Assembly: GCF_000154985.1 (NCBI RefSeq)
Contig: NZ_DS572694.1
Location: 360,587-424,586 of the forward strand
Reading direction: 5' to 3'
Source of the DNA: Streptococcus infantarius subsp. infantarius ATCC BAA-102
GTDB lineage: Bacteria > Bacillota > Bacilli > Lactobacillales > Streptococcaceae
DNA length: 64,000 nt
The notes beneath the pieces were generated by a model that was not told the origin of the DNA, did no database searches, and worked only from the letters and a program-made list of their open reading frames with translations. Below, piece after piece: positions 1 through 64,000 of the stretch; position 1 is the first letter of the stretch, and each line of letters starts with the position of its first letter. Position numbers and translations under genes: made by a program.

Positions 1-109
1 AGTCTCCAATATATACAATTTCTTCATGTGGTAGTTGACGCATCAATTCACGCACAACTGTTAAACCACCAACTCCAGAATCTAAAAAACCAATTGGTCT
101 ATTATCCAT
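1..109 (-). CDS. murI: Glutamate racemase (5' end only)
   Basis: Only the first 36 codons are in the window; the rest lies to the left. The start ATG is at 109-107. The translated N-terminus contains the stretch [16 protein letters not shown], which is the hallmark of glutamate racemase: the Asp-Ser pair includes the N-terminal catalytic region. The enzyme converts L- to D-glutamate for peptidoglycan in the cytoplasm. It lies downstream of yneF, separated by a terminator. Identity rests on a short but very characteristic segment. Confidence 0.9.
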
Positions 110-143
110 AGAATCTTCTTTCTAATAAGGGAATTAGACTTAG

Positions 144-172
144 AAAAAACCCAGTTGGTGAGCCAACTGAGT
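144..172 (-). terminator. Rho-independent terminator after yneF
   Basis: On the minus strand a 7-bp perfect stem (152-158 with 163-169, loop of 4) is followed by GGG and a run of six T. It ends the yneF transcript before murI. Confidence 0.8.
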
Positions 173-292
173 CATTCATTTCTGAGCTCTGTGCTCGAAA
201 ACGTTTGTTAAAGACTGACTTGTATGTAAGGTCAAAAACTATCAAACAATAAGTCATCCGCCTTTAGCATTTTTCAAACCAAAGCGTAAAGA

Positions 293-535
293 TTATTTTT
301 TAGCTTTTGCTGCAGCTGCTTTTGATTGTTTGATAATGTTACGGTACGTTTGTTGAATTTTAGCTTCACTAGGTTTTTGACCCATTTGGCTCATCATTTC
401 ACGGATCGCATCAGGCGTCAAGCGTGGGTGTTCACCGATTTCCTTTTCAAACTGTTTACGAGCGATAAAAACGCCACCAACAAGGCCACCAAACAAAGCA
501 ACCAAAACTAACAAAATCCAAAGAAATGTTGTCAT
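293..535 (-). CDS. yneF: YneF family (UPF0154) small membrane protein
   Basis: An 80-residue protein with one N-terminal transmembrane segment (about residues 4-25, rich in Leu/Val/Gly) and a charged cytoplasmic tail. The tail has the [20 protein letters not shown] motif typical of the UPF0154/YneF family and ends in an Ala/Lys-rich stretch. Size and layout match the family. The molecular role is unknown. It sits upstream of murI with a terminator in between, so it is probably a separate unit. Confidence 0.85.
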
Positions 536-617
536 GAATATTTTCTCCTAAGTTTTTACATAATTTATTATAGCAAAAATGGAAAGAGTTTACAAATTCT
601 TGAAAGCTTTTTCTTAA

Positions 618-664
618 TAAAAAAACAGCTAACTAAAGGCCATCTGTAGTCCTTAGCTAACTGC
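618..664 (-). terminator. Terminator after lysA
   Basis: On the minus strand an imperfect stem of about 13 bp with two G-U pairs and one bulge (651-663 with 626-639) is followed by seven T. It lies ten bases past the lysA stop. Confidence 0.75.
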
Positions 665-673
665 TCTTATAAC

Positions 674-1915
674 TTATTCAAAATCAAATCCTTTAATGGT
701 TGCAAAATAATCTTCTGGTGTTTCGGCACGGCGGATTAAACGTGCACTGCCATCTTCTTGATAAAGAATCTCAGCTGAACGTAAGCGACCATTGTATTGA
801 TAACCCATTGAAAAACCGTGTGCTCCTGTATCATGAATGACCAAGGTATCACCGATGCGCGCTTCAGGTAATTCACGCTGTTTAGCAAATTTATCGTTGT
901 TTTCACAAAGGGAACCAACCACATCGACCACCTCAAGTTTTCCATTGGAATTTGTCATGTTTGTGATGTGATGATAAGCATCATACATGGCTGGGCGCAA
1001 CAAGTTAACAGCTGAGGCGTCAACACCAATGTATGTGCGATACGTTTGTTTGCGGTGACGAACTTTGGTTACAAGCAAACCATGTGGCGCCAGCATGAAG
1101 CGACCAAGTTCAGTAAAGATTTTCACATCACCAAGCCCACCAGGAACCAACACCTCATCAAAGACACGGTGGACCCCTTCACCAATCACCGCAATATCAT
1201 TAGCTTTTTGCTCTGGACGGTAATTAACTCCAACTCCACCAGATAAATTGATAAAGTTAATCATAACACCAGTTTTTTCCTTCACCTCAACAGCTAATTC
1301 AAACAACTGACGGGCTAACTCTGGGTAATAATCATTGGTCACTGTGTTTGAAGCAAGGAATGAATGAATCCCAAAGTTTTTGACACCTTCTGCTTTCAAA
1401 TCTTTAAAACCTTGAATCAGCTGATCTTTGGTCATTCCAAATTTTGATTCTTCTGGATTGTCCATAATATCTGTTCCAAGCGAGAAAACACCACCTGGAT
1501 TGTATCGAAGTGACACAGTATCTGGTAAGCCTGCCACCTCTTTTAAAAAGGCGATATGTTCGTAAGCATCAAGGTTGATGGTTGCACCGATTTCTCTAGC
1601 GTACTTGAATTCACGCGCTGGCGTATTATTTGATGAGAACATGATATCAGTAAAGCCTAGCTTGTGGCTCATCAAAAGTTCCACTTCTGTCGCACAATCC
1701 ACCCCGCAATTTTCCTCTTGTAGAATCTTCAAGATAGCTGGTGTTGGGGTAGCTTTTACGGCAAAATATTCCTTAAACCCTTTATTCCAAGCAAAGGCCT
1801 TGTTCAAAGCGCGAGCCTTTTCACGAATCCCTTTTTCATCGTAAAGGTGAAATGGCGTTGGAAATTCATTCGTAATGTTTTGAAGCTCTTTGGCTGAAAT
1901 AAATGGTGTTTTCAT
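674..1915 (-). CDS. lysA: Diaminopimelate decarboxylase
   Basis: A 413-residue fold-type III PLP enzyme that decarboxylates meso-diaminopimelate to L-lysine in the cytoplasm, the last step of lysine synthesis. The PLP lysine is K54 in EYFAVKATP. The GVDCATEVEL block, the LSGGVGVNYRP block and SLCENND (active-site Cys contributed across the dimer) follow in family order. Length is normal. The start ATG has a good ribosome site (GAGG, 8 bases away). The gene stands alone, with its own terminator. Many streptococci lack lysA; its presence fits the S. bovis/S. suis/S. mutans side of the genus. A related PLP decarboxylase is the only realistic alternative. Confidence 0.88.
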   Translation of the reverse strand: MKTPFISAKELQNITNEFPTPFHLYDEKGIREKARALNKAFAWNKGFKEYFAVKATPTPAILKILQEENCGVDCATEVELLMSHKLGFTDIMFSSNNTPAREFKYAREIGATINLDAYEHIAFLKEVAGLPDTVSLRYNPGGVFSLGTDIMDNPEESKFGMTKDQLIQGFKDLKAEGVKNFGIHSFLASNTVTNDYYPELARQLFELAVEVKEKTGVMINFINLSGGVGVNYRPEQKANDIAVIGEGVHRVFDEVLVPGGLGDVKIFTELGRFMLAPHGLLVTKVRHRKQTYRTYIGVDASAVNLLRPAMYDAYHHITNMTNSNGKLEVVDVVGSLCENNDKFAKQRELPEARIGDTLVIHDTGAHGFSMGYQYNGRLRSAEILYQEDGSARLIRRAETPEDYFATIKGFDFE

Positions 1916-2003
1916 AATTAATTCCTCGAATTTTCAAAATATTAGGACCATTATAACATAAAGACAAGAAATGACCAATGACCTTGGTCTGAAAAACGAA
2001 AAA

Positions 2004-2031
2004 AACTAGTGCAAACAAAGTTGCACTAGTT
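2004..2031 (-). terminator. Terminator after the Bax-inhibitor-like gene
   Basis: A perfect 11-bp stem (2004-2014 with 2021-2031, six-base loop) is followed on the minus strand by a T-rich run. Confidence 0.85.
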
Positions 2032-2037
2032 AATTCA

Positions 2038-2730
2038 TTAATCATCGCTTCCGAACAAGCGAAGTAAATTCAAGAATAAGTTGATAAAGTCAAGGTAAAG
2101 ACTAAGTGCCATTGAAATAGCCCAACCATCACCAACTTGACCACCTGTTGCTTCATAAACACGCTTAATCATTTGATTGTCATAAGCGATAAGCCCTGAG
2201 AAAATCAATACTGAAATAATACTGATAACAAAGCTCATCATCCCTGAGCCAATAAAAATATTGACAAAGCTTGCAATGATGATACCAATCAAAGCTGCCA
2301 AGGCTGCTTTTGCAAAGCCAGACAAATCTTTTTTAATGACAAAACCAAGAACTGACATCACACCAAAGACTAAGGCAGATGAGACAAAGGCTTGTAAAAC
2401 CGTTGTTTGTGTGTAAGCAACAATGATGAAACTTAAGGTAAAGCCATTCAGAGCTGAATAAAATAAAAACAAAGGCAAAGCAGATGGTGTATTTTTACGA
2501 GCAGCACCGCTAGCTAAGAAAACCAAAGCCAACTCTAAGAAAACTGCACCATAATAAATAAATGGGTGATTAGTCATGATGTTAATCATATTGTCAGTAA
2601 AGACATAAAGCATCAAGAATGAGACAAAGGCTGACAAGCCTATTCCCATACCAACTAATCCATAAATTTTAGCAAAAAAGCGATTCAACCCACTATCGGT
2701 CTGTGTGTAAATAATATCGTTCTGATTCAA
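2038..2730 (-). CDS. Bax inhibitor-1/YetJ family membrane protein
   Basis: A 230-residue polytopic protein with about seven hydrophobic segments, as in the BI-1/YccA family. In Bacillus the homologue YetJ is a pH-sensitive calcium leak channel. The two conserved C-terminal aspartates of that family are visible in AYDNQMIK and LYLDFINLF. The start is TTG, chosen because a GGGAG ribosome site lies six bases upstream and no better start is near. The protein ends three residues after the last segment. It is monocistronic with a strong terminator. The calcium role in this host is inference from the family. Confidence 0.88.
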
Positions 2731-2761
2731 AAGAATCTCCCTTCCTGATAAATTCTATCCA

Positions 2762-3274
2762 TTAACGATGGTTACTTGGTAAAATCTTACGGCTGTAGCG
2801 TCTTTTCTTACCAAAACGATTGCGAAATGGTGTAATGGCTTCTTTGACAGCCCAATACTTATCGACCATCGTCACAATGTAACCTTCTTTATAACGCGGC
2901 GGAGCAATCGTTGCCCCCCACATGTGTTTTAAAATGATATCTTCTTCACGCTTATTTAAAGTCGTTAATTTTCTAGCGTTTCGAACAGCAATTCTTGGAT
3001 GTACCCACGCATGCCCCTTATTAAACTTGGTTTCTCGCCAATCATAATAAAAGAAATCATGCAAAAGACCTCCACGCGCAGTGGCTTTTTCATCCCAACC
3101 TAGTTTTTTAGCAATCTTATAACTCGTATAAGCCACATTAATTGAATGTTCCATACGGGTTGAATAATGATGCTGCGGAATATTATCTAGCTTCTGAAAA
3201 CGGGGGTGTTTGATGAGATGACCAACGAGTTCCATGAACTCTTTATCTTTTTTATATGCACCTATTAGAATCAC
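2762..3274 (-). CDS. HD-domain phosphohydrolase-like protein
   Basis: A 170-residue protein with the HD superfamily signature. It has a first histidine in the MEHSINV region, the doublet HD in GGLLHDFFYYDW, a further conserved His near HAWVHPRIA, and a late Asp in MVDKYWA. HD proteins are metal-dependent phosphohydrolases acting on nucleotides or signalling nucleotides; no substrate can be named here. The start is uncertain. The GTG at 3274 gives full length but its AGAAGG ribosome site abuts it, while the ATG 13 codons in (MELVGHL) is a possible alternative. Confidence 0.8.
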   Translation of the reverse strand: MILIGAYKKDKEFMELVGHLIKHPRFQKLDNIPQHHYSTRMEHSINVAYTSYKIAKKLGWDEKATARGGLLHDFFYYDWRETKFNKGHAWVHPRIAVRNARKLTTLNKREEDIILKHMWGATIAPPRYKEGYIVTMVDKYWAVKEAITPFRNRFGKKRRYSRKILPSNHR

Positions 3275-3359
3275 CTTCTTTCACCCTAATTATAGCATAT
3301 CAGCTTAAAATAGACTGAAACGATGAACTAAAAAATTCAAAATATGAAAACGTTTAAGA

Positions 3360-4046
3360 TTAAATTAAACTAAAGAGAACAATCCCTGTTGCCACAGCAA
3401 CGTTCAAACTTTCTGCTTGTCCAGGCATAATGATGTGGGCCAAAATGTCAGCTTGTTTTGTCATTTGCTCTGAAATGCCATTTCCTTCATTTCCCATGAC
3501 AAGAGCAAACTCACCTTTATGCTCAACAGTCTTGTAGTCAACAGAATCTTTTGAAAGCGTCGTAGCAACTAACGGCACACCAAGACTTTGCAATTTTTGG
3601 CAAGCTTCATAAACATTGGTACACCAAACTGGCAAATGAAAATGACTACCTTGCATTGAACGAAGAGTTTTTTGATTGTAAATATCTGCCGTTTTCTCAG
3701 AAATCAATACCCCATCCAAACCAGCAGCATCAGCCGTACGAATCATGGTTCCGACATTCCCAGGGTCTTGAACATCTTCTAATACCAAGTAACGATCAGC
3801 TTTCAAGTCAGCTAGCGGTAAGCTTGGCATCACCACTTCTGCAATAATGCCCTGTGGTGTCTTAGAGTCTGTTAATTCTTTTAAAACCTCAGGCGTCACA
3901 TAAGTTACATGAGATAAGCCCTCAACGCGGTCTGAAAACTCTTCAAGAACAAAAATGTTCAAAAATTCTGCATCAGCTTTTTGCGCTTCCTCAAACAAGT
4001 GCCACCCTTCAATCAAGTAAGAATGTTCGCGGTATTTTTTTTTCAA
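3360..4046 (-). CDS. TrmH/SpoU-family RNA methyltransferase, N-terminus shifted out of frame
   Basis: SAM-dependent 2'-O-ribose methyltransferase of the SpoU class. The knotted catalytic domain shows VLEDVQDPGNVGTMIRTADA (motif 1), LVMGNEGNGIS (motif 2) and IIMPGQAESLNVAVATG (motif 3). Substrate is rRNA or tRNA, not resolvable here. The open frame starts at a TTG just inside an A9 run (minus strand; T at 4035-4043). The expected N-terminus, beginning at ATG 4101 with MTIITSKSNNLIKKTKKLIE, is in another frame and would join if the run had eight A. The gene is therefore either shortened by about 20 residues, rescued by slippage, or mis-sequenced. It is divergent from acyP. Confidence 0.82.
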   Translation of the reverse strand: MKKKYREHSYLIEGWHLFEEAQKADAEFLNIFVLEEFSDRVEGLSHVTYVTPEVLKELTDSKTPQGIIAEVVMPSLPLADLKADRYLVLEDVQDPGNVGTMIRTADAAGLDGVLISEKTADIYNQKTLRSMQGSHFHLPVWCTNVYEACQKLQSLGVPLVATTLSKDSVDYKTVEHKGEFALVMGNEGNGISEQMTKQADILAHIIMPGQAESLNVAVATGIVLFSLI

Positions 4047-4100
4047 TTAATTTTTTAGTCTTTTTAATGAGATTATTTGATTTAGAAGTTATAATAGTCA

Positions 4101-4136
4101 TAAGAAGATTATAGCATATAATAGGAGGAATTTGAG
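4101..4136. promoter_or_regulatory. Very short divergent promoter between the methyltransferase and acyP
   Basis: Only 35 bases separate the ancestral methyltransferase ATG (4101) and the acyP ATG (4137). Each strand has a -10-like TATAAT: plus at about 4118, and minus ending about 8 bases before ATG 4101. acyP also has a clear AGGAGG site. The methyltransferase has no ribosome site there, which would suit a leaderless message. Promoter assignment is by eye. Confidence 0.5.
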
Positions 4137-4415
4137 ATGAAAAAAGTTCGTCTAATCGTCTCAGGCCGAGTTCAAGGAGTGGGGTTTCGTTATTCGACTT
4201 TCGCCCTTGCTCAAAGTCTAGGTGATATTTACGGTCGCGTCTGGAATAATGATGATGGTACCGTTGAAATCCTCGCCCAGTCCGACGATTCCGCTAAAAT
4301 GGCAAAATTTATTCAAAAAATTCGCAAAGGACCATCTAAATGGGCAAAAGTAACCTACGTCGACGTCAAAATGGCAAATTTTAAAGATTACACTGATTTC
4401 CAAATTGCCAACTAA
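4137..4415 (+). CDS. acyP: Acylphosphatase
   Basis: A 92-residue enzyme that hydrolyses acyl phosphates such as acetyl phosphate and 1,3-bisphosphoglycerate in the cytoplasm. The signature SGRVQGVGFR supplies the phosphate-binding loop and catalytic Arg18. The GRVWNNDDGTVEI motif supplies the catalytic Asn37. Size is exactly that of the family. The start has an AGGAGG ribosome site 8 bases upstream. yidC follows after 86 bases on the same strand, an arrangement seen in other streptococci. Confidence 0.95.
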   Translation: MKKVRLIVSGRVQGVGFRYSTFALAQSLGDIYGRVWNNDDGTVEILAQSDDSAKMAKFIQKIRKGPSKWAKVTYVDVKMANFKDYTDFQIAN

Positions 4416-4501
4416 TTCTATAAATAAGACTACAGACGTATTGAGAAAATGCAGAAAAAACAGTAAAATAGTAGGATATTATAATAAAAGGAAACAATCA
4501 A

Positions 4502-5416
4502 TTGAAAAAGAAACTAAATCGCGTCCTCTTCTCAGGACTAAGCTTATCGTTATTGTTCTTACTAAGTGGTTGTGTCAGCCGAGATTCACATGGTAACCCA
4601 ACAGGAACTATTTGGCACTTGCTCGGTGAACCAACGGCAAAACTTATCCAATACTTTGCCAACAACATGGACCTTGGATTTGGCTTAGCCATTATCTTAG
4701 TAACAATCATTGTTCGTTGTATCATTCTTCCGCTTGGACTTTACCAATCATGGAAAGCAAGCTACCAATCAGAAAAGATGGCTTATTTAAAACCAATCTT
4801 TGCACCAATCAACGAACGCATGCGTAATGCAACTACTCAAGAAGAAAAATTGGCTGCTCAAACAGAATTGATGGCTGCTCAAAAAGAAAATGGAATTAAC
4901 ATGCTTGGCGGTATGGGATGTCTTCCACTTCTTGTTCAAATGCCATTCTTCTCAGCTATGTACTTCGCAGCTCAATACACACAAGGTGTTTCTGGAAGTA
5001 CTTTCCTAGGCATTGACCTTGGAAGCCGTAGTATGCCACTAACAGCCGTTATCGCTATCCTCTACTTCTTCCAATCATGGTTATCAATGCAAGCTGTCGC
5101 TGAAGAACAACGTGCAGCCATGAAGGGAACAATGTATGTTATGCCGCTCATGATGGTCTTCTTTGGTATGAGCATGCCAGCAAGCGTTCTCCTTTACTGG
5201 TTAGTCGGTGGTTTCTTCTCAATCATTCAACAATTGATTACAATGTTTATCATTAAACCAAAACTTCGTAAACAAATCGCTGAAGAATTTGAAAAGAACC
5301 CTCCAAAAACTTACAAATCAACTAAACGTAAAGACGTTACACCTGCTGCAACAACTCAACTTAATAAACCTAAGAAAAGTAACCGTAACGCTGGTAAACA
5401 ATGTCACCGTAAATAA
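4502..5416 (+). CDS. yidC: Membrane protein insertase YidC/OxaA (YidC2-like)
   Basis: A 304-residue lipoprotein insertase that places membrane proteins into the bilayer with or without SecYEG. It has a signal peptide with lipobox (LLSGC, Cys at about 24), then five hydrophobic segments; the first mature segment carries the conserved hydrophilic-groove arginine in the [12 protein letters not shown] region. A long basic tail (about the last 45 residues, many Lys/Arg) resembles the ribosome-binding tail of streptococcal YidC2 rather than the shorter YidC1; that paralogue choice is inference. The start is TTG with a GGAAAC site. It is followed by a strong terminator and probably cotranscribed with acyP. 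Confidence 0.9.
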
Positions 5417-5428
5417 TTCATAAACCAG

Positions 5429-5460
5429 AACACCAGAAAATTATTTCTGGTGTTTTAGTT
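5429..5460 (+). terminator. Terminator after yidC
   Basis: An 11-bp perfect stem (5429-5439 with 5444-5454, loop of 4) followed by TTAGTTT. Confidence 0.85.
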
Positions 5461-5482
5461 TCCTTTTAATAACAGAACAAAC

Positions 5483-5507
5483 AAAAAAGGCTTAACAGCC
5501 TTTTTTT
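5483..5507 (-). terminator. Terminator after greA (probably bidirectional)
   Basis: A 9-bp stem (5484-5492 with 5497-5505) flanked by A-run and T-run on either side, so it can work for greA on minus and as a back-up for yidC on plus. Confidence 0.8.
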
Positions 5508-5511
5508 ATGA

Positions 5512-5994
5512 TTAAGCAGTTTTTTCAACGCTAATGATTTCAACATCGTAGCTTCCAGCAGGTGATTCGATCGTCACGATGTCACCTGTTTTTTTACCAA
5601 TCAAAGCTTGAGCGATTGGGCTTTCGTTAGAGATACGACCTGAGAAGATATCAGCACCAGCAGCACCAACGATGTGGTAAACATCTTTATCAGTTGTTCC
5701 AACTTCTTGAACAGTAACTGTTTTACCGATAGCAACTTCATCTTTTGCTACAGCATCGCTATCAATGATTTCAGCATAACGGATTTTAGTTTCAATGTTT
5801 TGGATTTGACCTTCAACGAATGCTTGTTCGTCTTTTGCTGCATCATACTCAGAGTTTTCTGAAAGGTCACCGTATGAACGAGCGATTTTAATACGTTCAA
5901 CAACTTCTGGGCGACGAACTAATTTTAGTTCTTCTAATTCTTGTTCAAGTTGTTCTTTTTCAGCAAGGGTCATTGGATAAGTTTTTTCTGCCAT
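5512..5994 (-). CDS. greA: Transcription elongation factor GreA
   Basis: A 160-residue factor that enters the RNA polymerase secondary channel and stimulates cleavage of backtracked RNA. The N-terminal coiled coil (about 1-75) carries the acidic tip in [17 protein letters not shown]. The C-terminal FKBP-like domain ends in the [18 protein letters not shown] block. Length is typical. mltG lies just upstream on the same strand, with a hairpin in the 83-base gap, so greA may be read both from its own start and from mltG read-through. Confidence 0.96.
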
Positions 5995-6040
5995 TTTCTA
6001 TCTCTTTTCTAAAAATTTATTTTTTGGATAATCTACAAAT

Positions 6041-6071
6041 ACAAACATGATGTTAGTCACACCATGTTTGT
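6041..6071 (-). terminator. Hairpin between mltG and greA
   Basis: A perfect 9-bp stem (6041-6049 with 6063-6071). On the minus strand it is followed only by a weak T-rich stretch, so it is likely a partial terminator or processing site rather than a full stop. Confidence 0.5.
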
Positions 6072-6077
6072 CATCAA

Positions 6078-7769
6078 TTATTCATTTATTTGACTATTAA
6101 CATATTTTTCAACATTAGCTTTGTGGTCATCAAAGTTTTCTGAGTAGTAGATTTTACCTGTCTTAACATCTGCAACGAAGTAATAGTAATTCGTTGAAGC
6201 AGGGTTAACGGTTGCTTCGATAGCTGATAGGCTAGGAGCGTCTACCGGACCAGGCATCAAACCAGTGTTGGTATAAACATTATACGGTGAATCAATCGAT
6301 GTGTCAATACTTGCATCAGCCGCTAGACTCGTCTCTTCACCAAGTTTACCCATTGCATACAAAATAGCAATATTACTTTGGAGTGGCATGTTATTATTCA
6401 TGCGATTATAGAAGACACTAGCAATATTTCTGCGATCATCATCAGTTGAACCTTCTTTTTCAACTAATGATGCAAGTGTTAAAACATCATTAACTGATTT
6501 TCCACTTGCAGCAATAGTATCGTAGTACTGAAACATGTAAGAATCCATTGTTGAAATCATGTCCTCAACAATATCTTCCATACTTGTCTTTTCATAGTAG
6601 CTGTACGTTGCTGGGAAAAGGTACCCTTCTAGTCGATAAGTTACTTTATCAGCCTCAGGAAGACTACCTAAAAGTTTTGGATACTTAGCTGCCATTTTTG
6701 AAATAAAGGCATCATCTTGAACGACTTTCAAGAAATCATCAGCCGTATATGGCGTTGAAGCATGTTTCTTAGCTGAATTTTTAGTCACAGCTTCAGAAAT
6801 TTGCTTGATCGTATAACCTTCAGTTACCAAGATTTTACCAAGTGATGGTTTTTCTGGTTGAGGTGTTCCACCTTCTTTAAGTTGTTTACAAATCTCATCC
6901 AAATCCATGCTTGGTTGCAAATTATAGTATCCACTTTGGAAATTGCTGTAATTTTTAAATTTTGTGTAGTAATTAAAGACAGTTGCACTCTTAATCACAC
7001 CAGATTTTTCAAGGATTTGCCCGATGTATTTGTTCCCAGATCCTTCTGGAATATCAACCGTAATGTATTTCTTTGATGAACTATTAAGTGGCTTAATAGA
7101 ACTGTCAACATAGCGGTATACAAAGAAACCTGTTGCGATTAAGGCAATGATAATTGCTGAAATTAAAAATAAAGCAATTTTTCCTGCTAAACTATTTGTC
7201 TTTTGACGTTTTCTTCTGCGTTTTGTTCCCACTTTATTCTCCAAGTCTGTCTCTGTTTCATCTGATTGGTCAGAATCTTGCTCAAATTGAAGATTATCTT
7301 CTGATTCAGACTCACCTGAAGGGATATCAGAAATATCTGGATTACCATCATAACCTACACCATCTGTTGCTCTCACAAGATAACTTTCTTGTTCATCATC
7401 AGCCTTAGCTGACTCTGCTCCATCAGGGTTAAAGGTCTGATCGATATTTCTCAGTACGTCTTTAATTTTTTGATTATCTATTTTGGTTTCAATCTGATTC
7501 TCAGCGAAAGCAGTTTTCGCTTTCTCTTCAAGGCGACGTTTTTCTTCTCGAATCTTAGCCTCTTGACGCTCTCTTCGATCTTCTGCTTCATATTCAGCCG
7601 TTAGTTCAGCCGTTCGACGCGCAAATTCTTCTGTTTCTTTTTCCTTTTGGCGAAGTTCTAAATCATGTTGCTTGCGTAAGCGATTAGCTTCTTCAAGTTC
7701 AGCTAAAATTTGCTCCTTAAAACTTTTTTCTTTTTGAGTTTTTGGCTTATCGTCGTTAAATTCGGTCAA
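6078..7769 (-). CDS. mltG: Endolytic murein transglycosylase MltG (YceG-like)
   Basis: A 563-residue membrane enzyme that cuts nascent glycan strands next to PBP2b-type synthases and so sets peripheral wall growth. Residues 1-190 are a charged cytoplasmic part: a coiled coil rich in Glu/Arg/Lys, then an acidic linker. This extension is usual in streptococci and absent from E. coli MltG. One membrane segment lies at about 196-219. Outside are a LysM-like subdomain and the YceG domain with the catalytic glutamate in TLASLVEKEGSTDDDR and the MPGPVDAPS motif. It lies upstream of greA. Confidence 0.93.
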   Translation of the reverse strand: MTEFNDDKPKTQKEKSFKEQILAELEEANRLRKQHDLELRQKEKETEEFARRTAELTAEYEAEDRRERQEAKIREEKRRLEEKAKTAFAENQIETKIDNQKIKDVLRNIDQTFNPDGAESAKADDEQESYLVRATDGVGYDGNPDISDIPSGESESEDNLQFEQDSDQSDETETDLENKVGTKRRRKRQKTNSLAGKIALFLISAIIIALIATGFFVYRYVDSSIKPLNSSSKKYITVDIPEGSGNKYIGQILEKSGVIKSATVFNYYTKFKNYSNFQSGYYNLQPSMDLDEICKQLKEGGTPQPEKPSLGKILVTEGYTIKQISEAVTKNSAKKHASTPYTADDFLKVVQDDAFISKMAAKYPKLLGSLPEADKVTYRLEGYLFPATYSYYEKTSMEDIVEDMISTMDSYMFQYYDTIAASGKSVNDVLTLASLVEKEGSTDDDRRNIASVFYNRMNNNMPLQSNIAILYAMGKLGEETSLAADASIDTSIDSPYNVYTNTGLMPGPVDAPSLSAIEATVNPASTNYYYFVADVKTGKIYYSENFDDHKANVEKYVNSQINE

Positions 7770-7876
7770 AGCTTATCCTCCTACTCTTAAACAATCGCCA
7801 TTATATCCTAAAATATAGCGAAAATCAACTCGCAGCAGTCTTTGTTATCTATTTTTAACAATCACTCTGTCACTTC

Positions 7877-8371
7877 TTATGCTACCGCTGGAGACTCCCA
7901 AACCATATTAAACCAAGTGGTTCCACCGTGTGCTGAGTCTGCCTCTCCTTCATCGATAAAACCATTTCTCTCATAGTAAGGGATAAGCTGCTCATGACAG
8001 GTCAAGGTGAGACCTATGCACTTTCTAGCAACAGCTAAATCTTTCATCGTAGCAAGCAAAGCCATCCCGAAACCTTGATTTTGAAAATCAGGAGCAATCG
8101 AAAGACTCGTAATAGCAATAAAACCTCCGTGGTCAGGATTTTTAACAACGTGATGGAATAAATCATCTGTTAAGTAACGTTGTCCAATCACCGGTCCTTC
8201 AATGTAACCACAAATCTCTCCATCAAGCTCAGCTACCAAGAAAGTATCTGGAATGGTCAAAATGCGCTCTTTCATATCCTCTTGACTTGCTGCTTCTTGC
8301 GCAGAAAAATTCTCACGCTCAATAGCTACGATAGCCTCTAAATCCTCAAGGCGTACATTTCTGATAATCAT
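7877..8371 (-). CDS. GNAT family N-acetyltransferase
   Basis: A 164-residue acetyl-CoA-dependent transferase. GNAT motif A is visible as SLSIAPDFQNQGFGMALL (acetyl-CoA pyrophosphate loop QNQGFG), and motif B as CHEQLIPYYERNGF. The closest style is the AANAT-like/arylalkylamine branch; the substrate is unknown. I set the start at ATG 8371, which has a GGGGGA site five bases upstream. The longer frame beginning at TTG 8413 would start inside the murC terminator and is rejected. The gene lies downstream of murC. Confidence 0.85.
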   Translation of the reverse strand: MIIRNVRLEDLEAIVAIERENFSAQEAASQEDMKERILTIPDTFLVAELDGEICGYIEGPVIGQRYLTDDLFHHVVKNPDHGGFIAITSLSIAPDFQNQGFGMALLATMKDLAVARKCIGLTLTCHEQLIPYYERNGFIDEGEADSAHGGTTWFNMVWESPAVA

Positions 8372-8379
8372 AAAATCCC

Positions 8380-8412
8380 CCACAAAAGAAAAAGAGCTTT
8401 CGCTCCTTTTCA
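8380..8412 (-). terminator. Terminator after murC
   Basis: On the minus strand a 9-bp stem with one G-U pair and a GAAA tetraloop (arms about 8402-8410 and 8389-8397) runs into a T-rich stretch. Confidence 0.8.
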
Positions 8413-8425
8413 AGATAATTGGTTA

Positions 8426-9757
8426 TTATTGTGTGTTGTTAGCCAAGCTTGCCAACAATTCTTCAAATGAACGTTCATACATTTGGATATCACCAGCACC
8501 CATGAAGACATAAACAGCATTATCATGGTCAAGCAATGGTGATACATTTTCAAGAATGATAACTTTAGCTGATTTATTAATTTTAACAACTAAATCTTCT
8601 ACTTTAACATCACCATGATCAACTTCACGTGCTGAACCATAGATTGGTGCCAAGTAAACTGAATCAGCTTGATTCAAAGCATTTGCAAATTCATCTAAAA
8701 GTGCAATTGTACGTGTGAATGTGTGTGGTTGGAAAACAGCCACGATTTCTTTACTTGGGTATTTTTGACGTGCCGCATCAAGTGTTGCAATGATTTCAGT
8801 TGGATGGTGTGCAAAGTCATCAATGATAGTTGTGTTGTTAATCACTTTTTCAGTGAAACGACGTTTAACACCACCAAATGTCTTCATGTGTTCTGCTACC
8901 AATTCAATATCAATGCCAGCTACGTAAAGGTTAGCGATAACAGCAGTGGCATTCAAGATATTGTGGCGACCAAAAGCTGGAAGGTGGAATGAACCAAGTT
9001 CTTCTTCACCATGTTTTACTTTGAAAGCAGATCCATTTGTTGTACGAACAACATCATAAGCCATAAAATCATCGCTATCTTTAAATCCATAGTAGTAAAT
9101 ATCTGCATCAGATGTGATTTTACGAAGATATGGATCATCACCGAACAAGAACAAAGCTTTTTGAACTTGTTTTGCGTAATCATTGAAAGCATCGAAAACA
9201 TCATCAATGCTCTTGAAATAATCAGGGTGGTCAAAGTCGATGTTTGTGATGATTGAGTATTCTGGGTGGTAAGGCATGAAGTGACGTTGGTATTCGTCAG
9301 ATTCAAAGACAAAGTAATTGCTGTTAGCTGAACCACGTCCAGTACCATCACCAATTAAGTATGATGTATCTGTAATATTTTTAAGAACATGTGCCATCAA
9401 ACCTGTTGTTGATGTTTTTCCGTGTGCACCTGCTACACCAAAACTTGTGAATTGGCGCATGAAATCACCGAGGAATTCATGGTAACGTTTGAATTTGAAA
9501 CCATTTTTGACAGCATAGGCAATTTCGACATTGTTATCTTCACGGAAAGCATTACCGGCAATTAATTCAACATCTGATGTGATGTTGTCTTCAGAAAATG
9601 GAAGAATTTCAATTCCTGCTTGTTCTAAACCACGTTGTGTGAAATAGTATTTACTAACGTCACTTCCTTGAACTTTGTGTCCCATTTGGTGCAACATCAA
9701 AGCAAGAGCACTCATACCAGATCCTTTAATTCCGATAAAATGATAGGTTTTAGACAT
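8426..9757 (-). CDS. murC: UDP-N-acetylmuramate--L-alanine ligase
   Basis: A 443-residue cytoplasmic ATP-dependent ligase that adds L-alanine to UDP-MurNAc, the first peptide step of peptidoglycan synthesis. The N-terminal dinucleotide-type fold starts with [14 protein letters not shown]. The ATP loop is [11 protein letters not shown] (about 108-118), and the central domain has [10 protein letters not shown] and [10 protein letters not shown]. The C-terminal domain has [10 protein letters not shown]. Length is normal. The start ATG has a GAGGA site. Upstream lies the 197-residue unknown gene on the same strand, 32 bases away, so cotranscription is likely. Confidence 0.97.
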
Positions 9758-9789
9758 GTTTTCTCCTCTATATACAACTGCAGTGCAGT

Positions 9790-10383
9790 TTATTTTGCAT
9801 CGTCAAAGCGTGTTAAATTCAATTCTTGAGCCACTTTGTGTTCTCTTTGACTTTGCAAGACTTCCTTATTATAAATTTGACTTTCTTTTAAGAAGTCATA
9901 ATTATTTTTCTTAGGTTTAGTTGTTGATGAATTATCTGGCTTTTTATAAGTTACGGGAATTTCTGCCAAGATATAATCATCTTGATGCAACCTTTCGGTT
10001 AAATGACTCAGACTGCTTGTAGGCTTTGCTGTTTTCTTAGGCAATGTTGCCTTAAGCTGTTGCTGTAAAGCTGCCTTAGAAGGCGCTTTAACTTCTTTTG
10101 AAAGATAAGCTTGACGTTTTCTTCGAATATCACGTCTTGCTTCTTCACGCGCTAACTCAGCATAAGATTTACCTTGAGTCACCGATTCTATGCGGCTGGC
10201 ATCTTGTTCATCTTTGCCAACAAAATTATAGTCTCTAGTAACATCATCATAGTTTTTATCTTGATAAGCTCCGTGAATATTGGTAATCAAATCTTCATTT
10301 TCATATAAAGCCATTACTTTGGGTGGATTGCTTACTGGCTCCCCGTCTGCAACAAACGGAAAGCGTCTTTGATTTCTAATCAC
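9790..10383 (-). CDS. Uncharacterised streptococcal protein upstream of murC
   Basis: A 197-residue hydrophilic protein without signal peptide or membrane segment. I do not recognise a domain. It begins with a Pro-rich stretch, has a basic helical centre ([18 protein letters not shown], about 75-92) and a Lys/Pro/Ser-rich linker, and ends with a Gln/Glu-rich helix. The look is that of a largely disordered, nucleic-acid- or partner-binding protein. Its fixed place between the SNF2 helicase and murC suggests a conserved streptococcal gene. The start GTG has an AGAGAGG site. The function is unknown. Confidence 0.6.
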
Positions 10384-10636
10384 AGCGTCACATCCTCTCT
10401 TAACGTATTATGTTTATTAATTATCATCACTCACTAAGAAATATGGGGAACTTATCCTTGACAACCCCTCGTCCTAGTAACTAAGTGCTAGCGCTTAAAA
10501 ACTAGGCCTAAGCCCCTAACTTTTTAAACGTAGCTCCAACTTTGTAGCATTTTTATTATAAACTAATTCATTACATTTTTCAAAGTTTTCATAAAAAGAA
10601 AGTCAGTCTCCCTTAAAGGTTAGACTGACTTAAAAC
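10384..10636. other. 253-base intergenic stretch with a nested hairpin
   Basis: Apart from the SNF2 terminator at its right end, this gap holds a two-level dyad. CCTAGT at 10473-10478 pairs with ACTAGG at 10501-10506, and inside it 10083-like inner arms at 10483-10488 pair with 10491-10496. A TTGACA hexamer occurs on plus at 10458-10463 with no convincing -10. It could be a leader structure for the murC-side transcript or a small RNA. No open frame is evident. Confidence 0.4.
10592..10632 (-). terminator. Terminator after the SNF2 helicase gene
   Basis: A 10-bp perfect stem (10600-10609 with 10622-10631) followed on minus by TTCTTTTTA. Confidence 0.85.
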
Positions 10637-13600
10637 TTAATGCTCTAATCCAAGGATTTCCTTGATTTCTTCGATGGTCATGCTTGCTCTTGTTTCATTA
10701 CCATCAAGAACTGTCGTGACAAGATTTTTCTTGCTTTCTTGCATCTCAAGGATTTTTTCTTCAATAGTCCCGCGCGTAATCAAACGATAGACTTCAACAT
10801 TTTCTTTTTGACCAATACGGTGAGCACGGCTGATGGCTTGCATTTCCACCGCTGGGTTCCACCAAAGGTCAATCAAAATAACTGTATCAGCCCCTGTTAG
10901 ATTCAAGCCAACTCCTCCTGCTTTCAAAGAAATCAAGAAGGTATCTTTTGAACCATTGTTAAAGGCACGAGTCATTTCTTGACGAGCATTAGCTGGGGTC
11001 GAACCAGTAATCTTATAAGAAGTTAAACCTATTTCTTCAATCTCTTTTTCAGCAATGTCTAGCATGCCACGGAATTGTGAGAAGATAAGTGCTCGGTGAC
11101 CATTTTCTTTGATTTGCGTTAACAAATCACGAAGACTATCAAGTTTTCCACTTTCTCCTTGATAATCCATAAAGAGCGCTGGGGTATCACAGATTTGACG
11201 CAGGCGTGTGATTCCTGATAAAATCTCGATTTTACGACGATTAATATCCGCATCTGAAGCTCCAGCAATGGTTTCTTGCATTTGACGGAGCTGCGCAAGA
11301 TAAATGGCTTTTTGCTTGCGGTCAAGCTCATTTGGATAATTGATTTCAATCAAATCTGGCAACTCTGGCAGAACTTCTTCTTTGCGACGACGCATAATAA
11401 ATGGCTTGATAAATCGTGCGACTTGTTTGGCATCCATTTTCAAAAAGCGTTTTTTATCTGGTAATAAACCTGGCAATACGATTTGGAAAATTGACCAAAT
11501 TTCAAGGAGTTTATTTTCAATTGGCGTTCCTGAAAGGGCGAAGCAATTTTTAACTTTAAATTGACGCAAGTAATGCGCAATCTTCGTTTGGGTGTTTTTC
11601 ATCACCTGTGCTTCATCCAAAATCAAATAATCAAAATTCAACTGATTGTATTCTGCAAAATCTTGGCGGAAAGAAGAATAGCTTGTAATCACCACCTGAT
11701 GATTTTCAGTGATAATTTCATCACGCACAGCTTTTAAACCATAAGAAACAGCCACGTCAATCTCAGGCGCAAAGCGAGTGAATTCGTCTTTCCAGTTATA
11801 AATCAAACTTGACGGTGATAAGATTAAAATACGCGTTTCTTCTTTTAAGTGCGAAACTAGAAAAGCAATGGTTTGAAGGGTTTTACCCAGTCCCATGTCA
11901 TCGGCTAGAATACCACCAAAGCCGTAGTGGTCAAGCATGGACATCCAACGAACACCAGTCATTTGGTAATCACGCAATTGTGTTTGTAGAGGTGGCAAAG
12001 TGACCTCGAATTCTTCTGGATGTGTTAAATCATGTGCTAATTGTTCAAATTCTTTTGAGAAGGAAATGCGATCATTTCCTTGGAACAAATCTGAAATTTG
12101 GAAAGCTGAAATAGCATCTAACTGCAAATGCCCATTATCCAGTTGTTTGGCACGTAAGTTTTGAAGAGTGCTACTAACACGCTGAGTTTCTTCATCAAAG
12201 ACAACTAACTTACCAGCTCCATTGACAAAATAAGGTTGATTTTTAAAGAGTGCTTCTAAGGCATTATCAATATCATTTTCAAAAACCGTTGAAAAATCAA
12301 ATGTGATATCTAGCAGACCACCTTTAGTATGAACAGAAACCTGTGGTTCTTCAAATTGACGCATTTCTTCAAGCTCATCAGACAAAGTGACCTGGCCTAG
12401 TCGTGCTAATTGTTCCAAAGTTCGTGTGAAGAAATCGTACAAATCCTTATCAGCTAGCGGCGCATGGTAAGACAAGAATGAAGCTGAAAAACCATTAGCT
12501 TCCAAGGTCCTAAAGACTTTTTCTTCATGTTTAAAATGACTGGCAAACGGTAATTCTTCAAGCTCACGTTTACTATGAACAGTGACATTGCCATAATCAA
12601 AAGAGACGTGCAATGCAACTTCTCGGTATTCATTGAGTTCTAAGTAAAAAGTTACTTTGAAATCACGAATATCAAAACTCTTCGGCGCTTCAACCTTACC
12701 CAGTTCTTTAAAATCTAAAAGACTAGCAGCTAATTTTGCTTGGTCGTCTAAATCAAAGAACAAATGTTTTGCCAAATCAGCCTCAATTGGCAAACTACGA
12801 ATAGCCGTTAAAATCTTTTGTTGCTTCAAATTCAAACTGAAAATAAATCCATTTGTGAACAAAAAGGTATTATTAAAGAGCGGTTGATATTCTTTTTCAC
12901 TAATGATTAATTCAATTGATTGACGATGAACCACCACTTTAAATTGAATTAAGTCTTCTGAACCACTTAGTGGTCTAAAAATCAGCTGCCCATACGTTTG
13001 ATGATTGTGTTCAAATGAAAAATCATAAAGGTCATTAAAGAGGTTGATACCTTTTTCAAAAGTTCCACTTGTTAATGATAGATTTCGGCCATGATTTGGC
13101 AAAATATAATCAATATCAAGATGGTCACCATCTGGCAAGATTCGCCACAAAAATTGGATTAATTCTTGACTAGGCTCGTCAAATTGGATCAATGACAAAG
13201 GCTCAAAATAATTTTTCCCAATTTGATAGTACCCTTCATTTTTAACAACGGTCAAAAAAGCTTTTATGTCACGAACGACATAAGAACGCTCATCTGGTAA
13301 TCGGTTAATTTTTAGAGTCCACCAATAATCGGATGAATAGGGACTTTGACTACCATGAGCTGCTAGACGATATTTTGTGGTATCGTCATCATTAATAACC
13401 AAACCATCCAAAAAAACACTACCAAACGAAGTATTCTTCTTGGTTTCTTGTTGTGTTTCTTGATGTGAGCTCAGTTCATCTGACAACACTTTTCCTTCTG
13501 AATTATTTTTAAGATAATATTCTACGGCTGCTAAATGCTCACAATATTTTTTCTTGGCAAAAAAGTCACAATCACATCTCACTTGTTCATCTTCTAATGA

Positions 13601-13729
13601 GTATTGAAGATGATGTTCGCCAACCTTTGCCTGAATTAAATCTTCTCGCTTACTGATAATTTCAACCAAACCTTGTTCGTAAAGTTCTATACCTTGATTG
13701 CGAATTCGACCTGGAATCATTCTACCCAA
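10637..13729 (-). CDS. SNF2-family DEAD/DEAH helicase with SWIM zinc finger
   Basis: A 1030-residue Swi2/Snf2 ATPase. The N-terminus carries a SWIM zinc motif (VRCDCDFFAKKKYCEHLAA: CxC then CxH, about 50-70), then a long bacterial SNF2-associated region. The C-terminal half holds the motor: Walker A DDMGLGKTLQT, DEAQ box in LILDEAQVMK, SGTPIENKL (motif III), QFRGMLDIAEKE and the RAHRIGQ motif VI. Such proteins move on double-stranded DNA or remodel bound proteins, RNA polymerase in the RapA case; the target of this one is unknown. The start is TTG 13729 because family members begin with the equivalent of MxRxIPG. It stands between der and the murC cluster. Confidence 0.9.
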   Translation of the reverse strand: MGRMIPGRIRNQGIELYEQGLVEIISKREDLIQAKVGEHHLQYSLEDEQVRCDCDFFAKKKYCEHLAAVEYYLKNNSEGKVLSDELSSHQETQQETKKNTSFGSVFLDGLVINDDDTTKYRLAAHGSQSPYSSDYWWTLKINRLPDERSYVVRDIKAFLTVVKNEGYYQIGKNYFEPLSLIQFDEPSQELIQFLWRILPDGDHLDIDYILPNHGRNLSLTSGTFEKGINLFNDLYDFSFEHNHQTYGQLIFRPLSGSEDLIQFKVVVHRQSIELIISEKEYQPLFNNTFLFTNGFIFSLNLKQQKILTAIRSLPIEADLAKHLFFDLDDQAKLAASLLDFKELGKVEAPKSFDIRDFKVTFYLELNEYREVALHVSFDYGNVTVHSKRELEELPFASHFKHEEKVFRTLEANGFSASFLSYHAPLADKDLYDFFTRTLEQLARLGQVTLSDELEEMRQFEEPQVSVHTKGGLLDITFDFSTVFENDIDNALEALFKNQPYFVNGAGKLVVFDEETQRVSSTLQNLRAKQLDNGHLQLDAISAFQISDLFQGNDRISFSKEFEQLAHDLTHPEEFEVTLPPLQTQLRDYQMTGVRWMSMLDHYGFGGILADDMGLGKTLQTIAFLVSHLKEETRILILSPSSLIYNWKDEFTRFAPEIDVAVSYGLKAVRDEIITENHQVVITSYSSFRQDFAEYNQLNFDYLILDEAQVMKNTQTKIAHYLRQFKVKNCFALSGTPIENKLLEIWSIFQIVLPGLLPDKKRFLKMDAKQVARFIKPFIMRRRKEEVLPELPDLIEINYPNELDRKQKAIYLAQLRQMQETIAGASDADINRRKIEILSGITRLRQICDTPALFMDYQGESGKLDSLRDLLTQIKENGHRALIFSQFRGMLDIAEKEIEEIGLTSYKITGSTPANARQEMTRAFNNGSKDTFLISLKAGGVGLNLTGADTVILIDLWWNPAVEMQAISRAHRIGQKENVEVYRLITRGTIEEKILEMQESKKNLVTTVLDGNETRASMTIEEIKEILGLEH

Positions 13730-13837
13730 TCTAAGCCACCACCTTTTTCCTTATCCTTTAATTATATCAAATTCAAGCCTCTTTAGCTTGAAAAAATGAC
13801 TTTTTGATTTTATTTTTAGTGAAATTTATCAAAATAC

Positions 13838-13869
13838 ATCAAAAAAGCGCCCATTAGGGTGCTTTTAAA
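13838..13869 (-). terminator. Terminator after der
   Basis: A 9-bp stem with one mismatch around a TAAT-type loop, then TTTTTT on the minus strand, five bases past the der stop. Confidence 0.75.
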
Positions 13870-13874
13870 TTTTA

Positions 13875-15188
13875 TTATTTACGTTTGCGGGCAATCAAAT
13901 TGATTGGTGTACCTTCAAAACCGAAAGCTGCACGGATTTGATTTTCCAAGAAACGCATATATGAGAAATGCATAAGCTCTTCTTCGTTAACAAAGATAAC
14001 AAACGTTGGTGGTTTAACGGAAACTTGCGTGCCGTAGAAGATTTTCAAACGTTTACCTTTATCAGTTGGCGTTGGATTAATCGCAATCGCATCCATGATA
14101 ACGTCGTTAAGAACAGCTGATGGGATACGTTTGTTTTGGCTTTCGCTGATTTTCTTAATCATTTCAGGCAATTTGTTCAAACGTTGTTTTGTTGCAGCAG
14201 ATACGAAGATAATTGGTGCATATGACAAGAATTGGAATTGATCACGAATATCTTCTTCCCATTTAGCAACTGTATGATTATCTTTTTCAATAGTATCCCA
14301 TTTGTTTACAACAATAATAATCCCTTTACCAGCTTCATGAGCAAAACCAGCAATACGTTTATCATACTCACGAATACCTTCTTCAGCGTTAATAACCATA
14401 AGAACAATGTCTGAACGGTCAATGGCACGCATTGAACGCATTACTGAGTATTTTTCAGTGTTCTCATAAACTTTACCAGATTTACGCATACCAGCGGTGT
14501 CAATCATTGTGTATTCTTGACCTTCGCTGTCAGTAAAGTTAGTATCAATGGCATCACGTGTTGTACCAGCAATTGGACTTGCGATAACACGTTCTTCACC
14601 AAGAATCGCATTAATCAAGCTTGATTTACCAACGTTTGGACGACCAATCAAACTGAATTTAATGATATCTGGATTTTCGTCTTCTTCTTCTTCGACTGGA
14701 AGATTTTCAACGATAGCATCCAAAACATCCCCTGTACCAATCCCGTGAACAGATGAAACTGGGTATGGATCACCAAGACCAAGTGAGTAGAAGTCGTAGA
14801 TATCATTACGCATTTCTGGATTATCTACTTTATTGACAACTAAGATAACTGGTTTATTGGTACGGTACAAGATTTTTGAAACGTACTCATCAGCATCTGT
14901 AACACCTTCTTTTCCTGATACCACAAAGACGATAACATCTGCTTCTGTCATCGCAATATCAGCTTGGTGTTTGATTTGTTCCATAAATGGAGCATCAACA
15001 TCATCGATACCACCTGTATCAATCAATGAAAACTTGCGGTTAAGCCATTCACCTGTTGTATAGATACGGTCACGAGTAACACCCTCGACATCTTCAACAA
15101 TTGAAATACGCTCACCTGCGATACGGTTAAACAAAGTCGATTTGCCGACGTTTGGACGTCCGACAATAGCAACTGTAGGTAAAGCCAT
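13875..15188 (-). CDS. der: Ribosome-assembly GTPase Der (EngA)
   Basis: A 437-residue GTPase with two tandem G domains, needed for 50S subunit maturation. The first P-loop is [11 protein letters not shown] (9-19) and the second [11 protein letters not shown] (about 183-193). Each has its DTGG/DTAG switch and NKxD motif (NKVD, NKWD). A KH-like C-terminal domain ends in a basic tail. Length is standard. It has its own terminator and lies downstream of dnaI on the same strand with a 137-base gap. Confidence 0.98.
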
Positions 15189-15325
15189 AATTCTTAATAC
15201 CTGTTCGTTAAAACAGCTCAGCGCTACTTTAAGTGACTACTTGCCACACGAAAACATCTTGGATGTCTTCGCCGAAATTCCTTTCACATTCTTTTATCTA
15301 TTATCACTATTAATGATTTGTACAA

Positions 15326-16228
15326 TTAACGTCGATTTTCACCTTGAAGATGAATTTCTCGAGCTAAATAACGGATACGTTCCATAACACGTTTGGCTTG
15401 CCAAGTTTCATCACCAGAACGTGAGATTGAGAAGTGTTCTTCAAGTCCTTTAAAATCAAGGTTAGAAGTGAAGAACGTTAGAAGATTTTCTTGCATGCGA
15501 TACTGAAGAATCACTTGGAACACATCATCACGAATCCAAGAACTTTGTTGCTCAGCACCAATATCATCCAGTACCAGAATCTCAGACTGCTTAATCTGGT
15601 CAATCTGCTCTTTCACAGTACCAGTATTAATGGCATTCTTAATGTCAACACAAAAAGTTGGAAAATGCAAGAGAGTTGTTGACTTACCATACTTAGCTGA
15701 CAGGCGATTTGCTAAGTAAGCCATCAAGTAAGATTTCCCGACACCAAAAGTTCCAAAGACATAGAGTCCTTTTTGTGGTTTGTCCTCAAGATTTTTAATA
15801 TAATCATTCAAATAATTATAAATCTCAATACGATTAGGATCCCCAAGGTCAATATCATCAGTTGAAATATGCTTCAGACTTGTTGGCAAACCAATCAAGG
15901 TCACACGTTTTTTAATATCTTGACGTTTTTTAGCTTCTACCAACTCGCGAGTCTCTAAATAAATGACATCAGCATATCCTTCATTCATGCTAAGAGCTGG
16001 CTTATAACCTTTTGCCACATATGAAACATCTTGATTTTGAAACTTCTCGCGTTCAACCATAAATTGGTTAAACTTAGGGAGGCTACGATTAATCTGCTCT
16101 TGAGTCAAGCCATTTGACGTGATAAAATCAGCAATTTCCTTATCCGCTAAAATAGCTTGAGTCAATTCATTAAGATCAGTTCGACTTTGGCGAAGCTGTT
16201 TAGCCAAGGTTTGTCCGATTTTTTCCAT
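15326..16228 (-). CDS. dnaI: Primosomal helicase loader DnaI
   Basis: A 300-residue AAA+ ATPase that loads the replicative helicase DnaC/DnaB at oriC and at restart sites. An N-terminal helicase-binding region (1-130) precedes Walker A GTFGVGKSYL and Walker B ILVLDDIGAE, with a sensor region in FFTSNLDFKGLEEHF and an arginine finger near the end. I start at ATG 16228 (AAGGAG just upstream) rather than the GTG one codon earlier. It follows dnaB by 10 bases, so the two loaders are co-expressed. Confidence 0.95.
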   Translation of the reverse strand: MEKIGQTLAKQLRQSRTDLNELTQAILADKEIADFITSNGLTQEQINRSLPKFNQFMVEREKFQNQDVSYVAKGYKPALSMNEGYADVIYLETRELVEAKKRQDIKKRVTLIGLPTSLKHISTDDIDLGDPNRIEIYNYLNDYIKNLEDKPQKGLYVFGTFGVGKSYLMAYLANRLSAKYGKSTTLLHFPTFCVDIKNAINTGTVKEQIDQIKQSEILVLDDIGAEQQSSWIRDDVFQVILQYRMQENLLTFFTSNLDFKGLEEHFSISRSGDETWQAKRVMERIRYLAREIHLQGENRR

Positions 16229-16238
16229 CACTCACTCC

Positions 16239-17390
16239 TTAATCTTCTAACATGCTACGTCTAAGCTCTTCAAGTTTTGCCTTTTCTTCAACTGTAGCAA
16301 CATGTTTGTATTCTTTTGCTGTCCATTCTGGAACATTAGTTTTAGTCACTTTTGCTTTAGCTTTGCGTTCTTTATTTCGTTGCGTGAAACTACGCATCTT
16401 AAGAACAGCCGCTTCTGCTGTCGTAATTTTTTGGTAAGCAAAATCATTTGCCACCTTCATGATATAAGGTTTGTTGATATTGGCTGACTGCGTTTTATTC
16501 AAAGTGTAAAGAACCATCACATTAATGACTTCATCTAGGAAATCCATATTAGCCAGTTCTTCTAAAACTTTTCGCTCACTTTCAGTAACCACAGCACGAC
16601 GGGGTGCTTTGATTTTTTCAAGAAATTCCTTGGCAGAAGCTTGTTTAGCTTCTCTGATGATCACTTGTTCTTTAGCATCAAATTGCTCTTTGGTTTGGTT
16701 ATTAGCTGTTTTTTTCTGCTCAAGCTGTACCGTCATTCGTTGTGGCGAAATTTTGCCATTAATAGCCGTACTTTTTGCCAATTGATAAATGTCAAACCAA
16801 TTCATGATGTATTTATCAGCTAGGCTATAAATCTTAACTACATCAGCTTTTTCATCTTTGAATTGCAAACCATCACGTAACATTAAACGCTCAAAACTGT
16901 CCAAATCAAAATGGTTTTTTGACACTGTCTTAGGCACTTTTGGATTTTCATCTACTGAAAAAATATCAGAGAACTTCTTAGAAACATCACGCGCACCATC
17001 AGGCAGAACCACATCCAACTCAGCCACCGCAACATCGCCAATCCGTTGTTCTAATAAACGACGGTAAATTGCATTAGCTAAGAACGTTTCACGATTTAAA
17101 GCTGGTTGTAATTTCAAAACATAAGCATCTCGTGTTTGGTATAAAACCAGTAAGTCTACTGCGGTTAAGATAGCCAGAGCTTCCTCGACTTCTTGCATGC
17201 TCAACTGTAAGTGATTCAAAATCTCACTAAACTTGTGACGTTTGATACCATCATCAAAGAAAGCAAGCAGATACTCATACAAAAGCACAGCATGGTTCCC
17301 GATAACAGGATGATATAGCTGACTTAGACTATCAGAATCCAACAAAACCTTATTGTTTTTGACATAAGAAAATTCATCAATCGGTCTCAT
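16239..17390 (-). CDS. dnaB: Replication initiation and membrane attachment protein DnaB
   Basis: A 383-residue Gram-positive DnaB, a co-loader that acts with DnaD and DnaI to recruit the replicative helicase; it is not the E. coli helicase of the same name. The N-terminal winged-helix DDBH1 part opens with [19 protein letters not shown]. The C-terminal DDBH2 region (about 280-350) includes [15 protein letters not shown] and the YxxxIAxxF-like [10 protein letters not shown]. It overlaps the end of nrdR by 14 bases and precedes dnaI by 10, forming nrdR-dnaB-dnaI. Confidence 0.93.
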
Positions 17391-17871
17391 TTAGCTTACT
17401 TCTTTTCTTTTTGCTACGCACACGATTCGTAATTTGCTGCAAAAGTTCCTCAATCTCATCAACATCTTTAAATGATTTATAAACTGAGGCAAAGCGAACA
17501 TAAGTAATTTCATCAAGTTCTGCCAACTCATCCATAACCAGATTACCAATCACAGTACTCGGAACTTCACTTTCGTATTCACTACGAACTTTTTGTTCGA
17601 TACGAGATACCACTTGTTCAATATCATCACTTGATACTGGACGTTTTTGTGCACTTTGAAAAATACCATTTAGGATTTTTTCTCGAGAAAATTGTTCACG
17701 CGTTCCGTCTTTTTTAATGACTAACAAGGGTAGTTCTTCAACGCGTTCAAAGGTTGTAAAACGTGCATGACAATTTTCACATTCTCGGCGTCGTCGAATC
17801 GTATTACCATCCTCTGCTTGACGGCTATCGATGACACTCGATTTATTATAATTACATTTTGGACAACGCAT
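17377..17871 (-). CDS. nrdR: Ribonucleotide reductase repressor NrdR
   Basis: A 164-residue transcriptional repressor of ribonucleotide reductase genes that senses ATP/dATP. A zinc ribbon at the N-terminus ([12 protein letters not shown], then [12 protein letters not shown]) is followed by an ATP-cone domain ([17 protein letters not shown] onward). I place the start at ATG 17871, where the family begins, rather than seven codons upstream. It leads the nrdR-dnaB-dnaI cluster and overlaps dnaB, the usual order in streptococci. Confidence 0.96.
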
Positions 17872-18009
17872 ACAAACACCCCATTCTACCAATTATTCTA
17901 ATACTTAATTCTAACATAAATTCACTCATTATGAAAGTAATACCAGTCCAAGCCGGTTCAGTTGTCGCTTTCCCTTTTCTAACAAAATATCATGACATAC
18001 TTCATTAGA

Positions 18010-18045
18010 AAAACGAACAGACCGAGAAGAGAGCTCAGTCTGTCT
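18010..18045 (-). terminator. Terminator after covS
   Basis: A 10-bp stem with one G-U pair (18034-18043 with 18017-18026), then TCGTTTTT on minus. Confidence 0.8.
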
Positions 18046-18052
18046 TTTAATG

Positions 18053-19522
18053 TTATTTTGCCATAACCCTAGGGATAACTAAAGTAAACTCAGTTCCCTC
18101 GTCAACCACACTGCTAACACTAACTTTGAGGTTATAAGCATCTACGATTTGCTTAAGAATGGCTAAGCCAATTCCAAGCCCACCTTGTGTCGAAACACGA
18201 TTACGTGACTTATCTGTGCGATAGAAACGTTCAAAGATATGGTTAAGGTCATCTTGTGAAATTCCCTCACCTTCATCACGAACTTTTACAATCGCATTCT
18301 CTCCTAAAACATCCAAAGTCACATGAATATTTCTACTACCTGAAGAATATTTAACACCATTATCAATTAAAATCAAAATAGCTTGTTCAAAATGATGTTT
18401 GTAAATTTCAGCATAGATACAATCATCAATCGTCGATGTCAAAGAGAAACGAAAATCAGGATACAAGATTCGGAAATTCCCTAACACAAGGTCAATAGAT
18501 TGTTTCAAATCAGTAATTTCACCTTTATGAAGGTCAAAACTTCCTTGAACACGAACCATATCAAGCATATCATTTACCAAAATCGACATTCGATCAGCTT
18601 CATGGTAAGCAGCATCAAGACTTTCGCACAATGTTTCAGGGTCGTCTTTTCCCCAACGTTGAAGCAAACCTAGATGCCCTTTAATAACAGCAATCGGTGT
18701 TCGCAATTCATGACTCACATCACTAACAAAGCGCGTCTGACGTCTTGCATAACCTTCGATTTGCTCTAACATATTATCAAAAGTCGTTGATAATCTCTCA
18801 ATATCATCACCAGATTTAATATCTGACCTTAAAGCCAAATCACTTGGATTTTCAGAAAGTTCATCTATAAACGCTTGAAACTCTCTTAAAGGCTTTAGGG
18901 AACGATGAGAAACCACCAGTAACATTTTAAAAATCAAACAAGCTTCAATCAGTTCAGAAACCAACAAAATCACAACCAAAACATGACGCGCCATATAATA
19001 GGTCGTAGGGTCTTGGTAAACCGTTACATAGCCGATAACTTCACGGCTATCTTTGAAATAAACTTTTTCACTTTGATAAAAACCATTAAAAGCTGATGAA
19101 CGATGTTTAATCGTTTCACCAACTTTTCCAATTTTTATTGTTGATAAGACTTTATTGGTTGTCAAAACTAATTGTTTATTTTTATTAAAAATGGAAACAT
19201 CTTGATTATCAAAAACCAAGTCATCAATGCCACCCTGCTTATCAAAGATATAAGTTTTATTACCTTCTTCGACAAGTGAACCTGTAGCATTGTACTGTTC
19301 CAACAAGTCTAATAATTTTTCTTCTGTTAAAGAAGTTTCTTTAGACAAAAACTCCCTAACAACTTCAGTGGCTTGTTCGGTATTGTAACGGTCTCGTTCA
19401 AGAAATATCTGAGTTACCCCAAAATAAATAAGCAAGTTGAAGACCGATAAAATAACCAAAACCCACTGAAGAGACGTTAAGGAAATCTTTTTAGATAATG
19501 ACTTTTTAAAGTACTTTATCAT
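18053..19522 (-). CDS. covS: Sensor histidine kinase CovS (CsrS)
   Basis: A 489-residue membrane kinase/phosphatase that controls CovR phosphorylation, in group A streptococci in response to magnesium and LL-37. Two membrane segments (about 18-38 and 180-205) bracket an extracellular sensor; a HAMP linker follows. The HisKA H-box is SDVSHELRTPIAVIKGHL, the N box LILIDNGVKYS, and the G boxes DEGEGI and GGLGIGLAI. Its ATG shares one base with the covR stop (TAATG), so the pair is translationally coupled. Identity as CovS rather than another kinase rests on its CovR partner and the H-box sequence. Confidence 0.94.
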   Translation of the reverse strand: MIKYFKKSLSKKISLTSLQWVLVILSVFNLLIYFGVTQIFLERDRYNTEQATEVVREFLSKETSLTEEKLLDLLEQYNATGSLVEEGNKTYIFDKQGGIDDLVFDNQDVSIFNKNKQLVLTTNKVLSTIKIGKVGETIKHRSSAFNGFYQSEKVYFKDSREVIGYVTVYQDPTTYYMARHVLVVILLVSELIEACLIFKMLLVVSHRSLKPLREFQAFIDELSENPSDLALRSDIKSGDDIERLSTTFDNMLEQIEGYARRQTRFVSDVSHELRTPIAVIKGHLGLLQRWGKDDPETLCESLDAAYHEADRMSILVNDMLDMVRVQGSFDLHKGEITDLKQSIDLVLGNFRILYPDFRFSLTSTIDDCIYAEIYKHHFEQAILILIDNGVKYSSGSRNIHVTLDVLGENAIVKVRDEGEGISQDDLNHIFERFYRTDKSRNRVSTQGGLGIGLAILKQIVDAYNLKVSVSSVVDEGTEFTLVIPRVMAK

Positions 19523-20214
19523 TATTTTTCTCGAATAATATAACCCATTCCACGAACTGTTTGGATATATGATTCTTTACCAGGAATATCAATTTTACCA
19601 CGTAGGTAACGGATGTAAACATCCACGACATTTGTTTCGATGTCTGTATCATAACGCCAAACACTTGCCAAAAGTTCTTCACGTGTCATTACGCGATTAA
19701 CATTTGAAAGAAGCACGCTCAACAAATCGTATTCACGTTTTGTTAATGAAATTTCATCATCACCACGAACTGCAGAACGATTTTGTGGGTTCAAACGAAG
19801 ACCTAAGAGACCTTCTTTTGCTTGACCTTCTTTGTCTTGTTTAGAATTAGCATCTTGACGACGGAATACTGCACGAACACGAGCAAGTAATTCTTCAATA
19901 GCAAATGGTTTTACAATATAATCATCTGCGCCACGGTCGAGACCAGCAACAATATCCATAATAGAATCACGAGCAGTCATCATGATAATTGATGTGTCTT
20001 TTTCCAAACGAAGACGACGTGTAATTTCGAATCCGTCCATATCAGGTAACATCAAATCCAATAGGATCAAATCAAAATCATCATCCAATGCAGTTTGAAG
20101 CCCTAAACGTCCATTTGTCTCAACAACTACTGAATACCCCTCATGTTGTAATTCTAAAGACACAAAGCGTGCAAGATTTTTTTCATCCTCAATAATTAAA
20201 ATCTTTTTACTCAT
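19522..20214 (-). CDS. covR: Response regulator CovR (CsrR)
   Basis: A 230-residue OmpR/PhoB-type regulator, mainly a repressor of capsule and virulence genes in streptococci. The receiver domain has the phospho-acceptor Asp in LILLDLMLPDMDGFE, the Thr in MMTARDS and the Lys in DDYIVKPFA. The winged-helix output domain has ISLTKREYDLLSVL and ETNVVDVYIRYLRGKID. I start at ATG 20214, nine bases after AAGG, not at the TTG three codons earlier. Downstream covS overlaps by one base. Confidence 0.96.
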   Translation of the reverse strand: MSKKILIIEDEKNLARFVSLELQHEGYSVVVETNGRLGLQTALDDDFDLILLDLMLPDMDGFEITRRLRLEKDTSIIMMTARDSIMDIVAGLDRGADDYIVKPFAIEELLARVRAVFRRQDANSKQDKEGQAKEGLLGLRLNPQNRSAVRGDDEISLTKREYDLLSVLLSNVNRVMTREELLASVWRYDTDIETNVVDVYIRYLRGKIDIPGKESYIQTVRGMGYIIREK

Positions 20215-20395
20215 TGTCACCAACCTTTTATTTAATGTAAAGATTATAAAATCTAATAATTGCCTAGTACACAGCTATCGTTACCGTTTTAATTTTCGAT
20301 CAATTTATGAGAAAGAATCCATCCATCACTCTATCCCTTTTTAATACAATTCTCAAAAATGACCTACTCAGCCAAGTATACTATATTGCCCTAAA

Positions 20396-20424
20396 AGTAT
20401 ATCAAAGTATAAACGATAATTCAA
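20396..20424 (-). promoter_or_regulatory. Probable covRS promoter
   Basis: On minus, TTGAAT (20424-20419), a 17-base spacer and TATACT (20401-20396). This predicts a leader of about 175 bases before covR, itself AT-rich, consistent with regulator binding. A second TATACT-like box lies about 25 bases downstream. Confidence 0.65.
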
Positions 20425-20454
20425 GAAAATTTTATCTTTTTAATAAAAATTATA

Positions 20455-20991
20455 TTAATCCTCAAACAAGCCATTTAAAGCAGAAAATTGGTTGTTTTCT
20501 TTTTTCTTTTCATCTTGTAATGCTTCGTATTGTTCTTCTGTCATGACAGACCAATTTTGTCCTGATGGCATGTCATCTGATTGACGTTCTTCATCACTCA
20601 GGACTTGCATAGGAATTGTTAAAAGAATATTATCAATCGCACTTTCTTCTAAATCAATAACATCCTCTTCTAATACTAAAGCAAGATTTTCTTTGACCAA
20701 GTCTTCTTTGGCGTGAAGGTCAGCTGACTCAACAAAGACCTCTGAAACGTCTTCAACTTGATGAACATCGACAGGTTGCATTGAACGACTTGATGGTAAA
20801 GTAATTGTATAATCCAATCGATAATTCAATAGGTACAATCCATCATCGTATGAAACAATTCCGTTTACAGAAACTGCTTTGACATCTAAAACTTCGCTTG
20901 AGCGTTGCATTAATTTTTCTTTAATATTCAAAGATTCATTAAAAGCAATCCCCTCAGTATTTTTCTTTATTTCTGAAATAGCTATCATCAT
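20455..20991 (-). CDS. DUF177 (YceD family) protein
   Basis: A 178-residue acidic cytoplasmic protein of the DUF177/YceD family. The family is linked to 23S rRNA maturation and often precedes rpmF; here rpmF does not follow. Visible landmarks are the VSVNGIVSYDDGLYLLNY strand-rich part and the family C-terminal block EEDVIDLEESAIDNILLTIP, though the usual metal-binding cysteines of some members are absent. The start is the first of two ATG codons at 20991, seven bases after AGAGG. covR lies downstream without an obvious strong terminator between them. Confidence 0.8.
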   Translation of the reverse strand: MMIAISEIKKNTEGIAFNESLNIKEKLMQRSSEVLDVKAVSVNGIVSYDDGLYLLNYRLDYTITLPSSRSMQPVDVHQVEDVSEVFVESADLHAKEDLVKENLALVLEEDVIDLEESAIDNILLTIPMQVLSDEERQSDDMPSGQNWSVMTEEQYEALQDEKKKENNQFSALNGLFED

Positions 20992-21099
20992 TATTTTACC
21001 TCTTTTAAATTTCCTTACCATTATACCAGCTTTTTTAGCTCTTGTCTTTATGATATTGATGTCAAATTCATTATATTAGAATTCTTATGAATAATGGAT

Positions 21100-21127
21100 A
21101 AAAGCTCACAATAACTTGTGAGCTTTT
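21100..21127 (-). terminator. Terminator after htpX
   Basis: A perfect 12-bp stem (21100-21111 with 21116-21127) with loop TAAC and flanking A/T runs. Confidence 0.85.
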
Positions 21128-21132
21128 ACCAT

Positions 21133-22032
21133 TTACATATGACGAAGACGATCGATTCGATCGGCAATAGATGGATGGGTGTTAAAGAGTGAACTAAATC
21201 GTTCACCTTTTTTAAGTGGGTCATTAATATACAAGGCAGCACTAGCCTGGTCCACCGGATGATGCATTGGTGATGAGTCTTCAAGTTTTTGAAGAGCCTT
21301 AATCATGCCTTCTGGATTTCGTGTTAATTCCACAGAACTAGCATCGGCAAGAAATTCACGTTGACGTGAGATGGCAAGCTGAACTAAGGTAGCAGCAAGT
21401 GGTGCCAAGAAAAGCGAAATCAAAGACAAGATGAGCACAATAATCCCCATAGCTCCTTCGTCACGATCATTAGAGCGGCGGCGATTACTTCCACCGAACC
21501 ACATCATACGACTTCCAAAGCTTGCAATCATTGTCACAGCACTAGCAAGAGCGACAGCAATTGTTGAGATACGAATATCATAATTTCGAATGTGGCTAAC
21601 TTCGTGTCCGATAACTCCTTCAAGTTCTTCACGATCCATCAAAGCTAACAAACCTGTTGTTGCTGCCACGGCAGCATTTTCAGGGCTTGACCCTGTGGCA
21701 AAAGCATTAAGCGACTCATCCTCAACAATAAAGACACGTGGCATTGGAATTTGTGCAACCATAGCCATATCTTCAACGATATGATAAAGTTGTGGTGCCT
21801 CTTCTTCAGTCACTTCACGCGCATTATTCATTGCCATGACGACATTAGTGGATTGAAGAATCATGCTCACTGCATAAATACCACCGATAATCAGAGCAAT
21901 GACAACACCAAAACTTAAACTATCTAACCAAAGGTATCCAACTGCTGCACCGATAGCTGCTAAAATCAAGAAGAAGACAAAGAGCAAAACAACTGTCTTG
22001 CGCTTATTGCTGGCAATTTGATCATATAACAT
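21133..22032 (-). CDS. htpX: Membrane zinc protease HtpX
   Basis: A 299-residue M48 metalloprotease for quality control of membrane proteins. Two N-terminal membrane segments (about 15-60) and two more near 165-215 flank the active site. The zinc motif [10 protein letters not shown] provides two His ligands and the catalytic Glu; the third ligand comes from the [16 protein letters not shown] segment. Length is normal. The gene follows lemA, the usual streptococcal pair; a hairpin lies in the 112-base gap. Confidence 0.95.
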
Positions 22033-22049
22033 AATTTTCTCTTATAATG

Positions 22050-22093
22050 AAAGAGTCTCTCTAAGCTCATTGAACCACCTAAAGAGACTCTTT
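22050..22093 (-). other. Hairpin between lemA and htpX
   Basis: Perfect 11-bp inverted repeat (22050-22060 with 22083-22093, loop of 22). No T-run follows on minus, so it may be a processing or stability element that lets lemA and htpX be expressed at different levels. Confidence 0.5.
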
Positions 22094-22144
22094 ATATTCC
22101 TTTCGTTTAAGATAACTTGTCTTAAAAGTTATTTTTTGAATTGA

Positions 22145-22696
22145 TTAAAAATCAAATGATACTTTTGGTGTTTCTTTTTCATCTTCAGGTGTTTCCAAAA
22201 ATTGGCTTGGTTTAAATCCGAAAAGACCTGCAATAATATTAGTTGGGAATGTTTCCAACTTCACGTTGTAGTTTGCTGTAGTTGTGTTGAACAATTGACG
22301 TGAATAAGAAATTTTATTTTCAGTATTTGTCAATTCGTCTTGCAATTTAATAAAGCTATTATTTGCTTTAAGTTCAGGATAATTTTCAGCAACAGCAATC
22401 AAGCCTGACAATTGTTTTGTAAGAGCGTTTGAAGCATGCATTGCTTCTGCAGGGCTTTGTGCTTGTGCTACTTGGCTACGCAATTCTGTAATTTTAGCAA
22501 ATGTTTTTTCTTCATAAGCAGCATAACCTTTAACTGTTTCAATTAAGTTTGGAATCAGGTCATTACGACGTTTCAATTGAACATCGATTTGACTCCAAGA
22601 TTCTTTGGTTTGCATGCGGCTTTTCACAAGTCCATTATAAGCAGTAACTCCCCAGAGTACTAGGACGGCAATGATAGCAATAATAATAAAAATCAT
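22145..22696 (-). CDS. lemA: LemA family protein
   Basis: A 183-residue protein with one N-terminal membrane segment (about 2-19, Ile/Val-rich) and a long helical domain. The LemA block is clear: [38 protein letters not shown] and [11 protein letters not shown]. Function is unknown; in streptococci it is co-encoded with HtpX. I start at ATG 22696 with GGAGG five bases upstream; the longer frame would include the ribosome site itself. Confidence 0.92.
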
Positions 22697-22985
22697 AAAT
22701 TCCTCCTCGGGTATGACACCCATTCTAACTGAATTAAGCTTTCTAACCCCAAGGCTCTAGGTAAAAAGCTTCCCACGAAAACGATTTAAATCTTTTCAAA
22801 ACCATTATATCAATTTTCATCACAATCTAAAAGAAATTAGCTAAAGTCTGCTAAAATTGACCGTATCCAAAACAGGTCATAGATATCACTCCAAAACTTT
22901 TTATGGTAAAATAAGGTGATATAGATTGAAATGGAAAGGACAATTAAAGAAAAGGAGTTTAAATCACTTTCTTTAAACAAACAAT
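22697..22985. other. Divergent intergenic region lemA/rsmG
   Basis: A 289-base gap between divergent genes. On plus, a TAAAAT -10-like box lies about 75 bases before rsmG; on minus the lemA ribosome site is at the left edge. I see no further gene, repeat or riboswitch. Confidence 0.4.
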
Positions 22986-23699
22986 ATGACACCTGAAGAA
23001 TTTTATGACAAACTTCGTCAGCAAGGATTTGACTTGACTGATACTCAAAAGAAACAATTTGAACGCTACTTCGAGCTTTTGGTTGAATGGAATCAAAAAA
23101 TCAATTTGACAGCCATCACTGACAAAGAAGGCGTTTATCTTAAACACTTTTACGATTCTATTGCACCTGTTTTGCAAGGCAAAATCACTAACCAAGATGT
23201 TCGCCTCTTGGATATTGGAGCTGGAGCTGGTTTTCCAAGTATTCCTATCAAAATCTTGTGCCCAGCTATTGATGTGACAATCATCGATTCACTAAACAAA
23301 CGCATCAATTTCCTTAATCGTTTGGCTGATGAACTTGGTTTAGACGGTGTTCACTTCTACCATGGACGCGCTGAAGATTATGGACAAGATAAGGCTTTTC
23401 GCGCTAGCTATGATATCGTAACAGCACGCGCTGTTGCCCGTCTTCAAGTTCTAACAGAATTAACTATTCCTTTCTTGAAAGTCGGCGGTCAATTGATTGC
23501 ACTTAAAGCTTCTGCTGCCGAAGAAGAATTAGCTGATGCTAAAAATGCTATGTCCGTCCTCTTTTCAAAACTTATTGAAAACTATCACTATGAATTACCA
23601 AATGGTGATAGTCGTCAAATCACTATTCTTGAAAAGAAAAAAGAAACACCAAACAAATACCCACGAAAAGCGGGTATGCCAAATAAAAAACCTCTTTAA
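22986..23699 (+). CDS. rsmG: 16S rRNA (guanine527-N7)-methyltransferase RsmG
   Basis: A 237-residue SAM-dependent enzyme that methylates G527 in the 530 loop of 16S rRNA; loss gives low-level streptomycin resistance in other bacteria. Motif I is [17 protein letters not shown]. The family N-terminal [15 protein letters not shown] and the VTARAVARL motif follow. Length is normal. It is followed by ktrB and ktrA on the same strand, 64 bases away, an arrangement shared with other streptococci. Confidence 0.97.
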
Positions 23700-23763
23700 T
23701 GGGACGATGTGGCTTGCTATAATAGCCACTTAATTGCTATCTTTATAGAAAGGGATATTTCAA

Positions 23764-25137
23764 TTGACTAGATTTTTAAAACGGCTATCTGGCACTCAAC
23801 GGTTAACCTTTAGTTTTTTGATTGTCATCTTGATAGGAAGCATCTTGTTATCACTTCCTATTACCCACTACCAAAACGCCCCAGCAACAGGATATCTTGA
23901 CCACTTATTTACAGTGGTTTCGATGGTTTGTGTGACTGGTTTATCGGTCTTTCCTGTGGCTGATGTTTACAACGGTCTTGGACAAGTCATTGCTGTCATT
24001 TTGATGCAAATTGGTGGTCTTGGATTGGTAACCTTGCTTGCCGTTAGTACCTATATCCTTAGAAAAAGGATGAACTTATCTGAACAACATATCTTACAAT
24101 CCGCCCTTAGTTATGACAATAGTGGTCACCTTAAACGTTATTTGTTCAACGTTTATAAGATTACCTTTATTATTGAAAGCTTGATTGCAGCGCTATTTCT
24201 CATCGATTTTATTCCGAGATTCGGACTGGGACACGGAATTTTCAATGCTATCTTCCTTGCAGTTTCTGCTTTTTGTAATGCTGGTTTTGATAACCTTGGT
24301 GGAGATAGTTTAAAACCTTTTGTTCTCAATCCACTGCTTAATCTACTCTTTATGGCTTTGATTATTTCTGGGGGGATTGGTTTTGCTGTTTGGGTTGATA
24401 TCAAAAGAGCTATCAAGCACTTCTTTGCGGATAGACCATATCGCTTCAAAACTTTTACACGCCAACTAAGCAATCAAACACGCTTGGTGCTTACCACTAC
24501 AGCTGTTCTCTTACTTCTAGGAACAGTGCTAACTTGGCTTATCGAGGCTAATAACCCTAAAACCATTGGGCAATACAATCTACTCCAGCAATTTATGGTT
24601 AGCTTATTTCAAGCGGTCACAATGAGGACCGCTGGCTTTGCAACCATTTCTTATCTGGACACTCATCCCGCCACTAACATCCTCTACATAATTCAGATGA
24701 TTATCGGTGGTGCTCCAGGCGGTACTGCTGGTGGGGTGAAAGTGACAACGGTAGCCATTACTTTCTTACTCTTTAAATCAGAATTAGCTGGTCAAACAGA
24801 AGTAACTTTCCGCCACCGCATTATTCCAAATCGTGTCATCAAACAAACGTTGACAGTTCTGATTTTCTTCTTCTCAGTCTTAATTGTTGGCTATGTGCTT
24901 CTTCTTCAACTAGAACCACATCACGACCCTTTGGCACTGCTATTCGAAGCTGTCTCTGCCATTGCTACGGTCGGGGTTTCCATGGATTTAACACCACAAT
25001 TATCAACTGGTGGAAGACTTATTATCATGGCTATGATGTTTATCGGACGTGTCGGTCCGCTTACCGTTCTTCTTAGCCTACTTCAAAAGAAAGAAAAAGA
25101 TATTCAATACGCACAGACAAATATTACCGTCGGTTAG
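23764..25137 (+). CDS. ktrB: Potassium transporter, KtrB/TrkH family membrane subunit
   Basis: A 457-residue polytopic subunit with four M1-P-M2 repeats that carries K+ (Na+-coupled) through the membrane. Pore-loop residues are visible in VCVTGLSVF, CNAGFDNLGG, MRTAGFATI and ATVGVSMDLT, each with the selectivity glycine. The long middle motif GGAPGGTAGGVK is the gating-loop region. The start is TTG 23764, with GAAAGG 11 bases upstream. ktrA follows after 12 bases, forming the usual two-gene system. Confidence 0.92.
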   Translation: MTRFLKRLSGTQRLTFSFLIVILIGSILLSLPITHYQNAPATGYLDHLFTVVSMVCVTGLSVFPVADVYNGLGQVIAVILMQIGGLGLVTLLAVSTYILRKRMNLSEQHILQSALSYDNSGHLKRYLFNVYKITFIIESLIAALFLIDFIPRFGLGHGIFNAIFLAVSAFCNAGFDNLGGDSLKPFVLNPLLNLLFMALIISGGIGFAVWVDIKRAIKHFFADRPYRFKTFTRQLSNQTRLVLTTTAVLLLLGTVLTWLIEANNPKTIGQYNLLQQFMVSLFQAVTMRTAGFATISYLDTHPATNILYIIQMIIGGAPGGTAGGVKVTTVAITFLLFKSELAGQTEVTFRHRIIPNRVIKQTLTVLIFFFSVLIVGYVLLLQLEPHHDPLALLFEAVSAIATVGVSMDLTPQLSTGGRLIIMAMMFIGRVGPLTVLLSLLQKKEKDIQYAQTNITVG

Positions 25138-25149
25138 AAAGGGAAATTT

Positions 25150-25821
25150 ATGCGAAAAAAAATATTTGGTGTTCTTGGCCTTGGGATTTTCGGACGAAAT
25201 GTCGCCAAAGAACTTAGTAAATTTGAACAAGACGTTATCGCAATCGACGTCAACCCAAGCTTTGTTCAAAATGTTTCTGACGTGGTCAAAAAAGCTGCCG
25301 TTGGAGACATTACTGACATTGACTTTTTGAAAGCTCTTGGGATTAACCAATGTGACACTGTCGTGGTCGCTACTGGTAATAACCTCGAATCATCTGTTCT
25401 AGCGGTAATGCACTGTAAGAAACTTGGTGTGAAAAATATCATTGCTAAAGCTAAAACCAAAACGTATGAAGAAGTTCTTTACGGTATCGGGGCTAGCAAA
25501 GTCATCATGCCAGAACGTGACTCAGGTAAACGTGTCGCTGCCAATATGCTTCGCCACCACATCGAAAACATTGTTCACTTGGAAGAAAAATTAGCCATGG
25601 TAGAATTTTCTGTTCCAGATTCTTGGGTTGGTAAAAATCTAATTCAACTAGATATTCGAAACAAATACGAAATCAATATCATTGGCACTCGTCAAACAAC
25701 ATCATCAGCTATCGATACTCACATCGATCCCAACAAAGCATTTGAAGCTGATACAGAAGTCATTGCAATCGCCAGTGATGATACCTTTGAAAAATTCGAT
25801 TACCTTGGTTACTTAAAATAA
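25150..25821 (+). CDS. ktrA: Potassium uptake regulatory subunit KtrA (RCK domain)
   Basis: A 223-residue cytoplasmic RCK-N/RCK-C protein that forms the octameric ring gating KtrB. The nucleotide-binding GLGIFGRNVAKEL glycine motif is at about 9-21, with IDVN at the end of strand 2 and AKAKTKTYEE further on. The C-terminal RCK-C half (about 135-220) is the site at which c-di-AMP binds in homologues. It follows ktrB by 12 bases and is closed by a strong terminator. Confidence 0.94.
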   Translation: MRKKIFGVLGLGIFGRNVAKELSKFEQDVIAIDVNPSFVQNVSDVVKKAAVGDITDIDFLKALGINQCDTVVVATGNNLESSVLAVMHCKKLGVKNIIAKAKTKTYEEVLYGIGASKVIMPERDSGKRVAANMLRHHIENIVHLEEKLAMVEFSVPDSWVGKNLIQLDIRNKYEINIIGTRQTTSSAIDTHIDPNKAFEADTEVIAIASDDTFEKFDYLGYLK

Positions 25822-25823
25822 AC

Positions 25824-25865
25824 AGAAAAGCGTAATGCTCTAAAGAGCATTACGCTTTTCTATTT
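25824..25865. terminator. Bidirectional terminator between ktrA and the ECF operon
   Basis: A perfect 18-bp dyad (25824-25841 with 25844-25861) with T-rich sequence on both sides; it serves the convergent ktrA and ecfT transcripts. Confidence 0.9.
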
Positions 25866-26695
25866 TATTGCCATGGATTGTAAAATCTACCATGATTCCA
25901 TTTAAAAAGTAACAATGTCACTGCCACAATCAAAACAGCTAAAACAATTGTCATAATATCTGCTGAAGTGAAATTTGTATAAGTGTACCAAGTACGCTTT
26001 TTATTTTTCCCGAAACGGCGCAACTCCATCGCTGTTGAAACCGTGTCAATACGTTCAAGAGAACTGAAAATCAAAGGAATCACAATTTGTAAATTTCCTT
26101 TAATACGTTTCATCAATTTCTCTTTTGAAGATAATTCAAGTCCTCGCGCTTCTTGAGACATTCGAATCATGTAAAATTCTTCCTGAACATCTGGAATGTA
26201 GCGTAGTGTTAAACTAACGGCATAAGCCACCTTATAAGGAACACCAATTTGATTAAGGCTTGAAGCAAATTGACTAGGGTGCGTTGTCATCAAAAATAGA
26301 ACTGCTAAAGGTACTGTACAGAAGTATTTTAAGGCCAAATTAAAGAGATAAAATAATTCCTGACTAGTTAGATAGAAACGACCGTAACCTTGCCATAAGA
26401 CCGTTTTAGCACCGTATATACTCTCACCATAACTTGGTTCAAATAAATAGACCATTATCACATTCAAAAGCGCAAAGAAGCCAATGAACTTAATCACAAA
26501 TGATACTTGTTTCCAGCGAATATTTGCCAATTTAAATAACAAAAGTGAAGTCACAGCAACAAGTGCAATCAAGCGTGTGTCATAAGTTGTCATGCAAGCT
26601 ACTGATACCAAGATGAAGAAGATTAATTTACTAGCTCCAGATAAGTGGTATAGGAAGCTTTGACCACTTTGATAACCAATAAAATGATTAGCCAT
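25865..26695 (-). CDS. ECF transporter transmembrane protein (EcfT)
   Basis: A 276-residue energy-coupling subunit with about five to six membrane segments. The two coupling-helix signatures are visible as [15 protein letters not shown] (the AxxARG motif) and [13 protein letters not shown] (second AxRxRG-like motif); these dock to the ABC ATPases. It overlaps the ATPase gene upstream by eight bases. With the fused ATPase and the S component it makes a dedicated (group I) vitamin-type ECF transporter. Confidence 0.9.
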
Positions 26696-28367
26696 TGCAT
26701 CCTCCTTGCTGTTTAATATAATAACGCGTCAAATCAATCGGGTTAATACCGATTTTTTCAGCCAAGTCAAAAAGACTTGTTTTTTTCAGATTAGCTTTTT
26801 CCAATACTTCGGCTTGACAAAAAAGGGCAACTGGGGAACAATCTGCAATGATTTTCCCATCGCTCACCACAATACTACGGTCTGAATACTCTAACATCAG
26901 CTGCATATCATGCGTAATCATGATAATAGTGTGTCCAGCTTTGTTTAGCTGATTGAGGAAGGTCATGATTTCAGTGTAATGGCGTTTATCTTGCCCAGCT
27001 GTTGGCTCATCCAATAAAATAATCTCTGGATTCATAACCAAAACAGAAGCAATGGTCACACGTTTCTTCTGTCCAAATGATAAAGCTGAAATCGGCCATT
27101 TTCTAAATTCATACAAACCACAAACTTTTAAGGTCTCAAGAACACGTTTTTCAACTTCTTGCTCATTCACCCCACGTAAGCGAAGACCTAATGCAACCTC
27201 ATCAAAAATCATAGTTTGACTAATCATCTGATTTGGATTTTGAAGGACGTAGCCGATTTTCTCAGCGCGTTCTTTAATAGAATCTTCCATGATTGATTGT
27301 CCTTGATAGCAAATATCACCTGCTGTTGGTTTGATGAATTGGCAAAGAGCTTTGGCTAAGGTTGATTTTCCTGCACCATTTTTCCCAACGATGGCAATAC
27401 GTTCACCTTTATGAATAGCAAAGCTAATATCTTTTAAAATCGGTTGATTTTCCTGATAACTAAACTTTAGCTGCTTCACTTCTAAAATAGGGTCTTTTGG
27501 CACTGTATTTGCTGATTGACTTAAACCAGCCACGGTAATATCCGATAAATCTAACTGACTTAAATCTGACAAATGCTCTGCTTTGGTCACATCGACATTT
27601 AAATCTTTCAAAGCTGTCACATAAAGAGGCTCACGAATTCCATTTTCAACCAACAAGTTAGTCTTTAGAAGATCATCTGGATGCCCATCAAATAATATCT
27701 GACCATCATTAATCAAAATAACTTTATCCACCTGACGATAAAGCACATCCTCAAGACGGTGTTCAATAATAATCGTTGTCGTTTGCCCTTCTTGGTGAAT
27801 ACGATCAATCAGTTCAATCGTTTCTTGCCCAGATTTAGGATCTAAATTAGATAGTGGTTCATCAAAAAGTAAAATTGGACTTTCATCAATCAAAACACCT
27901 GCTAAGCTCACGCGCTGCTTCTGACCACCCGATAAATCCTGTGGACGGCTATCTAGGAATGCCGTTAAATCGAGCTTATTAGCCCAATAATTGATCTTGT
28001 CAGTCATTTGATCCAACGGAAGACAGTCATTTTCAAGCGCAAATGCTAAATCCTCTGCCACTGTTAGGCCAATAAACTGGCCATCTGGGTCTTGCAAGAC
28101 CGTAGACACAAGATGCGATTTGTCATAAATCGACAAATCAAAAGCATCCTTGCCTGCAATGGTCAATTGACCTCTTTTTTCACCATGATTAATGTTTGGA
28201 ATAATCCCATTTAAACACTGTCCAATGGTTGATTTTCCTGATCCCGACGGTCCAACAATCAAGATCTTCTGTCCTTTCTCAATAGATAGATTAAGGTATT
28301 TTAAGGTCGGCTCTGCTTGAGCATCATATTTAAAAGTGAAATCCTTAAACTGAATAAGGGGCTCCAT
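26688..28367 (-). CDS. ECF transporter ATPase with two fused ABC domains
   Basis: A 559-residue protein holding both ATPase domains of an ECF transporter in one chain. Domain 1: Walker [10 protein letters not shown], signature [13 protein letters not shown], Walker [13 protein letters not shown]. Domain 2 (from about 280): Walker [10 protein letters not shown], signature [13 protein letters not shown], Walker [13 protein letters not shown]. Each D-loop and switch His ([16 protein letters not shown]) is present, so both sites look active. It lies between the S component gene and ecfT. Confidence 0.93.
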
Positions 28368-28509
28368 GAATTTTCTCCTAAAAAATGATTAAGAGTAGGA
28401 TAACCTTATCATCCTACCCCGTTAAAAACGGCTCGCATGCGAGCCCGCATAATACTAGAATGCTATGTGATAGCCAAAACAGAACTCCTAGCCCTACTTT
28501 TCAAAAAAA
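28368..28509 (-). other. Structured intergenic leader between the S-component and ATPase genes
   Basis: Two strong dyads lie in this 142-base gap. One is a 16-base perfect palindrome, GGCTCGCATGCGAGCC, at about 28430-28445. The other is a stem of about 10 bp with a loop, at roughly 28395-28423, just ahead of the ATPase ribosome site (AGGAG). No T-run follows either one closely. They could tune ATPase versus S-component expression or form part of an undescribed leader. It does not match the riboswitch consensus sequences I know. Confidence 0.5.
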
Positions 28510-29058
28510 TTAATCTTTTGTTAGACTACCTGATTGTGTACGTGTTTTTGAGTAGACGGCTAAAAGCAATGACCCGCCAATAGCAATCGTCAAGCTATTA
28601 ATAGCAGCTGATAGAATACCTTGAGTAAAGACTTTACTTGCTGGTTCACTATAAATCAAAATGTCACCATACGGTGCAATGATGCCCCAACCAATAACAT
28701 TAGCTAGGATTTGTGCACTGTTAAACCATACCAAATCTTTTTCAGTTAATTGACCTTTTTCAATCTTGATTTTTTTAGCCACAAGTCCGATAGCTAGACC
28801 AATCAAACCACTCACAAGGACCCATGTCCACCATGGTGAACCATATTGAAGAGCGTCTTTCAAAGCATGTCCGATAAAGCCAGAAAAGAATCCAACAGTT
28901 GGACCATAAACAACAGCAAATAGAGCAACCACTGCGTATTGCAATTGAAGATTTGTATTTGGAATTGGTGTTGGAATATTAACCAATGTTCCGATGATAA
29001 TAAACAGTGCAGCACCAATCCCTGTAGCCACAACAGTCTTGATTGAATTATTTTTCAT
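28510..29058 (-). CDS. ECF transporter S component, UPF0397 family
   Basis: A 182-residue membrane protein with about five to six segments that provides substrate binding for the ECF module. The N-terminal block SIKTVVATGIGAALFIIIG, the PTPIPNTNLQLQYAV motif and SPWWTWVLVSGLIG are typical of UPF0397. Databases often call these riboflavin-type S components; comparative work has also proposed thiamine-precursor or methionine-precursor transport, so the substrate is open. No TPP, FMN or SAM riboswitch was recognised upstream. It has its own promoter-like sequence. Confidence 0.86.
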   Translation of the reverse strand: MKNNSIKTVVATGIGAALFIIIGTLVNIPTPIPNTNLQLQYAVVALFAVVYGPTVGFFSGFIGHALKDALQYGSPWWTWVLVSGLIGLAIGLVAKKIKIEKGQLTEKDLVWFNSAQILANVIGWGIIAPYGDILIYSEPASKVFTQGILSAAINSLTIAIGGSLLLAVYSKTRTQSGSLTKD

Positions 29059-29134
29059 GACTTATTCTCCTTTATAATAAACTTATCTATTTTTCTAAGT
29101 ATAATGCTTTAGAAACCTTATTTAACGCCGTTTT

Positions 29135-29163
29135 ATTTTACCACAAATAAAGGACATTTTAAA
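29135..29163 (-). promoter_or_regulatory. Promoter of the ECF operon
   Basis: On minus, TTTAAA (29163-29158), a 17-base spacer and TAAAAT (29140-29135), with the leader about 70 bases long. AAGGAG precedes the start. Confidence 0.5.
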
Positions 29164-29202
29164 GACGCTTATTTGTTTGAACTAGTCATAAAAGAGCTTT
29201 AT

Positions 29203-29233
29203 ATAAAAAATAGCCGAGCTTTCGCCCAGCTAT
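29203..29233 (-). terminator. Terminator after sstT
   Basis: A 10-bp stem with two G-U pairs and a GAAA tetraloop (29224-29233 with 29210-29219), followed by TTTTTT on minus. Confidence 0.85.
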
Positions 29234-29239
29234 CTAGTA

Positions 29240-30460
29240 TTAATTAACTTTTTTCTTTTTACCCCAAACAGATTTTTCAGCAACTGCTGTAAAGAGAACA
29301 TCTGTTGAAGAGTTTAGGGCTGTTTCACATGAGTCTTGAACAACCCCAACAATAAATCCGATACCAACTACTTGCATTGCAAGGTCGTTTGAAATACCAA
29401 ACAAGCTACATGCAACTGGTACTAGAAGAAGTGAGCCTCCAGTAACTCCTGATGCTCCACAAGCAGACACAGCAGATAAAATACTAAGCAATAAAGCTGT
29501 TGGAAAATCGACGTGAATGCCTAGCGTATTAACCGCAGCAAGTGTCAAAACATTAATTGTGATGGCAGCACCACCCATATTGATTGTAGCACCAAGTGGG
29601 ATAGATACCTTGTAAGTATCTTTGTTCAAGCCTAACTCTTCACAAAGTTTCATATTAACGGGAATGTTAGCTGCAGAACTACGTGTGAAGAAGGCTGTCA
29701 ATCCAGAATCTTTCAAGCAACGGAAAACCAATGGATATGGATTTTTGCGCATGAAGAGAAAAGCAATAAATGGATTAATAACTAAAGCTACAAAAAGCAT
29801 TGTTCCCACAAGAGCTAAAATCAAGAAACCATAGTTTGCTAAAATCTTAACCCCGTTATCTGAAATTGTTTTAAAGACAAGGCCTAAAATACCAAATGGT
29901 ACTAAATTAATAATCCAACGAACCACTTGTGACGTAACATCAGCGATAGTTTGTAAAAGCTCTTTCGTTTCTTTATTTGAATTTCTAAAAGCAAGACCAA
30001 AAATAACAGCCCAAGTCAATACACCGATATAGTTAGCTGTTCCCAATGCATTAATTGGGTTATCAACCATTTGTAGTAGAAGACTGTGGAAAACCTGCCC
30101 AACTCCTTCAGGAGATGACAATTTTGGTTGCGTGGCAGTATCCAAGGTCAGAGTGATTGGGAAAAAGTAGTTCACCACAACTGCTACTAGGGCAGCTGCT
30201 AAGGTCCCAACAAGATAAAGTCCAATAATCGTTGACATATTGGTCTTTTGTCCCTTTTCATTTTGTGACAATGCGCTAGCAACCAAAACAAAGACAAGTA
30301 ATGGCGCTACCGCTTTAAGCCCACCAACGAACAAATCACCTAGGATACCAATAGCTGAAACCTTAGGAAGAGTCATTCCTAAAATAAATCCAAGAATAAC
30401 ACCAATGATGATTCGTTTGATGAGACTAGTTCTATTCCAAACATTAATAAATCGTTTCAT
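29240..30460 (-). CDS. sstT: Serine/threonine:sodium symporter SstT
   Basis: A 406-residue glutamate-transporter-fold (DAACS) carrier that takes up serine and threonine with sodium. The family hairpin region is [19 protein letters not shown]; the unwound TM7 motif is [15 protein letters not shown], and the HP2 region follows with [17 protein letters not shown]. Length is normal. It is divergent from brnQ; the shared region carries a CodY-like box, so both amino-acid carriers may answer to CodY. Confidence 0.95.
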
Positions 30461-30574
30461 GGTAGCTCCTCAAAAAAATATTAACGGTTTTAATCATAAT
30501 ATAAAACAAGCACTTCGTCAAACGAATTATGGCAGTTTTTATGCCATGACAGCACTTTTATTGCGGATTTTTTC

Positions 30575-30589
30575 AATTTTTTGAAAATT
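30575..30589. promoter_or_regulatory. Putative CodY box between sstT and brnQ
   Basis: The 15 bases AATTTTTTGAAAATT differ from the CodY consensus AATTTTCWGAAAATT at one position. The site lies about 85 bases upstream of the brnQ -35 and about 115 bases before sstT. brnQ control by CodY is well known in Gram-positives; codY is in this window. Confidence 0.65.
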
Positions 30590-30671
30590 TTGTGATTATT
30601 TCTAACATGGCTCCTCCTTGATATAACAACGAATGTCAGCTTTTTAGCAAAAAAATAGCAATTTTCTTCTA

Positions 30672-30700
30672 TTGACGTTAGAATTGGAGTTCGATATAAT
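30672..30700 (+). promoter_or_regulatory. brnQ promoter
   Basis: TTGACG at 30672-30677, a 17-base spacer, and a perfect TATAAT at 30695-30700. The leader is about 70 bases. Confidence 0.8.
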
Positions 30701-30778
30701 AAGCTGCACATTATTTTGCTTAATGAGAGAGTTTAACTAAGCAAAATATCATCTTATTTGTTTATTAGGAGGACATTA

Positions 30779-32152
30779 ATGAAACCTGTCAAAAATATCT
30801 ATATTATCATCGGTTTCATGTTATTTGCTTTATTCTTTGGGGCAGGTAATCTGATTTATCCAGCCTTTTTAGGAATATATTCCGGAAGTAACCTTGTGTT
30901 AGCCATTCTTGGTTTCTGTTTAACTGGTGTGACACTACCACTTTTAGGGGTAGTCGCAGTAGCCTACTCAGGTGCGAGTGATATTGAAGATTTTGCACGT
31001 CCAGTTTCTCGCCACTATGCTTTACTATTTTCAATCGCACTTTATCTATCAATTGGGCCATTCTTTGCCATTCCAAGAACGGGTGCTACTTCATTTTCAA
31101 TCGGTATTGAACCTATTTTTGGTGACAATCTGATTGCTAAAGTAGTCTACGGTTTGGTTTTCTTTGGTATTTCTTACTTCTTAGCGATTAAACCAAATAA
31201 AATCGCAGACCGTATCGGGAAATACCTAACACCTGCACTTTTGATTACCATCACAATTTTAGTCGTAGCTTCATTTGTAAAACCGGCTGGTGATATTGGA
31301 ACAGCTTATAACGCTGCCAGTGATATCAGTAACGCTTTTAAAGATGTTCCATTCGTTGCTGGACTTATCCAGGGTTACGGAACAATGGATGCCCTTGCTT
31401 CACTAGCCTTTGCCATCATTGTTATCGACGCTAGCAAATCACACGGAGCAAAAGGAAAAGCTGAAGTTGCTACACTTACTTTCAAATCAGGACTAATCGC
31501 TACTGTACTACTTGCTCTTATTTATATCTTTGTGGCTCGTATTGGTGCTTCATCACAAAATCTCTTTGATTTTTCTAACGGACACTTTATGTTTAAAGGT
31601 GAAGCAATCGATGGAGGTAACATCTTAGGCCAAGCTGCTCACTTCTATCTTGGAAGCATCGGGCAAATCATTCTTGCTGCAGCTATTTTCCTTGCTTGCT
31701 TAACAACAGCAACTGGTTTGATTACTGCCTGTGCAGAGTACTTCCACAAATTGCAACCAAAAGTTTCTCACGTCACTTGGGCAACTCTTTTCACTTTAAT
31801 TGCCTTATTCTTCTACTTTGGTGGCCTTACTGAATTAATTAAATGGTCACTTCCAGTACTATATTTGCTATATCCATTAACAGTTGTTATTATCTTTTTG
31901 GCTTTGCTATCAAAATTCTTCAAGAAAGATCGCATCGTTTACCAAATTACCATTGGCTTTGCAGCCACTCCTGCTCTTTACGATGCCATCTCAACACTTG
32001 CTAAAATGACTGGACTTTTCAGCCTACCAGAAAGCCTTGTGAATTTCTTCAATGGATTTGTTCCACTCGGACAGTTCTCACTTGAATGGATTAGCTTTGC
32101 TATCATTGGGTTCATTGTTGGATTTATCCTACACAAGACTAAAAAAGCTTAA
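30779..32152 (+). CDS. brnQ: Branched-chain amino acid carrier BrnQ (LIVCS family)
   Basis: A 457-residue sodium-coupled carrier for leucine, isoleucine and valine with about 12 membrane segments. The opening FALFFGAGNLIYPAFLG and the PFFAIPRTGATSF motif are diagnostic of the family. I start at ATG 30779, eight bases after a perfect AGGAGG; the longer frame starting 21 bases earlier has no ribosome site. It has a strong promoter, a CodY-like box upstream and a strong bidirectional terminator. Confidence 0.96.
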   Translation: MKPVKNIYIIIGFMLFALFFGAGNLIYPAFLGIYSGSNLVLAILGFCLTGVTLPLLGVVAVAYSGASDIEDFARPVSRHYALLFSIALYLSIGPFFAIPRTGATSFSIGIEPIFGDNLIAKVVYGLVFFGISYFLAIKPNKIADRIGKYLTPALLITITILVVASFVKPAGDIGTAYNAASDISNAFKDVPFVAGLIQGYGTMDALASLAFAIIVIDASKSHGAKGKAEVATLTFKSGLIATVLLALIYIFVARIGASSQNLFDFSNGHFMFKGEAIDGGNILGQAAHFYLGSIGQIILAAAIFLACLTTATGLITACAEYFHKLQPKVSHVTWATLFTLIALFFYFGGLTELIKWSLPVLYLLYPLTVVIIFLALLSKFFKKDRIVYQITIGFAATPALYDAISTLAKMTGLFSLPESLVNFFNGFVPLGQFSLEWISFAIIGFIVGFILHKTKKA

Positions 32153-32159
32153 TAAGACC

Positions 32160-32192
32160 AAAAAGGAAGTTTCAATTGAAACTTCCTTTTTT
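32160..32192. terminator. Bidirectional terminator between brnQ and metI
   Basis: A perfect dyad of 15 bp per arm (32161-32175 with 32176-32190; the centre becomes the loop), T-run on plus and A-run on the other side. Confidence 0.9.
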
Positions 32193-32204
32193 CTATTTCC
32201 AATA

Positions 32205-32896
32205 TTATTTATGACTTAGTTTCTTGGTTAAGAAATCACCGACAAATTGGATGATAAAGACGAGAACCAAGATACATAGTGTCGCGATAATTGTGACATC
32301 CGTTGCTGAACGGTTGTATCCGTAGTAAATAGCAATATAACCAAGACCACCAGCACCGATGGCACCAGCCATTGCTGTTTCACCGATGAGTGAGATAAGA
32401 GTCACAGTTGACACACGAATCAATTCTGGCAAACCTTCGCTAAGGTAAATCTTGATAATATCCCAAAGTGTCGCACCTGAAGCTTGTGCCGCTTCGATAA
32501 CTCCCTTGTCCATTTCAGAAAAGACTACTTGGACTTGACGAGCATAGAAGGCAAATGTTGCCGCAGACAGTGGAATCAAAGCCGCTGTTTTACCAAGGTT
32601 AGTTCCAACAAGAGCATAAGTGAAACCTTTTAAAATCGCAAGCAAGATGATAAATGGAATGGCACGAACAATTGACGTGAAAATATCCAAAACTTAAAAC
32701 CAAAACGATTGTTCAAAACGCCATTTGGTCCTGTTAGAACCAAAAACAAGCCCATAACAAGTCCTAAAAGACCACCAATGACAAAAGACCAACCTGTCAT
32801 GTAAATAGTCGCTGAAAAGGCATCTGACCAAGAATTTGTCCCTTCCCAGCCAATGCGGTAAACATCAGGCATATTTGTAGAAATCCATTCAATCAT
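32205..32896 (-). pseudogene. metI: Methionine ABC transporter permease MetI, frameshifted
   Basis: Permease of the D/L-methionine importer MetNIQ. The first about 73 residues (from ATG 32896) and the last about 160 (containing the EAA coupling loop EAAQASGATLWDIIKIYL) are in different frames. The join is near 32693-32696. There the minus strand reads TTTAAGTTTTGG, whereas one more A (TTT AAA GTT TTG GAT) would restore FKVLD and a continuous normal-length permease. The lesion is a one-base loss in a short A run. If real, it should disable the transporter although metN and metQ are intact. The start directly follows the metN stop. Confidence 0.85.
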
Positions 32897-33961
32897 TTAG
32901 GCACCTCGTTTCAATACTGTTAATTCAATTCCCGCAGCAAGAATAGCTTCTTGTGCACCTGCAAGAGCATCAGCATCACCAGACAAGACAACAATCATCT
33001 CACCAACTGGTGTATCATCAAGAATTTCAATATTTCCGTAAAGAATATTGGCAGTTACTTCAAATTCTTTGTAGATTTGGTTAAGAATTGGTTCATCAGT
33101 AGATGTTCCAGCATATTTCAATTGAACAAGTAAATCATCTTTTGGAAGATTTTGTACAATAGCTTGTTTCTCAATTTTAACCAAGGCATCCTCAATACCA
33201 GTTGCTGTTTTGATGAACTCTTGCGTCAATGGTTCTTTAGGATTTGAGAAGATATCAAGAACTGATCCTTCTTCAATCAAGTGACCATTTTGCATAACGG
33301 CCACACGGTGACAGATATCTTTGACGATTTGCATTTCGTGAGTAATCATAACTACTGTCAAACCAAGTTTTTGGTTCAATTCTTGCAAAAGTGCCAAAAT
33401 TTGTTTTGTTGTTTTTGGGTCAAGTGCAGATGTTGATTCATCAGAAATCAAAATTTCTGGGTCATTCGCTAACGCACGCGCAATTGCCACACGTTGTTTT
33501 TGACCACCTGATAATTGTGACGGATAATTTTCAGCACGATCTGACAAGCCTACTAATTCAAGCAAATCAGTGACTTTTTTGTCTTTTTCTTCTTTTGATA
33601 ATTTTGAATGGCGAAGCGCAAAAGCCACATTTTGGCGCGCTGTTTTTTGCACCATTAAATTAAAATGTTGGAAAATCATCCCAATTTTTTGACGTTTTTG
33701 ACGAAGGGCAGCTCCTTTTAGTTGAACTTTACCATCGGCAAAAGTAACATCATCACCAATTGTGATTTTCCCTGCTGTTGGGGCTTGCAAAAGATTAATC
33801 GTACGTACTAATGTTGATTTTCCTGCCCCAGAATAACCAACAATCCCATAAATATCACCTTTGTTAATAGCAATCGAAACATCTTTTACTGCTTCTACAG
33901 TACGTCTTTTCTGATGAAAAGTAATGTCGATATGCTCCAAATTAATAATCGGTTTTGTCAT
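32897..33961 (-). CDS. metN: Methionine ABC transporter ATP-binding protein MetN
   Basis: A 354-residue ATPase. Walker A is [12 protein letters not shown], signature [13 protein letters not shown], Walker [13 protein letters not shown] and the switch His is in MITHEMQIV. The last about 95 residues form the NIL domain that binds methionine and shuts the importer off when the amino acid is plentiful. It lies between metQ and metI; its stop codon is directly followed by the metI ATG. Confidence 0.96.
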
Positions 33962-34131
33962 AACTCTTACTCAACTCCTCAAGATTTACTCACTTATTGT
34001 TTTATCAATTCTATCATTTTAAAACAATTTTCAAAACTTTCCAACATCATATTCTACCATATTCTGTTGTTTTTAAAAATAGAGAATGGCGTGTTTCACA
34101 CACGCCAGTTCTAAATCTTCAATAAAATCCT

Positions 34132-35013
34132 TCAGTCTTTAGAAGAAACTTTTGCACCCTTCCATGCTGGGATATCAACGTTATTTGAAGCATCTTGGAT
34201 GACTTTACCAACTTCGTCAGTTTGGTAAACTGAAATCAAAGTCTTGATAGCTTTAGCTTTGTCAGATTTCTTCCAATCTTTTTGAGCTGCAATAACGTTG
34301 ACCCATTGATCTGAGTTTTTGTCAACTGCTTCTTTGTAAAGTGTTGTTTTGTAATCAACTTTTGCTGCTTGAGCATATGAGTTATTAACAATAGCTGCAT
34401 CAACTGATGACAATGTTGAAGCCGTTTGCGCAGCATCAACTTCTTTGATATCTAAATCTTTTGGATTTGATGAAATGTTTTTGATAGTTGCCAATTCTTT
34501 GCCATCAACATCCAATTTAATCAAACCAGCTGATTGAAGAAGGTAAAGGGCACGGCTTTCGTTTGAAGCATCATTTGGAACTGAGATAGTTGCTTTGTTA
34601 GGAATGTCTTTGATATCAGTGTATTTAGCTTTGCCATTTTCTGTACCTGAGAAGATACGGATTGGGCTAAGAAGTGTGTCAGCGACTTCTACCAAAGTTC
34701 CTTTGTTTTCAGAGTTCCAGTTGTTCAAAAAATATTTGTGTTGGAAGGCATTGACATCAACTTCACCATTTTGAAGAGCTTCATTTGGTTGGTTGTAATC
34801 AGTGAACTCAACCAATTCGATTTCCACGCCTTTGTCTTTAGCCAATTCTTTGACTTTATCCCAAAGTGGTTCAGTTGCATCATCCAAAGTCATGATACCA
34901 ACTTTAAGTTTTGAATCATCTGAAGCAGATTTTGAAGAACCACCACAAGCGGCCAACAATACAGTTGATGCAAGAGCTACACTAGCTAATCCAAGTAATT
35001 TTTTTAATTTCAT
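34132..35013 (-). CDS. metQ: Methionine-binding lipoprotein MetQ
   Basis: A 293-residue NlpA-family lipoprotein that captures methionine outside the membrane for MetNI. The signal peptide ends in a lipobox LLAACGG (Cys at about 23). The mature part has the family landmarks GIMTLDDATEPLWDKV and NAFQHKYFLNNWNSE. It starts the metQNI unit. Upstream, at 35098-35114, sits a site like the streptococcal methionine-regulator box. Confidence 0.94.
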   Translation of the reverse strand: MKLKKLLGLASVALASTVLLAACGGSSKSASDDSKLKVGIMTLDDATEPLWDKVKELAKDKGVEIELVEFTDYNQPNEALQNGEVDVNAFQHKYFLNNWNSENKGTLVEVADTLLSPIRIFSGTENGKAKYTDIKDIPNKATISVPNDASNESRALYLLQSAGLIKLDVDGKELATIKNISSNPKDLDIKEVDAAQTASTLSSVDAAIVNNSYAQAAKVDYKTTLYKEAVDKNSDQWVNVIAAQKDWKKSDKAKAIKTLISVYQTDEVGKVIQDASNNVDIPAWKGAKVSSKD

Positions 35014-35097
35014 ATCTATTTCCTCTCTCCTTTAACTCGTGATATCATTCTAACCTAATTAGTTATAGGTTTCAAATTGTTAAAATCAAGGTTTAGT

Positions 35098-35114
35098 TAT
35101 AATTTTAAACTATA
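35098..35114. promoter_or_regulatory. MET-box (MtaR/MetR-type operator) upstream of metQ
   Basis: The 17-mer TATAATTTTAAACTATA matches the streptococcal methionine-regulator consensus TATAGTTTnAAACTATA (recalled from comparative genomics) except at one position. On minus it lies just upstream of a likely metQ promoter: TTGATT, 16 bases, TATAAC. That is a typical activator position. A degenerate half copy follows at about 35062-35078. Confidence 0.65.
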
Positions 35115-35120
35115 ACTAAA

Positions 35121-35960
35121 TTATTTTTCCGATGGAACTTTTAAGTCTTTAGCAGTTGGTGTATAATCTCCGCCAAGATATTTTTGTGCTAATTCTGACA
35201 AAGTGCCATCTTTTTGCAAGGTTTTCAAGCGCTTGTTAACGAATGTTTGCAAGTCTTTTTGATCTTGTCCCAAAATGAAATAAATAAATGGTTGTTCATC
35301 AGATTTCAATTCGATGGTTTTCAAATTATCTAATTTTTGATTTTTAATGATAGTATTTACCGTTGGGGCATCAAAAATCTTGAAATCAAATTTACCGTCA
35401 TTCAAGTTTGTCAAAACTTGAGTGATATTTTCATTAGTGTAGTTAAGTTCAACAGGCTTGCTATCATTTTCTGTATTGAATTTTTCAAGCTGCGCTGCTG
35501 TTGTTGTCCCTTGAACAACTTGCGTTGAATGTCCTGCTATATCGTCGTAAGACGTGATATCAGAGTCTTTTGGCACCACTAGAACCGATGGGGTTGAACC
35601 AATAGGATAAGAATATAGGTATTTAGCTGAACGTTCTTTGGTATAACTGATATTATTGCCGCCAAGCTGATATTTCCCAGAATCAAGTCCTGTGAAAATA
35701 GATGACCATTCTGTTTTCTTAAAATTCACTTTATATTGATCAGAATCTTTGAAAACAGCTTTTGCCACCTCGATATCATAACCAGTCAATTTCCCAGATT
35801 CTTCGTATGAAAATGGAGCCGTTGTCCCTACTGTCGCAAAGGTCACTGCTTCTTTACCAGAAGAGGCCTTTGAAGAGGGATCCGATGAACAAGCTGCTAA
35901 AAAAGCAGCTGATGCTAGTGCTAGTCCTGTTATTCCTATCATTTTTTTAACTAATGTCAT
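35121..35960 (-). CDS. Amino-acid (probably cystine) ABC transporter binding lipoprotein
   Basis: A 279-residue family-3 solute-binding lipoprotein. The lipobox is FLAACSS (Cys at about 24). The binding fold shows the SBP family signature TGYDIEVAKAVFKDS, the NNISYTKERSAKYLYS block typical of cystine-binding members, and the VQGTTTAAQLEKF hinge. No permease or ATPase is adjacent, so it must use one encoded elsewhere. Cystine as ligand is inferred from sequence and the cysteine-regulator-type box upstream at 36036-36062. It is paralogous to the broken gene at 37210-38014. Confidence 0.85.
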   Translation of the reverse strand: MTLVKKMIGITGLALASAAFLAACSSDPSSKASSGKEAVTFATVGTTAPFSYEESGKLTGYDIEVAKAVFKDSDQYKVNFKKTEWSSIFTGLDSGKYQLGGNNISYTKERSAKYLYSYPIGSTPSVLVVPKDSDITSYDDIAGHSTQVVQGTTTAAQLEKFNTENDSKPVELNYTNENITQVLTNLNDGKFDFKIFDAPTVNTIIKNQKLDNLKTIELKSDEQPFIYFILGQDQKDLQTFVNKRLKTLQKDGTLSELAQKYLGGDYTPTAKDLKVPSEK

Positions 35961-36035
35961 ATCGTTTCCTACCTTCTTTTTTAGAGTTGTTTACATCTTA
36001 ACATCAGATAAGCTTCTTAACAAATACTTAAATTC

Positions 36036-36062
36036 TATCACCGCGATAAAGAAATCTTATCA
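36036..36062. promoter_or_regulatory. CYS-box (CmbR/CysR-type operator)
   Basis: On minus the order is TGATA, 9 bases, TATCG, 3 bases, TGATA. The streptococcal cysteine-regulator consensus, as I recall it, is TGATA-N9-TATCA-N2-4-TGATA; only one base differs. It lies 76-102 bases before the cystine-type binding protein start and abuts the stop of the M20 gene. Confidence 0.65.
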
Positions 36063-36064
36063 CC

Positions 36065-37213
36065 CTAGGCCTTTTGTGTCTTTGCAAAATAATCTAAGAA
36101 ATAAAGAGCATTTTCCACAAAATACTGAACAGCCGTTGGAAGAGCCTCATCTTTTACCGTAAATGTATCATGATGAAGGTCTGCCGCATCAGCATCACCA
36201 TTACTTCCAATCAAGGCAAAAACACCTGGAATTTTCTCTTGATAAGCTGCAAAATCTTCCCCTATGGTGAGTGGTTCCACTTCTACGACTTTTGCAAATT
36301 GTTTTGAATGCTCAAAAATAAGAGGTGTCAAAATTTCGTCGTTAAAGGTCACCGTTGGGGTTCTCCCCCACTCAATCTCGACTGACGCATTAAATTGATC
36401 AGCTGTATTTTCCACAACCCTAGTGAAAGCATCACGCAAGTGCTGGCGAGTTTCTGGTGAAAATGAGCGCATTGTTCCTTCAAAATAGCCTGATTCAGGC
36501 ATAACATTCCAAGTACTTCCCACATCAATATGTGTTACCGACAAAACAGCTGACTCAAAAGGAGAGACTGTACGGCTGATAATAGCTTGCGCATTATTAA
36601 CAATTGTTGTGATAGCAAGAACCGTATCTGTACCAAAATCAGGGCGAGCCGCATGCCCACTCACCCCACTAACGGTCACTTTGAACTTATCGACGGCTGC
36701 CATGATAGCTTTTGAGCGCAGCCCGATTTCTCCAGGTTTCAAATGAGGATAATTATGATAACCAATAATAGCTGAAACATCCTTAAGACCGCCATTTTCA
36801 ATCACTTGATAGGCACCAACTGACACTTCTTCAGCTGGCTGAAAAATCAAGCGCACAGTTCCTTTTAGCTGCTCTTCTTTTGCTTTTAAAATCTCAGCAG
36901 CGCCTAAAAGACTAGTCTGGTGAAAATCATGCCCACAAGCGTGCATAGCGCTGTTCTGGCTGGCATAATCAAAGGTATTCTTCTCTTTGATAGGAAGAGC
37001 ATCAATATCTGCACGCAAAGCAATAACGGGCTTACCATGCCCAATTTCGGCAATAAAACCCGTTGGTAAATCTGTTTCAAGGATACGAATGCCCAACTTT
37101 GAAATATACTCCTTCAAAAAAGCAGTCGTCTCAAATTCATTCTCCGAAATTTCTGGATGTGCATGAATTCTACGACGAACCGCAGCTAATTTAGTATAAA
37201 AATCTGATGTCAT
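36065..37213 (-). CDS. M20 family amidohydrolase/peptidase
   Basis: A 382-residue two-zinc hydrolase of the M20D/amidohydrolase class (N-acyl-amino-acid or peptide amidase). The metal-site blocks are HAHPEISENEFET, ALRADIDALPIKE, AMHACGHDFHQTSLLG, FQPAEEVSVGA and GEDFAAYQEKIPG; the lid domain (SGHAARPDFGTD) is present. The substrate is not resolved. Context suggests scavenging of sulfur amino-acid conjugates. Its start overlaps the preceding broken binding-protein gene by four bases (ATGA type), so the two are translationally coupled. Confidence 0.9.
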   Translation of the reverse strand: MTSDFYTKLAAVRRRIHAHPEISENEFETTAFLKEYISKLGIRILETDLPTGFIAEIGHGKPVIALRADIDALPIKEKNTFDYASQNSAMHACGHDFHQTSLLGAAEILKAKEEQLKGTVRLIFQPAEEVSVGAYQVIENGGLKDVSAIIGYHNYPHLKPGEIGLRSKAIMAAVDKFKVTVSGVSGHAARPDFGTDTVLAITTIVNNAQAIISRTVSPFESAVLSVTHIDVGSTWNVMPESGYFEGTMRSFSPETRQHLRDAFTRVVENTADQFNASVEIEWGRTPTVTFNDEILTPLIFEHSKQFAKVVEVEPLTIGEDFAAYQEKIPGVFALIGSNGDADAADLHHDTFTVKDEALPTAVQYFVENALYFLDYFAKTQKA

Positions 37214-38014
37214 TTTGACTCCTCTATCGCTTGCTTATCTGGTAAGTAACTACCACCCAAATATTTATTACTCAACTTCTCTAAAGTGCCATTATCATAA
37301 AGCTTTTTAACCGCCTTATTAAATTCTCCTTGTAATTTACCACTGTCACTTGAAAAAATAATATAATTATTCGGGTTATCATCCGTTTGTAAATCAATCA
37401 CTTTTAAATCCAAAGCTTTTTGTTTAATAATCGTGTTAACGGATATCTTATCAAAAATTAAATAATCAAACTCTCCACTATCCAAGTCTAATAAGCGTTT
37501 TGCAACGTCCTCACCTGAATAATCAATCGTTGATGGCGAATCACTGTGTTTCTTATTCCAATCATCAACAAATTTTGCAGTTGATGTCCCAGTGTCATCT
37601 TGTGTCTTTTTACCACCAATATCATCTAAAGATTTAATCTTAGAGTCTTTTTTAGTAACTAAAACCAAAGGATTTTTAGCAATTGGAACAGAGTACAAAT
37701 ACTTACTAGCACGTTCTTTGGTATAAGAAATATTATTAGCAGCTACTTGGTAAATTTCACTATCGAGCCCGACAAAAATGGAATCCCAAGCAGTCTTTTT
37801 AAAACTAATATCATAGCCATCAATATACCTACTAGCTGATTTAATCACTTGAATATCATAGCCAGTCAGTTGACCTTTAGTATTTTGATAAGAAAAAGGT
37901 TTGATATCCCCTGCTGTGGCAACGACAGCTTTCTGATCAGCTGCCTCAACATGAACTGTCAGTCCTGCACTTAATAAAATAGTTAATCCTAATAAACTTT
38001 TTTTCTATTTTCAT
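37210..38014 (-). pseudogene. Amino-acid (cystine-type) ABC binding protein, frameshifted in the signal peptide
   Basis: Family-3 binding protein related to the gene at 35121-35960 (shared NNISYTKERASKYLYS block). The ATG at 38014 has a GAGG site, but the frame leaves the protein after five codons because of a seven-A run (T at 37998-38004). Six A would give MKIEKSLLGLTILLSAGLTV, a clean signal peptide without lipobox cysteine, continuing into the intact domain. It sits between the gamma-glutamyl hydrolase gene (20 bases) and the M20 gene (overlap). Either a true null or a homopolymer error. Confidence 0.8.
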
Positions 38015-38033
38015 ACCTCAAACTCTACTAAAA

Positions 38034-38720
38034 CTACAGTTGCTGTACTAAATATTCAAAAATCTTCCGACCTTCTGCTTTTTCTAACAGTAATTCTGGA
38101 TGCCATTGGAAGCCTAAAATGGGGGCTCCATCCTTACTTTCATAAGCTTCAATTGTGCCGTCACGTGGGTCACGTGCTGTCGCCACCAAGCTCGGCGCCA
38201 ACTCTTTCACACTTTGTTGGTGGAATGAATTGACCCAAGAACCATTAGCAACTAGCTCACTAACGCGGCTGTTAGGCAAAATTTCTACTTCTTGTGATGT
38301 CCCTGAAAACTCTTTTTGCCAGTGGTTTTCAACCTTTTGGTTCAAGGTTCCACCCAAAGCAACGTTAAGCAGCTGCATACCACGGCAAACTGCAAAAATT
38401 GGTTTCTTTTGCTTCAAAGCTTCTTTAATCAAAGCCAGCTCAAATTTATCACGTTCCAAGCTATAATTATCACTGTCAATTAATTTTCTTTCACCATAAA
38501 ATTCAGGCGTTACGTTTTGACCGCCTGATAGGATTAGTTTATCAATCATGTCGATGTAATCTTTAGCCAAGTCTGGACTAGCAACAGGAATAACAATCGG
38601 AAGTCCCCCAGCTTCCTTGACCCCGTCAGATAAACTTCTTGATACCACATCATATGGCAAACCAGAGCGTGCTGGAAGTTCTTTGATATTTCCTGAAATG
38701 CCAACAACAACTTTCTCCAT
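38034..38720 (-). CDS. Gamma-glutamyl-gamma-aminobutyrate hydrolase family (class I amidotransferase-like)
   Basis: A 228-residue peptidase C26/PuuD-type enzyme that cleaves gamma-glutamyl amide bonds. The nucleophile elbow is FAVCRGMQLLNVALGG (Cys at about 113). The catalytic His-Glu is in FQWHPELL near the C-terminus, and an oxyanion-type LSGGQNV lies in the middle. It heads a three-gene unit with a binding protein and an M20 hydrolase. A role in freeing cysteine or other amino acids from gamma-glutamyl peptides such as glutathione is inference. Upstream lies a 24-bp tandem repeat. Confidence 0.88.
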   Translation of the reverse strand: MEKVVVGISGNIKELPARSGLPYDVVSRSLSDGVKEAGGLPIVIPVASPDLAKDYIDMIDKLILSGGQNVTPEFYGERKLIDSDNYSLERDKFELALIKEALKQKKPIFAVCRGMQLLNVALGGTLNQKVENHWQKEFSGTSQEVEILPNSRVSELVANGSWVNSFHQQSVKELAPSLVATARDPRDGTIEAYESKDGAPILGFQWHPELLLEKAEGRKIFEYLVQQL

Positions 38721-38729
38721 ACAAGTACC

Positions 38730-38811
38730 CCACTTTCTATCAATTATAAGAAGCCACTTTCTATCAATTATAAGAAGCCACTTTCTATCAATTATAAGAA
38801 GCCACTTTCTA
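38730..38811. repeat. 24-bp tandem repeat (3.4 copies) upstream of the gamma-glutamyl hydrolase gene
   Basis: Three exact copies of a 24-base unit at 38730-38753, 38754-38777 and 38778-38801, then a 10-base partial copy. On the minus strand, the direction of the downstream gene, each copy contains TATAAT. The array begins 10 bases before the start codon, so copy number would change the leader and the number of -10-like boxes. Confidence 0.95.
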
Positions 38812-38891
38812 AGTTAGAAATATTGTAAACCAAATCCCCAAAGATTACCAATAGTTATTTTTTATCAGAGAGATAGGCTTTAGCTATAACC

Positions 38892-38927
38892 AAAAAAGAC
38901 ACCCAGCCTTTCGACTGAATGTCTCTT
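38892..38927 (-). terminator. Terminator after yebC
   Basis: A 12-bp stem with mismatches or wobble pairs (38913-38924 with 38897-38908, GAAA loop), then TTTTTT on minus. Confidence 0.8.
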
Positions 38928-38944
38928 TCTTTTATACTATCAGA

Positions 38945-39661
38945 TTAGAAATCAGATACGTTGTGGTAAACTTTTTGAACGTCTTCGTCATCTTCAAGAG
39001 TGTCAATAAGTTTTTCAAACATTTCAAGGTCTTCACCTTCAAGAGTTACTTCTGATTGAGGAATCATTTCAAGTTCAGTAACTTTGAATTCTTCGATGCC
39101 GTTAGCACGCAAAGCTTCGATACCTTTGTGAAGGTCAGTTGGAGCTGTGTAGACAGTTACTACACCATCTTCTGCTTCAACATCTTCAACATCAACTTCA
39201 GCTTCTAGCAATTGTTCAAAAATACTGTCTGCATCGTTACCATCAAAGACAATAACCCCTTTTTTGTCGAACATGTAAGAAACTGAACCAGATGCTCCCA
39301 TGTTACCACCGTTTTTACCAAATGCAGTACGCAGGTTAGCAGCAGTACGGTTAACGTTACTTGTCAAAGTATCAACGATAATCATTGAACCGTTTGGTCC
39401 AAATCCTTCGTAACGACCTTCAACGAAAGTTTCGTCTGTATTACCTTTTGCTTTATCGATAGCGCGGTCGATAACGTGTTTTGGTACTTGCGCTTGTTTT
39501 GCACGTTCAAGTACAAATTTCAAAGCTGAGTTTGATTCTGGATCTGGTTCACCTTTTTTAGCAGCAACATAGATTTCAACACCAAATTTAGCGTAAACTT
39601 TTGAGTTAGCACCATCTTTGGCAGTTTTTTTGGCAACAATATTGGCCCACTTACGTCCCAT
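38945..39661 (-). CDS. yebC: YebC/PmpR family DNA-binding regulator
   Basis: A 238-residue three-domain protein of the YebC family. It binds DNA as a regulator in some bacteria, and family members also relieve ribosome stalling at proline runs. Landmarks: the N-terminal [33 protein letters not shown], the [19 protein letters not shown] core, and an acidic C-terminal stretch. The KWANI start marks the streptococcal YeeN-type branch. It is monocistronic with a strong terminator. Confidence 0.93.
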
Positions 39662-39824
39662 GGGTAGTCTCCTTTGTAAAGATTTTTATTTATTTTAGCA
39701 TGATTAAGTGATTTGACCAATAAAATAGCCAAATCATTGAACTACTGAATTAGCAAAGCTAAATTCGTAATCCTTTTTATTATAGCACTTTGACAAGGCT
39801 GTGTAAAATATTCCTAAAAATTAA

Positions 39825-39858
39825 AAGCGAAAACTGAGCTCAACAAAAGCCCAGTTTT
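39825..39858 (-). terminator. Terminator after the MerR-type gene
   Basis: An 11-bp stem with one G-U pair (39848-39858 with 39830-39840), then CGCTTTTAATTTTT on minus. Confidence 0.7.
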
Positions 39859-39927
39859 AAGTCTATTTATGTAAGCGCTTATTTTCCGATTCTAATTGGC
39901 TTATTTTCTCAAAGCTTGGTTTTAAAA

Positions 39928-40647
39928 TTATCTATTTTTAACATATTCTGCAATGGCAGAACTGACAAAACTAGCTGTCCCTTGACCTGCCGCTTTATCG
40001 ATAAAAGCTGTGAAACGATTATCCGCAATATACATTTGCCCCAGACCTGACAAAATCTCCATATCACATGGGTAAAAATGCTCACTAATATAGCTTTGTA
40101 AAGTTTCAACTTGTTTTTGAACCTTGCCATCAGAAAGAGAATGCTCTTTTAGCTTTGCAAAGTCTCTCATTATCGCTGCCATTTCTTCCGTAATGACCGA
40201 AAAATCAGTCTGTGGATTTTTTTCAAATGCTTGATAAGCTTCCCTTGTTCCCCAACGTTCTTTAGCTTCTCTTTGAAAAGCTTCCAACTCTGACTTGTCG
40301 TAAGCCGTAAATGTCATCATGTTTCCTCCATTTTCCTGCAAGGACTTGGCATGACAAATAACTTTTTCCAAATGCTCTTTTTTCAATTCGAGCCATTTTA
40401 TCTGCTCGCATAAAGCTTCTTCTTTGTCATAGCTTGTGTCCGACAGGATTTCCTTTATTTTTTTAAGAGGAAATTCTAGCTCACGAAACAGAAGAATTTC
40501 TTGCAAGCGTTCAAATGCGTCCATATCATAAAAGCGATAGCCATTTTCCCCAATAAAAGAGGGAGTTAAAAGACCAATCTGGTCATAATAATGCAAGGTG
40601 CGCACGCTAATGCCTGATATCTGACTCATCTCTTTTACTGTTTTCAT
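39928..40647 (-). CDS. MerR-family regulator with TipAS-type ligand domain
   Basis: A 239-residue activator. The MerR winged helix (1-70) shows VKEMSQISGISVRTLHYYDQ and GENGYRFYD, followed by the dimer coiled coil. The C-terminal half (about 110-239) matches the TipAS fold (AKERWGTREAYQAFEK, MYIADNRFTAFIDKAAGQG), which in Streptomyces traps thiopeptide antibiotics. So it may sense a drug-like or peptide ligand; the ligand here is unknown. Its promoter has the 19-base spacer of MerR-activated genes, so it regulates itself; no other target gene is evident next to it. Confidence 0.92.
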   Translation of the reverse strand: MKTVKEMSQISGISVRTLHYYDQIGLLTPSFIGENGYRFYDMDAFERLQEILLFRELEFPLKKIKEILSDTSYDKEEALCEQIKWLELKKEHLEKVICHAKSLQENGGNMMTFTAYDKSELEAFQREAKERWGTREAYQAFEKNPQTDFSVITEEMAAIMRDFAKLKEHSLSDGKVQKQVETLQSYISEHFYPCDMEILSGLGQMYIADNRFTAFIDKAAGQGTASFVSSAIAEYVKNR

Positions 40648-40669
40648 GTACTAGCTCCTCTCGGTGATA

Positions 40670-40700
40670 AGTATAGGCTATAACGTTACGTTAGGGTCAA
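40670..40700 (-). promoter_or_regulatory. MerR-type autoregulated promoter and operator
   Basis: On minus: TTGACC (40700-40695), a 19-base spacer, TATACT (40675-40670). The spacer holds the dyad TAACGT-N-ACGTTA (plus 40681-40693). The over-long spacer with a central dyad is the known signature of promoters that MerR proteins untwist. Confidence 0.88.
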
Positions 40701-40731
40701 GAGAAAAAATGAAGCCTTTACTTGTAATCGC

Positions 40732-41826
40732 TTACCTCTTTATTATCACTGGAACTTTTCCCCAGTTTTGCTCTTGAATTTGTGGATTTCCTAGCGCATA
40801 GACTTGGTCGGCTTGTTGCGTTACCACATCCCACGGTTTTGCACCGATTCGAGCCACGATATCCACAGATTTTTTCACCGTTTTGAGGTGCTTTTGCCCC
40901 TTTTCGGTAAATCCAAGCACGTGAACCGCTTCTGGCAATGGTTTTTCCACAGCTCCGACCAAAATGTAAGTCAAAATGCGACGAATTCGAGCCTTCGTGT
41001 AGCGTTTTGTGGCGACTTTATCCACCAATTCATCCACAGTCGCTACGCTCCGAATAGCAGAGCGGATACGGCTGGCTAACTCTTCATTAACCTGGAAAAT
41101 TCCTGTCAAATCAGGGTTTGTCACGATTTGGTACTTGAGCAATTGGAAATAATTCTCCCAAGTCACTTGAGGGGCGCTTAGGAAAAGGTCAGCTTGCGGC
41201 ATAAATTTATCCACAAAAGCTTTGTCTTGTCTGTGGATACGCAAATTTGTCGCGGAAGCAAATGCGACATCAGTCTCAAGCGAGTGATAACCAGCTCCCT
41301 GACGCATGATTGGACTAAGCTTGATTGATTTTCCTGCGCAAGCTTTGGCATAAGAAAGCCCTAAAATATGATTTGGCGTGTTGCCTGTGAAGTTGACACC
41401 AGCAAATGTCTCCCACATTTTCTGCGTTTTCTGTGGATAAGACAAATTATCTGGTAAATTTTGCAAGTAATCCACCATTTTCTGTTGATTATCCGCATAA
41501 ATCTGTGAAAAGTGTTGATAATCCAGATTTTCTTCTGTCCCAAATACCAAGTTATCCACACCAAGGCTCTCTAAAATGTCCACCGCACCTTGTGCAAAGT
41601 AATCCGCTGACTGAACAGCCACCAAAAATGGCAATTCAACCACCAAATCAGCGCCATTTCGCAGAGCCATTTCCGCGCGTGTCCATTTGTCCACAACCGC
41701 AGGCTCACCACGTTGGACAAAATTCCCAGACATGGCAACAATCTTGACCCCTTCAGCCTGTGACAACAAATACTCATGCCCATTATGAAAAGGATTAAAC
41801 TCAGCAACGATACCAGTGATAGTCAT
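40732..41826 (-). CDS. tmcAL: tRNA(Met) cytidine acetate ligase TmcAL
   Basis: A 364-residue enzyme (YlbM family) that makes N4-acetylcytidine at the wobble base of elongator tRNA-Met from acetate and ATP. The nucleotidyltransferase-like N-terminus has [17 protein letters not shown] (HxGH motif), [16 protein letters not shown] and ADLVVELPF. The C-terminal tRNA-binding part includes [12 protein letters not shown]. Length is normal for streptococcal members. Confidence 0.92.
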
Positions 41827-41862
41827 GATGTGCTCCTATATTACGATTCTGACAGTCCTACT

Positions 41863-41891
41863 ATTATAACATACTTAGATATAATGAGAAA
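41863..41891 (-). promoter_or_regulatory. tmcAL promoter
   Basis: On minus: TTTCTC (41891-41886), a 17-base spacer ending in TGT, and TATAAT (41868-41863). The TGn before the -10 makes it an extended -10 promoter. Confidence 0.65.
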
Positions 41892-41922
41892 CACTTGTAA
41901 AATACTTAAATATATCAATTTA

Positions 41923-42786
41923 CTAACTATTCATTTGAAGCTTAACAACCATTTCTTGAACCAATTTTGATACTTCATCCAAACTAACAGCAAACCATTC
42001 ATTGACTGTAATTTCTTTTCCTGATGCTGATATAAGAGAAAGCTCTAAACGCTTATCAGCCAGAGCATGATGCAGGTAAGTTTCAACTTTTCTGGCATCT
42101 ATATTCTGAATTTCATAACTTGTAACTAATTTTACAGGTGAGTATAAATAAGTTGATTCATTTTCAGTATTCGATAATCTCTTTGTAATATCTTTTGCGT
42201 AACCAATCTTATAAAGATTTTCCATTTTTAAGAAACGTTCATCTTTTCCTGCATACTTAACAACATAAATATATCCTGTCGTGATATGCTTCTTACCCAT
42301 AATCTCTAAATCTTCGATTTTTTCAGTTACCAAACGACCATTTCTTTTTTTATCATAAAGAGAAGATACTAAACTAAGAAGCCAAATAAAGTTTTCAGTA
42401 CCATTTTCATACACTGTATGAACTTTGTACTTTCTGTCTGTACTTTCTGATACTTCTTGACCTGTCTCAGGATTATAAATTTTATCCACGTACAGCATTA
42501 CACCATTATCAATATAGAAATTTCCTTGTTTAATCGGACTCTTTTGACTAATTTCAACATCTGAAATATTACGTATTTGACGACTACCATCTGCCAAATC
42601 AGCCCTAACAGCCATAAAAAGATTTTTATAATAACTAAAATGATTTCCCATAGATTTACGCTGATGAGACTTGGTTTTGACACTAACAGTTCTTTTATAT
42701 CTTTTTGAATTAAAAAGTTTACTATCTAATTCTAGACCTTCAAAAAGGCTGTCATCAGATAAAATATCATCTAAATCATCGAACAT
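41923..42786 (-). CDS. GIY-YIG nuclease family protein (T5orf172-like)
   Basis: A 287-residue protein. Residues 1-160 have no domain I recognise, though the opening LDDILSDDSLFEGLE resembles the opening of the 92-residue protein at 43173. Residues about 165-260 are a GIY-YIG/T5orf172 domain: the first Tyr in TGYIYVVKY, the KIGYAKDITKRL core with the catalytic-type Arg, and a late Glu in ARKVETYLHHAL. It would be the nuclease of the island. The start has an excellent AAGGAGG site five bases away. It is separated from the upstream operon genes by the 386-base toxin-antitoxin-like insert, so it is probably expressed on its own. Confidence 0.82.
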   Translation of the reverse strand: MFDDLDDILSDDSLFEGLELDSKLFNSKRYKRTVSVKTKSHQRKSMGNHFSYYKNLFMAVRADLADGSRQIRNISDVEISQKSPIKQGNFYIDNGVMLYVDKIYNPETGQEVSESTDRKYKVHTVYENGTENFIWLLSLVSSLYDKKRNGRLVTEKIEDLEIMGKKHITTGYIYVVKYAGKDERFLKMENLYKIGYAKDITKRLSNTENESTYLYSPVKLVTSYEIQNIDARKVETYLHHALADKRLELSLISASGKEITVNEWFAVSLDEVSKLVQEMVVKLQMNS

Positions 42787-42925
42787 AAAATCCTCCTTCT
42801 AATAGATTTTCAAACTAAAAATCGAATTATTCAGTGTAGAGAAGCTACGACGGTGGTTCCAATACTTCCTAGGAGATGGTGCCTATGATAATAGACACAA
42901 AATCTGTTGGAAAAGAGGAACATTT

Positions 42926-43026
42926 TTGTCTGTTGCTGATGCACTACTAGTCATGATTGCTTTTGCAAGTTTCTTGTAGACTTGTTTGGCTTAGTAATAG
43001 TCATCATAACACTTAAAGACAAATAA
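42926..43026 (+). pseudogene. Holin-like (TxpA/Hol-Tox-type) type I toxin peptide with a one-base frameshift
   Basis: From TTG 42926, seven bases after GAGG, the plus strand encodes LSVADALLVMIAFASFL and then TAG at 42977. From 42976 the neighbouring frame continues VDLFGLVIVIITLKDK and stops at 43026. Restoring one base gives a peptide of about 34 residues with one membrane helix and a basic end, the layout of putative holin-like toxins in Firmicutes. The 3' end runs into a bidirectional hairpin and meets a convergent antisense RNA. Unless translation shifts frame, this copy makes only a short peptide. Too short for usual gene calling. Confidence 0.6.
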
Positions 43027-43133
43027 AATACCGTCATTGCTTTGGGACAGCTGACGGTATTTTGTACTTAAAACTGTAAACCACCGAAATGGCTCTACGA
43101 TGGAGCTGGATAATTATCTAGCTCCTTTTTTGT
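43020..43133 (-). ncRNA. Predicted antisense antitoxin RNA
   Basis: Downstream of the promoter at 43140-43168 a minus-strand transcript would start near 43133. It would form a 5' hairpin (arms about 43122-43127 and 43101-43106 with pairing inside) and end at the hairpin 43025-43063 followed by TTTTATTTG. Its length would be about 110 bases and it would overlap the 3' end of the toxin message. This is the arrangement of txpA/RatA-like type I systems. No expression evidence is available from sequence. Confidence 0.55.
43025..43063. terminator. Bidirectional terminator shared by toxin and antisense RNA
   Basis: A perfect 12-bp stem (43025-43036 with 43052-43063, 15-base loop) ending in T-runs on both strands. 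Confidence 0.85.
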
Positions 43134-43139
43134 AGTCTC

Positions 43140-43168
43140 AGTGTATCAAAATGATAATCATCTGTCAA
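43140..43168 (-). promoter_or_regulatory. Strong minus-strand promoter for the antisense RNA
   Basis: On minus: perfect TTGACA (43168-43163), a 17-base spacer, TACACT (43145-43140). It begins just after the stop codon of the 92-residue gene. Confidence 0.7.
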
Positions 43169-43172
43169 AAGA

Positions 43173-43451
43173 TTACTTTTTCAGTAATCCAAAAACATCA
43201 TAGTTTAGGTATTTTGACCAGTCTTCAGGTTTATTTCGAATGCCTTTGAGTCGTGAATATAATTTTCGTTCTTTCATATTACGCGACTTGGTTGGTTCTT
43301 TGCCATTCTCCCTGACCCATTCAACAATTTCTTGAAATTTTTCTATATCAGGATCAAGTCTATCAATTTTCTTCGGACGAATTTCTTTCACAAGTTCATC
43401 AAATGAACTATCTGCAAAAATATCTTCTAGTGTTGCGAAATTTTCAATCAA
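43173..43451 (-). CDS. Small protein of the methyltransferase-helicase island
   Basis: A 92-residue protein; no named domain recognised. Its second half (ENGKEPTKSRNMKERKLYSR) resembles the C-terminal end of the neighbouring helicase (AEFGRPPKKDSKDIGEQRLY), a helicase-associated-type motif. Its first residues, NFATLEDIFADSSFDELV, resemble the start of the GIY-YIG protein. It may therefore be the N-terminal part of a once-fused GIY-YIG protein cut off by the insert, or a small DNA-binding subunit. The start is TTG, overlapping the helicase stop by four bases (TTGA), so it is translationally coupled. Confidence 0.65.
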   Translation of the reverse strand: MIENFATLEDIFADSSFDELVKEIRPKKIDRLDPDIEKFQEIVEWVRENGKEPTKSRNMKERKLYSRLKGIRNKPEDWSKYLNYDVFGLLKK

Positions 43452-45367
43452 CTACTTTTCTCCTGTCTTAATCGAGCTAATGTTACCAATGCGTAATATA
43501 AACGCTGTTCGCCTATATCTTTAGAATCTTTTTTAGGTGGTCTACCAAATTCAGCTTTAAACGCTTTGATTTGAGGATAGAGCATTCGAAGTTCGTCGTT
43601 GGTAAACTCATATTTTTTAGCATCAAAAGCTCTTTCAATTAGCTGAAACGTTTTAGAATCAACATCACGTGAAATGACTTCATACGCTGATTGGAATGGA
43701 TTCACTTGGTCAATTAAATCTATTGATAAATCATCAATATTGATAAATTTATCAGCCATTTTAAGAAGTTGTTTATTCTCTGGATCTTTTTTAGCATTTG
43801 AAAGGTTCAAATCCACCACAACATGCTGACGAACCTCATCAACTTCTTCTTGTGTTAAATCAGGATAAGAAGTTGTAATAACTCGAGGAATGAGTTGCTT
43901 ATTAATAAGCTTAGTATCAGCACCCGCTGAAATTGCTGCTTGGACAACATCATCTTGTAAGATTGATGCTTTTAATTCAACCATATCATTTTCTATGATT
44001 TGTTTACTGCGTTCAGTTGATGGCTCTTTAAGTCCTTTAATATAAATATCAGCACCACTTGCTTTTTGGTCATCTCTATCTTTGGGTTTAAATTTAAATG
44101 ATGGTGCTAAAACATTTTCCATTAAAAGACTTGCAGTAATAGCCTTCATGATATTATTCACGGAATACTGAACTTCGTCACTTTCAGCATCTGGCTCAGC
44201 GATAAGATTTGTAAATACAGCTTCACTTTTATTAAAACTATCTCTAGTAACACGACCAATAATCTGAACAATTTCAGTCAAAGATGACCTATAACCAATC
44301 GTTAAAGCATATTCAGCATATGGCCAATCAAATCCTTCTTTTGCCATACCAAGCGCGATAATCATGTCTAAGTCTTCGACTTTATCCATTTTAGAAAGGT
44401 AGCCAGCCACACCATTTCGACCTTCTTCTGTAACCAAGTCAGCTATCTTCAAGATACGTCCTGTTTTCGTTTTTAGATAAATAATACCATGCTCATCTTT
44501 TTCTAGATAAGTTCCAAGTATATCTAAGATTTTGTCAACTTCTCCGTATTTATCTCTCGTTGACTCTACTGAATTGACATTAGGAATGTGGATAATTGTT
44601 TTCTTATCAATAAATTCTGGCACAAGCTCCTCAAGTGCTTCAAAATACTGTCCTCTGTAGAATTTATACGCCATAGCAAAGGATTTAAGGTATTTATAGC
44701 CTTCAAGTTGCTCATAATAAGTATAGGTCACTCGGTCAAATAGTTGTTCATCCTGAGTATCAAGAATAGGGATGCTATCACCTCTAAAATATGAACCTGT
44801 CATAGCAAAAATATGAGCTGTTGAATTTCTTAGAACATCTCGAAGAACTTCACCAAGAACAGAATTATCATCTTGAGATACATGGTGAAATTCATCGATA
44901 GCTAATAGACAATCATCAAAATCACTAGCATCTAATTGTTCCGAAGCAAAACGCAGTGTCGCATGCGTTGCGATTAAAATATCATCTGAAGGGTCAGTCG
45001 ACTGCATAAAATCGATAAATTTTTGCACCTTACTTTTTGCTGTACCAGAAGTTGTTAAGTTATTTTCGTCCTTGACTACCCAATCCCAGTAATAGCCAAA
45101 TTTTTTCAATTCAATAGAACGAAAAGATTTTCCAATAGATTTTTCTGGAACAGCTATGATTGCTTTCTTAAGCCCTTGATTCTTGAGTTTATCAAGAGCA
45201 ACAAACATCAAAGCACGAGATTTTCCAGAAGCAGGCGGCGCTTTAACTAGGAGATGCTGTTTTGTTCGCTTTTTGTAAACCTTAGCCTGCATTTCTCGCA
45301 TACCTAGTTCATTGGTATTCACAGAAGTTCCTTTTTGTTCATAGCTAATTTCAAAAACTTTACTCAT
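43448..45367 (-). CDS. DEAD/DEAH-box superfamily 2 helicase of the island
   Basis: A 639-residue SF2 ATPase like those of type I and III restriction enzymes. Walker A is KAPPASGKSRAL (about 42-53), the DExH box LLAIDEFHHVSQ, motif III AMTGSYFRG, and the C-terminal RecA lobe has ALGMAKEGFDWPYAEY and IIGRVTRDSF (motif VI). The C-terminal 60 residues carry a helicase-associated-type motif shared with the next gene. It overlaps the methyltransferase gene by eight bases. A role as ATP-driven translocase in a restriction or defence system is inferred from context. Confidence 0.85.
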   Translation of the reverse strand: MSKVFEISYEQKGTSVNTNELGMREMQAKVYKKRTKQHLLVKAPPASGKSRALMFVALDKLKNQGLKKAIIAVPEKSIGKSFRSIELKKFGYYWDWVVKDENNLTTSGTAKSKVQKFIDFMQSTDPSDDILIATHATLRFASEQLDASDFDDCLLAIDEFHHVSQDDNSVLGEVLRDVLRNSTAHIFAMTGSYFRGDSIPILDTQDEQLFDRVTYTYYEQLEGYKYLKSFAMAYKFYRGQYFEALEELVPEFIDKKTIIHIPNVNSVESTRDKYGEVDKILDILGTYLEKDEHGIIYLKTKTGRILKIADLVTEEGRNGVAGYLSKMDKVEDLDMIIALGMAKEGFDWPYAEYALTIGYRSSLTEIVQIIGRVTRDSFNKSEAVFTNLIAEPDAESDEVQYSVNNIMKAITASLLMENVLAPSFKFKPKDRDDQKASGADIYIKGLKEPSTERSKQIIENDMVELKASILQDDVVQAAISAGADTKLINKQLIPRVITTSYPDLTQEEVDEVRQHVVVDLNLSNAKKDPENKQLLKMADKFINIDDLSIDLIDQVNPFQSAYEVISRDVDSKTFQLIERAFDAKKYEFTNDELRMLYPQIKAFKAEFGRPPKKDSKDIGEQRLYYALVTLARLRQEKSS

Positions 45368-48113
45368 GTGTCATCTCCTTATAACGTTTGAGAAGGTGGC
45401 TAAGTCTTTCTTCATCAGAGTTGAAAGTTGTATCTTTATAAGCACGTTCGACAATTTCATCAAGTTTTTTATGAGCGTCACGTAAGCTATCTGGCATCGT
45501 ACCTTTGTGGTAAAGCTCAGCTAAGGTACCACCTAACTCCTCACGTAAATCTAATATCTCAAAGACTTGCTCTTCAATCATATTTTTACGTCTTGTCGAT
45601 AACTCCGGAACAGGGAAAGTATTGTAGACAAGCCCTGCAGAATAGCGATAACGAGTTTCAAGCCTACCACCAACAGCTCTCAGCCAAACCATGTGCATGC
45701 GAGATTCAAGCAAACCTAAAAGCCAGATGGGAGCATTGTAAATAACATATGCAGAATTTGAAATAATAGTATCTTCACCAACAAATCCCATTGGCACGTA
45801 ATCACGATTCTCAGAAGATGTACCAGGAACAAGGATTTGCAAGAACTCATCTTCACCAGAAGCTTTAAAAGTGGCGTAAGCCTCGTCGTAACGATTACGT
45901 TCAACAAAAGCATATGGATACTCTGCAGCCCTTTGCGTATCAGCTTTTTTACTAGCTAACCTCATAACTTTTACAGCTTCAACCCTTTTTTTAATCTCTG
46001 GTAAATGTTCAACAGCACAATAATCAGTTTTATCTAGCCAGAAAACATAACGTGATTTTCCATTAATAAACTCTTCACTGCCAATATAAGTCCTAATATA
46101 GTTTTGAAGTTCGGAATAATTTGCACACAAACTTCTCTTTTCCTCTAATGTATCAATAATTAGATGACCGCCATCTCGTGGCATATTCCCAAAGACCATC
46201 TTAGGAAGTCCATTTAATGGTTGTCGTTTTTTCTCTACAATAATATTTTCACCACTTGCTAAGTATGCATTAATATTATTAACAGTTAGTCTAGCTAGAT
46301 TCTTATCAAAAATATACTTATCAGATTTACTATTGTCTTCATTTGCTAATCCTACAATGGCAACCGTAACTCCTGCATTATTAGCAGCACTATTTCCCCA
46401 TTTAAAGGATGTATAAGCAAAATCAATAGTTGCCTTAGTCAGTAATTCTTTCCAGATATAAGAAACTTGTTCTCCTTGAAAAATAGAGTTAGTCGTTACA
46501 AAAGCCAGTTTACTGCTTGCAGAATTAATAAAATCAACACCTTTGAAGAACCAACCAGCTATATAATCCATTAATTTATATTTGAAAGGTTCTCCAATCG
46601 CTCCTTTCAAATCTTCCTTTTGTTCTTTATTTTGCAGTTTTGCTCCAATATAAGGTGGATTTCCAATGAGATAAATCTCATCGTCGCTTTGATGTGGTAA
46701 AATTTCATTCCAATCTAAGCGCAAAGCATTTCCTTGTGTGATATTTCCCGCATCACGTAAAGGAAGAAAAGCAGATTTTAAATTAATTTCATTTTCCGCT
46801 TCTAAATTCATCTGATATTCAGCAATCCATAAAGATAATCGAGCCACTTCATGAGCAAAATCATCTAACTCAATTCCATAAAATTGATTCAGACTTATTT
46901 TAGAGGTTTCAAAGAAATCAATTGTTCCATCTTGTCTCAACTCACGAAGTGATTTTAGAATTTTAACCTCTAAACGTCGAATTTCTTTATAAGTGATGAT
47001 AAGAAAGTTTCCAGAACCACAAGCTGGATCAAGGAATTTGATATTAGAGATTCTATCCAAAAGACTTTCAAGTTCACGAATGAAAGTATTACGATTTTCA
47101 CATCTAGTCTTATCGGTAATATCCTTGTCTTCGTTTTCATTGATTTTATCAACAAGATTTTGATAACTTGCTGTTAAATCGTCAAGAAATAAAGGTTTAA
47201 TGACCTTCATTATATTTTCAACACTAGTGTAGTGCATACCAGAAACAGAACGTTGTTCCTTACTAGCCACAGTCTGAATCATGGCTCCTAAAATATCAGG
47301 ATTGATTTCATTCCAATTCAGCAACTCACCTGCTTCAATAATCAGCTTTCTTGTTTTTCTATCAAATACAAGCGCCGTATGAGCTTTTGTGAAAAGTTTA
47401 CCATTAACATATGGAAATTCTTGAAGCCATTTTTCCTGACTAGAACGATTAGCAACATCCAAACTTGCAAAAATCTTATTAATCAAATTATCTAAGTCTG
47501 AGCCATCTTCAGCTGAACGAGTCTTGATAGCATTTGTAAAAATACCTTTGGGCATAATCTCTGTATCTTCCGCAAAAAGAAGGAAGAGTAACCGAATCAA
47601 GAACAGATTAAACTCTTTTTCCTCTGTTGTCTGATCAGAAAACTGATTAATCTGACGAAGTTCATCATATAGACGCGTGAATCGTGCAGCAGCTTTTATA
47701 TCAGCCGGATTTTCTTTGGCATAATCTACCTTCTCAACACCATTCCATGGTAAAAAGAAGTCAACATAAGCAGGCAAGTCTTTTAAAGAAATATTCAATG
47801 TATCAGCCGTTTGAATATCTTTGGCAGCAAGCTCCTCAAAATCAGTCGCAATTAAAATACGAGGTTTAGATTTCTTACTAGATAAAGCTTTTTCCATTTC
47901 AGCTACTTTTGCTACTACAGACTGTCCTTGACCAATAACTTCAAATAAGGCTTTATTTTTCACTTCATTTCCATTATTCTTACGTAGTCTTGTTAAAGTT
48001 GCTTTAGGAAAATCATACAGCCCCAGAAAATCATAGAAAAAGCCAGATTCATCTAAGTTTTCTAATAGCTCTTTTGTTTTATCCTCAATAGAAACAATAT
48101 CTAACTTAGCCAT
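45360..48113 (-). CDS. MmeI-like class I DNA N6-adenine methyltransferase
   Basis: A 917-residue DNA methyltransferase. Residues 1-150 correspond to the MmeI-type N-terminal region, but I see no clear PD-ExK nuclease motif there. A helical spacer follows; SAM motif I is FLDPACGSGNFLII (about 359-372) and catalytic motif IV is GNPPYIGAK (about 483-491), typical of gamma-class adenine enzymes. The C-terminal 350 residues should hold target recognition. It is the first gene of methyltransferase-helicase-small protein. It is probably the modification subunit of a multi-gene restriction system whose nuclease is supplied separately. Confidence 0.88.
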   Translation of the reverse strand: MAKLDIVSIEDKTKELLENLDESGFFYDFLGLYDFPKATLTRLRKNNGNEVKNKALFEVIGQGQSVVAKVAEMEKALSSKKSKPRILIATDFEELAAKDIQTADTLNISLKDLPAYVDFFLPWNGVEKVDYAKENPADIKAAARFTRLYDELRQINQFSDQTTEEKEFNLFLIRLLFLLFAEDTEIMPKGIFTNAIKTRSAEDGSDLDNLINKIFASLDVANRSSQEKWLQEFPYVNGKLFTKAHTALVFDRKTRKLIIEAGELLNWNEINPDILGAMIQTVASKEQRSVSGMHYTSVENIMKVIKPLFLDDLTASYQNLVDKINENEDKDITDKTRCENRNTFIRELESLLDRISNIKFLDPACGSGNFLIITYKEIRRLEVKILKSLRELRQDGTIDFFETSKISLNQFYGIELDDFAHEVARLSLWIAEYQMNLEAENEINLKSAFLPLRDAGNITQGNALRLDWNEILPHQSDDEIYLIGNPPYIGAKLQNKEQKEDLKGAIGEPFKYKLMDYIAGWFFKGVDFINSASSKLAFVTTNSIFQGEQVSYIWKELLTKATIDFAYTSFKWGNSAANNAGVTVAIVGLANEDNSKSDKYIFDKNLARLTVNNINAYLASGENIIVEKKRQPLNGLPKMVFGNMPRDGGHLIIDTLEEKRSLCANYSELQNYIRTYIGSEEFINGKSRYVFWLDKTDYCAVEHLPEIKKRVEAVKVMRLASKKADTQRAAEYPYAFVERNRYDEAYATFKASGEDEFLQILVPGTSSENRDYVPMGFVGEDTIISNSAYVIYNAPIWLLGLLESRMHMVWLRAVGGRLETRYRYSAGLVYNTFPVPELSTRRKNMIEEQVFEILDLREELGGTLAELYHKGTMPDSLRDAHKKLDEIVERAYKDTTFNSDEERLSHLLKRYKEMTHE

Positions 48114-48384
48114 GATTCACCTCACAATTTAGAAGTGAACAACGCAAAAAGCCTGCCATTTTTTCTGACAGGTTAATTTTTATATTTAGTTTACTTTTTA
48201 TTACATTATGCGTAGCATTGATATATATATATATATACAGCCGCAAGGGTTTTCGCCATTTTTGAAGCTCCTTAAAACTTTTAATTTATTATTATTTTAC
48301 CGCATTTTATAAAAATTGTCTGCGTAAATTAAAAAAGAAGGTGATACTATTATTTCAATAGATAACCTTCTTTTTATTTCTCCC
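48114..48384. other. Promoter/leader region of the methyltransferase operon with an AT dinucleotide tract
   Basis: This gap holds an (AT)n tract of 17 bases at 48221-48237. Closer to the gene is a hairpin (about 48154-48174) followed on minus by TTTTTGCG, resembling an attenuator in the operon leader. At the far end is the terminator of the gene at 48385. The exact promoter is not clear; TTGCGG and the AT tract at about 48245-48221 are one option. Confidence 0.5.
48333..48375. terminator. Terminator after the methyltransferase gene at 48385
   Basis: A long dyad, with AAAGAAGGT pairing to ACCTTCTTT plus an inner ATACTATT/AATAG part, flanked by A and T runs, so it can work in both directions. 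Confidence 0.8.
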
Positions 48385-49122
48385 CTACTTCTGGCACACA
48401 AAGAACCAGCGTTCTGATTTTTTGCGTGGCTTTTTATCTTCGAAATCAGCGTAGAGTTTAAATGATTTGAAGCCTGCTTGTTCCAAGAGGATGTCGTAAG
48501 TCAAGACTTCGTAAGTGCGTTCTTCGTGGACTTCGTCGTAGCGTGTGAAGCGCCCGTCTTCGTCTTGCAAGAAGAAAGTTAATTCGTGGATAACTGAGTG
48601 TGGTGCGTCATCCGCGTAAGTATCCCAGACCATAGCAAATTCTTCCGCATTTTCGTGGTAAGAATAGCCAGGAAAGACAGTATCAGTTTTATAAGTTGAG
48701 TGTACGTCAAAGATGAAGACACCGCCGTCATTTAAGCTGTCGTAAACTTGTTTGAAGACATCACCGACTTCAACTTCATCAGCCATATAACAGATAGAAT
48801 CTGAATAGCATGTCACCAAGTCATATTTACCAGCTTGCGACAAATCAAGCATGTTACCTTGTTTGAATTCAATGTCTTCTCCAGCTACTTTAGCGCGTTT
48901 TCGAGCAATTTCAAGCATATCTTCACTCAAATCTAGCCCTGTCACATCAAAACCAGCTTTAGCAAAGCGTACTGACTGAATCCCAGTTCCGCAGGCTAAT
49001 TCCAAGAGTTTTTTCTTATCTTTTGGAAAATGGCGAAGCGAAAAATCAGTCCATTTATCATAAAGGCTGTCATCCATGATGGCATCGTAAACTGATGCGA
49101 ATTTTTCGTAGTTTTTGTTCAT
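48385..49122 (-). CDS. Class I SAM-dependent methyltransferase (YqeM-like)
   Basis: A 245-residue methyltransferase with a glycine-rich SAM site LLELACGTGIQSVRFA (about 39-54), then DLSEDMLEIARKRA and FDVHSTYKT. It is related to YqeM of Bacillus, which follows the same yqe genes. The acceptor is unknown. Start ATG 49122; 60 bases separate it from rsfS. It ends the yqe-nadD block. Confidence 0.87.
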   Translation of the reverse strand: MNKNYEKFASVYDAIMDDSLYDKWTDFSLRHFPKDKKKLLELACGTGIQSVRFAKAGFDVTGLDLSEDMLEIARKRAKVAGEDIEFKQGNMLDLSQAGKYDLVTCYSDSICYMADEVEVGDVFKQVYDSLNDGGVFIFDVHSTYKTDTVFPGYSYHENAEEFAMVWDTYADDAPHSVIHELTFFLQDEDGRFTRYDEVHEERTYEVLTYDILLEQAGFKSFKLYADFEDKKPRKKSERWFFVCQK

Positions 49123-49182
49123 TTTCGTTTCTCTTCAAGTTTCAAAAACCTTGCCAAATGGCAAGGCAAGGTAAGATTGTCC

Positions 49183-49536
49183 TTAAACAAGGTATTCTGA
49201 CACATCGACCATTGGTGCTTCATGCCACAATTTTTCGATATTGTAGTGTTCGCGTTCGTCTTCTGAGAAGATGTGAACAACAACATCGTTAAGGTCAAGT
49301 AGTACCCAACCAGTACGGCTATCACCTTCAGCATGGCTAGCGTCGCCACCAGCTTCTTTAACTTTTTCACGGATATTTTCTGCAATAGCGTCCAATTGAC
49401 GAGTGTTCATAGCGCTAACGACCACAAAGTAGTCAGTTGCACTAGTCAATCCGTAAAGGTCCAAAACGACCATATCTTCTGCACGTTTTTCATCAGCTGC
49501 TTTAACAACAACAGCTAAAAGTTCTTCTTTAGTCAA
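49183..49536 (-). CDS. rsfS: Ribosomal silencing factor RsfS
   Basis: A 117-residue DUF143 protein that binds uL14 on the 50S subunit and blocks subunit joining when nutrients are short. Landmarks are [31 protein letters not shown] and the [17 protein letters not shown] block. Length is normal. It lies between yqeK and the methyltransferase, the standard order. Confidence 0.96.
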
Positions 49537-49596
49537 TATAAATCCTCTTTCAATCTTATAACTATCCGACTTACCAATGTCAGATGATTCTTCAAA

Positions 49597-50190
49597 CTAG
49601 TCTTTCAAATAACCGACATACGCGTTATAGGTTTCAATGGTTTGTGGGAAGATTGGAAAGGCTTGGTGTGCAAGGTGCTCAACGGTATGAACCGTTTCAT
49701 AAGCCACTGCCTTATCAAGCGATTCTTTAGCAATCACACGCGCTTCTTCCACCAATGGAAAACGGCGACCTGGCTCAATGTAATCAGCGACATAGATAAT
49801 CTTATCAAGCAATGACATGGCTCCAGAGCCAACAGTATGCGTCTCAATGCTACGCAAGATTTCCTTATCTGTCACACCCAAGTCTTCTTGAATCTTGTAA
49901 GTACCAACCATGCCATGCCAGACATTGTTGCCCCATTTTTTGAGTTCTGGGTCAAGATTATACTTGTCAATCAAGTCTAAAAATTCTTGATCAGAAAATT
50001 CCTTGGCATAATCATGAATCAAACCAGCTAGTCCAGCTTTTTCAGTGTCATAGCCATAACGCTCGGCTAGTTCAATCGCTGATTTTTCCACACCAAGGAC
50101 GTGTTTAAAACGTTTCTCGCTCATGGCTGATGCAACTTTTTCTAAAAGCTCAGCACGTTCGATTCCCGCTGTGTATGTCTCATAGGTCAC
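49597..50190 (-). CDS. yqeK: HD-domain hydrolase YqeK (diadenosine tetraphosphatase)
   Basis: A 197-residue HD enzyme; family members symmetrically hydrolyse Ap4A. Metal ligands are visible in [22 protein letters not shown] (HD), NNVWHGMVG and [14 protein letters not shown] choose GTG 50190 as start (GAAGG eight bases upstream); homologues begin with the same MTYxxY pattern. It overlaps the end of nadD by 11 bases. Confidence 0.94.
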
Positions 50191-50818
50191 GGTAAAGACC
50201 TTCTTTCTCAATGTAGTCGATAACAGCTGGTGGTGTCAAAAAGTTTGGTCGACAACCAATTTCAAAATGATGACGAACTAAACTTGATGAGATGTCCATC
50301 ATTGGCACATCTACCCAAATGACAGGATATGATGTTCCTGCTTTGTATTTAGGACGTTGCACACCAACGAATTGAACCATTTTAATCAATTCATCAATCT
50401 TATACCATTTTGGAAGGTAATCAACCATATCAGCACCGATAATGAAATAATAATCCACATCTGGATTTTTTTCGATTAAAAGTTTCATGGTATCGTAAGT
50501 GTAGCTGATACCTTTACGCTCTAATTCGATTGTTTCAATATCCAGACCTTCAACACCCTCAATTGCTAACTCAAGCATTTTCAAGCGGTGTTTTTCATCA
50601 ATCGTTTCTTTTTTATCAAGATGTGGTGGCTCATATTCGGGCATAAGAAGAACTTTGTCCAAACACAATTGTTGGCGAACTTGATCAGCAACCACGAGAT
50701 GAGCATTGTGGACAGGGTTAAAATTTCCGCCCAAAATACCAATTTGCTTACGATTTTTATCTTTTTCTTTTTTCTCCAGTTCCACTTTGGTAAATGGAGT
50801 AACTAATTCTAATGCCAT
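50180..50818 (-). CDS. nadD: Nicotinate-nucleotide adenylyltransferase NadD
   Basis: A 212-residue enzyme that adenylates nicotinate mononucleotide on the way to NAD. The nucleotidyltransferase HxGH-type motif is [16 protein letters not shown] (about 29-44), and the second signature [10 protein letters not shown] (ISxTxxR type) is near the end. It carries a slightly long N-terminus as in other streptococci. It overlaps yqeK. pncA in this window provides nicotinate, the step before this branch. Confidence 0.96.
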
Positions 50819-50884
50819 ACGACTACCTCCTATCTAGGTATTACATACCAAGCTCATTCAACTACATTGCCCGTTAAAAACAGA

Positions 50885-51199
50885 CTATCTATTAAGTTCT
50901 TTTACTTTTGGTGAGATTTTACGGTTTTGTTTTTTAGATGATTCTTTGTAAAGAATAATGATACGACCGATTTTTAGTACTGTATCACAACCAATCTCAT
51001 CTTCTAAGATTTCAGCCACTTCATGGATGTCTTCATCAGTATTTTGAAGAAGAGTGACTTTAATTAATTCACGCGCATCCAATGCATTGCGGACGCTTGT
51101 TTTAATTTGGTCGTTAAGACCGTTTTTCCCAATTTGTACAATTGGTTTCATTGAGTGTGCTTGTGATTTCAAAAAAGCACGTTGTTTTGATGTTAACAT
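50885..51199 (-). CDS. yhbY: CRM-domain ribosome assembly RNA-binding protein YhbY
   Basis: A 104-residue CRM protein that binds pre-50S particles. The family block LTSKQRAFLKSQAHSMKPIV, the GxxG-type loop in QIGKNGLN and LLQNTDEDIHE are present. I start at ATG 51199, where homologues start; the open frame continues 13 codons further upstream without a ribosome site. It lies between yqeH and nadD. Confidence 0.93.
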   Translation of the reverse strand: MLTSKQRAFLKSQAHSMKPIVQIGKNGLNDQIKTSVRNALDARELIKVTLLQNTDEDIHEVAEILEDEIGCDTVLKIGRIIILYKESSKKQNRKISPKVKELNR

Positions 51200-51313
51200 A
51201 TCTATAACTCTGAGGGCATTATCAAAAGCAGATGTCACTAGATAGTCATCTGATTGCTAGCCCAGGCTCAAATCAAGTAAAATTGACTTGAACTTCCTTT
51301 CTTTTTATTTTCC

Positions 51314-52432
51314 TTAAATCAACGCTTTACGAAGAAGAACAGCTACACCTTCTGGTGCCCAAGCTGCAATCTTCACAGGTTTATCTTGTGAGGCTTTAAT
51401 ACGAATCCAACCAAGTCCTGAATAAACCACATCCATTTTATCTTTGATGGTAAATTCATGACAGACCAATTTTGGAAACTCAGCCAATTCTTTGTCACTT
51501 GGTGGTATCAAAAGACTACCAACGTGTTTGTCGTAAAAGGCATCGGCACCAGCTAATTTAGTACGGTGTAATTTCAAATTATTATCAAAATAAGCTGTGA
51601 AACCTTGTTTATCACCTGAGATAAAATCAAATCGACCCAAACCAGCCAAGAACAAAGTTTGTTCTGGATTAAGTTGGTAAGTTTTTGGTTTGATTTCTTT
51701 TTTCGGGCTGATGTATTTTAGATTCTTGTCGCCAAGGTAGTGCGCCATTTGATGACGGTGAATGATACCTGGTGTGTCAAAAATGTAAGAACCATCATCA
51801 AGTGGAATTTCAATTTTATCAAGCGTTGTTCCAGGGAAACGAGACGTTGTGATAATGTCTTTTTCTCCTGTGATTTCTTTGATAATAGCATTAATCAGTG
51901 TTGATTTACCAACGTTTGTAACACCAACGACGTAGACATCACGACCTTTGCGCAATTTTTCAATTTTTTCAATCAAGTCTTTAATGGCTTGATGATTTTG
52001 CGCACTAGTCAAGATAACATCGACTGGACGAAGACCTTCTTCGTGGGCACGCTCAGTCAACCATTGAGTGACTTTACCTGTCTTAACAGATTTTGGCAAA
52101 ATGTCTTTTTTATTTCCGACAAGAAGAACATCATTGCCAGATACAAAACGTGACAAACCTGGGATAACTGACCCATTAAAATCAAAAATATCCACAACGT
52201 TAACTACAAGTGCATCACTATCCCCAACTTCGTGAAGAAGTTTCAAGAATTCGTCATCAGTAATGTGCACGTCAGTGATTTCATTGTAGTGACGTAATCT
52301 AAAACATCTTTGACAATACAATTCACCTGTCTCTAAGCCCTTTTCAAGAGCTGCTTTCGGTGTGTATCCTGCTTGTTCTTTATCTTCTGTTTGAATTTTG
52401 GCTCCACAGCCAATACATAATAATTCTTCCAT
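51314..52432 (-). CDS. yqeH: Ribosome biogenesis GTPase YqeH
   Basis: A 372-residue circularly permuted GTPase needed for 30S assembly. An N-terminal zinc finger (CIGCG at 6-10 and YCQRCFRLRHY) precedes the permuted G domain: G4 NKKD, G1 GVTNVGKSTLIN, G3 DTPGI. Length is usual. Its ATG overlaps the yqeG stop by one base (TAATG), so translation is coupled. Confidence 0.96.
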   Translation of the reverse strand: MEELLCIGCGAKIQTEDKEQAGYTPKAALEKGLETGELYCQRCFRLRHYNEITDVHITDDEFLKLLHEVGDSDALVVNVVDIFDFNGSVIPGLSRFVSGNDVLLVGNKKDILPKSVKTGKVTQWLTERAHEEGLRPVDVILTSAQNHQAIKDLIEKIEKLRKGRDVYVVGVTNVGKSTLINAIIKEITGEKDIITTSRFPGTTLDKIEIPLDDGSYIFDTPGIIHRHQMAHYLGDKNLKYISPKKEIKPKTYQLNPEQTLFLAGLGRFDFISGDKQGFTAYFDNNLKLHRTKLAGADAFYDKHVGSLLIPPSDKELAEFPKLVCHEFTIKDKMDVVYSGLGWIRIKASQDKPVKIAAWAPEGVAVLLRKALI

Positions 52433-52959
52433 TAAATTCCTTTTTGATATTGGGTTTTTCCGTATTTTTCTTCAAGTTTAGCCCAAACACGACGTTCACG
52501 CCAACGATTAATTCTAGTATTCCAAGCATCAGATTTAACCAAAGGTTTCACCAAAACAGATTGAATCTTTGCACGATGCGCCGCACGAATATCTGTCATC
52601 AACTGGTCACCAACCATGATAACTTCATCACGGTCAAATCCATAACGCTTGATGGCTTTATTAATACCACGTGTGAAAGGTTTCATTGAACGGCTAACAA
52701 AGTCCACACCAAAGCGTGATACCGCACGATCAACACGTGAATAACTGTTATTTGATACGACAACCACAGAAATATCAGCCATGGTCATTTCATCCAACCA
52801 TGCCCTAACTTCTGGTGTTCCATCTGGGTTATTCCATGCAATTAGTGTATTATCTAAGTCAACTAAAACGGCATGAATCCCATGTCGCAACAAATCATCT
52901 GCTTTTAAATCATAAACTGCCTCAACCACGAAGGTCGGCCTATAATCGTCTATACTCAA
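52432..52959 (-). CDS. yqeG: YqeG family HAD-type phosphatase
   Basis: A 175-residue HAD (subfamily IIIA) phosphatase. The nucleophile motif is VLVDLDNTLIAW, motif II VVVSNN, and motif III-IV are KPFTRGINKA and MVGDQLMTDIRAA. The substrate is unknown. Start choice: TTG 52959 four bases after GGAGAG gives the MSIDDYRP beginning of homologues; an in-frame TTG four codons earlier is the alternative. It heads the yqeG-yqeH pair. Confidence 0.9.
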   Translation of the reverse strand: MSIDDYRPTFVVEAVYDLKADDLLRHGIHAVLVDLDNTLIAWNNPDGTPEVRAWLDEMTMADISVVVVSNNSYSRVDRAVSRFGVDFVSRSMKPFTRGINKAIKRYGFDRDEVIMVGDQLMTDIRAAHRAKIQSVLVKPLVKSDAWNTRINRWRERRVWAKLEEKYGKTQYQKGI

Positions 52960-53054
52960 ATTACTCTCCAAAAAAATATATTTTACTATTTATTTTAACA
53001 TATTTGCCAAAATATGGCGAATTGAAAAATGCTTCTATATTAGGATTTTTTCAC

Positions 53055-53090
53055 TAAAAAGCTGGGATAATCCTTTCTACCCCAGCTTCA
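53055..53090 (-). terminator. Terminator after the DUF4230 gene
   Basis: An 8-bp perfect stem (53058-53065 with 53080-53087), then TTTAG on minus. Confidence 0.75.
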
Positions 53091-53098
53091 TAGATGTC

Positions 53099-53809
53099 TT
53101 ATTCTTTCGGGTCAATATTTTCAAATTTCAAATCTGAAACATTGACTTTAACACTAATTTTATCGTTAGATTTGAGATTCAGTAATTGTTCCAAATCCTG
53201 ACTAATGTATTTGGCTACCTTTTTCTGATATTTTTCTTGCTTCATAACGTCATTACTTGTTTCATAGATAGCAGTTTGGCTTTTCTTATCCAAAAATTCC
53301 ATTGCTTTTTTATCCGAAGTAACAACATCAACTGCTTTATCAACAATTCCAGAAGAAGCTTTTAAAATCTCAAGTTCTCCTTCTTTTTGTGAATCCACTT
53401 TTACAGTTAAAGGATTTTTGAACGTCAAAACATTATTTTTGATGTCAATATCGTTTTTAGAGATATCTGCCAATTCTAGCTTAAATTCTGTTTTTACAGG
53501 AATTTTCACTTCCAGTTTACGACTAACAATCAAATCAGCAATTGTCTTTGTCCAATCTGGCCAATCTTTTGTTGTATTTGAATTAAATCTTTGAGTTTGC
53601 GTAGTCTCTGCTGCTGCCTCAGCCACAAGTAATTCATTTTTCTTTGAGAAACGTTCGACAACATGTTCATATTTAGCTTCTGTATCACCTTCAAAGATTT
53701 TTTAAAACCAATTGTTACCTTTCAAATAAAAGACAACAGCTGCAATGACAGCAAGGATAACTAAAATTCTAGCAATTTCTTTTCCTAAAGCTTTTCCGAT
53801 ACTCTTCAT
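53099..53809 (-). pseudogene. DUF4230 membrane-anchored protein with an in-frame stop
   Basis: From ATG 53809 (GGAGG upstream) the frame encodes a membrane anchor (ARILVILAVIAAVVFYLKG) and then a TAA at 53702-53704, codon 36. The same frame then continues without a break to 53099, giving a product of about 236 residues of the DUF4230 type: an exported, strand-rich domain (LEVKIPVKTEFKLELADISK). A single change such as CAA to TAA explains it. A shorter product could restart downstream but would lack the anchor. Function of the family is unknown. Confidence 0.8.
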
Positions 53810-53887
53810 AATTATTTTCCTCCATTTTTAACAAATTTCATTATAAATATCGCAATAAAGCTTGTCAATGACTTTCTCAAAATCTGT

Positions 53888-53922
53888 CAAAAAAAAAGAG
53901 GTGAGACGAACCCGCTCAACCT
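53888..53922 (-). terminator. Terminator after the MFS fragment
   Basis: An 8-bp stem with one bulge, followed on minus by eight T. Confidence 0.8.
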
Positions 53923-53937
53923 CATATTTGATAATAT

Positions 53938-54621
53938 CTAAGCTTCTTTTTGTTTACCATCAACAACTCGTAACAAAATGATAAGTTGGATAACAGCTAA
54001 AATTAATAAGACGATAAAGGCGTTACGTGACCCTTTAGCAGTTGCTGCAGAGAAACTAATGGCAGAGTTTGTTTGACTTAAAGCGACAATTAATGAAGCA
54101 ATCGTTGTTCCAACGGCGCCTGCAAATTGTTGCAAAGTATTAAAAAATGCATTGGCATCTGCTCGTTCTTCAAGAGTGACTTGCTTTTGACCATTAGTCA
54201 TAATATTACCAAAAGCAATTCCAGTCCCTGCCATTGAGATAATGTAGAAAATCATCAGCCAAGTATTTGACAAATGACGGCCAAATACACTAAAAAGATA
54301 AAGAGCAAGAACAAGCATACTTACTCCAAAGATAATCGGTTTTTTCGCTCCTAAGCGGTCTAAAATTCGACCGCTAAATGGTGCAAAGCAGGCACCAATA
54401 ATTGCTCCTGGAAAGACTAAAAGACCTGCGACAGTTGAACTTGAATGATTTACTAGCTGAATGTAATTCAGGATAATAAAGGACATTCCTAGATTGACAA
54501 TTTGAAACAGGAAGAAAGCAATAACATGTCCAGTAAATTTACCATTTTTAAGAATAGATAAGTTAACAATTGGCTGTTCTAGAATTGAAAACAAAAAAAC
54601 ACGGCAAATAACTATCACCAT
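53938..54621 (-). pseudogene. C-terminal half of an MFS drug-efflux pump (DHA2 type)
   Basis: A 227-residue stretch with about five membrane segments that corresponds to the second half of a 14-segment EmrB/QacA-type permease (motif FSGRILDRLGAKKPIIFGV and MTNGQKQVTLEERADANAFF). The N-terminal half, with the substrate and proton motifs, is missing; the fragment begins directly after the stop of the DMT gene, without a ribosome site. A deletion or recombination at the 3' end of that gene is the simplest reading. Likely non-functional. Confidence 0.75.
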
Positions 54622-54632
54622 GTTTTTAAGTA

Positions 54633-55541
54633 TTATCGTAATCGTCTGCGTAATGTTATTAAATCTCTTAGTGAGATGAGAAGTACAGCAACGATAGTCA
54701 GTAACATTCCAATAAAATCCATTGGGTAAAAGACATCATGCATCAGGATAACTGTGAACACAACAGATGAAATCGGCTCAACTGCCGCTATCAAACTTCC
54801 TTTGACAGAACCAATAATTGCTGTTCCCATAAAGAATAAACTGTAGTTAAGAATTGTCCCGATACCAATGATACCAAAGAGTCCAATCAAGTTTCCTTGA
54901 TTTAAAACAAGTGGGTATTGCCAAGCCTGCGTTGTAAAAAATGAAATTGCCCCACCCATGAGCATCCCAAGTCCAATGACTGGGAAACTACCATATTCAC
55001 GGACATATTTTGCTGGCAAAACAACACAAAAAGCTGCTGTGACAGCAGAAAGTAGACCAAAGACAAGTCCTTTAGGAGTAATCGCTAAACCATCTAGACG
55101 ACCGTGTGTCACAATGATAAAAGTTCCTAGCACAGCACAGAAAATGGCTAAAAACTCATTGATTTCTGGAATTCGTCTTTCTTTTAATGCGACAAAAAAT
55201 AAAACAACAATCGGTGACATGTATTGTAAAACCGTCGCTGTTCCTGCATTGGTATAATCAATTGCTACTAAGTAAGAATACTGGTTCATCAAAAAACCGA
55301 GAACTGCAAAAAGCAAAATTCCTACAAGCGCTCCTTTTGAACGCAAGATTTTCACCAAGCTCTCTCTATATTTTGTAGCAGCAATGGCTGTCAACACAGT
55401 TCCAGATATCAGCAAACGCATGCTAATCAACTGACTAACATTCATTCCACGAGACATCAAAAATTGCCCGCAGACCCCAGAAAGTCCCCAAGCAATCCCT
55501 GCGATGAATACCATGATGCTTCCTTTAAGATTTTTATTCAT
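54633..55541 (-). CDS. DMT (EamA family) transporter, copy 1
   Basis: A 302-residue permease of the drug/metabolite superfamily with ten membrane segments made of two EamA repeats. The opening GSIMVFIAGIAWGLSGVCGQ and the mid-protein RIPEINEFLAIFCAVLGTF are typical. It may export metabolites; the substrate is unknown. I start at ATG 55541 (AAGGTG upstream); the longer frame adds 16 non-family residues. A closely similar paralogue lies directly upstream. Its 3' end borders the truncated MFS gene. Confidence 0.88.
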   Translation of the reverse strand: MNKNLKGSIMVFIAGIAWGLSGVCGQFLMSRGMNVSQLISMRLLISGTVLTAIAATKYRESLVKILRSKGALVGILLFAVLGFLMNQYSYLVAIDYTNAGTATVLQYMSPIVVLFFVALKERRIPEINEFLAIFCAVLGTFIIVTHGRLDGLAITPKGLVFGLLSAVTAAFCVVLPAKYVREYGSFPVIGLGMLMGGAISFFTTQAWQYPLVLNQGNLIGLFGIIGIGTILNYSLFFMGTAIIGSVKGSLIAAVEPISSVVFTVILMHDVFYPMDFIGMLLTIVAVLLISLRDLITLRRRLR

Positions 55542-55712
55542 GTTATTAATCACCTTCTCCAATAATGTGCGAGTACCAGTATAACACATTTACCAAAAAG
55601 ACGTCATGACCCTAACACCATATTTTTATAAAATAATATTTCTAAAAATTCTTTATTACACGAATACTAAAAAAGTTATGACTGCACCTAAGCAACCATA
55701 ACTTCTAAATCA

Positions 55713-56624
55713 TTATTGATGTATTTGTTTATTCACCACAACCAAATCACGTAGCGAAATCAAAATAACTGCTGCAATAATGAAAATCATTCCAAGAAAA
55801 TCCATCGGGTAAAAAATTTCATGCATGACTGTTACTGAGAAAAAGACAGATGAAACTGGCTCGATGGCTGCAAGTAGACTTCCTTTGACTGGGCCGATAA
55901 TACAAGTCCCCATCAAGAACAAACTATACGCAAAAACTGTACCAACGATGATAATTCCAAACAGACCTAGCAAATTCCCAGGATTTAGCACCAACTTATA
56001 TTGCCATGGGTTTACCAAAATTGGAAAAGCAACGCCACTCATGATCATTCCAAGACCAATCACTGTGAAGCTACCATACTCACGAATTAATTTCGCCGGT
56101 AAAATAATATAAAACGAATAAGTTACCGCTGAAAACAATCCCCAAGCAAAGCCACATGGTGTGATAGCTAGCCCATCAAGGTGCCCATGCGTTGCAATGA
56201 TAAAAGTTCCTAAAACCGCTAAGATAATCGCCAATATTTCACTTCCTCTTGGCAGTTGTTTCTTTCTCAAAGAGACATAGGCCAGAACAAGAATTGGCGC
56301 CATATACTGTATAACCGTTGCTGTCCCTGCATTTGTGCTTTCAATTGCTCTTAGATAAGCATACTGATTCATCACAAGCCCAATCAGTGAAAAAATGGCA
56401 ATACCACCAAGTGCTTTTAGTGACGTCACAGCCTTCAAAAACGTCTCACGCTGATTGAGTGCTGCAATAGTCGTCATTATCACACCAGCAGTAATTAAAC
56501 GCACGCAAGACAATAAGTCGATATTCATTCCATGAGCCATCAAATATTGCCCAGAAACCCCAGAAATCCCCCAGAATATCCCTGCAACAAGAACCATAAT
56601 AGTTCCCTTAAACATCTTATTCAT
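55713..56624 (-). CDS. DMT (EamA family) transporter, copy 2
   Basis: A 303-residue ten-segment EamA permease that aligns end to end with the gene at 54633 (for example GTIMVLVAGIFWGISGVSGQ and GILAITPxG-like HGHLDGLAIT shared). The two are clearly a tandem duplication that has diverged. The start ATG 56624 is the family start. No regulator is adjacent. Substrate unknown. Confidence 0.9.
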   Translation of the reverse strand: MNKMFKGTIMVLVAGIFWGISGVSGQYLMAHGMNIDLLSCVRLITAGVIMTTIAALNQRETFLKAVTSLKALGGIAIFSLIGLVMNQYAYLRAIESTNAGTATVIQYMAPILVLAYVSLRKKQLPRGSEILAIILAVLGTFIIATHGHLDGLAITPCGFAWGLFSAVTYSFYIILPAKLIREYGSFTVIGLGMIMSGVAFPILVNPWQYKLVLNPGNLLGLFGIIIVGTVFAYSLFLMGTCIIGPVKGSLLAAIEPVSSVFFSVTVMHEIFYPMDFLGMIFIIAAVILISLRDLVVVNKQIHQ

Positions 56625-56807
56625 CTTAACTCCATCTACCTTACCAAATAAAATTCAGCTCCAAGTATAAGACATTTAGCAGCTAGAAAACACACCCATT
56701 CTCACACTTTTTGTAAAGTAATCTTTCTAAAAAGTCTATCAGTTTTGTGCATTATAAAAAAACCAGCACTTGCTGAGCTTTTGACTAACATCTGACCGTG
56801 TACTAAC

Positions 56808-56835
56808 TAAAAAAATCACCCCGAAGGATGATTTT
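56808..56835 (-). terminator. Terminator after gatB
   Basis: A 10-bp stem with one G-U pair and a UUCG tetraloop (56826-56835 with 56812-56821), then a T-run on minus. Confidence 0.9.
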
Positions 56836-56843
56836 AAATGATT

Positions 56844-58286
56844 TTAGTCTTCTTTCAATTTTGCCAACTCTTGTGCCAATAATGTAAGGGCAACTTGTGG
56901 GTTTGCTTTACCTTTTGTGGCTTTCATCAAGAATCCAGTGAAGGCTTTGTCAGCATTACGTTTACCTGACTTGAAGTCAGCAACGGCAGCTTCATTGTCT
57001 TCAAAGACTTGGTGAATAATTGGAATAAGCACTGCAGGGTCAGAAATTTGAACCAAACCAGCTTTTTCAACGTATTCACGCGCAGAACCACCATTTTTAG
57101 CCAAGTGAACAAAGACTTTCTTGGCAATTTTTGATGAAATGGTACCATCAGCAATGATTGCAAGCATTTCAACAAGGTTTTCTGGTGTTAACAAGATTTC
57201 AGAAAGTGTTTTGTTTTCGCTGTTAAGGAATTGAGCCACTTCACCTTGCAACCAGTTAGAAACGTGTTTAGCGTCACCACCAAGAGCTACTGCACTTTCA
57301 AAGAAATCAGAAGTTGCTTTTGTTGCAGTTAATTGAGCAGCATCGTAAGCTGTCAAACCAAATTCATTGATGTATTTAGCACGACGTTCTTTTGGAAACT
57401 CTGGAAGAGTCTGACGCATTTCTTCAATCCATTCGTCTGACACTTCGTAAAGTGGCAGGTCTGGTTCTGGGAAGTAACGATAATCTGATGACCCTTCCTT
57501 AACACGCATCAAGATTGTTTCACCAGTTGATTCATCGTAACGGCGAGTTTCTTGTTGAATTTGACCACCTGAACGAAGCACTTGCGCTTGACGTTTTTGC
57601 TCATAGATAAGCCCTTTACGCACGTTGTTAAATGAGTTTAAGTTTTTCAATTCAGCTTTCACACCAAATTCTTCTTGACCATATGGACGAAGAGAGATGT
57701 TGGCATCCACACGCATAGAACCTTCTTCCATTTTAACGTCAGAAATACCAGTGTATTGGATGACTTCTTTAAGAGCTGTTAAGTAAGCATAAGCTTCTTC
57801 TGGTGAACGCATATCAGCTTCTGAAACGATTTCAATCAACGGCACACCTTGACGGTTAAGGTCAACATAGGAATAACCATCAGTACCGTGAGTGTTTTTA
57901 CCAGCATCTTCTTCCAAGTGAGCACGTTCGATACGAATTTTCTTAGTTGAACCGTCTTCAAGTTCAATTTCAATCCAACCATTGTATCCAATTGGTTCAT
58001 CAAATTGTGAAATTTGGTAAGCTTTTGGATTATCAGGATAGAAATAGTTTTTACGGTCAAAGTGCATATTTTGGTGAATATCCATGTTAAGTGCCAAGGC
58101 TGCTTTAATACCAGCGTCAATAACACCTTTATTCATCACAGGAAGAACACCTGGAAATGACCAGTCGATAACATTTGTATTGGCATTTTGTTCATTACCA
58201 AAATGTGCTGATGTCGGTGAAAAAATCTTTGAATTTGTATTTAACTCAACGTGGACTTCAAGCCCGATGACTGTTTCAAAGTTCAT
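56844..58286 (-). CDS. gatB: Asp/Glu-tRNA amidotransferase subunit B
   Basis: A 480-residue subunit that phosphorylates the side chain of mischarged Glu-tRNA-Gln (and Asp-tRNA-Asn) and binds the tRNA. The start block [20 protein letters not shown], the [19 protein letters not shown] block and the C-terminal YqeY-like tail (about 410-480) are present. It overlaps gatA by one base. The GatCAB path implies that direct glutaminyl-tRNA charging is absent, as in other streptococci. Confidence 0.98.
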
Positions 58287-59752
58287 TATTTGTCACCTCC
58301 AAAAATAATCGGTTGTTGTTTATGATAATCAGTTGTTGCTTCAAAGGTTGCAGCAGCTTGATAGATTGTTTCTTCACTGTATTTTGGACCAATCAATTGC
58401 ATACCAACTGGAAGACCTTGAGCAAATCCTGCAGGAATTGAGATACCTGGAAGACCAGCCAAGTTAACAGGAATTGTCAAAATATCAGCCAAGTACATTG
58501 CAACTGGATCATGGTTAAGTGAATCCAAATCAAATGCAACGCTTGGTGCTGTTGGACCTAAGATGAGGTCGTAGTCAGCAAAGATTTTTTCGAAATCACG
58601 GATAATCAATGTACGAACTTGACCAGCTTTTTTGAAGTAAGCATCATAGTAACCTGAAGACAAGCTAAATGTACCAAGCATGATACGACGTTTTACTTCA
58701 TCACCAAATCCTTCGCTACGAGTGTTCACGTAAATATCTTCAAGGTTGCTATAGTTTTCAGTACGGTAACCATAGCGGATACCATCGAAACGTTGCAAGT
58801 TTGAAGAAGCTTCTGATGAGGCAATGATGTAATAAACCGCTACACCATATTTACTGTGTGGAAGGCTAACTTCTTCAACAGTAGCTCCAAGTTTTTCAAA
58901 ATGTTTTGCAGCATTAAGAATTGTTTCTTTAACTTCTGGGTCAATACCTTCACCAAGATATTCTTTTGGAAGAGCAATCTTCATGCCTTTAATATCTTGA
59001 CCGATTTTACCAGTAAAATCAGGAACTTCACGATCAGATGAAGTTGCATCTTTAGCATCGTGGCCAGCAATCACATTCAACAATTGCGCATTTTCTTTAA
59101 CAGTTTGGGCAAATGGACCAATTTGGTCAAGTGAGCTACCAAATGCAATCAAACCAAAACGTGACACACGACCATAAGTTGGCTTCAAACCAACGACACC
59201 GTTGAAGGCTGCTGGTTGGCGGATAGAACCACCAGTATCAGAACCAAGTGACAAACGAACTTGACCTGAGGCAACAGCTGTTGCAGAACCACCAGATGAC
59301 CCACCAGGGACTTTAGTTTGATCCCAAGCATTTTTAGTTTTCTTGAAGTATGATGTTTCAGTTGAACCACCCATGGCAAATTCGTCCATGTTTGTTTTAC
59401 CGATAACCACCATATCTTTGCCGTAAAGTTTTTCAACAGCAGTCGCATCAAAAATTGGTTCGTAGTTGTAAAGCATTTTAGATGCAGCTGTAGTCAAAAT
59501 ACCACGTGTTGAAATGTTATCTTTAACAGCCAAAGGAATACCAGACATCACATTATCAGCATCGATTCCTTTTTCATCGATAGCTTTTGCTTGTGCAAGC
59601 GCAGCTTCTTCAGAAACAGTGATGAATGAATCAACAGCTGCTTCACGTTCTTTAATATCTTCAAGTGTTGCTTTTGTTAATTCAACTGCTGAGATTTCTT
59701 TATTGACAAGAAGATTGTGCAACTCATCAATTGATTTTGTATTAAATGACAT
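58286..59752 (-). CDS. gatA: Asp/Glu-tRNA amidotransferase subunit A
   Basis: A 488-residue amidase that releases ammonia from glutamine. The Ser-cisSer-Lys triad is visible: Lys in [12 protein letters not shown] (about 77), and the serines in [15 protein letters not shown] and [15 protein letters not shown]. Length is normal. It shares single-base overlaps with gatC and gatB (TAATG type), which keeps the three subunits in step. Confidence 0.98.
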
Positions 59753-60054
59753 TATGCATCTCCTCCGTCTTCTAAGATAGCAGGAACTTTAATATAGTAA
59801 TTTTCAGATTGAGGCACGTTTTTAAAGAGCTCATCGCGATCGTCACCAGCTACTGCCACGTCTTCGCGCATAACAGTCTTACGATCTGCCATTGTCGTTG
59901 TTACAGGGACACCCTCTGTATCAACTTCGTTCAAGAGTTCTACCATATCGACAATCTTAGACAAAGTTGTCGCAAATTCTGTTGTTTCTTCTTCAGAAAA
60001 TGACAATTTTGACAGATTTGCTACATGACGAACTTCTTCTTCAGAAATTTTCAT
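59752..60054 (-). CDS. gatC: Asp/Glu-tRNA amidotransferase subunit C
   Basis: A 100-residue belt subunit that wraps around GatA and GatB. Family signature: [18 protein letters not shown] at the N-terminus and [20 protein letters not shown] at the C-terminal half. It is the first gene of the gatCAB operon, with an AGGAG site. Confidence 0.96.
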
Positions 60055-60198
60055 CTCTATCTCTCCTTGATTAAATTAAATCGTAAACCAAATTTACAAT
60101 ATAGTCCTTAAAATTATACCACAATTTAAGACTCTTTAACATGTAAAAGAAAGTGAGAAAGCTCCTTCCAGAGAATTTTTCACACTTTTCTTCTAAAG

Positions 60199-60222
60199 CA
60201 AAAAAAAAGTGGTCATCCACTT
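60199..60222 (-). terminator. Terminator after pncA
   Basis: A 6-bp stem (60207-60212 with 60217-60222, loop of 4) followed by nine T on minus. Confidence 0.8.
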
Positions 60223-60230
60223 CTTTCAAC

Positions 60231-60779
60231 TTAAATAATCTTTGCACCTAAAACATTTTTGAAATGATTTAAAGCAAACTGATGATTTTCTTGTGTTAAG
60301 CTTGCTACTGCCGCAACAGGAATCTCAATATCATACCCAAGATTATAGGCATCAATAGCTGTGTGTAATACACAAATATCCGTTAGAACACCTGTCAAAA
60401 CTACTGTTGTGATACGACGTTCACGGAGTCGAATATCTAAATCAGTCCCTGAAAAAGCTGAATAATGACGTTTATCCATCCAAAAGACACGTTGATCTGA
60501 CTGGATTGTTTCATACAAGTCGGCTAGTTTACCATACAAATCACGTCCACTTGTCCCCTTGATATTATGTGGCGGGAACAATTTTGCTTCTGGATGAAAA
60601 TCATCACCTTCATCATGAGCATCAATGGCAAAGAAGATATAGTCTCCAGCTTCATACGCTTCTTTAGTTACTCGGACAATATCATCTTCAATAGCTTGCG
60701 CTGGTTTTCCAGCAGTCAATTTACCATCGTCAGCTACAAAATCGTAGGTATAATCAATTGAAATAAGAGCTTTTGTCAT
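60231..60779 (-). CDS. pncA: Nicotinamidase/isochorismatase family hydrolase
   Basis: A 182-residue cysteine hydrolase. The triad is Asp in ISIDYTYDFVADDGKL (about 9), Lys in FWMDKRHYSAF and Cys in TGVLTDICVLHTA (about 135). The metal-site DAHDEGDDFHPE points to nicotinamidase, which makes nicotinate for the NadD route. Its start shares a base with the codY stop (TAATG). That coupling to codY is conserved in streptococci and suggests nutrient control of NAD salvage. Confidence 0.92.
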   Translation of the reverse strand: MTKALISIDYTYDFVADDGKLTAGKPAQAIEDDIVRVTKEAYEAGDYIFFAIDAHDEGDDFHPEAKLFPPHNIKGTSGRDLYGKLADLYETIQSDQRVFWMDKRHYSAFSGTDLDIRLRERRITTVVLTGVLTDICVLHTAIDAYNLGYDIEIPVAAVASLTQENHQFALNHFKNVLGAKII

Positions 60780-61564
60780 TAATTATATTCCTTTAATTTG
60801 TCGAAGATACCTTCATTGATGACTTTAAGGTATGTACCTTTCATACCCAATGAACGGCTTTCGATGATACCTGCTGATTCCAATTTACGAAGAGCATTAA
60901 CGATAACTGAACGTGTGATACCGATACGGTCAGCGATAACTGATGCAGTCAAGCGACCTTCAGTTCCGTCCAGTTCACCCAAGATAGCTGAGACAGCTTT
61001 CATTTCTGAATAAGAAAGAGTATTGATGGCCATGTTAACAGCTGTTTGTTTACGAATAGTTTCTTCAAGGTTTTCAGTTTGAAGGTTAAGTAATTGGATA
61101 CCAACTACTGTAGAGGCAATTTCAACAAGGATCAAATCATCTTCGGAGAACTCTTCATCATTACGCCAAATGATAAGAGAACCAAGGCGCATACCACCAC
61201 CATAGATTGGGGCGATTGTTGTCAATCCATCAGGATAGATATCTTTTGATTCAACTGGGAAAATTGTCAAATCATTATCTACAGACAAGTTAGCTTCAGT
61301 ATCGTAAACACGACTAGCCGCTTTCACATAACTTTCTGGGAATTGTTTTGCTTGAAAGAATTCCTCAACACGGTCAGTATTAGTTTTGTATTTCATTGCA
61401 TAACCAAGAAGGGTTCCTCCCCCATTGATGATGCAAGAGTTACAATCAATAATGTCAGCAAGTTGAGCGGCCATTGTGTTATATGGCAATTCAGTATCTA
61501 GGCTGTCAACAGAGCGTTGCAAAATTGATGTAATCTTACGTGTTTTTTCTAATAAATTCGGCAT
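60779..61564 (-). CDS. codY: Global nutritional regulator CodY
   Basis: A 261-residue repressor that senses branched-chain amino acids (and GTP in some species). An N-terminal GAF domain (1-150) is followed by a linker and a winged-helix domain with [20 protein letters not shown] as the recognition helix. Length and sequence are typical of streptococcal CodY. A near-consensus CodY box lies about 65 bases upstream, so self-regulation is likely. It is coupled to pncA downstream. Confidence 0.98.
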
Positions 61565-61626
61565 TTTCTACTTCCTTTGCGTTATTTGCGTTACAATTAT
61601 ATCAAAGGAACCCTTATTTTGCAAAC

Positions 61627-61641
61627 AATTATCAGAAAATT
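61627..61641. promoter_or_regulatory. Putative CodY box upstream of codY
   Basis: On minus AATTTTCTGATAATT, one mismatch from the consensus AATTTTCWGAAAATT, 63-77 bases before the codY start. It fits negative self-control. Confidence 0.7.
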
Positions 61642-61693
61642 TCTGTATCTTCTGATATTTTTGTAAGCGGATACTTTTTGACCTGAATTTAAT

Positions 61694-61761
61694 TAAAAAA
61701 ATCATTAGAATGTTCGCTTTTAAAGCCTTATCAAGCTAAAAAAGCGATATCATTCTAATGA
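61694..61761 (-). terminator. Long terminator after the aminotransferase gene
   Basis: An 11-bp outer stem (61702-61712 with 61751-61761) and an inner 8-bp stem (61714-61721 with 61740-61747), followed on minus by a run of seven T. Confidence 0.85.
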
Positions 61762-61769
61762 ATTAATCC

Positions 61770-62984
61770 TTAACGTTTGTACTGACTAAGAACGCGTGTT
61801 AGCTTCTCTTGAACCTCAGCTAATTCTTCAACACGTGGCAAATAGACAATTCGGAAGTGGTCAGGTTCATTCCAGTTGAAACCTTTACCTGGAACCAACA
61901 TGACTTTTTCTTGTTTTAGCAGTTCTAAACAGAACTGTTCATCGTCATCAATTTGATACATGTCACGGTCGATTTTAGGGAAAATGTAAAGTCCTGCTTC
62001 TGGTTTCACTGCAGACAAACCAGGGACTTCATTTACTGCTTTATAAATGAAGTTACGTTGTTCATAGATACGACCACCAGGAATCAAAAGTTCATCGACT
62101 GATTGATAACCACCTAGAGAAGTCTGAACAACATTTTGTCCTAAGACGTTTGCGCAAAGACGCATATTGGCTAACATGTTAAGTCCTTCAATGTATCCTT
62201 TAACGTTTTGTTTTGGACCTGATAGGACCATCCAACCAACACGAAAACCACAAATTCGGTGTGATTTTGATAAACCATTCATTGACACACAGAAAACATC
62301 TGGTGCTAAGCTAGCAATGGCAGTATGTTTTTTGCCATCCATAACCAAACGGTCATAGATTTCATCTGCAAAAATAATCAAGTCATTTTGACGAGCAATT
62401 TCCACGATTTCTTTCAAAAGGTCATCGGGATACAAAGCACCTGTTGGGTTATTTGGATTAATGATGACAATGGCTTTGGTATTTGATGTGATTTTGGATT
62501 TGATGTCATCAATATCAGGATACCAATTAGCTTGTTCATCACAAAGGTAATGAACGGCATTTCCCCCAGCAAGGCTGACACAAGCTGTCCATAATGGGTA
62601 ATCAGGCATTGGCACCAAGACTTCATCACCATCATCAAGAAGGGCTTGAAGTGACATTGAGATAAGCTCAGAGACACCATTTCCTAGATAAATATCATCG
62701 ATATCCACATGTGGAAATCCTTTTAACTGACAGTATTGCATGATAGCTTTACGAGCAGAAAAAATCCCTTTACTATCAGAATACCCTTCACTATTACGAG
62801 CGTGAGCAATCAAGTCACGGATAACCTCATTTGGGGCTTGAAAACCAAAGGCAGCTGGGTTTCCGGTATTAAGGCGAAGAATTTTCTCACCGTTAGCAAT
62901 CATACGATTGGCTTCATCAAGAATTGGCCCACGAATATCGTATGCAACATGTTCTAGCTTTGAAGATTTATCAAATATTTTCAT
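61770..62984 (-). CDS. alaT: PLP-dependent aminotransferase (AlaT-like, class I)
   Basis: A 404-residue class I/II aminotransferase. The PLP lysine lies in VSMNGLSKSHRICGFRVGW (about residue 240), with INPNNPTGALYPDD and FADEIYDRLVM binding PLP; the carboxylate Arg is in HFRIVYLPRVEEL. The sequence is closest to the AlaA/AlaT type that interconverts pyruvate and alanine with glutamate, but other substrates are possible. It lies upstream of codY, separated by a strong terminator; the start has a GAGG site. Confidence 0.88.
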   Translation of the reverse strand: MKIFDKSSKLEHVAYDIRGPILDEANRMIANGEKILRLNTGNPAAFGFQAPNEVIRDLIAHARNSEGYSDSKGIFSARKAIMQYCQLKGFPHVDIDDIYLGNGVSELISMSLQALLDDGDEVLVPMPDYPLWTACVSLAGGNAVHYLCDEQANWYPDIDDIKSKITSNTKAIVIINPNNPTGALYPDDLLKEIVEIARQNDLIIFADEIYDRLVMDGKKHTAIASLAPDVFCVSMNGLSKSHRICGFRVGWMVLSGPKQNVKGYIEGLNMLANMRLCANVLGQNVVQTSLGGYQSVDELLIPGGRIYEQRNFIYKAVNEVPGLSAVKPEAGLYIFPKIDRDMYQIDDDEQFCLELLKQEKVMLVPGKGFNWNEPDHFRIVYLPRVEELAEVQEKLTRVLSQYKR

Positions 62985-63020
62985 AGATTTTACCTCGTTT
63001 CAAACATTATAAACTTTCCT

Positions 63021-64000
63021 TTATAATTTTTCAATCCAAGAAAGGTTCGTTAATCGTAAAAAATAATCAAGATAACTGTCATCAGCTGCCAGCTCTTTTT
63101 CAATTTTCCGAACGCTAGTTGTATAGTCTGTAATAACACCGTCTGTACTCGTTTCTAAATACCTTTCAATATCGTCTCTAGAATTGATTGTCCAGACGTA
63201 GATTTTCTTACCATTTTGGTGAGCTTTACGCGCTAGAAGTTCATTGTAAGAGAAGTCTTCAATTGCATAAAAATCCACTTTTTGACTTGTAAAATCACCC
63301 AGTTGGAAGGAAATGGTGTGACCAGACTGAATAGCAGAATCAAGCCTTTTGACCTTCTCAATGGTTTTCAAGTCAGATGACATAACCAGATAAGAAGAGG
63401 CAACATGCAACTCCTTCATTTTATCCACAAAGAGTTGCTCATAATTGTCAGGTTCATTTCCAGTTGGTTTCAACTCCACCAACAACTTAATACCTAGTTG
63501 TTTCGCCTTAGCCACATAGTCTTCAAAAGAAATCAAGTGTGACTCATGACCATTTTGTTTTATCTTCAAACCAAGGATATCTTCAGCTTGAGATTGAGAA
63601 ATCGTAATATTTTTCCCTGTCAGACGTTTAAGATTATCATCATGACTGACAATAAAATGACCATCTTTTGATAAGATAATATCTAATTCTGAATAAGTCG
63701 CCCCTGCCTTGGCAGCTGCTTCTAAAGACTCTAAAGAATTTTCAACACCTTGAGAAACCATGCCTCTGTGTCCGATAACGGATAAGTTTTTTGAAGGTCC
63801 TCCAGAAGCTTTCAAAGCATTGTATGTAAAATTAATACCACCAATAACTAGTAAAAGTCCAGTCAAAGCTAACATGCGATGTTGCTTTTTATTTTCTTTT
63901 ATCGGCAGCTTTTGAGAAGCTTCGTCGTCAAAACCTTTTAATAAATAGGAAAGAAAAGCTAACTTGAAGACCAAACGTCCTGCAAAAAGAACACCCCAAA
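63021..64000 (-). CDS. Membrane-bound glycerophosphodiester phosphodiesterase (3' part)
   Basis: The frame stays open to the window edge (readable beyond the first internal start as WGVLFAGRLVFKLAFLSYLL), so the gene is cut off at its 5' end. The visible part has the end of a multi-pass membrane domain, one further segment (about MLALTGLLLVIGGINFTYNA), then a full GDPD catalytic barrel: VIGHRGMVSQGVENSLESL, SELDIILSKDGHFIVSHDDN, LLVELKPTG, YVWTINSRDDI and GVITDYT. The enzyme splits glycerophosphodiesters or lipoteichoic-type polymers at the outer face. Confidence 0.92.
   Translation of the reverse strand, partial: WGVLFAGRLVFKLAFLSYLLKGFDDEASQKLPIKENKKQHRMLALTGLLLVIGGINFTYNALKASGGPSKNLSVIGHRGMVSQGVENSLESLEAAAKAGATYSELDIILSKDGHFIVSHDDNLKRLTGKNITISQSQAEDILGLKIKQNGHESHLISFEDYVAKAKQLGIKLLVELKPTGNEPDNYEQLFVDKMKELHVASSYLVMSSDLKTIEKVKRLDSAIQSGHTISFQLGDFTSQKVDFYAIEDFSYNELLARKAHQNGKKIYVWTINSRDDIERYLETSTDGVITDYTTSVRKIEKELAADDSYLDYFLRLTNLSWIEKL

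What the first reader, a model, noticed from the sequence alone, without database searches (positions are those of the whole stretch)
42831..43145. Unannotated type I toxin-antitoxin-like module inside a methyltransferase/helicase/nuclease island
Seen: on plus, a frame from TTG 42926 encodes LSVADALLVMIAFASFL and, after a one-base shift at 42976, VDLFGLVIVIITLKDK with stop at 43026. A 12-bp perfect bidirectional terminator follows directly. Facing it on minus is TTGACA-17-TACACT (43168-43140), giving an RNA of about 110 bases that overlaps the toxin 3' end and ends at the same hairpin. Known: this tail-to-tail layout with a membrane peptide of about 30 residues is that of txpA/RatA and holin-like type I systems. 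Inference: an addiction or phage-abortive module nested in a defence cassette.
Basis: partly seen in the sequence, partly recalled or inferred. Interest (0 to 1): 0.85.

Follow-up and report, generated by a model that had tools for sequence, protein, structure and literature searches.

The report
Broken toxin with surviving RNA antitoxin
A small bacterial toxin-antitoxin pair sits inside a gene cluster that probably defends against viruses; here the toxin gene is broken while the RNA that would silence it looks intact, and relatives suggest how the toxin's messenger RNA folds back to keep itself quiet.

Summary
Window 42831-43145 is a diverged, decayed member of the known rli28/RatA (TxpA/SprG-like, "holin-like") type I toxin-antitoxin family. 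Streptococcus equinus ATCC 9812 has the same island and locus (93% identity) with an intact toxin frame that passes the Pfam Hol_Tox cut-off; the window's frame is broken. The facing minus-strand RNA sits where RatA sits in relatives: in 147 Streptococcus genomes, 87 of 108 RatA hits lie beside a Hol_Tox frame on the opposite strand (median gap 34 bases). The window scores below Rfam's curated cut-offs for rli28 and RatA. This predicts a 5'-3' fold-back of full-length mRNA, with RatA and the leader competing for the same 3' tail; I saw no report of it in my searches. The island is a recurrent four-gene cassette (MmeI-like enzyme, helicase, 92-aa protein, GIY-YIG nuclease); of the 21 places compared, only the window and S. 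equinus carry the module between genes three and four. An addiction or abortive role is unproven and, with this toxin broken, unlikely in this strain. New member of a known kind.

The parts
42836..42858 (+). Leader of the toxin mRNA: GTAGAG (42836-42841) and CGGTGGTT (42851-42858), near-copy of a block in the facing RatA RNA
   Evidence: homology with other genomes begins here
42815..42994 (+). Rfam rli28 (RF01492) match, full model length, 40.6 bits (gathering 45)
42885..42950 (+). Small upstream frame starting at ATG after a ribosome-binding-like site; frame relative to toxin not conserved in the family
42926..42979 (+). First piece of the broken Hol_Tox-like toxin frame, TTG start, preceded by GAGG at 42915-42918
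42976..43026 (+). Second piece of the broken toxin frame, in another frame, stop 43024-43026
43025..43063 (.). Shared hairpin (12-bp arms), predicted bidirectional terminator
   Evidence: aligned in relatives
43020..43133 (-). Predicted RatA-like antitoxin RNA (Rfam RatA at 43143-43058 only 18.3 bits; own profile of relatives E 1.3e-11 at 43176-43019)
43079..43098 (+). 3' tail block AACCACCG ... CTCTAC, complementary to the leader; predicted fold-back partner
43102..43131 (+). Second plus-strand terminator-like hairpin with T run; on minus it is the 5' hairpin of RatA
43140..43168 (-). Antitoxin promoter TTGACA-17-TACACT
41923..42786 (-). GIY-YIG nuclease (T5orf172/MUG113), gene four of the host cassette
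43173..43451 (-). 92-aa protein, gene three of the cassette
43448..45367 (-). DEAD/ResIII helicase, gene two
45360..48113 (-). MmeI-like type IIG restriction-methylation enzyme, gene one

Best explanation
The locus is a decaying rli28/RatA-type (TxpA/SprG-like) type I toxin-antitoxin module set between genes three and four of an MmeI-like defence cassette in the S. equinus lineage. Shown by homology: a TTG-started Hol_Tox membrane peptide on plus (intact in S. equinus, broken here) and a RatA-like RNA with its own promoter on minus, tail to tail, sharing a hairpin. Supported by covariation but not by experiment: the full-length plus mRNA reads through the shared hairpin to a second terminator, and its leader pairs with its 3' tail. 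Inferred: this closed mRNA is poorly translated; RatA is antisense to that tail and also carries a copy of the leader, so RatA and leader compete for the same tail, and the RatA duplex is cut by RNase III as described for B. subtilis txpA. In this strain no full toxin can be read, the toxin promoter is weak, and RatA is probably still made; at most it could silence an incoming intact cognate mRNA.
For: S. equinus has the same locus (93%) with rli28 over its cut-off (50.6 vs 45 bits) and an intact Hol_Tox frame over its cut-off (34.1 vs 23.3 bits); the window's pieces are 94% and 88% identical to it. RatA faces Hol_Tox in 87 of 108 RatA hits. TTG is the codon at profile position one in 49 of 60 relatives. 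Minus promoter 10 of 12; 37 of 60 relatives score 10 or more against 28 of 1200 shuffles. Leader/tail: 0 of 10,000 permutations, 0 of 20,000, 0 of 10,000 in a set from the whole order; 41 of 45 full-length RNAs fold back, window included.
Against: The window is below both Rfam cut-offs (rli28 40.6 vs 45; RatA 18.3 vs 49, E 5.6), and its two toxin pieces score weakly on their own (14.3 and 11.0 bits, E 0.021 and 0.22). No transcript data. The S. equinus RNA folds back only partly (6 pairs in the minimum-energy structure), and one base of its leader block departs from its RatA block. Relatedness can inflate permutation tests. Divergence from S. equinus does not differ between toxin side and antitoxin side (11 of 190 vs 6 of 147 substitutions, p 0.62), so selective retention of the antitoxin is not shown. 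Where the plus mRNA ends is predicted only.
Confidence: 0.8

Rival explanations
1. The frame break is a sequencing or assembly error and the window holds an ordinary intact rli28/RatA module.
For: The sister copy in S. equinus is intact; the window's own assembly or reads could not be checked.
Against: None direct. The rest of the cassette is open in the window, so errors are not common there; the weak plus promoter fits a silent gene, but S. equinus shows a similar upstream sequence.
Confidence: 0.15
2. The module is a guard of the defence cassette: the toxin gene lies antisense in the cassette's operon, so RatA and operon transcription keep it silent and loss of the cassette releases it.
For: Placement between two co-directional genes that are close together in the other cassettes; in 3 of 20 cassettes Hol_Tox frames (4 hits) lie in the fetched stretch, against about 0.23 hits expected from 30 over-cut-off hits in the 19 genomes, about 40 Mb. 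CreTA is a known RNA guard of CRISPR-Cas (PMC12737573, passages).
Against: Toxin broken in the window; 17 of 20 cassettes have no over-cut-off Hol_Tox hit in the fetched stretch; small numbers, and mobile regions cluster anyway; no functional data. The shared hairpin might also end operon transcription before the nuclease gene.
Confidence: 0.1
3. The remaining RatA is a selected anti-addiction RNA that protects against elements carrying an intact cognate toxin.
For: RatA side has 2 substitutions and 1 gap in 108 bases against S. equinus; 21 of 108 RatA hits have no Hol_Tox hit within 250 bases.
Against: No significant difference in divergence between the two sides. Of the 20 unpaired RatA places looked at (of 21), promoter scores range 6-11, with 8 of 20 at 10 or more, and only one shows an obvious toxin-like remnant by a crude motif: inconclusive.
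Confidence: 0.15
4. A chance assembly of a hydrophobic frame, a hairpin and a promoter-like site.
For: Promoter-like sites in 42000-44000 are at chance frequency (9 found, 8.5 expected).
Against: Homology at the same locus in S. equinus and in more distant genomes.
Confidence: 0.01

Closest known systems
rli28 / BsrH-like frame / ratA on Listeria plasmids pLM80, pLM7802, pLM5446 (PMC9484302, passages seen)
   Same: rli28 RNA overlapping a small toxin-like frame, with RatA on the other strand; proposed there as a possible type I pair
   Different: Window copy has a broken frame, lies in a chromosomal restriction-type cassette, and its RatA is a diverged variant; the leader copy inside RatA is not mentioned in the passages I saw
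rli28 and RatA about 60 bp apart in Streptococcus agalactiae prophages (PMC6064168, passages seen)
   Same: Same two RNA families side by side in the same genus
   Different: Prophage setting; no toxin frame described in the passages seen
txpA/RatA of Bacillus subtilis (PMC4147584, PMC8167048, passages seen)
   Same: Convergent transcripts overlapping at the 3' ends, small membrane toxin, RNase III-dependent control
   Different: There RatA is said to have no complementarity to the toxin start region; here RatA holds a covarying copy of the mRNA leader
sprG1/SprF1 (PepG1) of Staphylococcus aureus (PMC8167048, passages seen; NCBIfam match of an intact relative)
   Same: Related peptide family (L003 peptide matches PepG1 at 31.4 bits, E 1e-07) and 3'-overlapping antitoxin
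   Different: Match is below the curated cut-off of 70 bits; two in-frame starts there, TTG start here
AapA/IsoA of Helicobacter pylori (PMC6733600, passages seen)
   Same: 5'-3' long-distance closure of the toxin mRNA
   Different: Unrelated toxin and antitoxin; there closure is shown by experiment, here only predicted
CreTA of CRISPR-Cas loci (PMC12737573, passages seen)
   Same: Toxin-antitoxin pair nested in a defence locus
   Different: CreT acts as an RNA and is repressed by Cascade; no guard function is shown here

Membership tests
Hol_Tox (PF16935) toxin | One open frame over the curated Pfam cut-off (23.3 bits) | tested here: not met
   Window frame is broken; its pieces score 14.3 and 11.0 bits on a profile of relatives, not Pfam's. 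The S. equinus copy meets it: 34.1 bits.
rli28 (RF01492) | Rfam gathering score 45 bits | tested here: not met
   40.6 bits, full model length; S. equinus copy 50.6 bits.
RatA (RF01776) | Rfam gathering score 49 bits | tested here: not met
   18.3 bits, E 5.6, full model length. A sequence profile from 60 relatives finds it at E 1.3e-11.
Type I toxin-antitoxin, txpA/RatA layout | Small membrane-peptide gene facing an antisense RNA gene, overlapping at the 3' ends, each with its own promoter | tested here: inconclusive
   Layout, shared hairpin and minus promoter present; plus promoter weak; no transcripts available.
Type I toxin-antitoxin, txpA/RatA layout | Toxicity of the peptide and its neutralisation by the RNA | not testable with these tools
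   Needs experiments; the window's frame is broken.
Fst/par (pAD1) type I system | Direct repeats that make leader and antisense RNA complementary (feature as told in PMC4147584, passages) | tested here: not met
   The repeat is inverted: leader and RatA carry the same sequence.
5'-3' long-distance closed toxin mRNA (hok/AapA type) | Leader-tail complementarity conserved by covariation | tested here: met
   predicted folding in 41 of 45 RNAs.
5'-3' long-distance closed toxin mRNA (hok/AapA type) | Translationally inert full-length mRNA activated by 3' trimming | not testable with these tools
   Needs RNA end mapping and translation assays.

The most novel reading that the evidence does not exclude
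In the S. equinus lineage a type I toxin gene was placed antisense inside the operon of an MmeI-like defence cassette. Its mRNA is held shut by a leader-tail fold-back and is silenced both by RatA and by the operon's own transcript, so loss of cassette transcription would release the toxin. The module would then guard the defence system, as CreTA guards CRISPR-Cas, and the window shows a guard that has been disarmed.
Probability: 0.1. Interest if true: 0.8.

Novelty: new member of a known kind. Interest (0 to 1): 0.5.

Why it matters
The locus itself is a decayed member of a known family. The wider result is more useful: the antitoxin RNA RatA contains a covarying near-copy of the toxin mRNA's own first bases, in Streptococcus and in loci drawn from the order. 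That predicts fold-back control of toxin mRNA in a common Gram-positive family and gives a direct test with a reporter. It also supports reading the Rfam 'rli28 sRNA' as leader and start of a toxin mRNA, which bears on studies that treat rli28 as a regulatory RNA, for instance one in which removal of an rli28 copy raised growth of Lactobacillus casei (PMC8249650, passages seen).

Tried and rejected
Fst/par-type regulation: rejected, the repeat is inverted, not direct. The upstream ATG as toxin start: rejected, its frame relative to the toxin is not fixed (14/11/10 among 35 of 60 loci where it was found). Stronger constraint on the antitoxin than on the toxin: not shown. Orphan antitoxins as support for a protective role: 20 of 21 looked at, inconclusive. 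Phage records: no DNA match to 42800-43180 at E 0.01. Plasmid records: one, Lactococcus raffinolactis pWiKim0068-1, annotated putative holin-like toxin. Nearest held genome G001: no match to the locus and no helicase match. Structure prediction, fold search and the covariance-model tools were not used.

Full report
Check of the observation. The frames, hairpin and minus promoter are in the sequence at the given coordinates. Promoter-like sites by themselves are at chance frequency there (9 found, 8.5 expected); the evidence is comparative. A DNA search with 42800-43180 finds matches in 10 of 59 related genomes at E up to 0.01, the best at 6.3e-12, 1.1e-11 and 1.0e-8; the weaker ones are short and may be chance. 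In plasmid records the one match is annotated putative holin-like toxin; phage records gave none. Rfam gives one match up to E 1 in 42500-43500: rli28 (RF01492), full model length at 42815-42994, 40.6 bits against a gathering score of 45.

An intact copy exists at the same place. It carries the island, and 42782-43200 aligns at 93% (395 of 424). There rli28 passes its cut-off (50.6 bits) and the peptide passes the Pfam Hol_Tox cut-off (34.1 against 23.3 bits). The window's two pieces, aligned apart, are 94% and 88% identical to that protein. So the window copy has a broken frame where a sister copy is whole. Whether the break is real or a sequencing error cannot be told here, since the window's own assembly is not held.

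Family. Hol_Tox matches occur in 50 of 147 Streptococcus genomes (47 over the cut-off), rli28 in 43 of 147 (41 over) and in 102 of 198 genomes drawn from the order (98 over), RatA in 51 of 147 (43 over). Of 108 RatA hits, 87 have a Hol_Tox hit within 250 bases on the opposite strand, median gap 34 bases; 21 do not; and 30 of 117 Hol_Tox hits have no such RatA hit. S. equinus (G061) is among those 30. In a scan of 20 loci, 13 hold rli28 and RatA facing each other over their cut-offs. In an alignment of 21 antitoxin regions the window shares a shorter second hairpin with S. equinus and two other loci, which fits its low RatA score (18.3 bits against 49). A sequence profile from 60 relatives, without the window, finds the window at E 1.3e-11. 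That rli28 overlaps a toxin-like frame and faces RatA was noted for Listeria plasmids (PMC9484302, passages), and the nearness of rli28 and RatA for S. agalactiae prophages (PMC6064168, passages). The kind is known.

Start and promoters. TTG stands at the first profile position in 49 of 60 fetched relatives (60 of the 87 pairs), so the window's TTG start is normal. An SD-ATG some 40 bases upstream was found by pattern in 35 of 60, in no fixed frame to the toxin (14/11/10). The minus promoter scores 10 of 12; in the 60 relatives scores are 8 to 12, 37 of them 10 or more, against 28 of 1200 shuffles at 10 or more. The plus promoter is weak in the window (best 7 of 12; relatives 5-11). In the 28 of 60 relatives with a plain GTAGA start pattern the -10 hexamer matches 6 of 6 in 19, 5 in 7 and 4 in 2; the window matches 4.

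A fold-back that covaries. The first bases of the toxin mRNA (GTAGAG and CGGTGGTT, 42836-42858) reappear inside RatA, so they are complementary to the plus-strand tail 43079-43098. Over 51 non-redundant loci of 62 (60 relatives, S. equinus, window), the leader-tail duplex energy averages -42.0 within loci, -39.4 between loci and -32.2 for shuffled tails; 0 of 10,000 permutations reach the own value. For the six-base block, 45 of 62 loci had both motifs found by pattern (17 dropped); 30 of 45 contain it exactly; in 34 distinct pairs the own identity sum is 188 against 162.0 (sd 3.6), 0 of 20,000. Variants change together: GTAGAA, GCAGAA, ACAGAG, ACAGAC and, in the window, GTAGAG. There are exceptions, for example RatA GTAGAG with leader GTAGAA in two loci, and one row (L171) took a wrong leader place. 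In loci drawn from the order (30, of which 2 skipped and 22 non-redundant), own energy is -35.0 against -29.5, shuffled -20.7, 0 of 10,000. Of 45 full-length RNAs folded, 41 fold back with 8 or more leader-tail pairs in the minimum-energy structure; the window does, S. equinus does not (6 pairs, though 11.7 expected in the ensemble). Relatedness can inflate permutation tests, and RNA ends are predicted. The reading: full-length mRNA ends at the second terminator (43102-43131), its leader pairs with its tail, and RatA, antisense to the tail and a near-copy of the leader, competes for it. Reviews describe RatA of B. subtilis acting at the 3' end through RNase III, without complementarity to the toxin start region (PMC4147584, PMC8167048, passages). 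Long-distance 5'-3' closure is described for AapA (PMC6733600, passages). My searches (listings, plus the passages named) showed no report of it for rli28/RatA; most subscription papers are not in that library.

Island. The neighbours are an MmeI-like type IIG enzyme, a DEAD/ResIII helicase, a 92-aa protein without a family over a cut-off, and a GIY-YIG nuclease. The helicase is found in 19 of 284 Streptococcus genomes at 20 places, and all 20 fetched places carry all four genes. One of the 20 is S. equinus. In the other 19 the tblastn ends of the 92-aa gene and the nuclease lie 12-70 bases apart (14 printed; five at 46 bases by the coordinates). Among these places and the window, the window and S. 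equinus alone have the module there. Over-cut-off Hol_Tox hits lie in 3 of 20 fetched stretches (4 hits; S. equinus, G442 with two, G135), against about 0.23 hits expected by my arithmetic from 30 such hits in the 19 genomes (about 40 Mb; about 0.31 Mb fetched). A RatA-like hit alone lies near a fourth (L106). Numbers are small and mobile regions cluster, so this is suggestive only. The cassette lies at the same chromosomal place in the window, S. equinus and G014.

State in this strain. No full toxin can be read and the plus promoter is weak; RatA and its promoter look intact. Against S. equinus, divergence does not differ significantly between the toxin side and the antitoxin side (11 of 190 against 6 of 147 substitutions, one indel each, p 0.62). 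A leftover module is the simplest reading; a protective role for the remaining RNA is possible but unproven.

Noticed in passing
window 41923-48113: Four-gene cassette (MmeI-like enzyme, DEAD/ResIII helicase, 92-aa protein, GIY-YIG nuclease) recurs as a unit at 20 places in 19 of 284 Streptococcus genomes: a candidate defence system; the MmeI-like enzyme differs more between window and S. equinus (83%) than its neighbours (94-98%).
   Followed up: partly
window 41827-48384: The stretch between the ylbM/tmcAL-like gene and the class I SAM methyltransferase gene looks like a cargo hotspot: G001 holds a different 448-aa frame there (L205 2666-4012), while S. equinus and G014 hold the cassette.
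   Followed up: partly
window 37210-37848: Substrate-binding-protein-like frame of 212 aa with a GTG start, against a 266-aa frame in S. equinus: its 5' part looks disrupted in the window.
   Followed up: no
L109 12441-13300: Two toxin-antitoxin modules of this family in tandem next to the MmeI-like gene of another cassette.
   Followed up: no
L011 1501-2092 (G015): Leader, shared hairpin and a RatA-like RNA are kept but no toxin frame is seen between them, and a second, canonical RatA follows.
   Followed up: no
L003 1529-1636: The intact toxin relative also matches NCBIfam ComI (competence inhibitor) weakly: 18.8 bits, E 0.0011, cut-off 55.
   Followed up: no
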